Assembly: GCA_000719105.1 (NCBI GenBank)
Contig: JODX01000001.1
Span: forward strand, 806,001-870,000
Source: Streptomyces sclerotialus
GTDB taxonomy: Bacteria; Actinomycetota; Actinomycetes; Streptomycetales; Streptomycetaceae
Reading direction: 5' to 3'
Length of the DNA stretch: 64,000 bases
Part shown: positions 1 through 64,000 of the stretch, in pieces
How positions within the stretch are numbered: the first letter of the stretch is position 1
Layout: each line of letters opens with the position of its first letter
Notes under the pieces: generated by a model
Told to the model about the DNA's origin: nothing
The model's input: the letters and a program-made list of their open reading frames with translations, nothing else
The model's database searches: none
Position numbers and translations under genes: made by a program

Positions 1-57
1 GCCCGTGCCCAGGCGGAGCAGCAGCAGTCCCAGATCGTGTCGGTCGAAACAGGTCAC
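1..57 (-). CDS. DoxX family membrane protein (5' end only, cut by window edge)
   Basis: Nineteen codons from a GTG at 57 read VTCFDRHDLGLLLLRLGTG and run off the left edge. A GGGAG ribosome binding site lies six bases upstream. The DLGLLLLRLGTG stretch matches the start of the first membrane helix of DoxX-type quinol-linked membrane proteins. Family assignment rests on this short segment only. Confidence 0.5.
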   Translation of the reverse strand, partial: MTCFDRHDLGLLLLRLGTG

Positions 58-222
58 GGTGGCTCCCGGGGCAGAGTGGACGACAGACGTGAATGCCTCA
101 CGCGTCTCCACCGTCGCACCGACCACACCCGCACGACCGTTCCGCGCGGCCGATCGGGTGGAGGAACCTCGGGCCCCCTGCCCGGCTGGCGGGTCCCCGG
201 CACCGGTGTGAGGCTGACAGGC

Positions 223-549
223 ATGACGATCCAGGTGGCCAGACTGAGCGATCCCGCGGTGCGCGCCTTCGTCACCGCCGTCAACGCCCATGACCGCGGT
301 GCGCTCCGCGCGCTCCTCGCGCCCGGCGCGACCATGTCCGACGACGGTTCGGACCACGACGTCGACGACTGGGCCGAGCGGGAGATCTTCTCCGCCCGCG
401 GTCATATCAACGTCGACAACGAGTCCCGGGGCGGTCGCGCCCTCCTCGCCCGCTACCGCAACGACACCTGGGGCGAGATGCGTACCCGCTGGCTCTTCAC
501 GGTCGGCGACGACGGCAGGATCTCGCACTTCGAGACCGGTGGGGCCTGA
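223..549 (+). CDS. SnoaL/NTF2-like small protein
   Basis: A 108-residue protein starting at ATG 223, with a purine-rich GAGG stretch just upstream. Residues near 10-35 (AFVTAVNAHDRGALRALLAP) form the first helices typical of the NTF2/SnoaL cone fold, followed by an acidic loop and the usual beta-strands ending in RISHFETG. Family members bind small hydrophobic ligands or act as cyclases or isomerases, but no catalytic residue can be assigned here, so substrate and role are unknown. There is no signal peptide, so it should be cytoplasmic. It stands alone, followed by a long spacer before the broken SDR gene on the other strand. Confidence 0.7.
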   Translation: MTIQVARLSDPAVRAFVTAVNAHDRGALRALLAPGATMSDDGSDHDVDDWAEREIFSARGHINVDNESRGGRALLARYRNDTWGEMRTRWLFTVGDDGRISHFETGGA

Positions 550-898
550 GGCCCTGGCGGCAGTGCGCCGTGACCGCTGCGTGGCAGCCGCTCCGCGGGA
601 CGGTGCACACCTCGCGGTCCCGCGCGAGGTCCGCCCCCGGTCCGGCCCGCGGAACGACTGCCTCCCCCCTCGTTGTGGTCGACGGAAGATTCACTCGCGC
701 ACGCGCGAAGTGTGAAGCTTCGGTGGAGGGATGATGAGCATAAGCCTGTCACGTGCTGGAATGCGGCGGAGCTGAGCACTCCGTTTGTGCAGGTTGAACC
801 GAACACAACCTGACCGCAATCCGGTCGCTCCCGGCTGCGTATGGGATGCAAATGATCAGAATCGGGCGGATCTGGGTTGGGATCCGACATCGAGCGGG
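550..898. other. Intergenic stretch without a supported gene
   Basis: About 350 bases between the NTF2-like gene and the severed SDR tail. Reading frames here lack codon bias and ribosome binding sites. Since both flanking genes end here, it is a convergent 3' space. I see no clear terminator hairpin or repeat. Confidence 0.5.
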
Positions 899-979
899 CT
901 AACCCCGCCCCACATACGGCATCGCCGTAGCCAGCACGGTCGCGAACTGCACATTCGCCTCCAGCGGCAGCTCTGCCAT
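899..979 (-). pseudogene. Severed 3' tail of the SDR gene
   Basis: Read on the minus strand from 979, 26 codons and a TAG give MAELPLEANVQF followed by ATVLATAMPYVGRG, the characteristic C-terminus of this Streptomyces SDR subfamily. It lies in a different frame from the SDR body (997-1692) and is separated from it only by the palindromic element at 981-1025. The insertion therefore split one gene. Confidence 0.8.
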
Positions 980-980
980 G

Positions 981-1025
981 TGCCTCCCCCAAGCTCTCAA
1001 CTACGAGCAGGGGGGACCCCCATCG
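981..1025 (-). repeat. Interspersed palindromic element, copy A (inside SDR gene)
   Basis: On the minus strand the element opens with a GGGGGTCCCCCC stem, continues through a short variable loop, and ends with GAGAGCTTGGGGGAGG. The same layout recurs at 5961-6002, 47697-47738 and, diverged, at 51320-51360. This copy interrupts the SDR coding sequence and supplies the stop codon now used at 997-999. Confidence 0.75.
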
Positions 1026-1692
1026 TCCGTGCCACATCCGCCACGTCCATCACCGGCTCGGCCGCCGGCTGCCCGTTCGCCTGGAGCGCGCCGCGCTGCA
1101 TCCGCTCGGTCATGTCCGTCGCCGCGTTGCCGATGTCGATCTGGCCGACGGCGATGCCGTACGGGCGGCCGTCCAGTGACAGGGACTTGGTGAGGCCGGT
1201 CAGCGCGTGCTTGGTCGCCGTGTACGCCACCGAGTGCGGGCGGGGCGTGTGCGCGGAGACCGAGCCGTTGTTGATGATCCGGCCGCCCTGGGGGTCCTGT
1301 TCCTTCATCTGCCGGTACGCCGCCTGCGCGCACAGGAACGCCCCGTTGAGGTTGGTGTCCACCACGTGCCGCCAGGCCGCGTAGTCCAGCTCCTCCACCG
1401 GGACGCCGCCCGGGCCGAACGTACCCGCGTTGTTGAACAGGAGGTCCAGCCGCCCGAAACGGTTCCGCACGGCGGTGAACAGGGCGGCCGCCTCCTCCGG
1501 GCGCGTCACGTCCGTGGGGACGCACAGGACCCGGGACTCCGCGTGCCCCTCCGCCGTCTCCGCCAGCCGCTCCGCGCGCCGGCCGGCGAGCGCCACCGAC
1601 CAGCCCGCGTCGAGCAGTTCGCGCGCCACGGCGCGGCCGATACCGGAACCCGCGCCCGTCACGGCCGCGATCTTGGGTTGTGCAGTCCGCAT
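997..1692 (-). CDS. Short-chain dehydrogenase/reductase, C-terminus truncated by a repeat
   Basis: An NAD(P)-dependent oxidoreductase of the classical SDR family. From the ATG at 1692 the protein has 231 residues: TGAGSGIG cofactor loop at residues 11-18, NNAG at 87-90, catalytic Ser144 and the Tyr157-x3-Lys161 pair. ATGs at 1701 and 1731 are alternative starts and none has a strong ribosome binding site. After VARTM the frame enters the palindromic element and ends as GVPPARS. The genuine last 26 residues lie out of frame at 899-979. The lost tail normally packs near the dimer interface or substrate pocket, so activity is doubtful although the catalytic core is complete. Substrate unknown. 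Confidence 0.8.
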
Positions 1693-1834
1693 GCCGTCCA
1701 TGGGGCCGCAGCGTAGGCGAGTCCGCGCCATCCGGAGCTCATGTGGCCGCCATCTCGCTGTTGTGTACGCGACAGCCTGGCGTCGACCCTGGCCCTTCCA
1801 ATGCGTCGTACAACCACCATCAGGAGAGGGCCAG

Positions 1835-3514
1835 ATGACACCCGCAGCCCAGCAGCCGTCTCAGCCGTCGCACGCCTCTGCACCCGGTCACGTCTCGCGG
1901 CACGACGCGGAACTCCGCGCTGTCGCCCGGCACTTCGGCCGCCGCCGGTTCCTCACCGTCACCGGTGCCGCCGCCGCGCTCGCCTTCTCGGTGAACCTCC
2001 CGGCCGCCGGTGCCGCGAGCGCCGCCGAGCTGGACGCGGCGAAGATCAGCGAGGACCCGTTCACGCTCGGCGTGGCCTCCGGCGACCCGCTGCCCGACTC
2101 CGTGCTGCTGTGGACGCGGCTCGCCCCGAAGCCGTACCAGGCCGACAGCGGACTGCCGGCCCAGCGGATCAGTGTGCAGTGGGAGGTCGCCCGCGACGAG
2201 CGCTTCCGGAGGGTGGTGAGACGCGGCACCGCCACCGCACACCCCGAGTTCCACCACACCGTCCACGTCGAGGTCGGGCACCTGGACGCCGGGCGCGAGT
2301 ACTACTACCGCTTCCGCGCCGGCCGCTTCGTCAGCGAGACGGGCCGTACGCGCACCGCCCCCGCCCAGGGCAGCCGCACCTCCGCCCTCACCCTCGCGGC
2401 CGTCTCCTGCCAGGCGTACCACGACGGGTACTACACGGCGTACCGGCACCTCGCGCAGGACGACGTCGACGTGGTCTTCCACCTCGGTGACTACCTGTAC
2501 GAGTACGCCGTCAGCGCGGTCGGCGGCCACCGCAACTACACGGACGTCACCCTCCCCGACTTCTTCAACAAGGAGACGGTGACCCTGGAGGACTACCGCC
2601 TGCGGTACGCCCTCTACAAGACCGACCCCGACCTGCGGGCCGCGCACGCCGCGCACCCCTTCGTCGTCACCTGGGACGACCACGAGACCGAGAACAACTA
2701 CGCGGGAGACACCCCCGAGAACTCCGTGCCGCCGGAGGAGTTCCTGCTGCGCCGCGCCGCCGCCTACCGCGCGTACTGGGAGAACCAGCCGCTGCGCAGC
2801 CCGCAGCGGCCCGACGGTTCCGACATGCAGCTCTACCGCCGGCTGCACTGGGGCCGGCTCGCGCAGTTCGACATCCTCGACACCCGGCAGTACCGCTCCG
2901 ACCAGGCGTACGGCGACGGCTGGCAGTACTCCGGGCCCGAGTCCGAGGACCCCTCGCGCACCATGACCGGAGCCACGCAGGAGCGCTGGCTGCTGAACGG
3001 CTGGCGGAAGTCCCGCGCGGTGTGGAACGTCGTCCCGCAGCAGGTCACCTTCTCCGAGCGGCGCAACGCCACCGGGGACACCTACAAGCTGTCCATGGAC
3101 TCCTGGGACGGCTACCCGGCCTCGCGCGAGCGGATACTCGCCGGTGCGGACGCCGCCGGGATCGAGAACCTGATGGTCCTCACCGGCGACGTCCACGTCC
3201 ACTACGCCTTCGACATCAAGCGGGACTTCGCCGACCGGGCGTCGCGGACGGTCGGCACCGAGATCGTCACCACGTCCATCAGCAGCGGCCGCGACGGCTC
3301 CGACAAGCCGGCCAACTGGGACACGTACATGACCGCCAACCCGCACATGAAGTTCTACAACGGGCGGCGCGGCTATGTGACCGTCGCCCTCGGCACGGAC
3401 GAGGCCCGCGCCGACTTCAAGACGGTGTCCGCGGTGACGACGCCGGGGGCGGCGATCACCACCGCGGCGTCGTTCGTCACCGAGGCGGGCAACCCGGGGC
3501 TCGAGCCGGCGTGA
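1835..3514 (+). CDS. phoD: PhoD-family alkaline phosphatase, Tat-exported
   Basis: A 559-residue secreted phosphodiesterase/monoesterase. ATG 1835 follows an AGGAGAGG site. Residues 32-64 form a twin-arginine signal ([10 protein letters not shown], hydrophobic stretch, then AASAAE). An N-terminal PhoD beta-domain ([14 protein letters not shown]) precedes the metallophosphatase domain, with HLGDYLYEY near residue 218, [10 protein letters not shown] near 280 and LTGDVHVHY near 450. These supply the Fe/Ca ligands known in PhoD enzymes. The role is phosphate scavenging outside the cell. Streptomyces members are PhoP-controlled, but I could not find a convincing PHO box in the short 100-base upstream region. 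It is transcribed away from the broken SDR gene. Confidence 0.85.
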
Positions 3515-3517
3515 CCC

Positions 3518-4537
3518 TCACTCCCCCTCGGGGAGCTCTCCGGGATAGCGGACACCGATGCGCGACCGTATCGCGTCGAGTGTCCGCATCACGGCGAGGG
3601 TGCCGTCCAGGGGGACGAGCGGGGACTCGGTCTCGCCGGCCCGCAGCGCGCGCATGACCTCCAGCGCCTCGTGCTTGAGGCTGTTGCGCGGGCCGGCGGC
3701 CGGGTCCGCCTTGAAGGTCTCCGGGTCGCGGCCGTCCCGGTGCAGCACGAAGTGGTCCGGGAAGAAGAAGCCGTACGGTACGTCGATGCGGCCCTTCGAG
3801 CCCGTGATGTACGCGGACGTGGACGTGCCGCCGACGATGGAGCAGTGCAGCTGGGCGAGGGCGCCGTTGTCCCAGGACAGCAGCGCTCCCGTCTGGAGGT
3901 CGACGCCCTCCTCGGAGAGCGTCGCCCGCGCCGTCACGTCCGCGGGCTCGCCGAGCAGCAGGTGCGCGAACGACACCGGATAGACCCCGAGGTCGAGCAG
4001 CGCGCCGCCGCCCTGGGCCGGGTCGCGCAGGCGGTGCGAGGCGGGGACGTCGGCCGCGAGCCCGAAGTCCGCCTGGATGGTGCGCACCTCACCGATCGCG
4101 CCGCCCCGCACCAGCTCGGCCAGCTTCAGGACCAGCGGGTTGCAGAACATCCACATGGCTTCCATGAGGAAGCTGCCGTGCTGCCGGGCGAGGGCGACCA
4201 GTTCCTCGGCCTCGCGCACGTTCAGCGTGAAGGGTTTCTCCAGGAGTACGTTCCGCCCGGCCTCCAGGCACAGGCCGGCCGCCGCCCGGTGCGCCGCGTG
4301 CGGGGTGGCGACGTACACCACGTCCACGTCCTCGTCGGCGGCGAGGGAGGCCCAGTCGCCGTACGCACGGGGTATGCCGAACCGTTCCGCGAACGCCTTC
4401 GCCGCGTCCGTGCTGCGCGAGGCGACGGCCACGACCTCCGCGTCCGGCAGGTCCACCAGGTCCGCCGTGAACGTCGCGGACATTCCGCCGGTCGCCAGGA
4501 TTCCCCATCGCACGCGCTCGCCGACTGCCCCAGTCAT
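3518..4537 (-). CDS. Gfo/Idh/MocA family oxidoreductase
   Basis: A 339-residue NAD(P)-dependent sugar- or diol-type dehydrogenase. The N-terminal Rossmann domain starts RWGILATGGMSATF, with the conserved LLEKPFTLN motif (catalytic Lys of the EKP signature) around residue 95, and the GGALLDLGVYPV segment of the C-terminal domain around residue 180. ATG 4537 has a GGGGTGGG stretch just upstream. It converges on the PhoD gene with three bases between stops and is divergent from the Bcr/CflA pump across 92 bases. Substrate cannot be read from sequence. The family includes trans-dihydrobenzenediol and glucose-fructose type enzymes. Confidence 0.85.
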   Translation of the reverse strand: MTGAVGERVRWGILATGGMSATFTADLVDLPDAEVVAVASRSTDAAKAFAERFGIPRAYGDWASLAADEDVDVVYVATPHAAHRAAAGLCLEAGRNVLLEKPFTLNVREAEELVALARQHGSFLMEAMWMFCNPLVLKLAELVRGGAIGEVRTIQADFGLAADVPASHRLRDPAQGGGALLDLGVYPVSFAHLLLGEPADVTARATLSEEGVDLQTGALLSWDNGALAQLHCSIVGGTSTSAYITGSKGRIDVPYGFFFPDHFVLHRDGRDPETFKADPAAGPRNSLKHEALEVMRALRAGETESPLVPLDGTLAVMRTLDAIRSRIGVRYPGELPEGE

Positions 4538-4629
4538 GCCCACCCCTGTCAAGTCCTGTACTTCCGTGACCGATCCGGTTGTTCGAACTGAGAGCATAGG
4601 TGGCGAACCGATCACAGAGGGAGGGGCAC

Positions 4630-6012
4630 ATGCCCGAGCGTGGCCGTACCACGCGGGACCGGAACGATCACGAGACACACGTGCCGAAGGCGACGGTCGC
4701 CGGGCACGCACCGGACAGACCGGGCCCGGGCAGCGGACGCGACATCGGCTCCCTGCGCCGCACCGGCCTCCTCGTCACCCTCGTCCTCGGCGGGCTCACC
4801 GCCACGCCCCCGCTGGCGATGGACATGTACCTTCCCGCGCTGCCGGAGGTCACCGGGTCGCTGAACGCGCCCGCCGCGACCGTGCAGCTCACCCTCACCG
4901 CCTGCCTCCTGGGCATGGCGCTCGGGCAGCTCGTGGTCGGGCCGATGAGCGACCGGTGGGGACGCCGGCGGCCGTTGCTCGCCGGGATGGCCGTCTACGT
5001 CGTCGCCACCGCGCTGTGCGCCGTCGCGCCGACCGTCGAGACGCTCGTCGCCTTCCGGCTGGTCCAGGGCCTCGCGGGAGCGGCCGGGATAGTGATCGCC
5101 CGGGCCGTCGTCCGCGATCTGTACGACGGCGTGGCGATGGCCCGCTTCTTCTCCACCCTCATGCTGATCTCCGGCGTCGCGCCGATCGTCGCGCCCGTGT
5201 TCGGCGGGCAGATCCTGCGGGTGACGGACTGGCGGGGCGTGTTCGTCGTCCTCGTCGTGCTGGGCGTCGTGCTCACCGCGGTCGTCTGGGCGCGGCTGCC
5301 CGAGACGCTCGCGCCCGAGGGACGGCACGCGGGCGGCGTCGGCGAGACCCTGCGGGCGATGCGCGGGCTGCTCGCCGACCGCGCCTTCACCGGGTACATG
5401 CTCGCGGGCGGCTTCACGTTCGCCACGTTGTTCGCCTACGTCTCGGCGTCACCGTTCGTGATGCAGGAGATCTACGGGGCGTCCCCGCAGACGTTCAGCC
5501 TGCTGTTCGGCGTCAACTCGGTCGGGCTGGTGATCGCCGGCCAGGTCAACGGCAGGATCCTGGTCGGCCGTGTCGCCCTGGAGCGGGTGCTCGCCGTGGG
5601 CCTCGGCGTCGTCACGGTGGCCGCGGTGGCACTGCTGCTGATGACCACCGGCGCCGTCGGCGAGGTGGGCCTCGTGCCGGTGTCCGTCGCGCTGTTCGTG
5701 CTGATGTCGGCGATGGGCATCACCCTGCCCAACATGCAGACACTCGCCCTGCTGCGGGTGCGGCACGCGGCCGGTTCCGCGTCCGCGCTGCTCGGCACGT
5801 CCTCCTTCCTCATCGGCGCGGTCGCCTCGCCGCTCGTCGGGATCGCGGGCGAGGACACCGCCGTCCCGATGGCCGTCGTCCAACTGGCCGCGGTACTGGT
5901 CGCCGTCGCCTGCTTCGTGGCACTGTGCCGTCCCTGGAAGGACCGCGCGGTCATGGAGGACGGGGGTGCCCCCCGCTCGAGCGGAACCGAGAGCTTGGGG
6001 GACGACAGCTGA
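4630..6012 (+). CDS. Bcr/CflA family drug efflux MFS transporter
   Basis: A 460-residue proton-driven exporter. The ATG at 4630 follows GAGGGAGGGG. Twelve hydrophobic segments are readable. Landmarks are the MDMYLPALP segment in helix 1, typical of the DHA1 Bcr/CflA group, and the GPMSDRWGRRRPLL loop between helices 2 and 3. The last residues (EDGGAPRSSGTESLGDDS) are not a normal transporter tail: they are translated from the palindromic element at 5961-6002, so the native C-terminus has been replaced. The stop at 6010-6012 overlaps the CTG start of the next gene, suggesting translational coupling. Confidence 0.85.
   Translation: MPERGRTTRDRNDHETHVPKATVAGHAPDRPGPGSGRDIGSLRRTGLLVTLVLGGLTATPPLAMDMYLPALPEVTGSLNAPAATVQLTLTACLLGMALGQLVVGPMSDRWGRRRPLLAGMAVYVVATALCAVAPTVETLVAFRLVQGLAGAAGIVIARAVVRDLYDGVAMARFFSTLMLISGVAPIVAPVFGGQILRVTDWRGVFVVLVVLGVVLTAVVWARLPETLAPEGRHAGGVGETLRAMRGLLADRAFTGYMLAGGFTFATLFAYVSASPFVMQEIYGASPQTFSLLFGVNSVGLVIAGQVNGRILVGRVALERVLAVGLGVVTVAAVALLLMTTGAVGEVGLVPVSVALFVLMSAMGITLPNMQTLALLRVRHAAGSASALLGTSSFLIGAVASPLVGIAGEDTAVPMAVVQLAAVLVAVACFVALCRPWKDRAVMEDGGAPRSSGTESLGDDS
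5961..6002 (+). repeat. Interspersed palindromic element, copy B (gene end and next ribosome binding site)
   Basis: GGGGGTGCCCCCC stem, then GCTCGAGCG, then CGAGAGCTTGGGGGA. It encodes the last residues of the efflux pump, and its terminal GGGGGA sits six bases before the CTG that opens the serine hydrolase frame. Confidence 0.75.
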
Positions 6013-7160
6013 GCACACCGCGACTGCGCGCCGGCACTCCGGAAGCGGCCGGACTCGACCCCGGTCACCTGCGTGCCCTGGTGACCGAGGTGCGGGCCCG
6101 TACGGAGGGGGCCGTCGCGGCGGGGAGGCACCCGTGGGCGGCGGGCGCCGTCGTGATCGCCGGGCGCGGGCCCGTCGTCGCCGTCGAGGAGGCGATGGGC
6201 TGGGCGGTCAGGTACGCGGCGTACGACGAGACGACGGGCGCGGGCGTCGTACTGCCGCCGCACGAGCAGGTGCCCGTCACGCCCGCCACACCCTTCGACC
6301 TGGCCTCCCTCACCAAGCTGTTCACGGCGGTCGCCGCGGTGCAGCAGCTGGAGCGGGGCACGCTCGGGATCGACGCGCGGGTGGGGGCGTATCTGCCGGA
6401 GTGCCGGGCGGCCGCCGAGCACGGCATCACCGTACGGCAGCTCCTCACCCACACCTCCGGGCTGCGGCCCGAACTGCCGCTGTACGACTGCCCGTCGGCC
6501 GCCGCCCGGCGCGCACTGCTGTGCGCCGAGGCGCCGCTGACCCGGCCGGGCACCGCGTACTGCTACTCGGACCTGAACATGCTGCTGCTCCAGCACCGCC
6601 TGGAGCGCCTCACCGGCCGGGCGCTGGACGTCCTCGTGCGGGACGGCATCACCCGCCCGCTCGGCATGACGGCCACGGGCTTCGGGCCCTGCCCGGGTGC
6701 GGCGGCCACGGAGGACCAGCGGCGGCCGTGGGCCAGGGCGGACCGGGGCATGCTGTGCGGCGAGGTGCACGACGAGAACGCGTGGGCGCTCGGCGGGGTG
6801 GCCGGTCACGCGGGCCTGTTCGCCACGGCCCACGACCTCGCGGTGTTCTGCCGGGCACTGCTGGCCGGCGGCTCCTACGGCCCGGCCCGCATCCTCGGCC
6901 CCGACTTCGTCGAGCTGCTCTTCGCCCCGCCGGGCCTCGGCTTCCTGCTCGACCGGCCCGCGTTCATGGGGGAGCTGGCGGGGCGGGGCGCGGCGGGCCA
7001 CACCGGCTTCACGGGTACGTCGCTGGTGGTGGACCCGGCGACGGACACGTTCCTGGTGCTGCTGGCGAACGCGGTGCACCCCCGGCGCCGGCGGCTCCCG
7101 GACCACGGGCCGCGCGCATCGGCGGGCACGCGGCTGGCGCGGGCGGTGCGCGGGGCCTGA
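6009..7160 (+). CDS. Serine hydrolase of the class C beta-lactamase/penicillin-binding family
   Basis: A protein of about 383 residues in the beta-lactamase (PF00144-type) fold. Visible motifs are SLTK at about residue 100 (acylating Ser and Lys), YSD around 186 in place of YxN, and HTG near 331. No signal peptide is present, so it is probably cytoplasmic, like many esterase or D-aminopeptidase-like members. The natural start appears lost. The frame opens STPRLRAGTPEAAG at a CTG (6009) preceded by GGGGGA from the palindromic element. A GTG at 6081 is the next possible start and would remove 24 residues. It overlaps the upstream pump gene by four bases. Confidence 0.75.
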   Translation: MSTPRLRAGTPEAAGLDPGHLRALVTEVRARTEGAVAAGRHPWAAGAVVIAGRGPVVAVEEAMGWAVRYAAYDETTGAGVVLPPHEQVPVTPATPFDLASLTKLFTAVAAVQQLERGTLGIDARVGAYLPECRAAAEHGITVRQLLTHTSGLRPELPLYDCPSAAARRALLCAEAPLTRPGTAYCYSDLNMLLLQHRLERLTGRALDVLVRDGITRPLGMTATGFGPCPGAAATEDQRRPWARADRGMLCGEVHDENAWALGGVAGHAGLFATAHDLAVFCRALLAGGSYGPARILGPDFVELLFAPPGLGFLLDRPAFMGELAGRGAAGHTGFTGTSLVVDPATDTFLVLLANAVHPRRRRLPDHGPRASAGTRLARAVRGA

Positions 7161-7172
7161 GAGAATCGGCGG

Positions 7173-8213
7173 GTGAGCACCCCTGTTTCCCCGGCCGGCA
7201 CCGCCGCCGGTACCGCCGACACCGCCGAGACCCTGCGGGGCGCCCTGGCCGCGCTGCTCGACGGGCTGCCGCCGAAGGCCGCGGCGCAGGCGGTCGACCG
7301 GCTGATCGCGAACTACCGGGGGCGGACGCCGACGGACGCGCCCGTGCTGCGGGACCGATCCGACGTGGTCGCCTACGCCGCGTACCGGATGCCGGCGACG
7401 TTCGAGGCGGTGCGCTCGGCGCTCGCGGCCTTCGCGGACGCCGTGCCCGGCTGGGTGCCGGGCAGCCACGTGGACGTCGGGGGCGGCACCGGCGCGGCGA
7501 CCTGGGCCGTCGGCGCCACCTGGGCGGGCGAGCGGCCGGTGACCGTGCTCGACTGGGCCGAGCCCGCGCTCGCGCTCGGCCGGGAGATCGCCGCCGCGCA
7601 CCCGGCGCTGAGGGGCGGGGGCGTCGAGTGGAGGCGGGCCAGGATCGGGGCGGCGCTCGACCTCGGCGGTTCCGAGGGCGGTCCCGACCTGGTGACCGTT
7701 TCGTACGTCCTCAAGGAGCTGACCGACGCCGACCGCGCCTCGGTCGTGGACGCCGCCGCGGCCGCGGGGCAGGCCGTCGTGATCGTGGAACCGGGCACCC
7801 CCGACGGCTACGCCCGCGTCATCGAGGCCCGCGACCGGCTCATCGGCGCCGGGTTCCACGTCGCGGCGCCCTGCCCGCACAGCGCGGCCTGTCCCATAGT
7901 GCCCGGCGAGGACTGGTGCCACTTCTCGGCGCGGGTGAGCCGTTCCTCGCTGCACCGCCAGGTCAAGGGCGGCTCCCTGGCGTACGAGGACGAGAAGTTC
8001 GCCTACGTGGCCGCCACCCGCTTCCCGCCCGCCCCGGCCGCGTCCCGCATCGTGCGCAGGCCCCAGATCCGCAAGGGCCAGGTCCTCCTCGACCTGTGCG
8101 AGACCGAGCCGTCCCTGCGCCGCGCCACGGTCACCAAGCGCCACGGGGCGCTCTACCGGGCGGCTCGTGACGCGGACTGGGGGGACGCGTGGCCGCCGGT
8201 GACGGACGAGTGA
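7173..8213 (+). CDS. Rsm22-like SAM-dependent methyltransferase with Fe-S-type cysteines
   Basis: A 346-residue protein from GTG 7173. A Rossmann methyltransferase core is seen around residues 95-210 (DVGGGTGAATW SAM loop at 101-111). Four cysteines follow in the pattern Cys234-x5-Cys240-x8-Cys249 and Cys309, within CPHSAACP, DWCHF and LLDLCE. The mitochondrial relatives Rsm22/METTL17 carry the same arrangement, bind a [4Fe-4S] cluster and assist small ribosomal subunit assembly. A ribosome-linked role here is inferred from that family. It lies 12 bases after the serine hydrolase, possibly in the same transcript. Confidence 0.8.
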   Translation: MSTPVSPAGTAAGTADTAETLRGALAALLDGLPPKAAAQAVDRLIANYRGRTPTDAPVLRDRSDVVAYAAYRMPATFEAVRSALAAFADAVPGWVPGSHVDVGGGTGAATWAVGATWAGERPVTVLDWAEPALALGREIAAAHPALRGGGVEWRRARIGAALDLGGSEGGPDLVTVSYVLKELTDADRASVVDAAAAAGQAVVIVEPGTPDGYARVIEARDRLIGAGFHVAAPCPHSAACPIVPGEDWCHFSARVSRSSLHRQVKGGSLAYEDEKFAYVAATRFPPAPAASRIVRRPQIRKGQVLLDLCETEPSLRRATVTKRHGALYRAARDADWGDAWPPVTDE

Positions 8214-8315
8214 CCGTCACGTAGTTCCGGTACGGCGGCCTTCCTGCAGCTTGCGCAGCAGCTCGCGTTTCTGGGCGGCGGGGTCCTGTTCTCCTCTCGT
8301 CGCTCCATGTCGCCT

Positions 8316-8331
8316 GACGATACGTATCGTC
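8316..8331. promoter_or_regulatory. 16-bp perfect palindrome, candidate TetR operator
   Basis: GACGATAC followed directly by its reverse complement GTATCGTC. It lies 64 bases before the TetR start. Size and symmetry fit a TetR-dimer operator. The minus-strand side has no intact target gene, only a fragmentary frame. Confidence 0.55.
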
Positions 8332-8374
8332 TCGACCGCTTGCTCCTCAACGTGAGGCGAGACGCACCGTCTTG

Positions 8375-8390
8375 TCAACTGGTAAGTTGA
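8375..8390. promoter_or_regulatory. Inverted repeat just upstream of the TetR gene, possible autoregulatory site
   Basis: TCAACT-ggta-AGTTGA, six-base arms with a four-base centre, ending five bases before the ATG at 8395. A repressor bound here would block both promoter and ribosome access. Confidence 0.5.
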
Positions 8391-8394
8391 GAGC

Positions 8395-9039
8395 ATGGCC
8401 CAGAAGTCAGCCCCCGACTCCGCCCGGCGCAGCGAGAAATCCCGCCGGGCCATCTACGACGCCGCCCTCGCCCTCGTCGCGGAGGTCGGCTACCCGAAGA
8501 CGACCATCGAGGGCATCGCCGCCCGCGCCGGCGTCGGCAAGCAGACGATCTACCGGTGGTGGTCCTCCAAGGCCGACGTGCTGCTGGAGGCCTTCCTCGA
8601 CCTCGGTGAGCAGGCGAACGAGCAGGCCGCCGCGGCCGCGGCCGCCGTCGGCCGGGAGCAGCCGGAGGAGGACGCGCTCCCGGACACCGGCGACCTCGCG
8701 GCCGACCTCAAGTTCGTGCTGCGGGCGACCGTCGACGAACTGCTGGACCCGAAGTTCGAGGCGCCCTACCGGGCCCTGGCCGCCGAGGGCGTCGCCGACG
8801 AGAAGGTCGGTACCGAGTTCGTCGCCCGGCTGCTGGAGCCCGGGCTCCAGCTGTACGTGCAGCGGCTGCGGGCGGCACAGGAGGCCGGTGACGTACGCCC
8901 CGGCATCGACCCGCGCATCGCGCTCGAGCTCTTCGTCGCCCCACTCGCCCAGCGCTGGCTCCAGCGCAGCGGCCCGATCACGCACGAGTACACGGACACC
9001 CTCGTCGACTACGCGCTGCACGGACTGGCGCCCCGCTGA
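8395..9039 (+). CDS. TetR/AcrR family transcriptional regulator
   Basis: A 214-residue repressor. The N-terminal HTH spans about residues 15-62 ([17 protein letters not shown], then [19 protein letters not shown] with recognition helix RWWSSK). The C-terminal half is a ligand-binding domain with an acidic helix bundle and the [13 protein letters not shown] segment. GAGAG precedes the ATG. Two inverted repeats upstream are the probable operators. The regulated gene is not obvious: the left neighbour converges on it, and the gap contains only a broken frame. Autoregulation is the safest prediction. Confidence 0.85.
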
Positions 9040-9333
9040 CCGCTCCTGCCGGGCCCCCGTCGTCCCGCCGGACATCGCCGGACGGCACGCTGCGCGACCG
9101 GGCAGTGCCTCCGTGCGACCTGTGTGCGACCGGTGTGACCAAGGTGACCGTGGATACCCGCAACGGGGTGGCAAATACTGCCAAAGTGCTCAATAGGTCC
9201 TGATCGGTGCCAGGTGTCCGGCATCGTCCCTCCCACCCCGGCCGCGGTCTCCGGTCACCGGGAGCGCAGGATGATGGGAGCATGAGGCATGCTGTCCGCA
9301 CCACAGCGAGGCGAGGGGATGGCGAGGGGATAC

Positions 9334-10065
9334 ATGAGCGCCGAGTTCGGCCGCCGCTCCGGCGGGCAGGGCAGGATCTCCCAGTGGCTCCGCGGTCGCC
9401 GTCCGAAACAGGACGACGGCACCGGCGGGCGCGAGGAACTGCTGCTCGCCACCGCCGCCGCCGGGCTGCCGCTCGCGCCGGCCGCGCACCCCGTCGACGG
9501 CTACCGCTGTTCCTGTGACCGCGTCGGCTGTCCCACGCCCGCCCGCCACCCCGTCTCCTTCGCCTGGCAGACCCAGTCCACGACCGACCGCGCACAGATC
9601 GAGCGGTGGGCCCGGCACCAGCCCCAGGCCAACTTCATCACCGCCACCGGCATGGTGCACGACGTCCTGGATGTGCCCCTGGAGGCCGGGCGCGAGGCGC
9701 TGGAGCGGCTCCTCGCCTCCGGTATCGAGGTGGGCCCGGTCGCCGAGACCGGCGACGGCCGCATGCTGTTCTTCACCCTCACCCGCGGCACCCCCGAGGA
9801 CGAGGACGAGTGGTGGCCCTGCGAGCTGGACTGCCACCCCGAGACGATGGACGAGCACCCGGGGCTGCGCTGGCACTGCCGCGGCTCGTACGTCCTCGTA
9901 CCGCCGGCCCGGCTCCCCGGCGACCTCGGTGTGTGGTGGGTACGCGGGCCCGAGCATCCGCTCCCGGACCCGCTGAGCCTCCTGGAGATCCTCACCGACG
10001 CGAGCGCCCGGTACGCGGGCGACGAGGCGGACCACTCCTCGACGGCCTGGCCGCTGCGCGGCTGA
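9334..10065 (+). CDS. Bifunctional primase/polymerase (prim-pol) N-terminal domain protein
   Basis: A 243-residue protein beginning MSAEFGRRSGGQG. ATGs at 9289 and 9319 are alternatives, but GAGGGGA lies at good distance from 9334. CSCDRVGCPTPARHPV near residue 70 matches the Cys-rich N-terminus of the archaeo-eukaryotic prim-pol domain common in Streptomyces standalone proteins, followed by WARHQPQANFITATG. The normal catalytic aspartates of a replicative prim-pol (D-x-D) are not evident: HDVLDVPLEAG stands where they would be expected. It may therefore be a non-catalytic paralogue. It is a lone gene with no helicase or phage context. Confidence 0.7.
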   Translation: MSAEFGRRSGGQGRISQWLRGRRPKQDDGTGGREELLLATAAAGLPLAPAAHPVDGYRCSCDRVGCPTPARHPVSFAWQTQSTTDRAQIERWARHQPQANFITATGMVHDVLDVPLEAGREALERLLASGIEVGPVAETGDGRMLFFTLTRGTPEDEDEWWPCELDCHPETMDEHPGLRWHCRGSYVLVPPARLPGDLGVWWVRGPEHPLPDPLSLLEILTDASARYAGDEADHSSTAWPLRG

Positions 10066-10070
10066 CCCGC

Positions 10071-10100
10071 CACGCCTCGCCACGCCCCGCCACGCCTGCG
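10071..10100. repeat. Short tandem repeat, 10 bp x 3
   Basis: Three near-identical units of CACGCCTCGC lie between the convergent prim-pol and lipoprotein genes. It is one of several short tandem arrays in gene junctions of this window. Confidence 0.6.
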
Positions 10101-10112
10101 GCGCGCTCGCGC

Positions 10113-11144
10113 CTACTCGCCCTTCGCGCCGGTGAGTCCGTCCACCCGGCTCAGGAAGCGCACCTGCCGGTCCGACGCCGTCCGGGCCGGGTCGAGCACC
10201 GCCTGGTTGGAGACGTACTCGAGCGTCAGAGAGGACTTCAGGTCGCCGGTCAGCAGGGCCTGCACGTTCCTGTTCGGCACGCTGATGTCGACGCCCTGCG
10301 CGGCGGTCTGCTTCTCGTAGTGGCGGGTGGCGAAGAAGACCAGCGCCCCGCCGTCCTTCGTCCGCAGCCCCACCGGGGCGTACGCGCCGTCCGTGAGCGG
10401 CTCGTCGATGTACTGCCGGGCAAGCCCCGGCCTGCTGCCGTTCTTCTCCCGTTCCGCCCGCAGCACGGTGGTGTGGCTGCCGGGGGCGAAGGTCTCGTCC
10501 TCGGAGCCGCCGCCGTCGCCGTCGTCGCCGGTGACCTTCATGTAGTCCGCGTACGCCTTCCCGAGCCTGCCCGGGGCCACCGCGAGCGCCGCGTCGTCGG
10601 CGGTGACCGGCTGCGCGTTCCCGTCCGCGTCCTTCTCGAACTCCGGTACGTCGTCGGCGTTCAGCATCGTCAGATACGACACCGCCCACACGTCGTCGGC
10701 GCTCGCGCGCGTGAACACCAGCAGCCAACGGGCGTCCTCGGAGCCCTTGTTGGAGTCGGCGTCGGCGACGAACCAGCGCGGCCAGCCGGCCTTCTCCGGG
10801 ATGGTGAACTCGGCGTCGGTCAGCTCCAGCGGCGTGTGGGACGGATTGCCGTCCGGGTAGTTCTCGTTGCCCACCCGCAGCTTCGCGCCGTCGATGTCGG
10901 CGAGCGCGCCGGCCACCCGGTCCGCGTCCAGGGACCGGTCGAACTCCTTGTCGGCCTTGTTGTACGCGGCGGTGAAGTCCTTCAGCGCACGGGCGGCCTC
11001 GGCCCGCGTCGCCGTCGGAACGATCTCCCGCTCGCCGTGCACGACCACGCAGCCGCCCGCCGTCATGGACAGCACGGCCACCGATGCGGTCACCAGGGCG
11101 AACCGCCCCCGCCGCCCGCCACGAACCCCGCGATCCCTGCTCAT
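10113..11144 (-). CDS. Putative lipoprotein of unknown function
   Basis: A 343-residue exported protein. After a basic start (MSRDRGVRGGRRGRF), a hydrophobic stretch ends in the lipobox MTAGGC at about residue 32, so it should be lipid-anchored on the outer face of the membrane. The mature part is acidic and contains one low-complexity loop (DDGDGGGSEDE near residue 215). I recognise no catalytic motif. Homologues in actinomycetes are simply annotated as hypothetical lipoproteins. It converges on the prim-pol gene and precedes the ruined haem transporter on the same strand. Confidence 0.7.
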   Translation of the reverse strand: MSRDRGVRGGRRGRFALVTASVAVLSMTAGGCVVVHGEREIVPTATRAEAARALKDFTAAYNKADKEFDRSLDADRVAGALADIDGAKLRVGNENYPDGNPSHTPLELTDAEFTIPEKAGWPRWFVADADSNKGSEDARWLLVFTRASADDVWAVSYLTMLNADDVPEFEKDADGNAQPVTADDAALAVAPGRLGKAYADYMKVTGDDGDGGGSEDETFAPGSHTTVLRAEREKNGSRPGLARQYIDEPLTDGAYAPVGLRTKDGGALVFFATRHYEKQTAAQGVDISVPNRNVQALLTGDLKSSLTLEYVSNQAVLDPARTASDRQVRFLSRVDGLTGAKGE

Positions 11145-11256
11145 CAGGTCCCTTCACCTTCCCCTTCCCGGAGGCGAACCCTACCGGGGGAAGAAGAGGC
11201 GCGAGTGACGGGACCGGGTACAGCGGCCACTCCGTGACCTGCGGGACGCCGAGTGG

Positions 11257-11855
11257 TCAGGCATCGCGTCCGGGGCTGATGAGGACCTCCCCGGTCCGGG
11301 GGTGCGGGAACACCTCCACCGGCTGCCGGTAGACCTCCGAGAGCAGCTCGTCCGTGAACACCCGTTCCGGCGGGCCCTCGGCCGCGACCCGGCCGGTGTG
11401 CAGCACCGCCACCCGGTGCGCGTACGCCGCCGCGAGCCCCAGATCGTGCAGGACGACGACCACCGCGTCCCCGGCGCCCGCCCGCTCCCGGCACACCCGC
11501 AGCACCAGCTCCTGGTGGCGCAGGTCCAGCGCGGCGGTCGGCCCGTCGAGCAGCAGCAGCGGTGCCCGACGCGCTGACCTCGGTGGCGGCCATGGCCTCG
11601 GTGACGGCCTCGTCGTCCTCGTCACCGGCGCCCGGCCGGTGCGCCCAGGGCGCTCAACAGGGTGGATTTGCTCGCGCCGTTAAGGCCGACGAGCACCAGG
11701 ACCTCGCCCGCGCGCGCGACGATGTCGACACCGCGCAGCACCTCACGTGAGCCGAGCCGGACGTGCAGCCCCTCCGCCTCGGCGAGTACGTCGCCGGGTG
11801 CGGCGGCCGGGGGCGGGGTGGCGGTACGTCCCCGCAGACGCGGCAGTGACTTCAT
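11257..11855 (-). pseudogene. Decayed haem ABC transporter ATP-binding protein (hmuV-like)
   Basis: Starts at ATG 11855, overlapping the permease stop. The N-terminal part reads correctly to the P-loop, which is degenerate (GLNGASKST instead of GPNGAGKST). About 60-70 codons are then missing, and the remaining text jumps frame through EDDEAVTEAMAATEV to LLLLDGPTAALDLRHQ. The ABC signature (LSGGE) is gone, and the catalytic Glu after Walker B is Gly. The D-loop, H-loop (VLHDL) and C-terminus to SPGRDA remain. Three independent defects make a functional ATPase impossible. Confidence 0.85.
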
Positions 11856-12585
11856 GCCCAGCCTCCCTGCTTGCGCGCTGCCCGGGATCAGGAACCGGTG
11901 CCCGGGCCCGGCCGCCATGCGCAGCAGATGCGGCACGACAAGGCCGACGAAGCCGATGATCCCGGAGACGCTCACGGCGGCGGCGGTGAGCAGCGCGATG
12001 ACGAGGACCAGCACCAGCCGCAGCCGCTCCACGTCCACGCCCAGGTGCCGGGCCGGCCGCTCGCCGAGGGAGAGCAGGTCCAGCTTCCGCGCGTACAGCG
12101 GGGCGACGGCCAGCCCGATCACCGCGCACGGCAGCATGGCCGGCACCTTCGGCCAGGTGGACCGGGCGAGCGAGCCGAGCTGCCAGAAGGTGATCCGGTT
12201 GACGGCCGCGGCGTCCGCGAAGAAGACGAACAGGCCGATCAGGGCGCCCGCGAAGGCGTTCACCGCGATGCCGGTGAGGATGAGCGTCACGACCTCCGTA
12301 CGGCCCCCCGACCGCGACATCGCGTACACCAGCAGCACCGACTCCGGGACCCGGTCCAGTGCGGCACCGCCGAGGCCCGCCCGGTGGGCCACGGAGGACA
12401 GGACGTCCCGTGAGGAGGAACGGCGTGGTACGCCGTGCCGTCCCGGCCTTCGCGCGCTCTGCGGCCGGCGCGTCGTCCGGCGGTCCGTCCGGCCCGACGG
12501 GGCCGGCCGGCCTGTCCGGTACGGTCATGCGGCTTCCTGGCTCCCTGGCTCCCTGGCTTCCTGGCTTTCTGACGTGCGGTGTCAC
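11852..12585 (-). pseudogene. Decayed haem ABC transporter permease (hmuU-like)
   Basis: A FecCD/BtuC-type permease remnant. The N-terminal cytoplasmic stretch survives (MTPHVRKPGSQGAREPGSR onward). Transmembrane segments 1-3 are deleted, with a frame change near 12400. The central part reads well (SRSGGRTEVVTLILTGIAVN, then FWQLGSLARSTW, then GIIGFVGLVVPHLLRM). The last helices are deleted between FLIPGSA and the final codons, where QGGWA and TGA overlap the next ATG at 11852-11855. No substrate-binding protein gene is left upstream. Confidence 0.85.
12531..12570. repeat. Short tandem repeat, 8 bp x 5
   Basis: Five units of GGCTYCCT-type sequence in a row, within the first codons of the dead permease and upstream of the PhzF gene. 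Because 8 is not a multiple of 3, slippage here would shift the permease frame. Confidence 0.6.
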
Positions 12586-12605
12586 GGGTGGTGTTGAATG
12601 CGCGG

Positions 12606-13295
12606 GTGACTGGTTACGACGTGCTGCGGGTGTTCTGCGGCCCCCGCGGCGGACACGGCAACGAACTCGGTGTCGTCCGCGAGGGCTCGGTGCTGCCGGA
12701 CCCCGACGACCGGCAGAAGTTCGCCGCCGAACTCGGCTTCAGCGAGACCGTGTTCGTCGACGATCCCGAGCGCGGGGTCATCGACATCTACACCCCGACG
12801 CTCCGGCTGCCCTTCGCCGGGCACCCCTGCGTGGGCACGGCCTGGCTGCTCGACGTGCCGGAACTGGTCACGCCCGCCGGCGTCGTCGGCGCCCGGCAGG
12901 ACGGCGAGTTCAGCTGGATCGAGGCCCGCCCGGAGTGGGCGCCGCCGCGCACACTCCGCCAGTACGGCACGGCGGCCGAGGTCGACGCGCTGCCGGTGCC
13001 CCCGAAGGGGGAGTGGATCTACGCGTGGGCCTGGGAGGACGAGACCGCGGGCCGGGTACGTGCCAGGGCGTTCCCCGGCCGCATCGATGAGCGCGGCGAC
13101 AGCCGCTCCGGTGGAGCCGGTGCTTGCACCGGGGGCATCGACGAGGACGAGGCGACGGGGGCCGCGGCCCTGCTGCTCACCGCCCGGCTGGGCCGCGCCC
13201 TGAACATCCGGCAGGGCGCGGGCTCCCAGATCCTCACCGCCCCGCAGCCGGAGGGCTGGGTGGAGGTGGGCGGACGGGTCGTCCTCGAACGCTGA
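12606..13295 (+). CDS. PhzF family epimerase/isomerase-like protein
   Basis: A 229-residue member of the PhzF/diaminopimelate-epimerase fold, starting at GTG 12606 (GTG 12579 is an alternative, and neither has a strong ribosome binding site). HGNELGVV near residue 19 carries the Glu equivalent to the PhzF catalytic base. TLRLPFAGHPCVGTAW near 65 is the family signature, and DEDEATGAAALLLTARLG is the second-domain motif. Residues around 160-177 (RIDE repeated as GIDEDEAT) flank an 18-residue insert encoded at 13081-13134. It is small for the family (usually 260-300 residues). Substrate unknown. Confidence 0.75.
   Translation: MTGYDVLRVFCGPRGGHGNELGVVREGSVLPDPDDRQKFAAELGFSETVFVDDPERGVIDIYTPTLRLPFAGHPCVGTAWLLDVPELVTPAGVVGARQDGEFSWIEARPEWAPPRTLRQYGTAAEVDALPVPPKGEWIYAWAWEDETAGRVRARAFPGRIDERGDSRSGGAGACTGGIDEDEATGAAALLLTARLGRALNIRQGAGSQILTAPQPEGWVEVGGRVVLER
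13081..13145 (+). repeat. In-frame 54-bp hairpin-rich insert flanked by 11-bp near-direct repeats
   Basis: GCATCGATGAG at 13081-13091 recurs as GCATCGACGAG at 13135-13145, exactly 54 bases apart. The segment between contains two small hairpins (GCTCC-ggt-GGAGC and CCGGTGC-tt-GCACCGG). Removing one unit restores a standard PhzF motif, RIDEDEATG. Confidence 0.6.
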
Positions 13296-13313
13296 GGACA
13301 GCCGGCGGCGGGC

Positions 13314-13985
13314 TCACGCGCTCAGCGGGAACTCCTCGCCCAGCGCCCGGAACACCGCGGTGTTCAGCGCGAACGCCCGCTTGCACTCCGCGACGACCCG
13401 CTGCTTCTCCAGGTCGTCGGCGGGCAGCCGGTCGAGGAGCTCGCGGTAGCCCCGCTTGAAGGCGGCCGGGTTGGCGATGTCCTTGAAGACATAGAAGCGC
13501 ACACCGTCGCCCTTTCTGGCGAAGCCCCACGTCCGCTCGGCCTTGTCGCGGATGATCTGGCCGCCCGAGAGGTCGCCGAGGTAACGGGTGTAGTGGTGGG
13601 CGACGTACCCGCCCGGCCAGGTGCGCGCGCACTCGGCGACCCGGTCCGCGTAGGCCCGCGTCGCCGGCAGGGCGGACAGCGTCGACCGCCAGCCGGGCCC
13701 CCGCAGATGCTCCAGGTCCCGCTCCAGCGCGGCGAGACGCATCAGCTCGGGCTGGATGAACGGCCCCGCGACCGGATCCGCCGCAAGGTCCCGGGCCCCG
13801 CCCTCCAGGGCCGCGTAGACGAACCAGAGCTGCTCCGTGTAGCGCGCGTACGCCTCCACGCCGAGCCTGCCGCCGAGCAGGTCGGCCATGAACGTCGAGG
13901 TCTCCGCCTCCGTGTGCTGTTCGTGCGACGCGGTGCGGATGAGGGTCGAGAACGCCGTGACGGGCGTGTCCGTGTCCAGGTGCAT
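13314..13985 (-). CDS. hmuO: Biliverdin-producing haem oxygenase
   Basis: A 223-residue enzyme that opens haem to biliverdin, CO and free iron. The proximal haem ligand is predicted to be His24 in HTEAE. The distal-helix motif GDLSGGQ lies near residue 138. Length is normal for bacterial HmuO. The ATG at 13985 is followed upstream by GGAGGTCC-like purines and, 46-64 bases upstream, by an iron box, so it should be repressed by DmdR1/DtxR-type regulators when iron is plentiful. Its usual partners, the haem importer genes, are present next door only as pseudogenes. Confidence 0.92.
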   Translation of the reverse strand: MHLDTDTPVTAFSTLIRTASHEQHTEAETSTFMADLLGGRLGVEAYARYTEQLWFVYAALEGGARDLAADPVAGPFIQPELMRLAALERDLEHLRGPGWRSTLSALPATRAYADRVAECARTWPGGYVAHHYTRYLGDLSGGQIIRDKAERTWGFARKGDGVRFYVFKDIANPAAFKRGYRELLDRLPADDLEKQRVVAECKRAFALNTAVFRALGEEFPLSA

Positions 13986-14030
13986 GAGGACCTCCGAGCC
14001 GGGAGAGCGACGTGAGCCACTGGCATCTTC

Positions 14031-14049
14031 TATGGTTAGGCTTACCTAA
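14031..14049. promoter_or_regulatory. Iron box (DmdR1/DtxR-type operator) upstream of haem oxygenase
   Basis: TATGGTTAGGCTTACCTAA, with a TTAGG-N4-CCTAA inverted core. It matches the Streptomyces iron-box consensus as I recall it at 16 of 19 positions. Confidence 0.8.
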
Positions 14050-14105
14050 GTCAACGTCTTCCCGACGTCCTGTCGGTAAAAGACGCTACCCGGAGCCGGT
14101 CCTTC

Positions 14106-14129
14106 CTGCACGGAAAACTGCACGGAAAA
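14106..14129. repeat. 12-bp direct repeat beside the map terminator
   Basis: CTGCACGGAAAA occurs twice in tandem. Read on the minus strand it duplicates the TTTTCCGTGCAG run that follows the terminator stem, giving two T-tracts. Confidence 0.6.
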
Positions 14130-14154
14130 GCCCGCTCTGCTGACAGAGCGGGCT
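14129..14154 (-). terminator. Rho-independent terminator of map
   Basis: An 11-bp perfect stem (AGCCCGCTCTG and its complement) with a four-base loop, followed on the minus strand by TTTTCCG. It lies 36 bases after the map stop. Confidence 0.85.
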
Positions 14155-14189
14155 CGGATCCGGTATACGTCCGTGCGGACGGCCGGCGG

Positions 14190-15047
14190 CTACGGCAGCG
14201 TGAGGATCTCCGTCCCCGTGTCCGTCACGACCAGCGTGTGCTCGAACTGGGCCGTCCGCTTGCGGTCCTTGGTCACGACCGTCCAGCCGTCGTCCCACAT
14301 GTCGTACTCGTGCGTGCCCAGCGTGAGCATCGGCTCGATGGTGAAGGTCATCCCGGGCTTGATCACGGTCGTGGCGTGCGGGCTGTCGTAGTGCGGGATG
14401 ATCAGCCCGGAGTGGAACGACGAGTTGATGCCGTGCCCCGTGAAGTCCCGCACGACCCCGTAGCCGAAGCGCTTGGCGTACGACTCGATGACGCGCCCGA
14501 TGATGTTGATCTGCCGCCCCGGCTTGACCGCCTTGATGGCCCGGTTCAGCGACTCGCGGGTGCGCTCGACCAGCAGCCGCGACTCCTCGTCGACGTCCCC
14601 GACGAGGTAGGTGGCGTTGTTGTCGCCGTGCACGCCGCCGATGTACGCCGTCACGTCGAGGTTGATGATGTCGCCGTCGCGCAGCACCGTGGAGTCCGGG
14701 ATGCCGTGGCAGATGACCTCGTTGACGGAGGTGCAGAGCGACTTCGGGAAGTTGCGGTAGCCGAGCGTCGACGGGTAGGCGCCGTGGTCGCACATGTACT
14801 CGTGGGCGACCCGGTCGAGTTCGTCCGTGGTCACCCCGGGGGCGATCAGCTTGGCGGCCTCGGCCATCGCCCGCGCGGCGATCCGTCCGGCGATCCGCAT
14901 CGCCTCGATCGTCTCCGGGGTCTGCACCTCCGGTCCGGTGTACGGCGTGGGAGCGGGCTTGCCCACGTACTCGGGCCTGCGGATGTTCCCGGGAACGGTA
15001 CGGGTGGGGGAGAGCTTCCCCGGTGCGAGCAGCGACTGGCCAGACAT
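14190..15047 (-). CDS. map: Methionine aminopeptidase, type I
   Basis: A 285-residue cytosolic enzyme that removes the initiator Met. All five metal ligands are readable: Asp in NLDVTAY, Asp in GDNNAT, His in FTGHGI, Glu in FTIEPML and Glu in AQFEHTL. An N-terminal extension of about 40 residues ([16 protein letters not shown]) precedes the core, as in other actinobacterial MAPs with a proline-rich SH3-binding-like lead. It starts at ATG 15047, divergent from the small gene at 15115, and is closed by a strong terminator. Confidence 0.95.
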
Positions 15048-15114
15048 GTAGCGAGTTTAACCAGCGGGTGTGGGGGACCATGTTCCATGGCGACTGGCGA
15101 GAGGAGCGGCGGGG

Positions 15115-15339
15115 ATGGCCCTGTTCAGGAAGCGCAAGGCCGGCAAGCCGGGCGAGTGGTACTACTGCCTGGAGCACGGGAAGGTCGAGGAGGGCCCCGA
15201 GTGCCCGGGCAAGGACCGTATGGGCCCGTACGCGTCCCCCCAGGAGGCCGCCCACGCCATCGAGATCGCGCGTGAGCGCAACGACGAGTGGGAGACGGAC
15301 CCGCGCTGGCACGACCGTGACCGGCGGGACGACGGCTGA
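15115..15339 (+). CDS. Conserved small protein of unknown function
   Basis: A 74-residue protein, MALFRKRKAGKPGEWYYCLE onward, with a good GAGGAG site upstream. It has two cysteines (YYCLEHGKVEEGPECPG) and a basic lead, and its charged tail ends DRDRRDDG. The family is widely seen next to map in Streptomyces as far as I recall, but no function is known to me. The HGKVEEGPECPGKDRMGPY segment resembles a small zinc- or metal-binding knuckle, though only two Cys and one His are present. Confidence 0.75.
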   Translation: MALFRKRKAGKPGEWYYCLEHGKVEEGPECPGKDRMGPYASPQEAAHAIEIARERNDEWETDPRWHDRDRRDDG

Positions 15340-15357
15340 GCGTCGCTCCCGGGCGCG

Positions 15358-15960
15358 CTACCAGCGCGTCGGCGGCGGGGTCGTGAGCTGGTCCGCGAGC
15401 CGGGACAGCCGGTCCCGCAGCCGGCTCCGGCCCCGGGGGGCGGGCAGGACGTTCTCGCCCGCCGCCGCACTCACCAGGTGCTGGGCCGTGTCCAGGTCCA
15501 GCCCGGCGTCCTGCGGCACCACCAGGGACTCGTGCGCCATCGTGCCCAGCTCCCGGTCGCCGGCGCCGAGGGCGAGCACCGTCGCGCCGGCCCGCCGGGC
15601 GTCGTCCACCCGCTCCAGCAGCGCCCCGCCCGGCGCGGACGGGGAGACCACGAGCAGCGTCTCGCCCCGGCGGGCGGCCGTCACCCGGTCCAGTCCCACC
15701 GCGAGGTGCGCCGGGTCGGAGGGCCGCGCCCCGTGCCGTACCAGCGTCGGCGCGAGCTCCGGCGTGCCCGACCACGCGGCCTCGTCGACGAGGTGCGCGG
15801 CCAGGTGCCACGGCTCGTACTCCGCCGTGCCCACCAGCAGCAGCCCGCCGCCGTACGAGGCCACGGACCCGCGCAGCGCCCCCGCGAACCGCCGGGTGGC
15901 CGCCGCCCACTCGGTCCCGGCGAGCACCTCGCGCAACAGGGCGACCCGTACGGCATCCAT
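15358..15960 (-). CDS. SIS-domain-like protein
   Basis: A protein of about 200 residues starting at ATG 15960 (15969 possible). The region GETLLVVSPSAPGGALLERV followed by ARRAGATVLALGAGDREL resembles the sugar-isomerase fold's phosphosugar-binding strand and helix. Two halves are visible, with a first Rossmann-like strand at SVASYGGGLLLVGTAEYE. It has no catalytic pair that would mark it as an isomerase, and SIS proteins of this size are often regulators. It converges on the small gene and is divergent from the sialidase-like gene. Confidence 0.65.
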   Translation of the reverse strand: MDAVRVALLREVLAGTEWAAATRRFAGALRGSVASYGGGLLLVGTAEYEPWHLAAHLVDEAAWSGTPELAPTLVRHGARPSDPAHLAVGLDRVTAARRGETLLVVSPSAPGGALLERVDDARRAGATVLALGAGDRELGTMAHESLVVPQDAGLDLDTAQHLVSAAAGENVLPAPRGRSRLRDRLSRLADQLTTPPPTRW

Positions 15961-16069
15961 ACGGCGCATCCTGCCCCAACCGGCCACTCGTGACCGGGAG
16001 TTCACCCGGAATTCGCCCGGCCGGGGCACCAGGGTCCCATCGATCGCATCGTTCACATCGGAGAGCCGT

Positions 16070-17155
16070 ATGACCGAGCCGGAGATCGAGACCAGCGTCC
16101 CCTTCCGCGCCGGGGAGGAGGGATACGCCAGCTTCCGCATCCCGGCCGTCGTCGTCACCCCGTCCGGCGCCCTGCTGGCCTTCTGCGAGGGGCGGGTGGG
16201 CTCGAGCAGCGACGCCGGGAACATCGACATCGTGCTGAAGCGGTCCACGGACGGCGGCCGCACCTGGGGCCCGCTCCGGTCCGCCGCGACGAACGGCAGC
16301 GGCCTCGCGGGCAACCCGGCCCCCGTCGTCCTCGACACCGGCCGCATCCTGCTCGTCTATGTGCGCAACGCGGCCGCCGCCACCGAGGACGCCATCCGCC
16401 GCGGCCGGGTGAGCGCCGCCGACGGGCGCCGTGTCTGGGTGCGGCACAGCGACGACGAGGGCGCCACCTGGTCCACCTCGCGGGAGATCACCCAGGCCAC
16501 CAAGCGCACGTCCTGGCGCTGGTACGCCACCACTCCCGGCCACGCCCTCCAGCTCGGCACCGGCCGGGTCGTCGTGCCCGCCAACCACTCCCTGCCGCCC
16601 ACCGGCGGGGACACCGGCACGGAGGGCAGGTACAACGGCGGGCACTGCCTGCTCAGCGACGACCGTGGGCGGACCTGGCGCATCGGGTACGTGGACGACA
16701 ACACCGACGGCTACGTCAACGTCAACGAGACCACCGCGGCGGAGCTCCCCGACGGGCGCGTCTACTTCAACACCCGCAACGACTCGCCGTCCCCCGGCAA
16801 CCGCGCCGACGCGTACTCGGCGGACGGCGGCGAGAGCCTGGTGACGCCCTTCCGGCCGCAGGCGGGGCTGACCGGCCCCGTCGTCCAGGGCAGCCTCCTC
16901 CAGCTCCGCGACCCGGACGTGCTGCTGTTCTCCGGTCCCGCGGACCCGGACGCCCGCGCGCTGATGACGATCCGCGCCAGCACCGACGACGGCACCACCT
17001 GGCGGCCGGTGCACACGGTGGACGGGCTGCCCGCCGCGTACTCCGATCTCGTCCGCGTCGACGACGGCACCGTCGGCCTGCTCCACGAGACGGGCGACTT
17101 CGGCCCGTACGAGAAGATCGTCTTCCGCCGGATCCCCGTGACCGCGCTCACCTGA
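16070..17155 (+). CDS. Sialidase-like six-bladed beta-propeller protein
   Basis: A 361-residue glycosidase-type protein with an N-terminal SFRIPA motif (the FRIP Arg of sialidases) and four Asp boxes, S-x-D-x-G-x-T-W type: STDGGRTW, SDDEGATW, SDDRGRTW and STDDGTTW. The Tyr/Glu pair near the C-terminus could be LPAAYSDL and LLHETGDFG. No signal peptide is visible at the chosen start, which is unusual for a sialidase and suggests a cytoplasmic or non-classically exported enzyme. ATG 16070 follows GGAGAGCC. True substrate (sialic acid, KDN or another) is not decidable. Confidence 0.82.
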   Translation: MTEPEIETSVPFRAGEEGYASFRIPAVVVTPSGALLAFCEGRVGSSSDAGNIDIVLKRSTDGGRTWGPLRSAATNGSGLAGNPAPVVLDTGRILLVYVRNAAAATEDAIRRGRVSAADGRRVWVRHSDDEGATWSTSREITQATKRTSWRWYATTPGHALQLGTGRVVVPANHSLPPTGGDTGTEGRYNGGHCLLSDDRGRTWRIGYVDDNTDGYVNVNETTAAELPDGRVYFNTRNDSPSPGNRADAYSADGGESLVTPFRPQAGLTGPVVQGSLLQLRDPDVLLFSGPADPDARALMTIRASTDDGTTWRPVHTVDGLPAAYSDLVRVDDGTVGLLHETGDFGPYEKIVFRRIPVTALT

Positions 17156-17198
17156 ACCGGACACCCGGCGCCACGGCCCGCGCACGTAGAGTCGGCCC

Positions 17199-17924
17199 AT
17201 GACCTCTACTGAGACCAGCGACAGCAGCGCACAGCAGCCCGCCAAGGCCCCCGCCAAGGACCCCTGGGACCTGCCCGACGTGTCCGGGCTCGTCGTCGGC
17301 GTGCTCGGTGGCACCGGGCCGCAGGGCAAGGGCCTCGCGTACCGGCTCGCCCGGGCCGGCCAGAAGGTGATCATCGGCTCCCGGGCCGCCGAGCGGGCCG
17401 AGGCCGCCGCCGAGGAGCTCGGGCACGGCGTCGAGGGCGCCGACAACGCCGAGACCGCGCGCCGCAGCGACATCGTGATCGTGGCGGTGCCGTGGGAGGG
17501 GCACGGGAAGACCCTGGAGTCCCTGCGCGAGGAGCTGGCGGGCAAGCTCGTCGTCGACTGCGTCAACCCGCTCGGCTTCGACAAGAAGGGCGCCTACGCG
17601 CTGAAGCCCGAGGAGGGCAGCGCCGCCGAGCAGGCCGCCGCACTGCTGCCGGACTCCCGGGTCACGGCCGCCTTCCACCACCTCTCCGCCGTCCTCCTCC
17701 AGGACCCGGAGACCGACGAGATCGACACCGATGTGATGGTCCTCGGCGAGGTCCGCGCCGACGTGGAGATCGTCCAGGCGCTGGCCGGCCGCATCCCCGG
17801 CATGCGCGGCATCTTCGCCGGCCGGCTGCGCAACGCCCACCAGGTCGAGGCCCTGGTCGCCAACCTGATCTCGGTGAACCGGCGGTACAAGGCCCACGCG
17901 GGGCTGCGGCTCACCGACGTGTGA
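17199..17924 (+). CDS. npdG: NADPH-dependent coenzyme F420 reductase
   Basis: A 241-residue cytosolic oxidoreductase that moves hydride between NADP(H) and F420. After a variable N-terminal lead, the Rossmann motif VGVLGGTGPQGKGLAYRLARAG lies near residue 33, NADPH-specificity residues GSRAAERA near 66, then VPWEGHGKTL and DCVNPLGFDKKG, and TAAFHHLSAVLLQDP as F420-side contacts. Length and motif order match actinobacterial NpdG. It is likely in one transcript with the small membrane protein 104 bases downstream. Confidence 0.9.
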   Translation: MTSTETSDSSAQQPAKAPAKDPWDLPDVSGLVVGVLGGTGPQGKGLAYRLARAGQKVIIGSRAAERAEAAAEELGHGVEGADNAETARRSDIVIVAVPWEGHGKTLESLREELAGKLVVDCVNPLGFDKKGAYALKPEEGSAAEQAAALLPDSRVTAAFHHLSAVLLQDPETDEIDTDVMVLGEVRADVEIVQALAGRIPGMRGIFAGRLRNAHQVEALVANLISVNRRYKAHAGLRLTDV

Positions 17925-18028
17925 CCGGCCTGCACGGCGAACCGGGGCATGGGGGACACTGGAGGCCGTACCACTACGTCCGACCGTTGCGCCGCCCGTC
18001 GGGACGGCGTCGATAGGAGCCGACTCCC

Positions 18029-18214
18029 ATGCCCCGCCTCGCCCTGTACGCCCTCGCCGTCTGCCTGCTCTCCGTGGCCGCCGCCGTGGTCTCCTTCGTC
18101 CAGGGCAGCTGGCTCGGCGTCGTATGGGTGCTGCTGGCGGGCCTGTCGTCCAACATGACCTGGTACTACGTGCGCCAGGCGAAGACGCGCAAGGCCGGCG
18201 CCGCCCAGGGCTGA
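18029..18214 (+). CDS. Small two-helix membrane protein
   Basis: A 61-residue protein starting at ATG 18029, with AGGAG at 18016-18020. Two hydrophobic segments (ALYALAVCLLSVAAAVVSFV and LGVVWVLLAGLSSNMTWYYV) are followed by a basic tail (RQAKTRKAG). The positive tail suggests that both ends face the cytoplasm. Function unknown. It resembles other short Streptomyces membrane peptides found near redox genes. Confidence 0.7.
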   Translation: MPRLALYALAVCLLSVAAAVVSFVQGSWLGVVWVLLAGLSSNMTWYYVRQAKTRKAGAAQG

Positions 18215-18220
18215 AGCGGG

Positions 18221-18265
18221 CCGGGGAGGCCCGGTCCGGGGAGGCCGGGTCCGGGGAGGCTAGAG
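18221..18265. repeat. Short tandem repeat, 15 bp x 3
   Basis: Three units beginning CCGGGGAGGC lie between the converging small membrane gene and the site-2 protease. The last unit runs into the protease stop. Confidence 0.6.
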
Positions 18266-19057
18266 GCCCATGCAGAGGCCGCTGTCCTCCTGCCAGAAGC
18301 GATAGAGGTTCTGGCCGCAGTAGCTCTCCAGCTCGCCGACGCCGAGACCGCGCAGGATCGCGTCGACCGCGTCGAAGAACACGGCGTTCACCGACGGGAT
18401 CCACAGCACCGCGAACACCAGCAGCAGCCCGAACGGGGCCAGCGGCTCCAGCTGACGGCGCGCGTTGTACGACAGCCAGGGCTCGATCACCCCGTAGCCG
18501 TCCAGGCCCGGCACCGGCAGGAAGTTCAGGATCGCGGCCGTGACCTGGAGCAGCGCCAGGAACGCCAGCGCGAACCGGAAGCCCATCGGGACGCCGTCCA
18601 GCGCGCCCAGCCAGAAGGGCGCCGTGCAGACGACGGCGAAGAGCACGTTGGTCAGCGGGCCCGCCGCCGAGATCAGGCTGTGCCTCCAGCGGCCCCGGAT
18701 CCGGCCGCGCTCGATGAATACCGCGCCGCCCGGCAGACCGATCCCGCCCATGATCACGAAGATGACGGGGAGGACGATGCTCAGCAGCGCGTGCGTGTAC
18801 TTGAGCGGGTTGAGCGTCAGATAGCCCTTCGCGCCGATCGAGATGTCCCCGCTGTGCAGCGCGGTGCGCGCGTGCGCGTACTCGTGCAGGCACAGGGAGA
18901 CGATCCACGCGGACGTCACGAAAAGGAAGACGGCGACCCCGGGCTGCTCGGCGAAGCCGGTCCAGGTGGCCCAGCCCGTGACCGCCATGACGGCGACGAT
19001 GCCGATGAAGACCGGGCTGATCCTCCGGTCGCTCCGGCGGGACATGGCGGTCGTCAT
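18260..19057 (-). CDS. Site-2 protease (M50) family zinc metalloprotease
   Basis: A 265-residue integral membrane protease. HEYAH near residue 57 gives the HExxH zinc site, and NFLPVPGLDG near 175 gives the second motif with the Asp ligand. At least five membrane helices are visible. ATG 19057 follows AGGAGCC. Family members cut membrane-embedded anti-sigma factors or peptides, but the target here is unknown. It is divergent from the large BTAD regulator. Confidence 0.88.
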   Translation of the reverse strand: MTTAMSRRSDRRISPVFIGIVAVMAVTGWATWTGFAEQPGVAVFLFVTSAWIVSLCLHEYAHARTALHSGDISIGAKGYLTLNPLKYTHALLSIVLPVIFVIMGGIGLPGGAVFIERGRIRGRWRHSLISAAGPLTNVLFAVVCTAPFWLGALDGVPMGFRFALAFLALLQVTAAILNFLPVPGLDGYGVIEPWLSYNARRQLEPLAPFGLLLVFAVLWIPSVNAVFFDAVDAILRGLGVGELESYCGQNLYRFWQEDSGLCMGL

Positions 19058-19272
19058 GGGATGGCTCCTGGTGTGGGGTGCGGGCTGTGCGCTGTGCGCT
19101 GTGCTTGTGCGGGTCGACCGTACCGGTGGTGTGGGGGGAACGTCCGGCGGAGGGGCGCCGGTTCCTGCCCGCCGGCCGGACCCTGTTCCCGGACTCGTCC
19201 GGACTCGCCCGGATCCCCGCGGGGCCCGCGGGTCCGAAACCCGGAAGCGGCGCGGGCGGTCCCCCGGGGACA

Positions 19273-22200
19273 ATGGGTTCCGTGCGTTACCGCGTCCTCG
19301 GCACCACCCAGGCAATCCGTCCCGACGGCACCCCCGTACCCGTCGGCGGGGCGCGGCTGCGTGCCCTGCTGACCGTGCTCGCGCTGCGGGCGGGACGTAC
19401 GGTGCCCCCGGCCGTACTGGTCGACGAGGTGTGGGACGGCGATCCGCCGGCCGACGCGCCCGGTGCGGTGCAGGCGCTGGTCGGGAGATTGCGCCGGGCC
19501 GTCGGGCCGGACGCGGTCGTCTCGGCCGAGGGGGGCTACCGGCTCGCCGCGAGCCCCGACGACGTGGATCTGCACCGCTTCGAGCGGCTCGCCGGGGAGG
19601 GGCTGCGCGCGCTGGCCGACGGCGACCCGGCGAAGGCGGCCGCCGTCCTCGACGACGCGCTCGTCCTCTGGCGCGGACCGGCCCTGGCCGACCTCCCCGA
19701 CCGCACGGCCGAGGCCACCCGCTTGGAGACCCGCCGCCTGGACGTCCGCCGTGCCCGCCTCACCGCGGCCCTCGCCCTCGGCGCGGCCGAGCAGTCCCTC
19801 CCCGAGCTCACCGCCCTCTGCGACACCCACCCCCTCGACGAGCCCCTCCAGGCCCTGCGCCTGCGCGCCCTGCGCGACACGGGCCGCCCGGCGGAGGCGC
19901 TGGCCGCCTACGCGGACGTACGGCGACTGCTGGCCGACCGGCTCGGGACGGACCCGGGGCCGGAACTCGGTGGCCTGTACGAGGAGTTGCTGAACCCGGG
20001 GGAGGTGCCCGGCGCTGCGGGGGAGCGGGGCGGTGGCCGGGAGGGTGGCGCGTCCGGGGCCGCGCCCGCCGGGCGGCCCGGCGCCGGCCCCGTGCCACCG
20101 CCCGGTGCCGCGACGGAGCCGTCCCGCCCCGGCAACCTCCGAGCCCGGCTCACCTCCTTCGTCGGCCGGGACGCCGACATCGGGACCATCCGCGGGGATC
20201 TGGCGGCGGCCCGGCTCGTGACCCTGCTGGGGCCGGGCGGGGCCGGGAAGACGCGGCTGTCGCAGGAGGCGGGGGAGGCCGTGGCCGACGCGGTGCCCGA
20301 CGGGGTGTGGCTGGCCGAGCTCGCGCCGGTCGACGACCCGGAGGACGTGCCCGAGGCCGTCCTCACCGCCCTCGGTGCCCGGGAGACCGTGCTGCGCGGC
20401 GCGGGCGCCGAGGAGATGCGGGCGGTCTCCGAGCGGCACGACGACCCCGTCAGCCGGCTCGTCGAGCACTGCGGCAGACGGCGCATGCTGATCGTCCTCG
20501 ACAACTGCGAGCACGTCGTGGAGGCCGCCGCCCGGCTCGCCGAGCAGCTGCTCCAGCGGTGCCCCGGGCTCACCATCCTCGCCACCAGCCGGGAACCCCT
20601 CGGCGTGCCGGGGGAGCTGCTGCGGCCCGTGGAGCCGCTGGCGGAGCCGTACGCGCTGCGGCTGCTCGGTGACCGCGGGGCCGCCGCCCGGCCCGGCTTC
20701 ACCGTCGCGGACGACCCCGAGGCGGCCGACGAGATATGCCGGCGGCTCGACGGGCTCCCGCTCGCCATCGAGCTGGCGGCCGCCCGGCTGCGCATGATGA
20801 CGCTCCGTCAGATCGCGGACCGGCTCGACGACCGGTTCCGGCTGCTCACCGGCGGCAGCCGGACCGTACTGCCCCGTCAGCAGACCCTGCGCGCCGTCGT
20901 CGACTGGTCCTGGAACCTCCTCGACGAGGACGAGCGGGACGTGCTGCGGCGGCTCTCCGTCTTCTCCGGCGGCTGCGACCTCGCCGCCGCCGAGGCCGTC
21001 TGCGGGCCGGCCGCCCTGGACGCACTGGGGTCGCTCGTCGACAAGTCCCTGGTCGTGGCCGCCCCCTCGGCCGACGGCGGGATGCGCTACCGGCTCCTGG
21101 AGACCGTCGCCGAGTACGCGCGCGAGCGGCTCGACGAGTCCGGCGCCCGTGCCGCCGCCGAGCGCGCCCACCTCACGTACTACCGCGAACTGGCCCGTAC
21201 CACAGACCCGTTGCTGCGCGGCCCCCGCCAGCGCGAGGCCATCGCCCTGCTGGAGCTGGAGGACGACAACATCCGCACCGCCCTGCGGCACGCCGTCGAG
21301 GCGCGCGACGAGCAGGAGGCGCTCTGCCTGGTGCTGTCGCTGTGCTGGTACTGGACGATGCGCGACCTGCGCACCACGGCCCGCCAGTGGTCCACCGAGG
21401 TCCTGACGCTCGGCCCCGACCCCTTCGCAGGTCCCGCCCGCCCGGTTCCCGATCTCCGTGAACGCTGCACCGACAGCCCGCCGCCCATGCGCCCCGAGGT
21501 CCTCGACGAGGCCCGGCGCGGTGTGCACCTCGTCCACCTCGCCTGCATGGACATGGACCTGAAGGGCTGGGAGACCCCGCAGGCCAAGGAGAAGCTGCGC
21601 GTCATCGCCGGCACCTACCGGCCCGGCCAGCCGCAGACCTGCCGGCTCCCCGGCTTCCTGTGGTTCTACGCGGTGCTGCTCGGCGGCGACATGGACCGCG
21701 TGCGCACGGTCGTCGACGAGACCGTCCGCAGCTGCCGCGAGCTCGGCTACACCTGGGAGCTGGGCCAGGCCCTGCACATGCGGGCCAATCTCCTCGCCAA
21801 CCGCGGTGACTGGGCGGGTGACGCCACCCGGGACGCCGACGAGGCGCTGGAGCTCTTCCTCGGCATCGACGACGCCTGGGGCGCGGCCGAGGCGCTCTCC
21901 GCGCGGGGGGAGGCGAAGGAACGCAAGGGCGAGTACGAGGGTGCCGCCGCGGACTACGAGCGGGCCATGGAGTTCGCCGAGCGGCTCGGTGCCCGCGCCC
22001 AGCTGGGCGTGCTGAAGGCCCGGCTGGGCAGCGCGCTCGTCGAGGGCGTGGACGCCGAGCGGGGCGAGCGGCTGCTGGCCGAGGTCGTGGCGGACAGCCA
22101 CACCAACACCGAGGCCAGACCCGCCGCCCGGCTCTTCCTGGCGATCTGGCTGCTGCGCACCGGGCGGCTGGCGGCGGCGCGCGAACACATCCGGCTGATC

Positions 22201-22623
22201 AGGACGGACTTCGAGGCCGCCGACTTCGTGGTCTTCACGAGTTTCATCACCGCTGTGGAGGCCTGGCTGGAGGCGCTGGAGGGGCGCTTCACCGAGTCCC
22301 TGGTCCTGCTGCGCCGGGCGATGGAGCAGGCCGGTGACCCGATCAGCCGGATGATCATGCCCCATATGGCCTCCAGCCACCTCACCGTGGCCGCCATCGC
22401 CGTCGCGGGCGTGGACGGCGGCACCCGCGCGCGGGACGCGGCCCGGCTCCTGGGCGCCGCCGACGCGCTGCTGCCGCCCGGCCACTTCCGCGGCCCGTCG
22501 GAGGCCGAGTGCCGGGCGCATGCCGAGTCCGCGGCGCGGGCGGTGCTGGACGGCACGGCGTACGAGGCGGCCTACGCCGAGGGCGCCGGCCTGTCGCTGG
22601 AGGAGGCCGGTGCCCTGATCTGA
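19273..22623 (+). CDS. AfsR/SARP-type regulator: BTAD plus STAND ATPase and TPR
   Basis: A protein of about 1116 residues. Residues 1-95 form an OmpR-type winged helix (RYRVLGTTQ to LVGRLRRAVG), 100-245 the bacterial transcriptional activation domain, and about 260-700 a STAND-type ATPase with Walker A GPGGAGKTRLS near 320, Walker B LIVLDNCEHV near 407 and the STAND motif GLPLAIELAAARLR. The C-terminal third is TPR-like alpha-solenoid. Known relatives (AfsR) activate genes by binding 11-bp-spaced direct repeats. It converges on the DrrAB exporter (35-base gap), whose promoter carries just such an array. A GTG at 19282 is an alternative start. Confidence 0.85.
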   Translation: MGSVRYRVLGTTQAIRPDGTPVPVGGARLRALLTVLALRAGRTVPPAVLVDEVWDGDPPADAPGAVQALVGRLRRAVGPDAVVSAEGGYRLAASPDDVDLHRFERLAGEGLRALADGDPAKAAAVLDDALVLWRGPALADLPDRTAEATRLETRRLDVRRARLTAALALGAAEQSLPELTALCDTHPLDEPLQALRLRALRDTGRPAEALAAYADVRRLLADRLGTDPGPELGGLYEELLNPGEVPGAAGERGGGREGGASGAAPAGRPGAGPVPPPGAATEPSRPGNLRARLTSFVGRDADIGTIRGDLAAARLVTLLGPGGAGKTRLSQEAGEAVADAVPDGVWLAELAPVDDPEDVPEAVLTALGARETVLRGAGAEEMRAVSERHDDPVSRLVEHCGRRRMLIVLDNCEHVVEAAARLAEQLLQRCPGLTILATSREPLGVPGELLRPVEPLAEPYALRLLGDRGAAARPGFTVADDPEAADEICRRLDGLPLAIELAAARLRMMTLRQIADRLDDRFRLLTGGSRTVLPRQQTLRAVVDWSWNLLDEDERDVLRRLSVFSGGCDLAAAEAVCGPAALDALGSLVDKSLVVAAPSADGGMRYRLLETVAEYARERLDESGARAAAERAHLTYYRELARTTDPLLRGPRQREAIALLELEDDNIRTALRHAVEARDEQEALCLVLSLCWYWTMRDLRTTARQWSTEVLTLGPDPFAGPARPVPDLRERCTDSPPPMRPEVLDEARRGVHLVHLACMDMDLKGWETPQAKEKLRVIAGTYRPGQPQTCRLPGFLWFYAVLLGGDMDRVRTVVDETVRSCRELGYTWELGQALHMRANLLANRGDWAGDATRDADEALELFLGIDDAWGAAEALSARGEAKERKGEYEGAAADYERAMEFAERLGARAQLGVLKARLGSALVEGVDAERGERLLAEVVADSHTNTEARPAARLFLAIWLLRTGRLAAAREHIRLIRTDFEAADFVVFTSFITAVEAWLEALEGRFTESLVLLRRAMEQAGDPISRMIMPHMASSHLTVAAIAVAGVDGGTRARDAARLLGAADALLPPGHFRGPSEAECRAHAESAARAVLDGTAYEAAYAEGAGLSLEEAGALI

Positions 22624-22658
22624 CGGCGGACCGTGTCCGGCGCACGGTCCCGTGTACG

Positions 22659-23518
22659 TCAGCTCTTCGTCCGGTACTTGTGGATGGCCACGGGCGCCAT
22701 CACCAGCGTGATCGCCACCGACCAGCCGACCGTCACCCACAGGTCGTGCGCGACCGGCCCGCCCGACATCAGTCCGCGCGCGGCGTCCGCCAGCGAGGAC
22801 AGCGGGTTGTAGTCGGTGAAGTTCCGCAGCCAGCCGGGCATCGACTGGGTCGGCGCGAAGATCGACGAGCCGAACTGCAGCGGCATCAGCACCAGGAAGC
22901 CCATCGCCTGAACGGACTGCGCATTCTTCAGGGTCACACCCAGCGTGAGGAAGATCCACATCACGGACGAGCCGAACACGACGGCCAGCCCCACGGACCC
23001 CAGCAGCCCGGTCCAGCTGGTGATGTCGAACCCCACGAGAACACCGACGACCAGCAGGATCGCCGTGGCGACCAGCATCCGCAGCAGCTCGACCACGACC
23101 TTGGCGAGCAGCACCGAGGACCGGCCGATGGGCAGCGACCGGAAGCGGTCCATGATGCCCTTCTGGAAGTCCTCGTTGAAGCCGGTGCCGACGGCCATCG
23201 CGATGTTCATGCCCATCATCGCCATCAGGCCCGGCACGACGTACTGCACGTACGCGTCCTGCCCGCCGCCGAGCGCCTGCCCGATGGAGCCGCCGAAGAC
23301 GTAGACGAACAGCAGGGTGAAGACGATCGGCATGAGGACCGCGTCGAACATCGACTCCGGGTCCTGCCGGATCCACAGCAGATTGCGGCGGACCAGCGCG
23401 CCGGTGTGGCGGGCGTGGGCGCGCAGCCCGATCCGGCCGTCGGCGGTGCCCTGGAGGGGCGGTGCGGTGGTGCCCGTGCCGCTGCCGGGTTTCTCGATGA
23501 CGGTGTTGGTCGTGGTGC

Positions 23519-23522
<4 letters not shown>
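22659..23522 (-). CDS. ABC-2 type exporter permease (DrrB-like)
   Basis: A 287-residue membrane protein with six hydrophobic segments and the ABC-2 signature region (NPLSSLADAARGLM) before the last helix. After a soluble lead of about 60 residues, RRNLLWIRQDPESMFDAVL marks the coupling helix. Its ATG overlaps the ATPase stop by four bases (ATGA), so the two are translationally coupled. Together they form a daunorubicin-resistance-type exporter. The substrate is unknown: antibiotics, lipids and peptides are all known for the family. Confidence 0.88.
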
Positions 23523-24556
<1,034 letters not shown>

Positions 24557-24579
24557 GAGGACGACGGTGTCAGGGGGCA

Positions 24580-24641
24580 CCGACAAAGCGCCTACAGTTC
24601 GCCGACATTCCAGCCGACAGGTCACCGACATATCGGCGACA
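24580..24641 (-). promoter_or_regulatory. Six-unit 11-bp direct repeat array in the DrrAB promoter
   Basis: On the plus strand CCGACA starts at 24580, 24602, 24614 and 24625, with variants CCTACA at 24591 and GCGACA at 24636. Spacings are therefore 11, 11, 12, 11 and 11 bases, one helical turn each. Read toward the exporter the unit is TGTCGG. The array ends 24 bases before the ATPase start. Direct heptads with one-turn spacing are the hallmark of BTAD/SARP activator sites. Confidence 0.7.
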
Positions 24642-24657
24642 CTCGCGGCAAAGGCGA

Positions 24658-24693
24658 AGCAGCCCGCCGACCGGGGCGGGTCGACGGGCTGCT
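24658..24693. terminator. Hairpin after panB
   Basis: AGCAGCCCG and CGGGCTGCT close a nine-base outer stem, with GACC/GGGTC-type pairing inside. It lies 28 bases after the panB stop on the minus strand. There is no long T-run, as is usual in this genus. Confidence 0.65.
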
Positions 24694-24721
24694 GTGGTGC
24701 CGGTGCCGGTGCGGCGCCGGC

Positions 24722-25645
24722 TCAGTGCACGGAGTGCTCCTCCAGCGGGAACGCCCCGCCGACGACGTCCTCGGCGAAGGACCGGGCCGCGCCGGTCATG
24801 ACCTCACGGAGGTCCGCGTACTGCTTGACGAACTTCGGTACGCGGCCGGAGGTCAGCCCCAGCATGTCCGTCCAGACGAGGACCTGGGCGTCCGTGTCGG
24901 GACCTGCGCCGATGCCGACCGTGGGGATGTGCAGCGTGCGCGTCACCTCGGCGGCGAGCTCCGCCGGGACCAGCTCGAGGACGACCGCGAACGCGCCCGC
25001 GTCCTGGACCGCCTTCGCGTCCCGCAGCAGCTGCTGCGCCGCCTCCTCGCCGCGGCCCTGCACGCGGTACCCCATCGCGTTGACCGACTGCGGGGTGAGG
25101 CCGATGTGGGCCATCACCGGTATGCCGGACTCCACGAGCAGCTGGATCTGCCCGTGGGAGCGCTCGCCGCCCTCCAGCTTCACCGCGCCCGCCCCGGCCT
25201 CCTTGATGAGGCGCGTCGCCGAGCGCAGCGCCTGGACGGGGCCCTCCTGGTACGAGCCGAAGGGCAGGTCGGCGACGATCAGGGCGCGCTTCGTGCCCCG
25301 TACGACCGCGGCCGACAGCATGGTCATCTCGTCGAGGGTGACGGGTACGGTCGTCTCGTACCCCAGGTGGCAGTTGCCCGCCGAGTCGCCGACGAGCAGG
25401 ACCGGGATGCCGGCCTCGTCGAAGACGGACGCGGTCATCGCGTCGTACGCGGTGAGCATGGGCCACTTCTCGCCGCGCTCCTTGGCGGCGGCGATGTCGC
25501 GGACGGTGACACGGCGGTTGCTCTTACCGCCGTACAGCGCCTTGCCGCCGCCGGCGGACTGCAGCGCGGACGGGGCGGACTGCGCGGGCTGGGTGGACTG
25601 CGAGGGCTGTTCTGCCTGCTTCTGGGCAGCCGGAAGCTGCGTCAT
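24722..25645 (-). CDS. panB: 3-methyl-2-oxobutanoate hydroxymethyltransferase
   Basis: A 307-residue cytosolic enzyme of pantothenate and CoA synthesis, transferring a hydroxymethyl group from methylene-THF to alpha-ketoisovalerate. ATG 25645 follows AGAAGGAG. A Q/S-rich lead of about 45 residues precedes the core. Recognisable are [26 protein letters not shown] (Mg-binding Asp), [28 protein letters not shown] and LELVPAE with the catalytic Glu. Length is normal for actinobacteria. It forms a single-gene unit ending in a hairpin. Confidence 0.95.
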
Positions 25646-26117
25646 CGCAACGGCTCCTTCTGTCATCTCGAGGCGCCCTGACGGCGTCCCCGGACCGCCT
25701 CCATGGTGGCACTTCGTCCCACGCGCGACCAGACCGGGGGGAAGGGACATGAGTCACGGGGGACTGCCCGAACGTGTTGCCGACACGCTCGGGAAGAGGG
25801 CCGCGGCCGCCTTCGCCGGCGCCCCGTCGTCCGCCTGCCGCACGTGGCGTCGCACACGTTGTGAAGCGGCGTCACAAACCGGACGACGTGCGCGTTCGCA
25901 CCGTTTCCCGCCACGCGCCCGGACTCGGCGCGCGGTCGCGATGTTCTCGTTTCGTCACAGAGCACGCGCTCCCGCCGCCGGTCCGGAACTTCGCACGCCG
26001 GATTGTTCGTCCTCGTGCGAGTACGGCCGTCACGGGACGGCGGATACGACGGCGATCATCCCCTAGGGTCTTGTGGCGCGGGGCATGATGTGCACGGCAG
26101 GTTGTGAGGCGACAGGT
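25646..26117. other. 472-base divergent intergenic region
   Basis: Lies between the 5' ends of panB and the EEP-family gene, so both promoters should be inside. No frame shows coding bias with a ribosome binding site. I see no repeat, riboswitch-like pattern or RNA gene that I can support. Confidence 0.5.
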
Positions 26118-27149
26118 ATGGCGCAGGCGTACGTGACGGAGACGGGCAGCGGCGGCGCGGGGACGGGCCGTGAGGAATCCCGGCTGCGGCGCGTGCTGGG
26201 CCGGTGGCGCCGCGATCCCCGGATCTGGCGCCGCGGTCTCCTGGTCGCCGCCCTCGCGATCGCCCTCGCGCTGGTCATGGCGCTGCACGCGGAGATCCCC
26301 AACCGGTACGGCAACCTGGGCAGCCTCACGGAGACGTTCCTGCCCTGGCTGGGCCTCCTCATCCCACTGCTGCTGGCCCTCGCGCTGATCCGGAGGTCCG
26401 CGACCGCCCTGATCGCCGTGGTGCTGCCCACGGCCGTCTGGCTGAATCTGTTCGGCGGACTGCTCACCGACCGGACGGGCGCCGGCGGCGACCTGACCGT
26501 CGTCACCCACAACGTCAACGCGGACAACGCCGACCCGTCCGGCACGGCCCGTGAGGTGGCCGCGTCCGGCGCGGACGTGGTGGCGCTGGAGGAGCTGACG
26601 GAGACGGCGGCGCCGGTGTACGAGAAGGCGCTCGAGTCGGCGTACAAGTACCACGAGGTCGTCGGCACCGTCGGGCTGTGGAGCAAGTACCCGCTGAGCG
26701 GCACCGAGGCCGTCGACATCGAGCTGGGCTGGAAGCGCGCCATGCGCTCGACGGTGACGGCGCCCGGCGGGGAGGTCGCCGTGTACGTCGCCCACCTGCC
26801 CTCGGTGCGCGTGAAGCTGGAGGCCGGGTTCACCGCGCGGCAGCGGGACAAGAGCGCGGACGCCCTGGGCGAGGCCATCGCGGACGAGCCGATCGACAAG
26901 GTGATCCTGCTCGGTGACCTCAACGGCACCATGAACGACCGCTCCCTCAACGCCGTCACCGCGCAGATGCGCTCCACCCAGGGCGCGGCGGGCAGCGGCT
27001 TCGGCTTCAGCTGGCCGGCGTCCTTCCCGATGGCCCGGATCGACCAGATCATGGTCAGGGGTGTGGAGCCGGCCGCCTCCTGGACGCTGCCGGAGACGGG
27101 CAGCGACCACCTGCCGGTGGCGGCACGGGTGCAGCTCGACGGGTCGTGA
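26118..27149 (+). CDS. Membrane-anchored endonuclease/exonuclease/phosphatase (EEP) family protein
   Basis: A 343-residue protein. Three hydrophobic segments between residues 40 and 115 (LLVAALAIALALVMALHA, then LPWLGLLIPLLLALALI, then AVVLPTAVWLNLFGGLL) anchor an extracytoplasmic EEP domain. Catalytic landmarks are VVTHNVN, VVALEEL (metal Glu), GDLNGTMNDR and the terminal GSDHLPVAA His. Related proteins cleave phosphodiesters of nucleic acids, lipids or inositol phosphates. Substrate is not decidable. ATG 26118 follows GACAGG. Confidence 0.82.
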   Translation: MAQAYVTETGSGGAGTGREESRLRRVLGRWRRDPRIWRRGLLVAALAIALALVMALHAEIPNRYGNLGSLTETFLPWLGLLIPLLLALALIRRSATALIAVVLPTAVWLNLFGGLLTDRTGAGGDLTVVTHNVNADNADPSGTAREVAASGADVVALEELTETAAPVYEKALESAYKYHEVVGTVGLWSKYPLSGTEAVDIELGWKRAMRSTVTAPGGEVAVYVAHLPSVRVKLEAGFTARQRDKSADALGEAIADEPIDKVILLGDLNGTMNDRSLNAVTAQMRSTQGAAGSGFGFSWPASFPMARIDQIMVRGVEPAASWTLPETGSDHLPVAARVQLDGS

Positions 27150-27150
27150 G

Positions 27151-27270
27151 TGCCGTACCCGTCGCTGCCGTACCCGTCGCTGCCGTGCCCGTCACTGCCG
27201 TGCCCGTCACTGCCGTACCCGTCGCTGCCGTACCCGTCGCTGCCGTGCCCGTCACTGCCGTGCCCGCCTG
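27151..27270. repeat. Minisatellite: 15-bp unit x 8 in two 60-bp blocks
   Basis: Eight units of TGCCGTRCCCGTCRC follow the EEP stop at once. Units come as two of the TACCC/GC type, then two of the TGCCC/AC type, and the 60-base block is repeated (27151-27210 and 27211-27270), only the last four bases differing. This shows a recent block duplication on top of the unit duplications. Confidence 0.85.
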
Positions 27271-27383
27271 ATCACATCTGCTTGCAACGGGCGCGCAACC
27301 TGCTGGAATAGTCGGCCGGGCAGAGTTTGTTCCGCACCTGAACTTACGATGGACGGAACCCGCTCGTGAAAGGCCCTCGCCCC

Positions 27384-28616
27384 ATGCCTCTGGCGCTGCT
27401 CGCCCTTGCCGTAGGTGCTTTTGGCATCGGCACGACCGAATTCGTCATGATGGGCCTGCTGCCCGACGTCGCCGACGACCTGGGCATCTCCATCCCCTCC
27501 GCCGGACACCTGGTCTCGGCGTACGCGCTCGGCGTCGTGATCGGCGCCCCGCTGCTCGCCGCCGTGACGGCCCGGATGGCCCGCCGTACCGTGCTGATCG
27601 CGCTCATGGTGCTGTTCGTGGTCGGCAACGCGCTCTCCGCGTTCGCCCCCGACGAACACTGGCTGCTGGCCGCCCGGCTGCTGAGCGGGCTGCCGCACGG
27701 CGCCTTCTTCGGGGTGGGCGCCGTCGTCGCCACGGGCCTGGTCGGGCCCGAGCGCAGGGCCCGCTCCGTCTCGCTGATGTTCCTCGGCCTGACGGTCGCC
27801 AACATCGTCGGTGTGCCCGCGGCCACGCTGATGGGCCAGCAGCTCGGCTGGCGCGCCACCTTCCTCGGGGTCAGCGTCATCGGACTGGCCGCCATCGCCT
27901 CCCTCGCCCTGCTCATCCCGCGCTACCACGACCGGGCGGCGCCCACGGGCGGCCTCCGCGGCGAACTGGCCGCCCTGCGCTCCCTGCCCGTCTGGCTGGC
28001 CTTCGGGACGACCATCGCGGGCTTCGCCGCCCTCTTCGCCGCGTACAGCTACATCACGCCCATGCTCACCGACGCCGCCGGCTTCGCGGAGACCAGCGTC
28101 ACGCTGCTGCTGGCCCTGTTCGGCGTCGGCGCCACGGCGGGCAACCTGCTGGGCGGGCGGCTCGCGGACCGCGCGATGCGGAGCACGCTCTTCGGCGGGC
28201 TCGCCTCCCTGGTGGCGGTGCTGGCGCTGTTCCCGCTGCTGATGCGCACCGAGGTGACCGCGGCGCTCGCGGTGCTCCTGCTCGGCGCGGCGGCCTTCAC
28301 CACGAGTTCTCCGCTCCAGCTGATGGTCATGGAGAAGGCGTCCGCCGCCCCGTCCCTGGCCTCCTCCGCCAACCAGGCCGCCTTCAACCTCGCCAACGCG
28401 GGCGGCGCCTGGATCGGCGGGCTCACGCTCGCCGCGGGTCTCGGCGTCACCTCCCCGGCGGTCGCCGGCGCGGCACTCGCCGTACTGGGCCTCGGCGTCG
28501 CGGCGGCGGCGTACGCGGTGGACGTACGGCGCGGAACGGCGGCGGTACGGTCCGGCGGGGGCCGTCTCGTCGCGACGCACGTCCCGGAGCGGGCGGAGGA
28601 GGAGGCGCGGCGCTGA
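27384..28616 (+). CDS. DHA1-type MFS efflux transporter
   Basis: A protein of about 410 residues with twelve hydrophobic segments, starting MPLALLALAVGAFGIGTTEF (a GTG at 27366 would add six residues). The GTTEFVMMGLLPDVA motif in helix 1 and ARMARRTVLI in the 2-3 loop place it with the AraJ/sugar- and drug-efflux DHA1 family. It probably exports small hydrophilic or drug-like compounds by proton antiport. It stands alone just downstream of the minisatellite, which therefore lies in or near its promoter. Confidence 0.82.
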   Translation: MPLALLALAVGAFGIGTTEFVMMGLLPDVADDLGISIPSAGHLVSAYALGVVIGAPLLAAVTARMARRTVLIALMVLFVVGNALSAFAPDEHWLLAARLLSGLPHGAFFGVGAVVATGLVGPERRARSVSLMFLGLTVANIVGVPAATLMGQQLGWRATFLGVSVIGLAAIASLALLIPRYHDRAAPTGGLRGELAALRSLPVWLAFGTTIAGFAALFAAYSYITPMLTDAAGFAETSVTLLLALFGVGATAGNLLGGRLADRAMRSTLFGGLASLVAVLALFPLLMRTEVTAALAVLLLGAAAFTTSSPLQLMVMEKASAAPSLASSANQAAFNLANAGGAWIGGLTLAAGLGVTSPAVAGAALAVLGLGVAAAAYAVDVRRGTAAVRSGGGRLVATHVPERAEEEARR

Positions 28617-28832
28617 GAGGCGCGGCGCCGCTGCGTTCCCGGAACCGCCTGCCGCACATCCGAGGCGGGTCCGGTTCGCGGCCGGCGGTTTACAGCATCC
28701 GGCCAGGTGCCTCGAAGGGCCCGCCCCCGCCCTCGCCAACGGGCCGCCGATGCGGGATAGGCTGCCGTGGGTGGGGACGGTCCGTGACGGGTCGGTCACG
28801 GACGGCCGGGACGGCAGGGGCAGGTGAGTCCG

Positions 28833-29564
28833 ATGAGCACCAGCGTGGGAATGGCCGCGGTGCTGGACGGACTGCGCCCCCGGGGCGCGCCCCGGCTCCT
28901 CGGCGGCGACCCGGCGGCCTGTGCCGGGGTGCTGGGCGTCGACGGGATCGCCGTCTCGCTGCTGCCCGACGGCAAGGTCGGTGAACCGGTGTGGGCGACC
29001 CCCGGTCCGAGCCTGCGCCTGGAGGACCTCCAGTTCACCCTCGGCCAGGGACCCGGCGTCGAGGCGCTCGCCTCCGGCGGCCATGTGCTGGAGCCGGACG
29101 TGGACCGGGTGGACGCGGGCCGGTGGCCGGCGCTGCTGCCGGAACTGCGCACCCTCCGGATCGCGGCGGTCTTCTGCTTCCCGCTCCTGACCGGCAGGGT
29201 CTGCATGGGCGTACTGACCCTGCACCGCCGCACTCCGGGCCCGCTCAGCGACACGGCGATGGACGACGCGCTGATCCTGGCCGGCGCGCTGGTCTCCATG
29301 GTGCTGGACAACGCCGCCGGGCAGGAGGACCTGGCGACCTCGGAAGCCCCGTCCGTGCTCTACCGGGCGGCCGTGCACCAGGCCACCGGAATGATCAGCG
29401 TGCAGGCGGGCGTCACCCTGGCGCAGGCGCTGCTGCTGCTGCGCGCCCACGCCTACCGGTACGGCAGGCCGGTGCTGGAGGTGGCGGAGGACGTGGTGGC
29501 GAGGCGGCTGCACTTTCGAGACTGTGGATCACAGCCGGATCCGTTCGGCGGAAAGGGGACATGA
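28833..29564 (+). CDS. GAF-ANTAR regulator 1
   Basis: A 243-residue protein. Residues 15-155 form a GAF-type sensory domain (GVDGIAVSLLPDGKV, FTLGQGPGVEALASGG, VFCFPLLTGRVCMGVLTLHR). The C-terminal 60 residues form an ANTAR RNA-binding helix bundle (YRAAVHQATGMISVQ onward). ANTAR proteins bind paired hairpins in nascent RNA and prevent termination. The stop overlaps the ATG of the next GAF-ANTAR gene by four bases, so the two are coupled. Confidence 0.82.
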   Translation: MSTSVGMAAVLDGLRPRGAPRLLGGDPAACAGVLGVDGIAVSLLPDGKVGEPVWATPGPSLRLEDLQFTLGQGPGVEALASGGHVLEPDVDRVDAGRWPALLPELRTLRIAAVFCFPLLTGRVCMGVLTLHRRTPGPLSDTAMDDALILAGALVSMVLDNAAGQEDLATSEAPSVLYRAAVHQATGMISVQAGVTLAQALLLLRAHAYRYGRPVLEVAEDVVARRLHFRDCGSQPDPFGGKGT

Positions 29565-30307
29565 TGACCGCGGCTCAGCAGGAGGGCGTGCTCCGCGCCT
29601 TTCTGGACACCGTCGACACACTCGTCGAGGACTTCGACCTGATCGACGTGCTGCACCGGCTGTGTGTCCGCAGCGTCGAGTTCCTCGACGTCGCCGCGGT
29701 CGGCATCATGCTGGCCGATCCGCACGACGATCTGCACATGCTGGCCGCCTCGGACGAGAGCGAGCGCATACAGGCCCTGTTCGACGCGCAGAGCAGGCAG
29801 GGACCGTGCCCGAGCAGCTACCGCTCGGGAGAACCCCGGCTGAACGTCGACCTGACCTCCGACCACCGGAGCGGGGAGGACAGCGTGTTCGCCGAGCGGG
29901 CCCGGCAGCTGGGCTTCGTCCGGGCGCACGCACTGCCGCTGCGGCTGCGACGGCGGTCCGTCGGCGCGCTCGGCGTCTTCCACACAGCCCCGCGGCCGCT
30001 TTCCGAGCGGGGCACCGAACTGGGCCGGACCCTCGCGGACGTGGCCACCATCGCCATCCTGCAGCACCGGACCATCGAGCACCGCAACGTCGAACGTGCC
30101 CAGCTCCAGAACGCGTTGACCAGCAGGATCGTCATCGAGCAGGCCAAGGGCATCCTCGCCGAACGCTGGCGGACAAGGGTGGACGAGGCCTTCCAGATCA
30201 TGCGTTCCTACGCCCGGAGCCATCACGCCCGGCTCGACGAGGTGTCCCGGCGGGTCATCGACGGGGACATCGACACGGACCAGCTGCGCGCGGGCCGCAT
30301 CCGCTGA
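29561..30307 (+). CDS. GAF-ANTAR regulator 2
   Basis: A 248-residue protein starting at the first of two adjacent ATGs, with AAAGGGG upstream. GAF domain about residues 25-165 (RLCVRSVEFLDVAAVGIMLA, RQGPCPSSYRSGE, LPLRLRRRSVGALGVFH), ANTAR about 180-240 (LTSRIVIEQAKGILAERW and RLDEVSRRVI). The ANTAR here matches the consensus better than in its partner (QAKGxLA). Co-translated with regulator 1, it may form a heterodimer with it. RNA targets unknown. Confidence 0.85.
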   Translation: MMTAAQQEGVLRAFLDTVDTLVEDFDLIDVLHRLCVRSVEFLDVAAVGIMLADPHDDLHMLAASDESERIQALFDAQSRQGPCPSSYRSGEPRLNVDLTSDHRSGEDSVFAERARQLGFVRAHALPLRLRRRSVGALGVFHTAPRPLSERGTELGRTLADVATIAILQHRTIEHRNVERAQLQNALTSRIVIEQAKGILAERWRTRVDEAFQIMRSYARSHHARLDEVSRRVIDGDIDTDQLRAGRIR

Positions 30308-30371
30308 CGGCGACGGCGGGGCCGGCCCGGCTGCCGGCGGAGGCACACCGGGCCGGCCGAAACGCACCCGG

Positions 30372-31061
30372 TCAGCCGAGGTACAGCGCCAGTGCGTCCT
30401 CCGTCACCTCGGGCAGCGTCCGCCCGCTTCCGAGGGCCCGCGCACGCAGCCGTGCCAGCGCATCGTCCACCGTGATGCCGAGGTACTGGGCCAGCACACC
30501 CGCGGCCTGGTGGGTCCGCTGCCAGTGGGTGGCCATCAGGGAACCGGGCTGCCACGCCGCGGCGGCCCGGCCGGTGAGCAGCACCAGCGTCGCGGCGCGC
30601 ACCGCCTCCCGGGCGGCCGACTCCGTCTCACAGCCCGGCGGCCCTGGCGTGGACCGGAGCATGTCCACCGCGCCCAGCGACGTCCCGCCGTCCACCAGGG
30701 GGAACGCGTAGATCGCGGCCACCGACGGCAGTTGTTCCCGCACCAGGCTGCCGAAGAGCGGCCACTCGGTCGTCGCCCCGTGCAGGTCCTCCATGAACAC
30801 CGCCCGGCCGGTCGCCGAGGCCGTCAGGCACGGCCCTTCCTCCAGCTCGAACTGCAGCTCCTCCAGGCGCATGGCGACCGAGTCCGTCGCGTGCAGCAGT
30901 TGCCGGTCGGGCGTGTGGGTCAGCACCGACAGGGTGACCGCGTCCACCGGCAGCCCTTCGCACAGCGCCTCCGCCACCCGCCGGGGCACTCCGTCGGCCG
31001 TTCCCGTGCGGTCGACCGCGGCCATGATCACCGACTGCGCGGTTGCCGACATGTCGCCCAT
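30372..31061 (-). CDS. GAF-ANTAR regulator 3
   Basis: A 229-residue protein converging on the other two. ATG 31061 follows GGGGAGCGCC. GAF-like domain residues 10-160 (LPVDAVTLSVLTHTPDRQLL, FELEEGPCLTASATG, IYAFPLVDGGTSLGAVDML), ANTAR at the end (THQAAGVLAQYLG onward). The pattern EGPC, seen in both regulators 2 and 3 as the GPC loop, is typical of actinobacterial GAF-ANTAR proteins. Confidence 0.83.
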   Translation of the reverse strand: MGDMSATAQSVIMAAVDRTGTADGVPRRVAEALCEGLPVDAVTLSVLTHTPDRQLLHATDSVAMRLEELQFELEEGPCLTASATGRAVFMEDLHGATTEWPLFGSLVREQLPSVAAIYAFPLVDGGTSLGAVDMLRSTPGPPGCETESAAREAVRAATLVLLTGRAAAAWQPGSLMATHWQRTHQAAGVLAQYLGITVDDALARLRARALGSGRTLPEVTEDALALYLG

Positions 31062-31211
31062 GGGGCGCTCCCCGGGTCAGGTGCCCGCCCGCCGGGCCCG
31101 GCGGGCACGCGAACACCCGGGTGTCCTCCGTCACCGCTTCCAAACCGCGCCGTACGAAGGCGGGAAGCCGTCACCCCACCGCCTCGCCACCGCGCCGCCC
31201 CGGCCGCCGGC

Positions 31212-32966
31212 TCACGCCCGTTCGCGCCACCGGTTGGTGATCGGCAGGCGGCGGTCCTTGCCGAAGCCCTTGACCGAGATCTTCGTGCCCGGCGGGTACT
31301 GCCGGCGCTTGTACTCGGCCTTGTCCACCATCTGGAGCGTCCTGGTGACCAGCGCCCGGTCGTAGCCGGCCGCGACGATCTCGTCGGCGCCCCTGTCCCG
31401 GTCCACGTACAGCTCCAGGATCGCGTCCAGCACCGGGTAGTCCGGCAGCGAGTCCGTGTCCACCTGGCCCGGGCGCAGCTCGGCGCTCGGCGGCTTGGTG
31501 ATGGAGTTCTCGGGGATCGGCGGGGTCTGTCCGCGCTCGGCCGCCGCCCGGTTGCGCCACTCGGCCAGCCGGAAGACCGAGGTCTTGTACACGTCCTTGA
31601 TCGGCCCGTACGCGCCCACCGAGTCGCCGTACAGCGTCGAGTACCCGACCGCCAGCTCGGACTTGTTGCCCGGCGCGAGCACGATGTGCCCCTCCTGGTT
31701 GGAGAGCGCCATGAGCAGGGTGCCGCGCAGCCGGGACTGGAGGTTCTCCTCGGCGAGGTCGGTCAGGCCGAGCGACCCCATGTACGCGTCGAACATCGGC
31801 TCGATCGGTACGGTGCGGTAGTTGAGTCCCGTCCGCCGCGCCAGCTCCGCCGCGTCGTCCTTGGAGTGCTCGGAGGAGTACTTCGACGGCATCGAGACGC
31901 CGTACACGTGCTGCGCGCCCAGCGCGTCGCAGGCGATGGACGCGACCAGCGCGGAGTCGATGCCGCCCGACAGGCCGACGAGGACGGACCGGAAACCGTT
32001 CTTCGCCGCGTACGCCCGCAGGCCGACGACCAGCGCGGAGTACACCTCCTCGTCGTCGTCGAGCCGCTCCGCGTACCCGCCGGACAGCTCCGGTTCGTAG
32101 GCGGGCAGCGGCTCCTCGGAGACGACCAGGCGGTCGATGCGCAGTCCGTCGTCGACAACCCCGGTGGGCGGCTCGGACGCGGCGGCGGGCAGCTCCAGGT
32201 CGAGGACCACACAGCCCTCCTCGAACTGCGGGGCGCGCGCCACCACTTCGCCGTCCTTGTCCACGACGATCGAGTCACCGTCGAAGACCAGCTCGTCCTG
32301 TCCGCCGACCATGGCGAGGTAGGCGGTGGTGCAGCCGGCCTCCTGGGCCCGCTTGCGGACCAGCTCCAGGCGGGTGTCGTCCTTGTCGCGCTCGTACGGC
32401 GAGGCGTTGATGGACAGCAGCAGCCCGGCGCGGGCGGAGCGGGCGGCCGGCACGCGCCCGCCGTCCTGCCAGAGGTCCTCGCAGATGGCGAGGGCCACGT
32501 CGACGCCGTGGACCCGTACGACGGGCATGGTGTCGCCCGGCACGAAGTAGCGGAACTCGTCGAAGACGCCGTAGTTCGGCAGGTGGTGCTTGGCGAACCG
32601 CAGCGCCACCCGGCCGCGGTGCAGCACCGCGGCGGCGTTCTGCGGGGCACCCGCGGGCTGCCCGTACTTGGGCTGGGCCGTCTCGGAGCAGTCGAGGTAG
32701 CCGACGATCACCGGCAGCTCCCCGAAGCCCTCGTCGGCGAGGCGTGCCGCCAGGGCCGTCAGCGCCGCGCGCGACGCCTCGACGAAGGACGAGCGCAGGG
32801 CCAGGTCCTCGACGGGATACCCGGTCAGCATCATCTCCGGGAACGCCACCAGGTGGGCCCCCTGCTCGGCGGAGTGCCGGGTCCAGCTCAGGACCGCCTC
32901 CGCGTTCCCGGCGAGATCGCCGACGGTCGAGTCGATCTGATTCAGGGCGAGGCGTAGTTGAGGCAC
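31212..32966 (-). CDS. nadE: Glutamine-dependent NAD+ synthetase
   Basis: A 584-residue enzyme for the last step of NAD synthesis. GTG 32966 opens VPQLRLALNQIDSTVGD. The nitrilase-type glutaminase domain has Glu44 in FPEMMLTGYP, Lys in KHHLPNYGVFDE and Cys in AICEDLW. The ammonia-dependent synthetase domain follows with P-loop LVGLSGGIDSAL and the NAD-adenylate segment PGNKSELAVGYSTLYGD. Length suits the actinobacterial two-domain form (a shorter NH3-dependent form exists in other bacteria). It is monocistronic as far as visible. Confidence 0.95.
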   Translation of the reverse strand: MPQLRLALNQIDSTVGDLAGNAEAVLSWTRHSAEQGAHLVAFPEMMLTGYPVEDLALRSSFVEASRAALTALAARLADEGFGELPVIVGYLDCSETAQPKYGQPAGAPQNAAAVLHRGRVALRFAKHHLPNYGVFDEFRYFVPGDTMPVVRVHGVDVALAICEDLWQDGGRVPAARSARAGLLLSINASPYERDKDDTRLELVRKRAQEAGCTTAYLAMVGGQDELVFDGDSIVVDKDGEVVARAPQFEEGCVVLDLELPAAASEPPTGVVDDGLRIDRLVVSEEPLPAYEPELSGGYAERLDDDEEVYSALVVGLRAYAAKNGFRSVLVGLSGGIDSALVASIACDALGAQHVYGVSMPSKYSSEHSKDDAAELARRTGLNYRTVPIEPMFDAYMGSLGLTDLAEENLQSRLRGTLLMALSNQEGHIVLAPGNKSELAVGYSTLYGDSVGAYGPIKDVYKTSVFRLAEWRNRAAAERGQTPPIPENSITKPPSAELRPGQVDTDSLPDYPVLDAILELYVDRDRGADEIVAAGYDRALVTRTLQMVDKAEYKRRQYPPGTKISVKGFGKDRRLPITNRWRERA

Positions 32967-33067
32967 ATGTCCAGTGTAATCGTCAGAGCGACGCAATGGG
33001 GCGTGGAGCGCGTCCGGCCAGGCGCGCCCGGCGTGCCGCACGCAGTGTTGATGGCGCGCGGGCGCCC

Positions 33068-33703
33068 CTACGGACGTGCCTCGGCGCCCCGCTCCTCCAG
33101 CATGTCCGCCATCAGGTCGATCTCCGACTGCTGCCCCTGGACCATGGTCTCCGCGAGCCTCTTCGCCGTACCGACCGTGCACTTGGAGACACAGCCCTCG
33201 GCCATGTGGATGCCGCCCTTGTGGTGGGCGGTCATCAGCTGGAGGTAGAAGATCTCCGCCTGCTTCCCGTTCAGCTCGCCGAGCTTCTCCATCTGGGCGT
33301 TCGTCGCCATGCCGGGCATCAGGGCGCCGTCCTCGCCGGCCGCCATGTCACCCATGCCCATCCATGTCATGGGCGCGTCGGACGACGCCTTCGGCAGCCC
33401 CCACAGGTCGAGCCAGCCCAGCATCATGCCGCGCTGGTTGGCCTGCGTCTGCGCGATGTCGTAGGCCAGCCGCCGCACGTCCTCGTCGGCCGTGCGGTCG
33501 CGGACGACGTACGACATCTCGACGGCCTGCTGGTGGTGGATGGACATGTCCCGGGAGAAGCCCGCGTCCGCGGAGTCCGTGGCGGGCACCTTCAGGGCGG
33601 AGTCGTCGCCGTCCGCGACCGCGTACGTGACCGCCCCGGCCGCGACCAGCACCGCCGCGGCCCCGGCGGCGATCCACCCGATGCCCTGCTTCACCGCGCC
33701 CAC
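33068..33703 (-). CDS. Secreted or membrane-anchored DUF305 protein
   Basis: A 211-residue protein with one N-terminal hydrophobic segment (IGWIAAGAAAVLVAAGAVTY) and an extracytoplasmic DUF305 domain. The repeated four-helix ferritin-like halves show SIHHQQAVEMS and TAHHKGGIHMAE, both His/Met-rich. DUF305 proteins are often near copper genes, and the Met- and His-rich content fits metal binding, but this is inference. It follows the DUF3105 gene on the same strand by 49 bases, so the two are probably co-expressed. Confidence 0.85.
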   Translation of the reverse strand: MGAVKQGIGWIAAGAAAVLVAAGAVTYAVADGDDSALKVPATDSADAGFSRDMSIHHQQAVEMSYVVRDRTADEDVRRLAYDIAQTQANQRGMMLGWLDLWGLPKASSDAPMTWMGMGDMAAGEDGALMPGMATNAQMEKLGELNGKQAEIFYLQLMTAHHKGGIHMAEGCVSKCTVGTAKRLAETMVQGQQSEIDLMADMLEERGAEARP

Positions 33704-33752
33704 CGTGCCGGACCGGCACCGTGCACGGTCACCCGTCCGTCACCGGCTGCGC

Positions 33753-34406
33753 TCACTTGGAGACACCCTGGTTGCAGGGCGCGCCCGGCTCGGGGGTCTG
33801 CTCGCCCTGCAGGAACGTCTCGTAGAACTTGTCGACGTCCGGGTCGGTCGCGCTCTTCACCGTGCGCTGGTGGCCCCAGGCGGACAGCATCAGCGGGTCC
33901 TTCTGGTCCTCGACCGGGCTCATCAGGCTGTACGGGGTCTTCTTGACGCGCTCGGTGAAGGCCTTGATGTCGGCCTCGGACGCCTTGCTGTTGTACGTCA
34001 CCCAGACCGCGCCGTGCTCCAGGGAGTGCACGGCGTTCTCGTTCTTGATCGGGTCGGTGTAGACGTCGCCGTTGCAGTTCTGCCAGACGGGGTTGTGGTC
34101 GCCGCCCACCGGGGGCGTCATCGCGTAGTCCACCGTCTTCTGGACGTGGTTCTGGCTCAGTTCGCCGTCCCACTTCTTCACGCCGTCGGCACCCGTGACG
34201 AACTTGCCCTTGGAGGCGTCCGCCGTGCCGCCGTCGTCCGACTGAGAGTTGATCAGGACGGTCCCGCCGACGACGAGACCGGCGACTATGACGACGCTGG
34301 CGCCGATCGTGAGGATCCGGTTGCGACGCTCACGCGAGCGCTCGGCACGGCGCATTTCCTCTATGCGTGCCTTGCGCGCCGCGGCGTTGTTCTTGGCGGA
34401 ACCCAT
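33753..34406 (-). CDS. DUF3105 membrane-anchored protein
   Basis: A 217-residue protein with a basic N-terminus (ARKARIEEMRRAERSRERR), one membrane helix (ILTIGASVVIVAGLVVGGTVL) and an extracytoplasmic DUF3105 domain carrying GGDHNPVWQNCNGDVY, VHSLEHGAVWVTY and SAWGHQRT. Conserved His and Cys suggest metal or redox chemistry. Function unproven. It forms an operon-like pair with the DUF305 gene and is divergent from nsrR. Confidence 0.85.
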   Translation of the reverse strand: MGSAKNNAAARKARIEEMRRAERSRERRNRILTIGASVVIVAGLVVGGTVLINSQSDDGGTADASKGKFVTGADGVKKWDGELSQNHVQKTVDYAMTPPVGGDHNPVWQNCNGDVYTDPIKNENAVHSLEHGAVWVTYNSKASEADIKAFTERVKKTPYSLMSPVEDQKDPLMLSAWGHQRTVKSATDPDVDKFYETFLQGEQTPEPGAPCNQGVSK

Positions 34407-34604
34407 GCTGAGTCCTTTGAGAGCGATGGGACGGTCGGGTCAACTGATCGTAATGTCAAGGGAGGGGAAATAGGCAGGGAGGTCACAGGAAAGGCCAAGG
34501 GGACCGCCCTGCCCGGGTTCCGACGGGCCCACCACCGCCCCGCACTCCGGGCAAGTGCCGCACACATATTTTGAGCCGCGCATCGCATTACCTACGCTGC
34601 ATGC

Positions 34605-35045
34605 ATGCGGCTCCTGCGTTCCACCGACATCGCCCTGCGCGTCCTGATGCGCCTCGCCGTCGCGGGCGAGGGCACTCCCACGACCCGCGAGGTCGCGGAG
34701 TCCATGGCGGTCCCGTACACGCACACCGCCAAGATCGTGGCCGAACTCCAGCACATGGGCCTGGTCGACGCCCGGCGCGGCAGGGGTGGCGGTCTCGCGC
34801 TCACCGAGCAGGGGCGTGCCGCGTCGATCGGTCAGGTCGCGCGTGCCTTCGAGGGGGACGGCGACGTGGTGGCCTGCGAGGGCACGACGGCCTGCCCGCT
34901 GGCCTCCGGGTGCCGGCTGCGGGGCGCGCTGCGGCGGGCCCAGGAGGCCTTCTTCGCCTCGCTGGACCCGCTGACGGTGGCGGACGTGGTGGCCTCGCCG
35001 ACCGGCCCGCTGCTGCTGGGTATCTCGGCGACGCCGGCGCCCTGA
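34605..35045 (+). CDS. nsrR: NsrR, Rrf2-family [4Fe-4S] nitric oxide sensor
   Basis: A 146-residue repressor. Winged helix residues 1-80 (LRSTDIALRVLMRLA, TTREVAESMAVPYTHTAKIV), wing RRGRGGG. Cluster ligands are Cys91, Cys97 and Cys103 (C-x5-C-x5-C), the spacing known for Streptomyces NsrR. NO destroys the cluster and releases DNA. ATG 34605 has no clear ribosome binding site, so a leaderless message is possible (34601 is out of frame). Its flavohaemoglobin target hmpA converges from the right. Confidence 0.92.
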   Translation: MRLLRSTDIALRVLMRLAVAGEGTPTTREVAESMAVPYTHTAKIVAELQHMGLVDARRGRGGGLALTEQGRAASIGQVARAFEGDGDVVACEGTTACPLASGCRLRGALRRAQEAFFASLDPLTVADVVASPTGPLLLGISATPAP

Positions 35046-35080
35046 CGGAGCCGGAGCCCCGACGGACCGGGCTTCGCGCG

Positions 35081-35119
35081 CCCGCCGGTCGAGCCCGCCG
35101 GTCGAGCCCGCCGGTCGAG
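35081..35119. repeat. Short tandem repeat, 13 bp x 3
   Basis: Three perfect copies of CCCGCCGGTCGAG in the gap between the converging nsrR and hmpA stops. Confidence 0.75.
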
Positions 35120-35127
35120 GGCGCCGA

Positions 35128-36324
35128 TCAGCCCTGGGCGGCGAGCCAGAGGTCCGGCCCGAAGACCTCGTAATGGATGTCGGCCGGCGCCACGCCCCTG
35201 GCGATGAGCTGCGTCCGCACCGCGCGCATGAACGGCAGCGGACCGCACAGGTACGCGCGCGTGCCCGCCGGGACGTCCAGCCGGTCCAGGTCGACCAGCC
35301 CCGTACGGTCGGTGGGGTGGCCCGGCTCCGGCTGCTCGTACCAGAAGTGGACGGAGGCGTCCGGGAGCTTCGCCGCGTACCGCTCGTGGTCGGTGCGCAG
35401 GGCGTGGGCGGCGGGGGAGCGGTCGCCGTGCACGACGGTGACCGGAGCCTCGTACCCGCTCGCCACGAGCTGCTCCAGCATGGCGATCATCGGGGTCACG
35501 CCGATCCCCGCGGAGGCGAGCAGCAGCGGCGACCCGGCGTCCTGGTCGAGGACGAGGTCGCCGTACGGGGCCGACAGATGCAGCAGGTCGCCGACGCGCA
35601 CGCGCGCGTGGAGGTGGTTCGAGACCTCACCGTCGGGCGTCGGGCCACCGTGGATCCGCTTGACGGCGATCCGGCGCACCGGGGAGCCGGGCGCGCCGGT
35701 CAGGCTGTACTGGCGGATCTGCCGCGCCCAGTCCGGGAGCGTGACCTGGACGGAGACGTACTGGCCCGCGCGGTGCTCGGGGACGGGCCCGCCGTCGGCC
35801 GGACGCAGCTCGAGCACGACCACGTCGGCCGTCTCCTCGATCCGCCCGACGACCTCCCACTCGCGCCAGCCGCCGCCCGCGCCGGTCTCCTCGTACAGCC
35901 CCTGCTCGAGCGCGATCAGCGCGTTCGCCATCAGCCAGTAGACCTCGTCCCAGGCGGCCGCGACCTCGGGGGTGACGGCGTCGCCGAGGACCTCGGCGAT
36001 GGCGGCGAAGAGGTGCCGGCGGACCACCTCGTACTGCTCCGGGGCGACACCCAGGGAGGCGTGTTTGTGGGCGATGCGGCGCAGCATCGCGTCGGGCCGG
36101 GCGTCCGGGTGCTCGACGAGGTGCGTGGCGAAGGCGGCGATGGAACCGGCGAGGGCCCGGCGCTGGGTGCCGGCGGCCTGGTTGCCGCGGTTGAACAGGT
36201 CGCGCAGGAGCTGGGGACGCTCGTCGAACAGCCCGGCGTAGAAGCGTTCCGTGATCTCCCCGATGGCTGCGCCGACGGCGGGGAGAGTGGCGCGCACGGT
36301 GGCGGCGGACTGTTCGGACAGCAT
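35128..36324 (-). CDS. hmpA: Flavohaemoglobin, NO dioxygenase
   Basis: A 398-residue enzyme turning NO and O2 into nitrate. Globin domain residues 1-140 with the proximal haem His in RRIAHKHASLGV. FAD domain has RQYSLTGAPG, NAD-binding domain has LASAGIGVTPMIAML and YLCGPLPFMRA. The C-terminal segment ends VFGPDLWLA. All residues needed for FAD and haem binding appear kept. It starts at ATG 36324, and a candidate NsrR site lies 49-71 bases upstream. Confidence 0.93.
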   Translation of the reverse strand: MLSEQSAATVRATLPAVGAAIGEITERFYAGLFDERPQLLRDLFNRGNQAAGTQRRALAGSIAAFATHLVEHPDARPDAMLRRIAHKHASLGVAPEQYEVVRRHLFAAIAEVLGDAVTPEVAAAWDEVYWLMANALIALEQGLYEETGAGGGWREWEVVGRIEETADVVVLELRPADGGPVPEHRAGQYVSVQVTLPDWARQIRQYSLTGAPGSPVRRIAVKRIHGGPTPDGEVSNHLHARVRVGDLLHLSAPYGDLVLDQDAGSPLLLASAGIGVTPMIAMLEQLVASGYEAPVTVVHGDRSPAAHALRTDHERYAAKLPDASVHFWYEQPEPGHPTDRTGLVDLDRLDVPAGTRAYLCGPLPFMRAVRTQLIARGVAPADIHYEVFGPDLWLAAQG

Positions 36325-36643
36325 CGTGACTCCTCGGGTTCCACGTTCCCACGGCTGCGCCGCACGCTAGTGAAAGTTTCATCTGGAATGCAAATTAAAT
36401 GGGCGTAAATCGGATGCGCAAGGGGGCGGGGAGGATCGGCCATTACACAGCCGGTTTCGACCGGGCAAGATGGGCACCGGATCCGTACACCTCGCATACG
36501 CAGGACGTTCGGGCCGCGGTCGCTCAGCCGATCAAGGTGCGCAACGCGCACGAAATGGTGTTGTGGTGGGATGCTCAGGTGCCGGACCTCTCCCGTGATC
36601 CGGGACAGGCGGTCTGACCAGCAAGGATGGGTGGAAGCTAGAC
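36325..36643. other. 319-base divergent region between hmpA and glnA2
   Basis: Holds the hmpA operator (36373-36395) and, presumably, the glnA2 promoter. A plus-strand frame of 72 codons starting at 36399 lacks a ribosome binding site and coding bias, and I do not consider it a gene. Confidence 0.5.
36373..36395. promoter_or_regulatory. Candidate NsrR operator of hmpA
   Basis: On the minus strand it begins AATTTGCATTC and ends AGATGAAACTT, two 11-base arms around one central base. The arms match as an inverted repeat at 7 of 11 positions. The 11-1-11 form with AA and TT ends fits known Streptomyces NsrR sites. Confidence 0.6.
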
Positions 36644-38005
36644 ATGGACAAGCAGCAGGAGTTCGTGCTCCGCACGCTCGAGGAGCGCGACATCCGGTTC
36701 GTACGCCTGTGGTTCACGGACGTGCTGGGCTTCCTCAAGTCCGTGGCCGTGGCCCCGGCCGAGCTGGAACAGGCCTTCGACGAGGGCATCGGCTTCGACG
36801 GCAGCGCCATCGAGGGTTTCGCCCGCGTTTACGAGTCCGACATGATCGCCAAGCCGGATCCGTCGACGTTCCAGGTCCTGCCGTGGCGCGCGGAGGCACC
36901 GGGCACGGCCCGTATGTTCTGCGACATCCTCATGCCCGACGGCTCCCCCTCCTTCGCGGACCCGCGATATGTCCTGAAGCGAGCGCTCGCCAAGGCGTCC
37001 GACCTGGGCTTCACCTTCTACACCCACCCCGAGATCGAGTTCTTCCTGCTGAAGGACAAGCCGGTCGACGGCTCGGTGCCCACTCCCGCGGACAACTCCG
37101 GCTACTTCGACCACACCCCGCAGAACATCGGCATGGACTTCCGCCGCACGGCGATCACCATGCTGGAGTCGATGGGCATCTCGGTCGAGTTCTCCCACCA
37201 CGAGGGCGCCCCCGGCCAGCAGGAGATCGACCTGCGCTACGCCGACGCGCTCTCCACCGCCGACAACGTCATGACGTTCCGCCTGATCATGAAGCAGGTG
37301 GCGCTGGAGCAGGGCGTCCAGGCGACGTTCATGCCGAAGCCGTTCTCGGAGTACCCGGGCAGCGGCATGCACACCCACCTCTCGCTCTTCGAAGGTGACC
37401 GGAACGCGTTCTACGAGTCGGGCTCGGAGTACCAGCTCTCCAAGGTCGGCCGCTCCTTCATCGCGGGCCTGCTGAAGCACGCCGCGGAGATCTCCGCGGT
37501 GACCAACCAGTGGGTCAACTCCTACAAGCGCATCTGGGGCGGCACCGAGCGCACGGCGGGCGCGGGCGGCGAGGCCCCCTCGTACATCTGCTGGGGCCAC
37601 AACAACCGCTCCGCCCTGGTCCGCGTCCCCATGTACAAGCCGGGCAAGACGGGCTCGGCCCGGGTCGAGGTCCGCTCCATCGACTCCGGCGCCAACCCGT
37701 ACCTGGCCTACGCCGTCCTCCTGGCCGCCGGCCTGAAGGGCATCGAGGAGGGCTACGAGCTCCCGCCGGGCGCCGAGGACGACGTCTGGGCCCTCTCGGA
37801 CGCCGAACGCCGCGCGATGGGCATCGAACCCCTCCCGCAGAACCTGGGCGAGGCCCTGACCCTGATGGAGCGCAGCGACCTCGTCGCCGAGACCCTCGGC
37901 GAGCACGTCTTCGACTTCTTCCTGCGCAACAAGCGGCAGGAGTGGGAGGAGTACCGGTCGGAGGTCACCGCGTTCGAGCTGCGGAAGAACTTGCCGGTGC
38001 TGTAG
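36644..38005 (+). CDS. glnA2: GlnA2-type glutamine synthetase-like gamma-glutamylpolyamine synthetase
   Basis: A 453-residue GSI-fold enzyme. Signature segments are GFDGSAIEGFARVYESDM, the metal Glu in HPEIEFFLL, the GSGMHTHLSLF ATP/glutamate region, and NRSALVRVP for glutamate/ATP binding. The protein starts MDKQQEFVLRTLEERDIRFVR with GGAAGC upstream. In S. coelicolor the gene beside glnE in this family is GlnA2, reported to glutamylate polyamines rather than ammonia, and I base the name on that context. The adenylylation motif NLYDLP of classic GS is only partly conserved (GYELPP), so control by GlnE is uncertain. Confidence 0.85.
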   Translation: MDKQQEFVLRTLEERDIRFVRLWFTDVLGFLKSVAVAPAELEQAFDEGIGFDGSAIEGFARVYESDMIAKPDPSTFQVLPWRAEAPGTARMFCDILMPDGSPSFADPRYVLKRALAKASDLGFTFYTHPEIEFFLLKDKPVDGSVPTPADNSGYFDHTPQNIGMDFRRTAITMLESMGISVEFSHHEGAPGQQEIDLRYADALSTADNVMTFRLIMKQVALEQGVQATFMPKPFSEYPGSGMHTHLSLFEGDRNAFYESGSEYQLSKVGRSFIAGLLKHAAEISAVTNQWVNSYKRIWGGTERTAGAGGEAPSYICWGHNNRSALVRVPMYKPGKTGSARVEVRSIDSGANPYLAYAVLLAAGLKGIEEGYELPPGAEDDVWALSDAERRAMGIEPLPQNLGEALTLMERSDLVAETLGEHVFDFFLRNKRQEWEEYRSEVTAFELRKNLPVL

Positions 38006-38029
38006 GCGTACGCCTACCCGGGGGCCACA

Positions 38030-38049
38030 CCCACGGGCGCGCCCGTGGG
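38030..38049. terminator. Bidirectional terminator between glnA2 and the VOC gene
   Basis: A 20-base perfect palindrome built from CCCACGGGC and its complement around GC, 24 bases after the glnA2 stop and 58 bases from the VOC stop. It can form a hairpin in both transcripts. Confidence 0.65.
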
Positions 38050-38107
38050 CGTCCGGCCCCGCCGGGGTCTCTCCCGGGGGGCCGGTGTTCCTGCCGGAGG
38101 CCCGCCG

Positions 38108-38554
38108 CTAGCGCTCGGCGAGCTCGGTCAACAGCTTGTGCAGCGGCTTCTCCGCACGCTGCCGGTACTCCTGGATCGCCCACCCGTTGCCGTCCGGGTC
38201 CGTGAAGTACATGAACGTGGCGCCGTCGGTGGGTGCGTACTCCACCGGCTCCGACACCTCCAGACCCCGGTCGAGCAGTTCGGCACGCGCCGCCTTGATG
38301 TCGGACACGCACAGCTGGAGGCCCCGGTAGGAGCCGGGCTGCGGCTTCGGGCCCTGCAGCGCCGCGTCCCAGAAGGCGTCTTGGGCGAGGAGGATCGAAC
38401 AGCCGGAGCCCGGGGGCGTCAGCTGGACGAGGCGCATGCCCGGGAGGACCTCCTGGTCGATGTCGACGTGGAAGCCGACCTTGTCCCGGTAGAAGTCGCG
38501 GGACCGGTCGATGTCAGTGACGGGCAGCGGGATCACTTCGAGTGTGTACTGCAT
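38108..38554 (-). CDS. VOC (glyoxalase-fold) family protein
   Basis: A 148-residue single vicinal-oxygen-chelate protein of paired beta-alpha-beta-beta-beta units: PLPVTDIDRSRDFYRDKVGF and GLQLCVSDIKAARAELLDRG, then FTDPDGNGWAIQEY with the metal-side Glu. It resembles lactoylglutathione lyase-like or antibiotic-binding proteins. The substrate is unknown. In the Streptomyces genomes I recall it sits directly beside glnE, whereas here about 3.5 kb of other DNA lies between them. Confidence 0.85.
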   Translation of the reverse strand: MQYTLEVIPLPVTDIDRSRDFYRDKVGFHVDIDQEVLPGMRLVQLTPPGSGCSILLAQDAFWDAALQGPKPQPGSYRGLQLCVSDIKAARAELLDRGLEVSEPVEYAPTDGATFMYFTDPDGNGWAIQEYRQRAEKPLHKLLTELAER

Positions 38555-38669
38555 GTCTGCTCCTCCGCATCAGGCGAGCCGGCTCCCGCCCACCCAAGCC
38601 GATGAAGCCCCCGGAGCGCCACCACCAGGACGACGATCTGTCCGGCGTCACCGGCTCTCCTCCCGGGCT

Positions 38670-38777
38670 CTGCGGTTGGGCTCGGGCCGTGCGACCTTGA
38701 TCCGATGGGTTCGGCGGATCCGTGAGGAGGCCGAGCGTGACGGCGCCGGGGCGCAGTAGCAGCACCTTCACTCGGCT
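38670..38777 (+). repeat. Left copy of the glnE leader (candidate attL scar)
   Basis: From CTGCGGTTGGGCTCG to ACCTTCACTCGGCT, this 108-base stretch aligns with the glnE leader and first codons at 42064-42205, with substitutions and a 34-base shorter middle. Similarity stops abruptly after CTCGGCT, directly before foreign sequence. The 14-base core ACCTTCACTCGGCT (38764-38777) is identical in both copies. Confidence 0.8.
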
Positions 38778-38793
38778 TAGCCGCAATCCGTAG
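38737..38793 (+). pseudogene. Orphan 5' fragment of glnE
   Basis: GTG and 17 further codons read VTAPGRSSSTFTRLSRNP and stop. The real glnE starts MTAPGRRSSTFTRLLRHGF. The ribosome binding site GGAGG is retained. The fragment is the severed head of an earlier glnE. Confidence 0.8.
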
Positions 38794-38802
38794 CTCCGAG
38801 CA

Positions 38803-39264
38803 TCACCGCGGACGCGGACGAACACACTGCGACTCCACGGGCACCCGGCACCGCACCTGCTTCCCGATGGCCGACTGCTGTACATGCCATCCGGGCGCGA
38901 GCAGGTCGACCACCCCGAGTCCCCGCCCGCCCTCCGCGTCCGCACTGTCCAGCGGCGTCTCGCGACGCCTGGTCGAGATGCCGGGATCCGGGTCGTGCAC
39001 GTTCACCGCGATGCCGTACAACGTCACGTACACCTCCGCCACGAGCGGTACGTGGTCTCCGCAAGCCCGTACGGAGTTGCCGACCAGTTCGGAGAGGACG
39101 AGCAGCACGGAGTCGACGACATCGGCAGCGAGGCCCTGAGCCAGCAGCCCGGTGCGCGCCAGCTCCCTCACGGCCCGCAGGTTGGAAGACGAAGCGCAGA
39201 AGTGCACGGCGAAGCCCTGCGGGCAGTGGCGCAGGTAGTAGCCGGGAATCGGGGTGGGGGACAT
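38803..39264 (-). CDS. RsbW/SpoIIAB-like ATP-binding protein (anti-sigma kinase type)
   Basis: A 153-residue GHKL ATPase. N-box SELVGNSVRACG, G1-box VHDPDPG (DxGxG type with a Pro), G2 GGRGLGVVDLLA. ATG 39264 follows GAGGAG. Such short ATPases in Streptomyces pair with XRE/DUF5753 and DUF397 proteins in WhiJ-like sets that control development. It is divergent from the XRE gene across 148 bases and starts the island just right of the severed glnE head. Confidence 0.85.
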   Translation of the reverse strand: MSPTPIPGYYLRHCPQGFAVHFCASSSNLRAVRELARTGLLAQGLAADVVDSVLLVLSELVGNSVRACGDHVPLVAEVYVTLYGIAVNVHDPDPGISTRRRETPLDSADAEGGRGLGVVDLLAPGWHVQQSAIGKQVRCRVPVESQCVRPRPR

Positions 39265-39372
39265 GACGTCTCCTCGACGGTGGGGGGTTGGCACGACGCC
39301 ACTTTCCTCTGGCCGCGCGCTTTTCTCCCTCGGGTAGAAAGATTTCGACCCGGACGGGTGAAGTAGTCGTGA

Positions 39373-39393
39373 CGGTGTGCGACAGGCACACCG
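39373..39393. promoter_or_regulatory. Hairpin/operator upstream of the XRE gene
   Basis: CGGTGTGC-gacag-GCACACCG, perfect eight-base arms, ending 19 bases before the XRE start. It is a good candidate operator for the XRE protein or a leader hairpin. Confidence 0.55.
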
Positions 39394-39412
39394 GTCCTGC
39401 CACACTCCGTTC

Positions 39413-40279
39413 ATGCCCAACTCGCCCCTCGTGCCGACCATTCGACGCCGCCGCCTGGGTGCCAGCCTGCGAGGCTTCCGCAGCGAAGCCGGTATGACGC
39501 TGGACAGCGCCGCAGGAGCCATGGGCTGGAAAGCGCCGAAGCTCTCGAAGATCGAAAGTGCCACCCAGTCGATCAAAGCAAGCGAGGTCGGCGCCCTCCT
39601 GAGCGTGTACGGAATCGAGGATGCCCAGGTGAAGGAGGCGCTGGGCGCTCTTGCGCAGGACGCGGGCAAAAAGGGCTGGTGGCAGACGTACAGCGCAATC
39701 GTGTCACCCGCCTACGCCGACTACATCTCTTTGGAAGCGGATGCCGAAACCATCTGCGCATGGTCGCCACTGATCATTCCTGGACTGCTTCAGACAGCCG
39801 CCTACGCGCGCGAAACCATCGCCGGCATCACAACGACACGCACACCGGAAGAAGTGGCCGCCCTGACCGAAGTGCGCATGGCCCGACAGTCCGTCCTCTC
39901 CCGCCCAGGGACGACCCTTGAACTGTGGGCGATCATCCATGAGGCCGCGCTGTACCAGCGCTTCGTCGTGCGCCCCATGACCATGCGCGAACAACTCAGG
40001 CGCCTTCTGGACGCTTCGGAGATGCCCAGTGTCACAGTCCAGTTGATGCCGCTGAACTCCACTACTCACCCCGGCGTTGTCGGAGGCTTCACCGTGACGG
40101 CATTCCCTCGGCCCATGCCTCCGATGGTGCTCTTGGAGAATCTCAGCGGCGCGACGTACGTTGAGGGCGACGACGCGACGCCTTTCACCAAGGCCTTCGA
40201 ACGCATCCGCGCGGCGGCCCTTCCGGTGGAGGACTCGCTCGCGAGGATCGCCGAGTTGGAGGAGAGACACCGCAAGTGA
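39413..40279 (+). CDS. XRE-family regulator with DUF5753 domain (WhiJ/Scr1 type)
   Basis: A 288-residue protein. HTH at residues 10-65 (RRRLGASLRGFRSEAGMTL, then KLSKIESATQSIKASEV). DUF5753 follows (WWQTYSAIVSPAYADYISLE, then IIPGLLQTAAYARETI, and LLENLSGATYVEG). This is the standard partner of DUF397 proteins in Streptomyces. The gene is visibly less GC-rich than its neighbours in wobble positions, which fits recent acquisition. It overlaps the DUF397 gene by four bases. Confidence 0.9.
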   Translation: MPNSPLVPTIRRRRLGASLRGFRSEAGMTLDSAAGAMGWKAPKLSKIESATQSIKASEVGALLSVYGIEDAQVKEALGALAQDAGKKGWWQTYSAIVSPAYADYISLEADAETICAWSPLIIPGLLQTAAYARETIAGITTTRTPEEVAALTEVRMARQSVLSRPGTTLELWAIIHEAALYQRFVVRPMTMREQLRRLLDASEMPSVTVQLMPLNSTTHPGVVGGFTVTAFPRPMPPMVLLENLSGATYVEGDDATPFTKAFERIRAAALPVEDSLARIAELEERHRK

Positions 40280-40497
40280 ATCACCCCCAGGCCGAGCTGT
40301 ACGCGTTCGACCCCACCGAGGCGATATGGCGGAAGGCGTCCGCCAGTGGAGCGGAGCACGACTGTGTTGAGGTCGCCGATCTTCCTGGCGGTGTCCGGGC
40401 AGTGCGCGACTCGAAGAATCCGACCCGTAAGCCTCTGTGTTTCAGCGCCTCGGAGTGGGCCGCCTTCCAGAGAAGCATCATCGCCGGCGAACTGTGA
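40276..40497 (+). CDS. DUF397 small protein
   Basis: A 73-residue protein from GTG 40276, translationally coupled to the XRE gene. Signature residues: WRKASASGAEHDCVEVADLP and VRDSKNP, then FSASEWAAF. DUF397 proteins act with XRE/DUF5753 partners, possibly as antagonists. With the ATPase at 38803 this makes a WhiJ-type triad. Confidence 0.9.
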   Translation: MNHPQAELYAFDPTEAIWRKASASGAEHDCVEVADLPGGVRAVRDSKNPTRKPLCFSASEWAAFQRSIIAGEL

Positions 40498-40529
40498 TTC
40501 GCCCCCGACTCCCCATCACTCAGGACCCG

Positions 40530-40785
40530 GCTCCACACGCTGCACTGCCTGCATCGGTGCATCGGGCATTAACCGCCGAGCCCACCCCGAGGATGCTTCC
40601 GCCGCAGCTCACACACCGCCGGCTCCACCTCCGCAGACGCCTGATGCGGACACGACGCCAGCCGACGAGAGCGGTCCGCCAACCCGGCGAGCCCAGGCGC
40701 TGCATACTGCGACTTCCACCCACTCACCGTCTGCCGCGACGACACCCCCAGCAATGCGGCGACCCTGACGCCACACCGGCATGAG
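40530..40785 (-). pseudogene. IS481-type transposase N-terminal remnant
   Basis: Minus-strand text VAALLGVSSRQTVSGWKSQY, then GLAGLADRSRRLASCPHQ and AEVEPAVCELRRKHPR matches the HTH and linker of IS481-family transposases. The frame shifts near 40580 and no DDE domain follows. No terminal inverted repeats are visible. Confidence 0.75.
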
Positions 40786-40834
40786 CGGTGTGTGCGGGAG
40801 CTGGACGATCGCTTGTACGGGTGATCGACGACGG

Positions 40835-41260
40835 TCAGCGCCCCGTCGCGTTGAACTGTTTGATCAGCCCGGACAGCTCCAGAAGGCTTTCCACCCGGAA
40901 GGTGGGCAGCTTCTCCGCCTCCTTACTCTTCCACTGGATCGTGGCCCACGGGCCGCGACGGACGAGCGCGGTGTGCATGCCTGCGGCGACGGCCGGGCAC
41001 ATGTCGTTGTCGACGCGGTCCCCGACGTACAGCGTCTCGTCGACGTCGGCGGGCACCGCCTCGGCGACATGGTGGAAGAACGCCGGGTCCGGCTTGCTGG
41101 CGCCCCAGTCGTCCGAGGTGCTGATCAGGTCCACATCCCCGCTGAACAGACCGCGCAGCAGGCCTCCGGCGCGCACTGTCTGGTTCCCGGCGATGCCCAG
41201 CCACATGCCGTCGGCGCGCAGCGCGGCGAGCGCATCGCGGACGTCCGGGTACAGGTCGGC
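40835..41260 (-). pseudogene. HAD hydrolase lacking its N-terminal catalytic part
   Basis: Residues ADLYPDVRDALAALRADG through LGIAGNQTVRAGGLL, ISTSDDWGASKPDPAFFHHV and LYVGDRVDNDMCPAVAAGMH read as the C-terminal two-thirds of a haloacid-dehalogenase family phosphatase. The N-terminal DxD nucleophile motif and a start codon are absent, since upstream sequence is unrelated. It cannot be catalytic. Confidence 0.8.
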
Positions 41261-41557
41261 CTCCCGAAGTGCTCCGCCTGCCCGGCCTCGGCGCGTGCCT
41301 TCCGCTCGGCGGAGCCGGGTCACTGTCGCGACTGCGCTCCGCGCTTCGCCGCTGCCGCGTAGGTCATCGCCGTCGCACTCGCCGCCGAGTAGGACGAGTA
41401 GGAACGGAAGCGACGCGTCCGGCCGCGTCCGGCAGCGGAGACGTGAACGGTACGACCCGTCCGTTGTCAAGCCACCCCGCCGATCGACGCCCGGCCGCGG
41501 TACGCCGCCCTGACAGGTGGCCGAACTGTCGCCAGGATGGGAAGCACGGACGGGCCG
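41261..41557. other. Non-coding junction inside the island
   Basis: About 300 bases between the beheaded HAD gene and the STAS gene. The left part is where HAD homology breaks off, so a junction of insertions lies here. No gene can be supported. Confidence 0.45.
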
Positions 41558-41959
41558 ATGACGGTCGGTCGTCACGGGGCGCGAGGCGAGGTGGTTGGAG
41601 CGGTACGGGTCGATCAGGGCGCCGGCTCTCGGCTGGCCATCCGTCAGGTGCATGCGGGTGGGCGCGATCTGCTGGTGTGCCCGGCGGGCGAGTTGGACCA
41701 CGAGACGGGGCAACAGCTCAGCGAGGTGTTCCTGCGGCTGGTGGACCGTCCGGGGCGCCCGGACGAGCACCGCCGAGTGTTGCTGGACCTGTCCGGCGTC
41801 GTCCGCTGCGACCGCGGTGGCCTGTTCACCCTGCTGGGCATCTGCCAGGCGCTGGACGTGGCGGGCGTCGGAATCGTGATCACCGAGCTGAGCACCGTGG
41901 TACGCCTGACGGTCGGTCACGCGGGTCTGGGCGGCAGGCTTCCCTTGCGTCGGGGGTGA
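41558..41959 (+). CDS. STAS-domain protein (anti-sigma antagonist type) without the phospho-Ser
   Basis: A protein of about 133 residues (ATG 41537 possible). STAS fold: HAGGRDLLVCPAGELDHET, LLDLSGVVRCDRGGLFTLLG, then ITELSTVVRLTVGHAG. Classic anti-anti-sigma factors have CDSSG at the end of the third strand, with Ser phosphorylated by an RsbW-type kinase. Here CDRGG replaces it, so it cannot be switched off that way. It could be permanently active, or a non-sigma STAS protein. An RsbW-like ATPase lies 2.3 kb to the left in the same island. Confidence 0.75.
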   Translation: MTVGRHGARGEVVGAVRVDQGAGSRLAIRQVHAGGRDLLVCPAGELDHETGQQLSEVFLRLVDRPGRPDEHRRVLLDLSGVVRCDRGGLFTLLGICQALDVAGVGIVITELSTVVRLTVGHAGLGGRLPLRRG

Positions 41960-42063
41960 GGGGAGGCCGGGCGTCGGGTTACTCACGGTTTCCGAACTGT
42001 CCCCCGGCAGAAGCCACCGGCATGACACCCCCGCCCCGCCCGACCGGCGCTTCCCCCAGGTAC

Positions 42064-42205
42064 TGCGGTTAGGCTCGTGGCCGTACGACCTTGATCCGGC
42101 CGTACACCTTGAGCCGTACACCTTGATCCGACGGGTCCGGCGGATCCGGTGAGGAGGAGGGGCATGACCGCGCCGGGGCGCAGAAGCAGTACCTTCACTC
42201 GGCTG
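42064..42205 (+). repeat. Right copy of the glnE leader (candidate attR) with expanded tandem motif
   Basis: 142 bases related to 38670-38777, running from CTGCGGTTAGGCTCG into codon 14 of glnE. It contains two extra copies of the motif CCGTACACCTTGA between 42080 and 42131 that the left copy lacks. The core ACCTTCACTCGGCT is at 42192-42205. Confidence 0.8.
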
Positions 42206-45166
42206 CTGCGGCACGGCTTCACCGATCCGTCGGCCGCCGAGCGGCTGCTGGAGAGCACGGAGCTGGCGGGCATACGGAACGATCCGGTGCTGCTGGAGGC
42301 CCTCGGCGCCACCGCCGATCCCGACCTCGCGCTGCTGGGACTCGTACGGCTGCTGGAGGCACAGCCCGATCCCACGGCGCGGCGGGAGCTGCTGGACACG
42401 CTCATCTCCGCCAAGCCGCTGCGCGACCGGCTGCTCGGGGTGCTCGGTGCGTCGGAGGCGCTCGGGGACCATCTCGCCCGGCATCCGCGGGACTGGCGGG
42501 CGCTCGTGACGTACGAGCCGCGGGATCTGCATCCGGGTGTGGAGGACTTCGAGCGGGGGCTCGCCGGGGCCGGGGATCCGGTGTCCCTCCGGGTGGCCTA
42601 CCGGCGGTGCCTGCTGTCGATCGCCGCCCGTGACGTGTGCGGGACCATCGACGTCGCGCAGACCGCCGCCGAGCTCGCCGACCTGGCCACCGCCACGCTG
42701 CGGGCCGCGCTCGCCATCGCCCGTACCGCCGCGCCGGAGGACGCCGCGGTGTGCCGGCTCGCCGTCATCGCGATGGGCAAGTGCGGGGGACACGAGCTCA
42801 ACTACGTGTCCGACGTCGACGTGATCTTCGTGGGCGAGCCCGCCGAGGGGGCCGACGAGCAGAAGGCCGTCAAGGCCGCCGGCCGGCTCGCCGCCCACAT
42901 GATGCGCATCTGCTCGCAGTCGACCGTCGAGGGCAGCATCTGGCCCGTCGACGCCAATCTGCGGCCCGAAGGGCGCAACGGGCCGCTCGTGCGGACGCTC
43001 GCCTCCCACCTCGCCTACTACCAACGGTGGGCCAAGACCTGGGAGTTCCAGGCCCTGCTCAAGGCGCGGCCCGTGGCCGGGGACGCCGAGCTCGGCGCCC
43101 AGTACGTCGCCACGCTCGCGCCCCTCGTCTGGCAGGCGGCCGAGCGTGAGAACTTCGTCGCCGACGTGCAGAAGATGCGGCGGAGAGTCGTGGAGAACAT
43201 TCCTGCCGGTGAGGTCGAGCGGGAGCTGAAGCTCGGGCCCGGCGGGCTGCGGGACGTCGAGTTCGCCGTGCAGCTGCTGCAGCTCGTGCACGGGCGCGCG
43301 GACACGTCGCTGCGCAGCGGCACCACCCTCGACGCGCTGCGGGCGCTCGCCGAGGGCGGGTATGTGGGGCGGGCCGACGCCGAGCAGCTCGACCAGGCGT
43401 ACCGGTTCCTCAGGTCCATGGAGCACCGGATCCAGCTGTACCGGCTGCGCCGCACCCACCTCCTGCCCGAGGCCGAGGCCGATCTGCGGCGCCTCGGGCG
43501 GTCGCTGGGGCTGCGCACGGAACCCGTCCAGGGGCTGCTGCGGGAGTGGAAGCGGCACGCGGCCGCGGTGCGGCGGCTGCACGAGAAGCTGTTCTACCGG
43601 CCGTTGCTCGACGCCGTCGCCCAGCTCGCGCCCGGCGAGGCCCGGCTGAGTGCCGGAGCCGCCCGGGAGCGGCTCGTCGCGCTCGGGTACGCGGACCCGG
43701 CGGCGGCGCTACGGCATCTGGAGGCGCTGGCGTCGGGCGTGTCGCGCAAGGCGGCGATCCAGCGGACGCTGCTGCCGGTGATGCTGGGGTGGTTCGCCGA
43801 CTCGGCGGACCCGGACGCGGGGCTGCTCAACTTCCGCAAGGTGTCCGACGCCCTGGGCAGGACACCCTGGTACCTGCGGCTGCTCCGGGACGAGGGGGCC
43901 GCCGCCGAGAACCTCGCGCGCGTGCTGTCCGCCGGCCGACTGGCCCCCGACCTGCTGATGCGGGCCCCCGAGGCCGTCGCGCTGCTCGGCGACGGGGACG
44001 GCGGCCGCGGCGGACTCGAACCGCGGGGGCGGGCCCAGCTCGAGCAGGAGATACTCGCCGCCGTCGGGCGCGCCGACGGGGCCCGGCAGGCGGTCACCGC
44101 CGCGCGCGGGGTGCGGCGCCGCGAACTGTTCCGTACGTCCGCCGCGGACATCGTCGGCTCGTACGGCACCGACGGGTCGCCGGGCGACGTCGACCACGGC
44201 CGGCTGGTGGACCTGGTCGGCGACGCGGTGTCGGACCTGACGGCGGCGACGCTGGCCGGGACGTTGCGGGCCGTGGTGCAGGAGCACTACGGGGACACGC
44301 TGCCCACCCGCTTCGCCGTGATCGGCATGGGACGGTTCGGCGGGCACGAGCTGGGCTACGGTTCCGACGCCGACGTGCTGTTCGTGCACGAGCCGTGGGA
44401 GGGCACCGACGAGCAGGAGGCCGCGCGGGCCGCGAACACGGTCGTCGCGGAGATGCGGCGGCTTCTCCAGGTCCCGAGCACCGACCCGCCGCTGCTGATC
44501 GACGCCGACCTGCGGCCCGAGGGCAAGTCAGGGCCGCTGGTGCGGACCCTGAAGTCGTACGAGGCGTACTACCGGCGGTGGTCGCTGGTGTGGGAGTCGC
44601 AGGCGCTGCTGCGGGCCGAGTTCGTCGCGGGCGACGAGGACCTGGGGCGGCGGTTCACCGAGCTGATCGATCCCCTGCGCTATCCGCGGCAGGGGCTCGG
44701 GGACGACGCCGTACGGGACATCCGGCGGCTGAAGGCGCGCATGGAGTCCGAGCGGCTGCCGCGCGGCGCCGATCCGACGCTGCACACCAAGCTGGGGCGC
44801 GGCGGGCTGTCCGACGTCGAGTGGACCGTGCAGCTGATGCAGTTGCGGCACGGCGCCGGGGAGCCGGGGCTGCGGACCACGCGGACCCGGGCGGGGCTGG
44901 CCGCGGCGCGTGCCGCCGGGCTGGTCCCCGAGGAGGACGCCGCGACGCTGGACGAGGCCTGGGTGCTGGCCACCCGGGTGCGCAACGCCGTGATGCTGGT
45001 GCGCGGGCGGGCCGGGGACACGTTCCCCTCGGACGCGCGCGAGCTGGGCGCCGTGGGCCGCTACCTCGGGTACGGCCCCGGGCACGTGGGGGACATGCTG
45101 GACGACTACCGGAGGGTCACGCGGCGCGCTCGGGCTGTGGTGGAGTCCCTGTTCTACGGGACGTAG
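42164..45166 (+). CDS. glnE: Bifunctional glutamine synthetase adenylyltransferase/deadenylase
   Basis: A 1000-residue enzyme that adds and removes AMP on glutamine synthetase. ATG 42164 follows GAGGAGGAGG. Two nucleotidyltransferase domains: the N-terminal deadenylase-type with GGHELNYVSDVDVIFVGE near residue 208 and the C-terminal adenylylase with GGHELGYGSDADVLFVHE near 727, joined by the regulatory helical linker. Length is usual for actinobacteria. The promoter, leader and first 14 codons lie in the right-hand repeat, so they may have been supplied by the island rather than by the ancestral gene. Confidence 0.95.
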   Translation: MTAPGRRSSTFTRLLRHGFTDPSAAERLLESTELAGIRNDPVLLEALGATADPDLALLGLVRLLEAQPDPTARRELLDTLISAKPLRDRLLGVLGASEALGDHLARHPRDWRALVTYEPRDLHPGVEDFERGLAGAGDPVSLRVAYRRCLLSIAARDVCGTIDVAQTAAELADLATATLRAALAIARTAAPEDAAVCRLAVIAMGKCGGHELNYVSDVDVIFVGEPAEGADEQKAVKAAGRLAAHMMRICSQSTVEGSIWPVDANLRPEGRNGPLVRTLASHLAYYQRWAKTWEFQALLKARPVAGDAELGAQYVATLAPLVWQAAERENFVADVQKMRRRVVENIPAGEVERELKLGPGGLRDVEFAVQLLQLVHGRADTSLRSGTTLDALRALAEGGYVGRADAEQLDQAYRFLRSMEHRIQLYRLRRTHLLPEAEADLRRLGRSLGLRTEPVQGLLREWKRHAAAVRRLHEKLFYRPLLDAVAQLAPGEARLSAGAARERLVALGYADPAAALRHLEALASGVSRKAAIQRTLLPVMLGWFADSADPDAGLLNFRKVSDALGRTPWYLRLLRDEGAAAENLARVLSAGRLAPDLLMRAPEAVALLGDGDGGRGGLEPRGRAQLEQEILAAVGRADGARQAVTAARGVRRRELFRTSAADIVGSYGTDGSPGDVDHGRLVDLVGDAVSDLTAATLAGTLRAVVQEHYGDTLPTRFAVIGMGRFGGHELGYGSDADVLFVHEPWEGTDEQEAARAANTVVAEMRRLLQVPSTDPPLLIDADLRPEGKSGPLVRTLKSYEAYYRRWSLVWESQALLRAEFVAGDEDLGRRFTELIDPLRYPRQGLGDDAVRDIRRLKARMESERLPRGADPTLHTKLGRGGLSDVEWTVQLMQLRHGAGEPGLRTTRTRAGLAAARAAGLVPEEDAATLDEAWVLATRVRNAVMLVRGRAGDTFPSDARELGAVGRYLGYGPGHVGDMLDDYRRVTRRARAVVESLFYGT

Positions 45167-46073
45167 ATGTAGGGGAAGCCGCGGACGCGGGGTCCGGCTC
45201 CGGGTCCGGGCCCGGAGCCGCGGGCAGATGGCGCGGCAGCCCGTGCGGCAGCGCGCCGTACCAGAGGCGGACCACCGCGTAACCGAAGGCCAGGCAGAGC
45301 GCGCCGCCCACCGCGTCGAGCCAGAAGTGGTTGGCGGTGGCGACGATCACCACCAGGGTGCCCGCCGGGTAGAGCAGGCCCAGGACCCGCACCCACGGCA
45401 CCGAGGCCAGCGCGAAGAGGGTCAGCCCGCACCACAGGGACCAGCCGATGTGCATGGAGGGCATCGCGGCGTACTGGTTCGACATGTTCTTCAGGTCACC
45501 GGAGGCCATGGAGCCCCAGGTCTCGTGGACCACGACCGTGTCGATGAAGTGGCCGCCCGTCATCAGGCGGGGCGGGGCCAGCGGGTAGAAGTAGTAGCCG
45601 ACCAGGGCCACGGCCGTCGTCGCGAAGAGCACCAGGCGGGCGGCGGCGTAGCGGCCGGGGTGGCGGCGGTAGAGCCAGACCAGGACGCCCAGCGTCACCA
45701 CGAAGTGCAGCGTGGCGTAGTAGTAGTTCATGCCCACGATCAGCCACGTCACGGAGTTCACGGCGTGGTTGACCGCGTCCTCGACCGCGATCCCGAGGTG
45801 GTGCTCCACCTGCCAGATCGAGTCGGCGTTGGCGAGTGCCTGCCGCTTCTGCTCCGGGACCGCGTTGCGGATCAGCGAGTACGTCCAGTAACTCACCGCG
45901 ATCAGCAGGATCTCGAACCAGAAGCGGGGGCGGCGCGGGGTGCGCAGCCGGCGCAGGACCGCCCGGCCCCGGCCGTTCGTGCCGCCCGTGGCGTCCGCAA
46001 CGGCTGTGGCGGGCCGGGGAGCGGTCTGCTCCTGGCCTTCCAGTGTCGTCACGGTCGTCTCACCCATGGGCAC
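45117..46073 (-). CDS. PAP2-family membrane phosphatase/phosphotransferase
   Basis: A 318-residue integral protein with about six helices. PAP2 motifs C2 PSMHIGW and C3 ATANHFWLDAVGG give the catalytic His residues and Asp. The N-terminal 45 residues are soluble, and the C-terminal 35 are Pro/Ser-rich. It resembles inositol phosphorylceramide synthase-like lipid enzymes of actinomycetes. It converges on glnE and overlaps it by 50 bases, the last 16 residues being coded opposite the end of glnE. Confidence 0.82.
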   Translation of the reverse strand: MPMGETTVTTLEGQEQTAPRPATAVADATGGTNGRGRAVLRRLRTPRRPRFWFEILLIAVSYWTYSLIRNAVPEQKRQALANADSIWQVEHHLGIAVEDAVNHAVNSVTWLIVGMNYYYATLHFVVTLGVLVWLYRRHPGRYAAARLVLFATTAVALVGYYFYPLAPPRLMTGGHFIDTVVVHETWGSMASGDLKNMSNQYAAMPSMHIGWSLWCGLTLFALASVPWVRVLGLLYPAGTLVVIVATANHFWLDAVGGALCLAFGYAVVRLWYGALPHGLPRHLPAAPGPDPEPDPASAASPTSTSRRTGTPPQPERAA

Positions 46074-46199
46074 AGAGTCTGCCAGAAAGAACTTCCTCCG
46101 CAGATCATCCCCCGGTCGGGTCCCGGACGCACGGTGTCCGTAGTGGGCGGGCGGGGGCGCCTCCTGCTCACGTACCGGTCGGCCGCCCGGTTTCTCCTA

Positions 46200-46265
46200 C
46201 CTGCGGACTACCTGTGCGGACTGCCTGCGGACCACCTGTGCGGACTGCCTGCGGACCACCTACGG
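46200..46265. repeat. Tandem repeat, 24 bp x 2.7
   Basis: Units of CTGCGGACYACCTGTGCGGA plus CTGC, two full and one partial, immediately after the malR stop on the minus strand. The last partial unit overlaps the malR stop region. Confidence 0.7.
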
Positions 46266-47387
46266 ACGGGTCCGGTCCCCAGGGGCCGAAGCGGTCGATC
46301 CGCGCACCACCAGCTCCGGCATGAACACGAATTCGCTGTGCGGTGCGGGCGTCCCGCCGATCTCCTCCAGCAGCGTGCGCACCGCCGCCTGGCCCATGGC
46401 CGGGACCGGCTTGCGGACCGTGGTGAGGGGCGGGTCGGTGAAGGCGATCAACGGGGAGTCGTCGAAGCCCACGACGGAGATGTCCTTGGGGACGTCGAGG
46501 CCCCGCTGCCGCGCCGCGCGGATCGCGCCCAGCGCCATCATGTCGCTCGCGCACACCACCGCGGTGCAGTCCCGGTCCATCAGCGCGGCGGCGGCGGCCT
46601 GGCCGCCCTCCAGCGTGTAGAGGGAGTGCTGGACCAGTTCGGTCTCGATGGTCTCGGGGGCCAGGCCGAGCTGCTCCTGCATGGTGCGGACGAAGCCGTC
46701 GATCTTGCGCTGGACGGGCACGAACCGCTTCGGGCCGAGGGCGAGGCCTATCCGGGTGTGGCCGAGGGAGGCCAGGTGGGTCACCGCCAGGCTCATGGCC
46801 GCGCGGTCGTCCGGGGAGATGAAGGGGGCCTGGACCTTCGGCGAGAAGCCGTCCACGAGGACGAAGGGCACGCCCTGGGCGCGCAGTTGCTCGTAGCGCT
46901 GCATGTCGGCGGTGGTGTCCGCGTGCAGTCCGGAGACGTAGATGATGCCGGCGACCCCGCGGTCGACGAGCATCTCCGTCAGCTCGTCCTCGGTGGAGCC
47001 GCCGGGAGTCTGGGTGGCGAGGACCGGGGTGTAGCCCTGCCGGGTCAGCGCCTGGCCGATCACCTGGGCCAGGGCCGGGAATATGGGGTTCTCCAGCTCG
47101 GGGGTGATCAGGCCGACGAGGCCCTCGCTGCGCTGCCGCAGCCGTACGGGCCGCTCGTAGCCGAGGACGTCGAGGGCGGCCAGGACGGACTGGCGGGTGG
47201 TCGCGGCGACGCCCGGTTTGCCGTTGAGCACCCGGCTGACCGTCGCCTCGCTGACCCCCGCCTGGGCCGCGATGTCGGCAAGCCGTGTGGTCACGGCACC
47301 GGACTGTACCGGGCGGCCGCCCGCTTGCCCACCGGCCCGTCGCCGGGTGGGCGCGGGGGTGCGGCCCGTCGCGGGCTGCTGCGTCAT
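46260..47387 (-). CDS. malR: LacI-family repressor of the maltose/maltodextrin genes
   Basis: A 375-residue regulator. HTH TRLADIAAQAGVSEATVSRV with hinge NGKPGVAATTR, then a periplasmic-binding-protein-like effector domain (GLVGLITPELENPIFPALAQ, GFDDSPLIAFTDPPLTTV). A lead of about 30 residues precedes the HTH. GTG 47294 is an alternative start that would remove it, but AGGGAC supports 47387. Divergent from malE, with several CTTGCA-type sites in between. Streptomyces MalR is lifted by maltopentaose-type inducers, so induction by starch products is expected. Confidence 0.9.
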   Translation of the reverse strand: MTQQPATGRTPAPTRRRAGGQAGGRPVQSGAVTTRLADIAAQAGVSEATVSRVLNGKPGVAATTRQSVLAALDVLGYERPVRLRQRSEGLVGLITPELENPIFPALAQVIGQALTRQGYTPVLATQTPGGSTEDELTEMLVDRGVAGIIYVSGLHADTTADMQRYEQLRAQGVPFVLVDGFSPKVQAPFISPDDRAAMSLAVTHLASLGHTRIGLALGPKRFVPVQRKIDGFVRTMQEQLGLAPETIETELVQHSLYTLEGGQAAAAALMDRDCTAVVCASDMMALGAIRAARQRGLDVPKDISVVGFDDSPLIAFTDPPLTTVRKPVPAMGQAAVRTLLEEIGGTPAPHSEFVFMPELVVRGSTASAPGDRTRP

Positions 47388-47513
47388 CGCGGTCCCTCGT
47401 GTCTCTGATCGGTGTCAGGTCCCTGCTTCCCGTACGGCGACGGGGTGGGTCGCGTACGAAAGGGGCGCCTTCCGCAAGGCGCTGACAGGGTGATGATTCC
47501 CGCACAGGAAAGC

Positions 47514-47544
47514 CTTGGCAAGAGCTTGCAGAGTCTTGCACAAG
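47514..47544. promoter_or_regulatory. MalR operator cluster 1
   Basis: CTTGGCAAG, then CTTGCA twice ten bases apart, then CAAG. Direct and inverted CTTG/CAAG repeats of this form are known targets of Streptomyces MalR. Confidence 0.7.
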
Positions 47545-47627
47545 TGTCCCTGGCCGTGCTGAGCGGCTGCAAGTGGGGGTTTTCGAGCGGTTGCGACGGG
47601 GTCACGGAAGGGTAACCGTCGCCGTTT

Positions 47628-47670
47628 CTTGCGCTTTTTTTCTGCAAGGTCTTTCGCAACGGTTGCATCG
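47628..47670. promoter_or_regulatory. MalR operator cluster 2 near the malE promoter
   Basis: CTTGCG, a run of seven T, CTGCAAG, then CGCAAC and GGTTGCATC follow one another. The spacing repeats the direct and inverted half-site pattern of cluster 1, closer to malE. Confidence 0.6.
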
Positions 47671-47696
47671 CTGTTACGTTCACGTCGCCCGCTGGC

Positions 47697-47738
47697 CTCC
47701 CCCACTCTCGGCTCCGCTCGAACGGGGGCACCCCCATC
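47697..47738 (-). repeat. Interspersed palindromic element, copy C (malE leader)
   Basis: On the minus strand ATGGGGGTGCCCCC, GTTCGAGCGGAGC, then CGAGAGTGGGGGAGG. It lies 80 bases before the malE start, between operators and ribosome binding site, so it should be transcribed in the leader as a stable stem. Confidence 0.75.
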
Positions 47739-47817
47739 GGCGCAGTCGGCAAGACGGCAGGGAGCGGATTCAGGCCGGTCCCCGCATCACACGGGCTTTC
47801 ACCCTCAAGGAGATCTC

Positions 47818-49086
47818 ATGCGGCGTGGCATAGCGGCCACCGCGCTGGTGGCGTCCCTCGCCCTCGCGGCGACGGCCTGCGGCGGAAGCGACAGCGGCGA
47901 CAGTGCCGACGGTCCGGTCACCATCACCTACTGGGACACTTCCAACGCCACCAATGAGGCGCCGACGTACAAGGCCTTGGTGAAGGAGTTCGAGGCCGCG
48001 AACAAGGACATCAAGGTCAAGTTCGTCAACGTCCCGTTCGACCAGGCGCAGAACAAGTTCGACACCGCCGCCGGCGCCTCGGGCGCCCCGGACGTGCTGC
48101 GCGCCGAGGTCGGCTGGACCCCCGCCTTCGCGAAGAAGGGCTACTTCCTGCCGCTGGACGGCACCGAGGCCCTCGCCGAGCAGGACAAGTTCAAGTCCAA
48201 CCTGCTCGAGCAGGCGAAGTACGAGGGCAAGACGTACGGCGTGCCGCTGGTCACCGACACCCTCGCCTTCGTCTACAACAAGGAACTGTTCGAGAAGGCC
48301 GGCGTCGAGGTCCCCAAGACGTGGGAGGACCTGAAGAAGGCCGCCGCCACCATCAAGGACAAGACCGGCGTCGACGGCTACTGGGGCTCCACCGCGGGCT
48401 ACTACGGGCAGCCGTTCCTCTACGGCGAGGGCACCGACACGGTCGACGCCGAGGGCAAGAAGATCACCGTCGCCTCGGCCGAGGCGAAGAAGGCCTACCA
48501 GACCTGGCTGGACCTGTTCGACGGCAAGGGCCTGCACAAGGCCGACACCACCGCCGACGCCTACGCCCACCAGCAGGACGCGTTCAACAACGGCAAGGTC
48601 GCCTCGATCATCCAGGGCCCGTGGGAGATCACGAACTTCTACAAGGGCTCGGCCTTCAAGGACAAGGAGAACCTGGGCATCGCCACCGTCCCGGCCGGCT
48701 CCGCGGGGAAGGCGGGCGCCCCGACCGGCGGCCACAACCTCTCGGTGTACGCGGGCTCGGACAAGGCGCACCAGGAGGCGGCGCTGAAGCTGGTCAACTT
48801 CATGACCTCGGCGAAGTCCCAGGAGACCATCGCCCTGAAGAACTCCACGCTGCCCACCCGTGACGACGCCTACACCGACAAGGTGAAGGCCGACCCGGGC
48901 ATCGCCGGCTTCCAGACGGTGCTCGGAGCCGCCCAGCCGCGCCCGGCGCTGCCCGAGTACAGCTCCCTGTGGACGCCCCTCGACGACGAGCTGCCCCAGA
49001 TCGCGAGCGGCAAGAAGTCCCTGGACAAGGGCCTGAGCGACGCGGAGACCGCGTTCGCCAAGCTGGTGCCGGACTTCAGCAAGTGA
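47818..49086 (+). CDS. malE: Maltose/maltodextrin-binding lipoprotein
   Basis: A 422-residue solute-binding protein. Signal ends in lipobox LAATAC with Cys21, so it is lipid-anchored outside the membrane. Binding-protein text runs ITYWDTSNATNEAPTYKALV, APDVLRAEVGWTPAFAKKGY, YGVPLVTDTLAFVYNKELF and QGPWEITNF. ATG 47818 follows AAGGAGA. It heads the malE-malF-malG-aglA cluster, and a strong hairpin after it should leave malE more abundant than malFG. Confidence 0.92.
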   Translation: MRRGIAATALVASLALAATACGGSDSGDSADGPVTITYWDTSNATNEAPTYKALVKEFEAANKDIKVKFVNVPFDQAQNKFDTAAGASGAPDVLRAEVGWTPAFAKKGYFLPLDGTEALAEQDKFKSNLLEQAKYEGKTYGVPLVTDTLAFVYNKELFEKAGVEVPKTWEDLKKAAATIKDKTGVDGYWGSTAGYYGQPFLYGEGTDTVDAEGKKITVASAEAKKAYQTWLDLFDGKGLHKADTTADAYAHQQDAFNNGKVASIIQGPWEITNFYKGSAFKDKENLGIATVPAGSAGKAGAPTGGHNLSVYAGSDKAHQEAALKLVNFMTSAKSQETIALKNSTLPTRDDAYTDKVKADPGIAGFQTVLGAAQPRPALPEYSSLWTPLDDELPQIASGKKSLDKGLSDAETAFAKLVPDFSK

Positions 49087-49094
49087 TCCACGCG

Positions 49095-49140
49095 GCCGCC
49101 GCGTCCTGACCGAGAGATCGGGTCCAGGGGACGCGGCGGC
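49095..49140 (+). terminator. malE-malF intercistronic hairpin
   Basis: GCCGCCGCGTCC pairs perfectly with GGACGCGGCGGC, a 12-base stem with a 22-base loop that can pair further inside. It lacks a T-run and lies nine bases past the malE stop, so it probably stabilises the malE message or partly terminates. Confidence 0.75.
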
Positions 49141-49239
49141 CTCCGGCCCGGGTGCCGCGCGGCCCACTGGCGCCGCCCGCACCCGGGCTCCACCGGCCGC
49201 CCCGGGCCGTACCCCTGAACATGCAGAAGGTGTCGAACC

Positions 49240-50244
49240 ATGACAGTCGCCATCGACCGAGCGACCGGTAAGCGGCGCGGTGAGCCGGATCCGCGCCGCG
49301 GCGGCCGGCTCCAGCGCCTCAAGCAGAGCTACCAGAAGTACTGGTACGCGTACGCGATGATCGCCCCGGTGGTCGTCGTCCTCGGCGTCCTCGTGCTCTA
49401 CCCGCTGGCCCGGGGCCTCTACCTGACGTTCACCGACGCCAACAGCCTGAACTCGGCCCGCACCATCGGCGTGAACGAGATCGAGGCCACCTACCAGTGG
49501 GTCGGCCTCGACAACTACGCCGACATCCTGTGGGGCCCGACCAGCTACGACCGGTTCTGGTCGCACTTCATCTGGACGATCGTCTGGACGGTGCTCTGCG
49601 TCACCCTGCACTACGTCATCGGTCTCGGCCTCGCCCTGCTGCTCAACCAGAAGCTGCGCGGCCGCACCCTGTACCGGCTGATCCTGGTGCTGCCGTGGGC
49701 GGTGCCCACCTTCGTCACCGTCTTCGGCTGGCGCTTCATGCTCGCCGACTCCGGCATCATCAACTCCGCGCTGGACTCGATCGGCCTGCCGTCACCGCAG
49801 TGGCTGGAGGACAGCTTCTGGCAGCGGTTCGCCGCGGTCATGGTGAACACCTGGTGCGGTGTGCCCTTCATGATGGTCTCGCTGCTCGGCGGGCTCCAGT
49901 CCATCGACGGCACGCTGTACGAGGCCGCCGAGATGGACGGCGCGAACGCCTGGCAGCGCTTCCGCTACGTCACCCTCCCCGGCCTGCGGACCGTCAGCTC
50001 CACCGTGGTGCTGCTCGGCGTGATCTGGACGTTCAACCAGTTCGCGGTGATCTTCCTGCTCTTCGGCAACACCGCGCCCGACGCGCAGATCCTCGTCACC
50101 TGGGCCTACCAGCTCGGCTTCGGCCAGCAGCCGCGCGACTACGCGCAGTCGGCCGCCTACGGCATCCTGCTCCTCTCCATCCTGATCGTCTTCACCTCCG
50201 TCTACCGCCGCTGGCTGGACCGCAATGAGCAGTCCGCGATCTGA
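49240..50244 (+). CDS. malF: Maltodextrin ABC transporter permease
   Basis: A 334-residue inner-membrane permease with six or seven helices after a basic 30-residue lead. The cytoplasmic EAA loop EAAEMDGANAWQRFRYVTLP contacts the ATPase. No ATPase gene is in the cluster. In Streptomyces the shared ATPase MsiK energises several sugar importers, so this is expected. Confidence 0.92.
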   Translation: MTVAIDRATGKRRGEPDPRRGGRLQRLKQSYQKYWYAYAMIAPVVVVLGVLVLYPLARGLYLTFTDANSLNSARTIGVNEIEATYQWVGLDNYADILWGPTSYDRFWSHFIWTIVWTVLCVTLHYVIGLGLALLLNQKLRGRTLYRLILVLPWAVPTFVTVFGWRFMLADSGIINSALDSIGLPSPQWLEDSFWQRFAAVMVNTWCGVPFMMVSLLGGLQSIDGTLYEAAEMDGANAWQRFRYVTLPGLRTVSSTVVLLGVIWTFNQFAVIFLLFGNTAPDAQILVTWAYQLGFGQQPRDYAQSAAYGILLLSILIVFTSVYRRWLDRNEQSAI

Positions 50245-50257
50245 GGCAGGAGTCCCC

Positions 50258-51169
50258 ATGAGCACCACGACCCTCCCGAACGCCGCGCCGGTGGACCAGA
50301 CCCCCGCACCTGCCGCTCCGCCGCGCAGGACGCGCGGGCGCGGGCAGGGCAGCCGCGTCGGCTCCCTCGTCTCCCACGCGATCCTGATCGTGGCGAGCTT
50401 CGCCGCGCTCTTCCCGATCGCCTGGCTGGTCTTCCTGTCGCTCGGCCCCGACAAGGACGACTATCTGCACCCCGGACGCATCTTCGGCAAGATGACGTTC
50501 GACAACTACACGTTCGTGCTCACCGAGACGAACTTCACCGACTGGCTGGTGAGCACGCTCATCGTGTCGCTCGGCACCACCGTCATCGGCGTCCTCGTCG
50601 CCGCCACCACCGGCTACGCGGTCTCCCGCATGCGCTTCCCGGGCTACCGCAAGTTCATGTGGCTGCTGCTGGTCACGCAGATGTTCCCGGTGGCCGTGCT
50701 GATGGTGCCGATGTACGAGATCCTGTCGGAGCTCCAGCTCATCGACAGCTACCTCGGCCTCATCCTCGTCTACTGCACGACCGCGGTGCCGTACTGCGCC
50801 TGGCTGCTCAAGGGCTACTTCGACACCATCCCGTTCGAGATCGACGAGGCCGGACGCGTCGACGGACTGACCCCCTTCGGCACGTTCGCGCGGCTGATCC
50901 TGCCGCTCGCCAAGCCGGGCCTGGCCGTCGCCGCCTTCTACAGCTTCATCACCGCGGTCAGCGAGGTCGCCTTCGCCACGGTGTTCATGCTGTCCGACAC
51001 GAAGTACACCTTCGCCGTCGGTCTGCAGAGCTTCGTCAGCGAGCACGACGCCCAGCGGCAGTACATGGCCGCGACCGCCGTGCTGGTCGCCATCCCGGTC
51101 TCCGCCTTCTTCTACCTTGTGCAGAAGAACCTGGTGACCGGCCTCACCGCGGGCGGCACGAAGGGCTGA
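50258..51169 (+). CDS. malG: Maltodextrin ABC transporter permease
   Basis: A 303-residue permease starting at ATG 50258 (13 bases after malF, AGGCAGGAG upstream). Helices include ILIVASFAALFPIAWLVFL. EAA loop reads EAGRVDGLTPFGTFARLILP. MalF and MalG form the channel heterodimer. Confidence 0.92.
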   Translation: MSTTTLPNAAPVDQTPAPAAPPRRTRGRGQGSRVGSLVSHAILIVASFAALFPIAWLVFLSLGPDKDDYLHPGRIFGKMTFDNYTFVLTETNFTDWLVSTLIVSLGTTVIGVLVAATTGYAVSRMRFPGYRKFMWLLLVTQMFPVAVLMVPMYEILSELQLIDSYLGLILVYCTTAVPYCAWLLKGYFDTIPFEIDEAGRVDGLTPFGTFARLILPLAKPGLAVAAFYSFITAVSEVAFATVFMLSDTKYTFAVGLQSFVSEHDAQRQYMAATAVLVAIPVSAFFYLVQKNLVTGLTAGGTKG

Positions 51170-51234
51170 CGGCCCCGGGGCGATCCCCTGGGGACACGCC
51201 CGCCCGAGGCTCCCGCGCGCCCTGTCGCGCGGGT

Positions 51235-51279
51235 GGCGGCCGCGGTACCTGTCCGAACCCCGCTGCCACCGCGGCCGCC
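51235..51279 (+). terminator. malG-aglA intercistronic hairpin
   Basis: GGCGGCCGCGGT and ACCGCGGCCGCC form a 12-base perfect stem with a 21-base loop. A smaller CGCGCG stem lies just before it. It may separate transport from hydrolase transcription. Confidence 0.75.
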
Positions 51280-51319
51280 TCGTCATCCCGACCCGAGACA
51301 CCGCCCAACCCATCCCTTT

Positions 51320-51360
51320 CCCCGCTCCCGGCTCCGCCGGAGCGGGGGACCCCCCCCATC
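51320..51360 (-). repeat. Interspersed palindromic element, copy D (diverged; aglA leader)
   Basis: On the minus strand GATGGGGGGGTCCCCC, GCTCCGGCGGAGC, then CGGGAGCGGGGAA. It keeps the outer stem and the GCTC/GAGC inner part but has lost the TTGGGGG end. It ends 15 bases before aglA. Confidence 0.65.
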
Positions 51361-51374
51361 GCATCAAGGACGCC

Positions 51375-53054
51375 ATGAGCCAGCATTCCGTTGAACCGGC
51401 CCCGACCTCCGCGCTCGCGACCGTCGCCGCCCGTCGCGACTGGTGGCGCGACGCGGTGATCTACCAGGTCTATCCGCGCAGCTTCGCCGACAGCAACGGC
51501 GACGGCATGGGCGACCTGGAGGGCGTACGTTCCCGGCTGCCGTACCTGCGCGACCTCGGCGTCGACGCCGTGTGGCTCAGCCCCTTCTACGCCTCGCCGC
51601 AGGCCGACGCCGGCTACGACGTGGCCGACTACCGGGCCGTCGACCCCATGTTCGGCAACCTCCTGGACGCCGACGCGCTGATCCGCGACGCCCACGCGCT
51701 GGGCCTGCGCATCATCGTCGACCTGGTCCCCAACCACTCCTCCGACCAGCACGAGTGGTTCAAGCGCGCCCTCGCCGAGGGGCCGGGCTCCCCGCTGCGG
51801 GAGCGCTACCACTTCCGCCCCGGCAAGGGGGAGAACGGCGAGCTGCCGCCCAACGACTGGGAGTCCATCTTCGGCGGCCCCGCCTGGACCCGCGTCACCG
51901 AACCGGACGGCACCCCCGGCGAGTGGTACCTGCACCTCTTCGCTCCCGAGCAGCCCGACTTCAACTGGGAGCACCCGGCCGTCGGCGACGAGTTCCGCTC
52001 CATTCTGCGGTTCTGGCTCGACATGGGCGTCGACGGCTTCCGCATCGACGTGGCGCACGGCATGGTCAAGGCCGAAGGCCTGCCCGACCTGGGTTCCCAT
52101 GATCAGGTCAAGCTGCTGGGCAACGATGTCATGCCGTTCTTCGACCAGGACGGTGTGCACGAGATCTACCGCGAGTGGCGCAAGGTCCTCGACGAGTTCT
52201 CGGGCGAGCGCATCTTCGTCGCCGAGGCCTGGACCCCGACCGTCGAGCGCACCGCCCGCTACGTGCGCCCCGACGAGCTGCACCAGGCGTTCAACTTCCA
52301 GTACCTGAGCACCTACTGGGACGCGCCCGAGCTGCGCGAGGTGATCGACCGCACCCTCGACGCGATGCGGCCCGTCGGCGCCCCCGCCACCTGGGTGCTG
52401 TCCAACCACGACGTGACCCGGCACGCCACCCGCTTCGGCAACGAGCCCGGCCTCGGCACCCAGATCCGCAGCGCGGGCGACCGCGACCTCGGTCTGCGCC
52501 GGGCCCGTGCGGCGACCCTGCTAATGCTGGCGCTGCCCGGCTCCGCCTACGTCTACCAGGGCGAGGAACTGGGCCTGCCCGACGTGACGGACCTTCCCGA
52601 CGAGGTGCGCCAGGACCCGGCGTACTTCCGGGGCGCCGGGCAGGACGGCTTCCGCGACGGCTGCCGGGTGCCGATCCCGTGGACGCGCACCGGCTCCTCG
52701 TACGGCTTCGGCGACGGCGGCTCCTGGCTGCCGCAGCCCGAGGGCTGGGGCGAGCTGAGCGTCGAGGCGCAGACCGGTGACGCGGACTCCACCCTGGAGC
52801 TGTACCGCACCGCGCTGGCCGTCCGCCGGGAGCAGGCCGACCTCGGCGCGGGCGACTCCGTGGAGTGGCTCAAGGCGCCCGAGGGCGTCCTCGCCTTCCG
52901 CCGCGGGGAGTTCGTGTGTGTCGCGAACACCACCGGCGAGGGTGTGCGCATCCCGGCGTACGGCCGGATCCTGGTGTCCAGCGGTGAGGTGATCGTCGCG
53001 GACGACGAGGCGAAGCTGCCGGCGGACACCACCGTGTGGTGGACGACCGCCTGA
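51375..53054 (+). CDS. aglA: Intracellular alpha-glucosidase, GH13
   Basis: A 559-residue cytosolic enzyme. VIYQVYPRSFADSNGDGMGD opens the barrel. Nucleophile Asp is in DGFRIDVAHG, acid Glu in VAEAWTP, transition-state Asp in SNHDVTRH. It should hydrolyse imported maltose and maltodextrins to glucose. ATG 51375 follows AAGGAC, in the same direction as malEFG. Confidence 0.92.
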   Translation: MSQHSVEPAPTSALATVAARRDWWRDAVIYQVYPRSFADSNGDGMGDLEGVRSRLPYLRDLGVDAVWLSPFYASPQADAGYDVADYRAVDPMFGNLLDADALIRDAHALGLRIIVDLVPNHSSDQHEWFKRALAEGPGSPLRERYHFRPGKGENGELPPNDWESIFGGPAWTRVTEPDGTPGEWYLHLFAPEQPDFNWEHPAVGDEFRSILRFWLDMGVDGFRIDVAHGMVKAEGLPDLGSHDQVKLLGNDVMPFFDQDGVHEIYREWRKVLDEFSGERIFVAEAWTPTVERTARYVRPDELHQAFNFQYLSTYWDAPELREVIDRTLDAMRPVGAPATWVLSNHDVTRHATRFGNEPGLGTQIRSAGDRDLGLRRARAATLLMLALPGSAYVYQGEELGLPDVTDLPDEVRQDPAYFRGAGQDGFRDGCRVPIPWTRTGSSYGFGDGGSWLPQPEGWGELSVEAQTGDADSTLELYRTALAVRREQADLGAGDSVEWLKAPEGVLAFRRGEFVCVANTTGEGVRIPAYGRILVSSGEVIVADDEAKLPADTTVWWTTA

Positions 53055-53363
53055 GGCAATCTCTTTCGCCTGCTTGCAGGGGCCTGCCGTCCGTTCGGGG
53101 TGGCGGGCCCCTGCTGTCGTTCTGTCCGTGAAACAGCAGGTGGTGAGTAGTTCAAGTGGCCTTGCCCGGCTCTGGTTTCCGGTTGGTGAAGAAGGTGTGT
53201 CCGGAGGGTTGACCGGTGGATCGGGGGCTCGTACGGTCTGGTCGGCTGAAAGTTTTCAGTCGTATTGCAGCAAGAACCTTCAAGGCCCTTCAACGCCATC
53301 CCCATTGGCATCTGCCAGGCCGTCCCCATCGGCTCGGCACCTTCAACGGAGAAGGACACCCGC
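53055..53363. other. 309-base promoter region of the secreted amylase
   Basis: Holds CTGAAA-gt-TTTCAG (53246-53259), then TTGCAGCAAG at 53265 and CCTTCAAGG-type repeats to 53285, resembling known alpha-amylase control sites for MalR. I see no gene here. Confidence 0.6.
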
Positions 53364-55082
53364 ATGGCCAGCAGAACCCTCTCCGGCGCGCTCGCCCTCG
53401 CGGCGGCCGCGTCGGTGGCGCTCGCCGTCCCCACGGGCAGCGCGTACGCGTCCCCGCCCGGCACCAAGGACGTCACCGCCGTCCTGTTCGAGTGGAAGTT
53501 CGACTCGGTCGCCAAGGCGTGCACCGACACCCTCGGCCCCGCCGGTTACGGCTACGTCCAGGTCTCGCCCCCGCAGGAGCACATCCAGGGCGGTCAGTGG
53601 TGGACCTCGTACCAGCCGGTCAGCTACAAGATAGCCGGGCGTCTCGGTGACCGGGCCGCCTTCAAGAGCATGATCGACACCTGCCACGCGGCCGGGGTGA
53701 AGGTCGTCGCCGACGCCGTCATCAACCACATGTCGGCCGGCTCCGGCACCGGCACGGGCGGCTCCTCCTACACCAAGTACGACTACCCCGGTCTGTACTC
53801 GTCCTCCGACATGAACGACTGCACCACGCAGATCGGCAGCAACTACGGGGACCGCGCCAACGTCCAGAACTGCGAGCTGGTGGGCCTCGCCGACCTCGAC
53901 ACCGGCGAGGAGTACGTCCGCACGAAGATCGCGGGCTACCTCGACGACCTGCTCTCCCTCGGCGTCGACGGCTTCCGGATCGACGCGGCCAAGCACATGC
54001 CCGCCGCCGACCTGGCCGCCATCAAGGGCAAGCTGACCGACCCCGGCGTGTACTGGAAGCAGGAGGCGATATACGGCGCGGGCGAGGCCGTCTCGCCGAG
54101 CGAGTACCTGAACACCGGTGACGTCCAGGAGTTCCGCTACGCCCGCGACCTCAAGCGCGTCTTCCAGAACGAGAACCTCGCCTACCTCAAGAACTTCGGC
54201 GAGAGCTGGGGCTACATGGCCTCCGGCAAGTCCGCCGTCTTCGTCGACAACCACGACACCGAGCGCGGCGGCGACACCCTCAACTACAAGAACGGCGCCG
54301 ACTACACCCTCGCCAGTGTCTTCATGCTGGCCTGGCCCTACGGCTCGCCCGACGTCCACTCCGGCTACGAGTGGTCCGACAAGGACGCCGGTCCGCCGAG
54401 CGGCGGCCAGGTGAACGCCTGCTACAGCGACGGCTGGAAGTGCCAGCACGCCTGGAACGAGATCTCCTCCATGGTCGCCTTCCGCAACACCGCGCGCGGC
54501 GAGGCCGTGACCAACTGGTGGGACAACGGCGGTGACCAGATCGCCTTCGGCCGGGGCTCCAAGGCGTACGTGGCGATCAACCACGAGGGCTCCTCGCTGA
54601 CCCGCACCTTCCAGACCTCGCTGCCCTCCGGCGACTACTGCGACGTGCAGAGCGGGAAGGCCGTGACGGTCAACGGCTCCGGGCAGTTCACCGCCACCCT
54701 CGGCGCGCAGACCGCACTCGCCCTGCACACCGGGGCCCGTACCTGCCAGGGCGGCGGCAACCCCGACCCCGGCACCGACCCCGACCCGCAGTCCGGCGCC
54801 TCGTTCGCGGTCAACGCCACCACCCAGCTCGGCCAGAACATCTACGTCACCGGCAACCAGTCCGCCCTCGGCAACTGGAACGCCGGCAGCGCTCTCAAGC
54901 TGGACCCGGCCACGTACCCGGTGTGGAAGCTCGACGTGAACCTCCCGGCCGGAACGTCTCTCGAGTACAAGTACATCCGCAAGGACGCGGCCGGAAACGT
55001 CACCTGGGAGAGCGGCGCCAACCGCACCGCGACCGTCCCGGCCTCCGGCAAGGTCACGCTGAACGACACCTGGCGCAACTGA
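53364..55082 (+). CDS. aml: Secreted alpha-amylase, GH13 with C-terminal starch-binding domain
   Basis: A 572-residue exported enzyme. A Sec-type signal ends AYA near residue 29. Barrel text: [23 protein letters not shown], nucleophile in [12 protein letters not shown], acid in [20 protein letters not shown] Pro/Asp linker near residue 475 ([10 protein letters not shown]) leads to a CBM20 starch-binding domain ([16 protein letters not shown]). ATG 53364 follows GGAGAAGGA. It delivers maltodextrins for the mal importer. Confidence 0.93.
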
Positions 55083-55112
55083 CCGGCCCCACCGGCCCGT
55101 TGTGCCGTGCGG

Positions 55113-55147
55113 CCGCCCGGCGCCCCTCACCGGCAGGCGCCGGGCGG
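55113..55147 (+). terminator. Terminator hairpin after the amylase
   Basis: CCGCCCGGCGCC pairs with GGCGCCGGGCGG across an 11-base loop, followed by a pyrimidine-rich tract. It lies 30 bases after the amylase stop and 57 before the next gene. Confidence 0.8.
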
Positions 55148-55204
55148 ACGCTTCTTCCCCTGCCCCTATCAGGCCCCTGTCAGGCCTCTATCAGGAGTAA
55201 GTCC

Positions 55205-60598
<5,394 letters not shown>

Positions 60599-60664
60599 CA
60601 CGCTAGCTTGGGTGGTGCGGGTACGAGGAGACCCGCACCACCCTCTCGTTCAGGGGCCATCCGC

Positions 60665-62302
60665 GTGAATAACATGGCCGCACGGGCCGACAGGGCCGAA
60701 CACCAGACAAGAACCACGATCCTCGTCGTCGACGACGCGGCAGCGAGCCGCTGCGCGCTGGGCGCCGTGCTGCGCCGGGCGGGCCACCGTGTCGTCCCCG
60801 TCGCCACCGGCGGGGAGGCACTGCTCGAACTCAAGGTACGGCTGCGCGCGGGCGTTCTGCCCGACGTGGCCCTCGTCGACGTCGGACTGCCCGACATGAG
60901 CGGCTTCGAACTGTGCCGCAGAGTCAAGGCGCTGCCGTTGATGGCCGGCCTGCCCGTCGTCCACTTCTCGGCCGCGTCCGTCGCGCCCAGCGACCGCTGT
61001 GCGGGCCTGGACGCGGGCGGCGAGGCGTATCTGACGGTGCCCGCCGAACCCGAGGAGATCCAGGCCGTCGTGCGGGCCGCGCTGCGCGGCGCCCGGATGC
61101 GCAGCGGCGCCGAGCACCTCGCCCAGGACCTGACGCTGCTGTCCGAGACGATCGTTTCCGTCCAGGCCGCGCACAGCCCGAGCGAGCTCGCCCGGGCCGC
61201 CGCCGAGGGCACCGCCCGGCTCACCGGTGGGCCCGCCGCCGTGTTCGTCGTCGCCGAGGGCGGGGGCGTGTACTGCGGCGCCCACGGCGGGCGGGCCACC
61301 GCGCCGCCGCCGGACGCCGCCACCCGGGAGACCGTGACCCGGCTGGTCCGGCGGGTGACGGCCACCGACGGCACGGTGCTCGACACCGTCGTGCCCGCGC
61401 CGCTGTGGCCGCCGGGCCTCTTCCCCGTCGACGCCGGGGAGGACGTGCGCATGGTGGTGACCCGCACCCGGGACGGCCGGGCGGCCGTCTGCCTCACCAC
61501 GCCCACCCGCCGGTACCGGGGCCGCGCACCGGGGACCGCGGCCTTGGTCGCCCGGCTCGCCCAGGCCACCGCGATGGCCGCGCAACCGCTGCTGATGTAC
61601 CAGGTGGAGCGGCATGTCGCGCTCACCCTCCAGCACAGCTTCCTGCCGAAGCGGCTGCCGGAACTGCCCGGCGTCGACGTCGTCGTCCGGTACGAGCCGG
61701 CGTCCCGGGAGACCGAGATCGGCGGCGACTTCTACGCGGCCCTGCGCACCGACGAGGGGGTGCTGGCCGCCGTCGGCGACGTGGTGGGGCATTCACTGGA
61801 GGCGGCCACCGTCATGGTGGAGATCCGGCACGCGCTGCGCGCCTACTGCGTCGAGGAAGCCGATCCCCGGGTGCTCGCCCGGCGGCTCGACCGGATGCTG
61901 CAGCGCTACCACCCGGAGGTCACCGCCACCCTCTGCCTCGCTCTGGTCGACCCCGCCACCGGGCGCACCCGGATCGCCAACGCGGGCCACATCCCGCCGC
62001 TGGTGGTGCGGGACCGGGACGACGCCGCGTACGTGCCGGCGGCCGGACCGCTGCTCGGCCTGGGGCTCGACCGGCCGGTGCCCACGGAGACCGTGCTCGG
62101 GCCCGCGGACCGGCTCCTCATGGTCACCGACGGACTGATAGAGAGCCGGGGCACGGACCTCTCCGTGTCGATGGAAGAGCTCCGCACGGCGGCCGCCGGG
62201 GCCCCGGACGGCACGGCCGCGCTCTGCGACGCGATGCTGCTCCGCTTCGGCCGGGACCGGGACGACGACATCGCGCTGTTGGCGCTGCGGCTGGATGACT
62301 AG
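60665..62302 (+). CDS. Response-regulator receiver linked to a PP2C (SpoIIE-type) phosphatase
   Basis: A 545-residue protein from GTG 60665 (ATG 60674 possible). REC domain residues 17-135 with acidic pair Asp23/Asp24 and phospho-acceptor Asp72 in VDVGLPD, then a GAF-like middle, then a PP2C domain from about 315 (ETEIGGDFYAALRTDEGVL, AVGDVVGHSLEA, NAGHIPPLVV, MVTDGLIE, DDIALLALR). Such proteins dephosphorylate anti-anti-sigma (STAS) factors. No kinase lies next to it. Confidence 0.9.
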   Translation: MNNMAARADRAEHQTRTTILVVDDAAASRCALGAVLRRAGHRVVPVATGGEALLELKVRLRAGVLPDVALVDVGLPDMSGFELCRRVKALPLMAGLPVVHFSAASVAPSDRCAGLDAGGEAYLTVPAEPEEIQAVVRAALRGARMRSGAEHLAQDLTLLSETIVSVQAAHSPSELARAAAEGTARLTGGPAAVFVVAEGGGVYCGAHGGRATAPPPDAATRETVTRLVRRVTATDGTVLDTVVPAPLWPPGLFPVDAGEDVRMVVTRTRDGRAAVCLTTPTRRYRGRAPGTAALVARLAQATAMAAQPLLMYQVERHVALTLQHSFLPKRLPELPGVDVVVRYEPASRETEIGGDFYAALRTDEGVLAAVGDVVGHSLEAATVMVEIRHALRAYCVEEADPRVLARRLDRMLQRYHPEVTATLCLALVDPATGRTRIANAGHIPPLVVRDRDDAAYVPAAGPLLGLGLDRPVPTETVLGPADRLLMVTDGLIESRGTDLSVSMEELRTAAAGAPDGTAALCDAMLLRFGRDRDDDIALLALRLDD

Positions 62303-62369
62303 GGTGTGATCACCGCCCCGGACACACCGTCCGGGGCACCCACGCGGACACCCCCGAACAGGAGTCCCC

Positions 62370-62726
62370 ATGCCGCAGATCACCGTCGACTACTCCGCCG
62401 TGCTCGCCGACGCCTTCGACCGCCGTGCCTTCGCCGAGGCGCTGCACACGGAGGTGGTCGACACGGCGGCCGCGCGGCTCGAGGCGTGCAAGACGCAGTT
62501 CCGGCCGACGCAGGACACCACCGTGGGCGGCGACACCGACGGGCACGCCGTCGTGCATGTGACACTGGGACTGCTGGCGGGCCGGACCGAGGAGACCAAG
62601 GCCCGGCTGACCGAGGGCGTGCTGGCACTGCTGCGCACCCATGTGAAGCCGGTGGAGGGGCTGATGCTGCACGCGTCGGCCGAGGTACGGGACCTGGACG
62701 CGTCGTACCGCAAGTTCGAGGGCTGA
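62370..62726 (+). CDS. 5-carboxymethyl-2-hydroxymuconate isomerase-type tautomerase
   Basis: A 118-residue protein starting MPQITVDYSAVL. Pro2, exposed after Met removal, is the catalytic base of the tautomerase superfamily. The CHMI-like pattern continues through LHTEVVDTAAARLEAC and VHVTLGLLAGRTEETK. Homologues isomerise homoprotocatechuate cleavage products, but no other genes of that pathway are nearby, so the substrate is open. AGGAG precedes the ATG. Confidence 0.85.
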   Translation: MPQITVDYSAVLADAFDRRAFAEALHTEVVDTAAARLEACKTQFRPTQDTTVGGDTDGHAVVHVTLGLLAGRTEETKARLTEGVLALLRTHVKPVEGLMLHASAEVRDLDASYRKFEG

Positions 62727-62772
62727 ACCGGAGGTTCGGGAGGCGACATCGAGCTCGGCCGTGCGGTACGCC

Positions 62773-62830
62773 CGCGCCCTGAAGGGGCGCGGGGAACTGC
62801 GCGACCAGCCACGACGGACCCGCAGGTGCC
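62773..62830. repeat. Streptomyces-type interspersed repeat with hairpin
   Basis: CGCGCCC-tgaag-GGGCGCG forms a seven-base stem. It is followed by GGGAACTGCGCGACCAGCC and then ACGACGGACCCGCAG. I recall near-identical text in many intergenic sites of Streptomyces genomes. It lies between converging genes, where it may act as terminator. Confidence 0.75.
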
Positions 62831-62850
62831 CACCGGACCCAGCGGAGCGC

Positions 62851-63549
62851 TCACGCGGCCGGTCCGCCCAGGGCCACCAGCCGGGCAGCCAGGCCGGCGA
62901 ACGGGCCGTCGGCCGGCTCGTCCCCGACGATGCGGCGGACCAGCGCCGCCAGCTCGTCGTCGTACGCCGCGGCCACCGCCGCCAGCGCCCCGAAGTCGTG
63001 CACGAGCTGCAGCTCCAGCTCGCGGCGCGGGACGCGGCGCCCGTCCAGCCAGAGCAGCGCCGTCGACTCGGCGAGCGAGATCCAGGAGCGGATCACCAGC
63101 TCCAGCCGGGCGGGCGGGTGCTCGATCCGCAGATGCCCGAGGATCTGGACGTACGCGGCCTGGCGCACCCCGTCGATCAGCGCGTTGGCCCGGGAGGAAC
63201 CGACCGCCGGGCCGCCGCGCATCAGCGCCGAGAAGCCGGGCCCGTGCTCGTCCACGAAGTCGAAGAAGCGGCGCATCACCCGCAGCAACCGCTCGCCCAG
63301 CGGGCCCTCCCGCGGCTCCACGAAACGTTCCGCCAGGTCGTCCGAGGCCCGCTTCAGCGCGGCCTCGTACAGGCTGAGCTTGCCGGGGAAGTAGTGGTAG
63401 ACCAGCGGCCGGGAGATGCCCGCGGCCGCGGCTATCTCATCGATCGACACCTCGTCGGGCGAGCGCTGGCTGAACAGTTCAAGGGCGACGCCGATCAACT
63501 GCCGCCGCCGCTCCTCGACACCCATTCTTCGGCGAACACCGGTGGTCAT
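62851..63549 (-). CDS. TetR/AcrR family transcriptional regulator
   Basis: A 232-residue repressor (ATG 63525 is an alternative start). HTH: LIGVALELFSQRSPDEVSI, then DEIAAAAGISRPLVYHYF. The ligand-binding part is helical with ALMRGGPAVGSSRANALIDG. A perfect 12-base palindrome lies 11-22 bases upstream of the start, so it probably represses itself. No divergent target gene is obvious: to the right a secreted sugar-active gene converges with its stop. Confidence 0.88.
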   Translation of the reverse strand: MTTGVRRRMGVEERRRQLIGVALELFSQRSPDEVSIDEIAAAAGISRPLVYHYFPGKLSLYEAALKRASDDLAERFVEPREGPLGERLLRVMRRFFDFVDEHGPGFSALMRGGPAVGSSRANALIDGVRQAAYVQILGHLRIEHPPARLELVIRSWISLAESTALLWLDGRRVPRRELELQLVHDFGALAAVAAAYDDELAALVRRIVGDEPADGPFAGLAARLVALGGPAA

Positions 63550-63559
63550 ACGGACACTT

Positions 63560-63571
63560 TACCGATCGGTA
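63560..63571. promoter_or_regulatory. Operator palindrome of the TetR gene
   Basis: TACCGATCGGTA, perfectly symmetrical, with CTT before and CCGG after. This is the common TetR-family AACCGATCGGTT-like form. Confidence 0.7.
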
Positions 63572-63652
63572 CCGGCCTCCAACGGGCCGGTCCCACCAAC
63601 TTCGTTCACAACTTGACCACGGTTTCCGCACCGTACGAAAAGCTACGAATTC

Positions 63653-64000
63653 CTAGGAGGCGGTGATGTCCCACCCGCTGAACTCCACCGTCCCGCGTGC
63701 CCCGGACCCGCCGTTCGTGGCGCTCATGAACATCCCCACGTCCTGTGCCCCGGTCGCCGCGCCCGGCACGGTCACGGTCGCCACCGTCCGCCAGGTCGCC
63801 CCGTCGTCCGTCGAGCATGCGCCGGTGTACGAGCCGCCGGCCCGGGTGAGCCGCAGCAGCACCGGCGCCTTGATGCCGGTGATCCGCCGGTAGGTGTCGA
63901 GCGTGCCGTCGCCGGTCGAGTCGTACGACAGCACCACGCCGTTGGCGGGTGTGACGGCCAGGTTGAGGAAGCCCGGCGAGCCGGCCGTGCCGAGGGCGTT
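63653..64000 (-). CDS. C-terminal part of a secreted carbohydrate-active protein (cut by window edge)
   Basis: The last 115 codons run from the right edge to TAG at 63655-63653. Text such as SPGFLNLAVTPANGVVLSYD, LDTYRRITGIKAP, LTRAGGSYTGACSTDDGATW and FMSATNGGSGARGTVEFSGW matches the C-terminal DUF1349/concanavalin-like beta-sandwich of secreted glycoside hydrolases and sugar-binding proteins of Streptomyces. What the N-terminal part does cannot be seen. Confidence 0.75.
   Translation of the reverse strand, partial: NALGTAGSPGFLNLAVTPANGVVLSYDSTGDGTLDTYRRITGIKAPVLLRLTRAGGSYTGACSTDDGATWRTVATVTVPGAATGAQDVGMFMSATNGGSGARGTVEFSGWDITAS

What the first reader, a model, noticed from the sequence alone, without database searches (positions are those of the whole stretch)
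38668..42205. Island bounded by duplicated glnE leaders: probable integration that replaced the glnE 5' end
The glnE leader plus first 14 codons occurs twice in the same orientation (38670-38777 and 42064-42205). The copies have diverged by substitutions and a 34-base indel, and similarity stops sharply at the end of a shared 14-base core, ACCTTCACTCGGCT. Left of this the normal neighbour (VOC gene) resumes, and right of it glnE continues. Between the copies lie accessory genes. This is the architecture of an element that crosses over inside the start of an essential gene and brings its own promoter and first codons to keep the gene alive, the 5' mirror of elements that restore tRNA 3' ends. 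I know of no described integrase using glnE. No integrase gene remains here, so the element would be decayed, or the segment may be one of several accretions.
Basis: partly seen in the sequence, partly recalled or inferred. Interest (0 to 1): 0.82.

Follow-up and report, generated by a model that had tools for sequence, protein, structure and literature searches.

The report
Duplicated glnE start flanking inserted DNA
In one Streptomyces genome the start of the nitrogen-control gene glnE occurs twice, a worn-out native copy and a seemingly working one, with about 3.3 kb of mixed DNA between them; it is most likely an insertion scar built up in steps, not a new kind of mobile element.

Summary
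The duplication is real: 37 of 41 coding bases match, and similarity runs left to about 38608/42001. Copy 1 is the native glnE start: its flank aligns through to the VOC gene with an intact VOC-glnE junction, its 183-bp gap fits the 7 shortest of 38 relatives (148-213 bp), and its -10-like box is decayed. Copy 2 is intact and precedes glnE. So DNA did enter inside codon 14. An unknown glnE-specific integrase is not supported: no leader-only copy was found in 391 other genus genomes or, in a cut list, 393 other family genomes; no tyrosine-integrase match lies on the contig; core and inverted repeat are not beyond chance; the cargo is a patchwork. Close homologues of the HTH regulator and GlnE fall on contigs of identical length in two relatives, so the left part is probably old, while the STAS gene has no close homologue. 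Best reading: an old insertion with duplication of the glnE start by repair or homology-assisted recombination, enlarged later. Elements replacing a gene's 5' end are already known (dusA, prfC).

The parts
36644..38005 (+). glutamine synthetase-type gene, left neighbour
   Evidence: Pfam Gln-synt_C/N; a match upstream of glnE in 60 of 80 relatives, some partial or inverted
38108..38554 (-). VOC (glyoxalase-fold) gene, native left neighbour
   Evidence: Pfam PF00903; orthologue (at least 60% identity, same orientation) upstream of glnE in 38 of 80 relatives
38608..38777 (+). copy 1: native VOC-glnE intergenic, decayed promoter and the first 41 coding bases (38737-38777) of glnE; relic
   Evidence: 38500-38777 aligns with L092 at E 4e-26; TGGGCT where 109 of 115 leaders hold TA[GC]GCT; reads 18 codons then stop
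38803..39264 (-). HATPase_c_2 (anti-sigma-type kinase) gene
   Evidence: Pfam PF13581; proposed start
39413..40279 (+). HTH_31 + DUF5753 regulator
   Evidence: close homologues 93-96%
40276..40497 (+). DUF397 gene
40587..40769 (-). IS481-family transposase fragment
   Evidence: NCBIfam NF033577 E 1.6e-10, 41 bits, below the whole-protein cut-off as expected of a 61-residue piece; coordinates; DNA 40573-40764 repeated in other genomes
40835..41311 (-). HAD hydrolase gene without its N-terminal part (pseudogene)
   Evidence: relatives carry an extra N-terminal part of the type MIRAVVFDVGECLVDET; the fragment has no internal stop
41537..41959 (+). STAS-domain gene (anti-sigma antagonist-like)
   Evidence: one homologue besides itself, 57% over 69%
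42001..42204 (+). copy 2: glnE leader plus the first 41 coding bases, with a local 34-base repeat; presumed working
   Evidence: -10-like TAGGCT intact
42164..45166 (+). glnE, intact (1000 aa)
   Evidence: Pfam PF03710

Best explanation
The structure is an insertion scar at the start of glnE, not the footprint of a dedicated element. In an ancestor with VOC directly upstream of glnE (supported by comparison), DNA joined within codon 14 of glnE while a second copy of the leader and first codons remained fused to the gene (seen in the sequence). I infer that this arose by error-prone repair or homology-assisted illegitimate recombination: either a staggered break filled in and joined to captured DNA, or donor DNA with its own leader recombining within glnE while its other end was joined without homology. 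Copy 2 presumably kept glnE expressed; copy 1, no longer selected, lost its -10 box. The left module is probably old and shared by a small clade; the IS481 fragment, headless HAD gene and STAS gene were probably added later (inferred).
For: Copy 1 native. Copy 1 promoter decayed. Gene content left of glnE varies in relatives without a second leader in the DNA held, so this place takes up DNA by other routes. Patchwork cargo. No second use of the site found. Two strata: HTH and GlnE homologues share longest-contig lengths 286,506 and 13,527, but there is no close STAS homologue. Both copies hold GGATCCG(G)TGAGGAGG, seen in no locus of another genome among the 207 held, which fits a local or close-kin source of copy 2.
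Against: The left junction lies in coding sequence and the replacement leader is in frame, as a 5'-end element would leave it. The kinship of the copies is weak: FastTree joined them with local support 0.907, but on a trimmed alignment 23 of 60 bootstraps did, and 6 of 60 without the motif columns; by plain identity copy 2 is fifth closest to copy 1 and copy 1 tenth closest to copy 2, of 114. No DNA of the close relatives could be fetched, so sharing by a clade rests on matching contig lengths, and the repair step itself is inferred.
Confidence: 0.55

Rival explanations
1. Decayed site-specific element: an integrase recombined a glnE-like attP (leader plus 14 codons) with attB at codon 14, replacing the 5' end as in dusA islands; integrase and element core were later lost.
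For: Native left copy, intact right copy, in-frame join, shared 14-mer found only twice in the genome, uninterrupted junctions in other species.
Against: No leader-only copy found in other genomes (capped lists), nor in viral, plasmid or phage sets; no Phage_integrase match on the contig (serine integrases not searched); the inverted repeat around the core is matched or beaten by 19 of 118 blocks of glnE for 12-base arms and 28 of 118 for 9-base arms; core identity has a chance of about 0.08.
Confidence: 0.17
2. Allelic replacement (a sub-case of the best explanation; these odds are part of its 0.55): DNA from a sister strain that already carried the cargo upstream of its own glnE recombined by homology inside glnE, its other end joining illegitimately at codon 14 of the resident gene.
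For: Copy 2 is a complete ordinary leader whose upstream similarity to relatives goes to about 42017-42034; the HAD fragment still reads open with dN/dS 0.13-0.33, so it looks younger than the 14-22% divergence between the copies would suggest.
Against: No donor found; the nearest relative differs from block to block of glnE without clear pattern, and with relatives at 83-87% the test is weak.
Confidence: 0.3
3. Tandem duplication of the glnE start first, with cargo inserted between the copies afterwards, in several steps.
For: Shared motif in both copies only; patchwork cargo.
Against: Needs the first insertion to fall exactly at the duplication joint; no bare tandem duplication was seen in the 80 glnE loci.
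Confidence: 0.2

Closest known systems
dusA-associated genomic islands (Farrugia et al. 2015, PMC4482086; abstract and sections 15 and 18 read)
   Same: Insertion within the 5' end of a housekeeping gene, whose first codons and promoter are replaced by incoming sequence
   Different: Those have the integrase as the one universal feature and semiconserved 21-bp attachment repeats (logo from 94 islands); here neither is seen
IMEVchUSA3 in dusA, and ICE SXT in prfC (PMC8409611, passages read; the SXT paper itself not read)
   Different: IMEVchUSA3 is mobilisable, with integrase and directionality factor; SXT is described there as an ICE
PAISt of Streptomyces turgidiscabies, at the 3' end of bacA (PMC4057263, start of abstract in the search listing only)
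   Same: A Streptomyces island using a protein gene as target
   Different: 3' end, 8-bp palindrome, known site-specific recombination
ATPase - HTH/DUF5753 - DUF397 regulator modules of Streptomyces
   Same: Same three genes; 76-78% DNA identity in G768 and G377
   Different: No glnE match in the 20 kb fetched around them

Membership tests
5'-end-specific integrative element (dusA/prfC type) | integrase gene beside an attachment site | tested here: not met
   the island genes found are other families; none of 7 Phage_integrase matches in the genome is on contig C1; serine integrases not searched genome-wide
5'-end-specific integrative element (dusA/prfC type) | target gene's 5' end replaced by a second, intact one | tested here: met
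   expression not tested
5'-end-specific integrative element (dusA/prfC type) | same site used in other hosts or by other cargo | tested here: not met
   no leader-only copy found, with capped lists and two scored candidates per genome; G096 and G360 carry a second near full-length glnE
5'-end-specific integrative element (dusA/prfC type) | uninterrupted target site exists | tested here: met
   7 of 38 relatives with a VOC orthologue have VOC-glnE gaps of 148-213 bp; L092 aligns through; not tested in close relatives
5'-end-specific integrative element (dusA/prfC type) | excision as a circle | not testable with these tools
   needs PCR
5'-end-specific integrative element (dusA/prfC type) | recombinase core with inverted arms | tested here: inconclusive
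   best arms 7 of 9 and 9 of 12; equalled or beaten in 28 of 118 and 19 of 118 blocks of glnE

The most novel reading that the evidence does not exclude
A family of integrative elements of the Streptomyces ruber group uses the first 14 codons of glnE as attachment site and restores the gene with its own leader; the window holds a decayed member, and intact members with an integrase still exist in unsampled close relatives.
Probability: 0.13. Interest if true: 0.55.

Novelty: new member of a known kind. Interest (0 to 1): 0.27.

Why it matters
It shows a regulatory gene surviving an insertion inside its coding start because a second leader came along, and it marks the glnA-VOC-glnE interval as a variable place in Streptomyces. 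If an integrase using glnE were found in the relatives, it would give a new integration site in an industrially used genus; on present evidence it is a scar.

Tried and rejected
Second matches looked like leader duplications in 116 further genomes (counted by eye from the table). Re-searched with a shorter query (60, 56; 5 and 4 of them then had no match), the second matches were short and did not pass query position 79, that is, at most the first three bases of the core, except in G096 and G360, which carry a second near full-length glnE. Genomes with two or three matches were not re-searched.

Foreign glnE: nearest relatives by segment gave no clear pattern, at low resolution.

Sister relation of the copies: supported at first (0.907), weak after trimming; I keep only the shared motif.

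Attachment-site inverted repeat: not above background. Module relatives in G377, G768, G391 and G202 have no glnE within the 20 kb fetched. The STAS and HAD genes have no relative in the 80 glnE loci at E 1e-3. Further draws to reach S. ruber mostly or wholly returned known genomes. An IQ-TREE run hit the time limit and gave nothing.

Full report
The window lies in a genome (G000: 7.02 Mb, 92 contigs, completeness 85%) on an 886,692-base contig; its glnE relatives are Streptomyces, with one record titled Kitasatospora. The left neighbours are a glutamine synthetase-type gene (36644-38005) and a VOC gene (38108-38554, minus); glnE runs 42164-45166.

Observation. The glnE leader and first 41 coding bases occur twice, ending at 38777 and 42204. 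The coding parts match at 37 of 41 bases and the last 56 bases at 49 of 56. The own-genome match has E 2e-23. With loose scoring the similarity continues left to 38608/42001. Copy 1 reads VTAPGRSSSTFTRLSRNP and stops.

Which copy is native? I fetched 80 glnE loci with up to 10 kb of flank, some much shorter. In 38 of 80 a VOC orthologue (at least 60% identity, same orientation; VOC genes below 60% were left out) lies upstream; the gap to glnE runs from 148 bp to 4.5 kb, and in 7 of the 38 it is 148-213 bp. In the window the gap from VOC to copy 1 is 183 bp. Copy 1 with its flank (38500-38777) aligns end to end with the intact VOC-glnE junction of Streptomyces sp. SID12501 (L092, 69% over 319 columns, E 4e-26). 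For the leaders I used 151 loci, of which 122 gave a plus-strand glnE start (the rest were dropped) and, with the two copies, 115 distinct sequences. A TA[GC]GCT box is present somewhere in 109 of 115, copy 2 included; copy 1 has TGGGCT; the other five without it are L010, L178, L052, L122 and L175. Copy 1 is thus the native, decayed start, and copy 2 presumably the working one; expression was not tested.

Is the site used elsewhere? Gene content left of glnE differs strongly among the 80 loci, but none shows a second leader within the DNA held. Of 392 genus genomes, G000 included, 367 match the leader; the 116 with two matches, apart from G000, were re-searched. Only in G096 and G360 does a second match pass the core, and both carry a second near full-length glnE. 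A family draw of 394 genomes, overlapping the first, gave matches in 308 and listed no second leader outside G000 (the list was cut, and genomes with several matches were not re-searched). Only two candidates per genome were scored. Viral contigs (one exact pattern), plasmids and phages gave nothing. Of seven Phage_integrase matches in the genome none is on contig C1; serine integrases were not searched genome-wide.

Is the core special? The 14-mer occurs exactly twice in the genome. It is at the glnE start in 1 of 80 relatives, and in 10 loci of about 8 other genomes among the 207 held (L006, L008/L193, L024/L038, L032, L033, L042, L116, L183). Its chance as an identical end run is about 0.08. 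The inverted repeat around it (7 of 9, 9 of 12, 9 of 13) is equalled or beaten in 28, 19 and 35 of 118 blocks of glnE.

The cargo is a patchwork: HATPase, HTH/DUF5753 and DUF397 genes, with 76-78% relatives in G768 and G377 that have no glnE within the 20 kb fetched; an IS481-type fragment whose DNA recurs in about 20 genomes of the listed rows; a HAD gene lacking its N-terminal part, with 71-82% protein identity to 17 relatives; and a STAS gene with one homologue found, 57% over 69% of its length, in S. minutiscleroticus (that search needs shared words). The HAD fragment has no internal stop, and its dN/dS against 12 relatives aligned without gaps is 0.13-0.33, against 0.09-0.31 in 15 pairs among six of them. 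I take it as a recent pseudogene.

Age. The HTH protein has homologues at 96, 94 and 93%, then 84%; GlnE at 96, 93, 92 and 92%, then 89%. The 94% HTH and the 93% GlnE (S. ruber) have the same longest-contig length, 286,506; the 93% HTH (Streptomyces sp. CRN 30) and a 92% GlnE share 13,527. I infer that the module lies near glnE in both. Their DNA could not be reached: further draws returned mostly or only known genomes. With no close STAS homologue, the right part is probably younger, or was lost in the relatives.

Kinship of the copies. Both hold GGATCCG(G)TGAGGAGG, found in no other genome's locus among the 207 held. A FastTree of 115 leaders joined them (local support 0.907); on trimmed columns the bootstrap was 23 of 60, and 6 of 60 without the motif columns. 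By plain identity copy 2 is only fifth closest to copy 1, and copy 1 tenth closest to copy 2, of 114. So a close-kin source is suggested, not shown.

Conclusion. DNA entered the start of glnE and a second leader kept the gene going. Everything beyond that, a dedicated integrase above all, lacks support; insertion with repair or homology-assisted recombination, followed by accretion, needs no unknown machinery. The general idea is in print: dusA islands replace the 5' end of dusA (PMC4482086, abstract and sections 15, 18), IMEVchUSA3 supplies promoter and N-terminus, and SXT is said to do so in prfC (PMC8409611, passages). Searches 'glnE + Streptomyces + integration site' (2 papers) and 'glnE + genomic island + integrase' (9 papers) listed no title or abstract opening on a glnE attachment site; I did not read those papers. 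glnE deletion strains of S. coelicolor exist (PMC11356632, passages), so the gene is not essential there.

Noticed in passing
L063-L142, upstream of glnE: The interval between glnA/VOC and glnE is highly variable among Streptomyces species (VOC-glnE gaps from 148 bp to 4.5 kb, many different genes), while several genes to the right of glnE recur in families of 67-70 members across the 80 loci.
   Followed up: partly
L174 (G096), L175 (G360): Two genomes carry a second near full-length glnE, 67-83% identical to the window's protein, in another part of the chromosome.
   Followed up: partly
window 41537-41959: The STAS-domain protein has only one detected homologue besides itself in the protein search (S. 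minutiscleroticus, 57% over 69%).
   Followed up: partly
window 42098-42135: Copy 2 of the leader holds a local repeat of CGTACACCTTGA units; leaders of other species also vary by repeats of a similar unit at this place (for example L071, L178).
   Followed up: no
window 40573-40764: IS481-type fragment whose DNA recurs in about 20 Streptomyces genomes of the listed rows, in one or two copies, at 78-88% identity.
   Followed up: no
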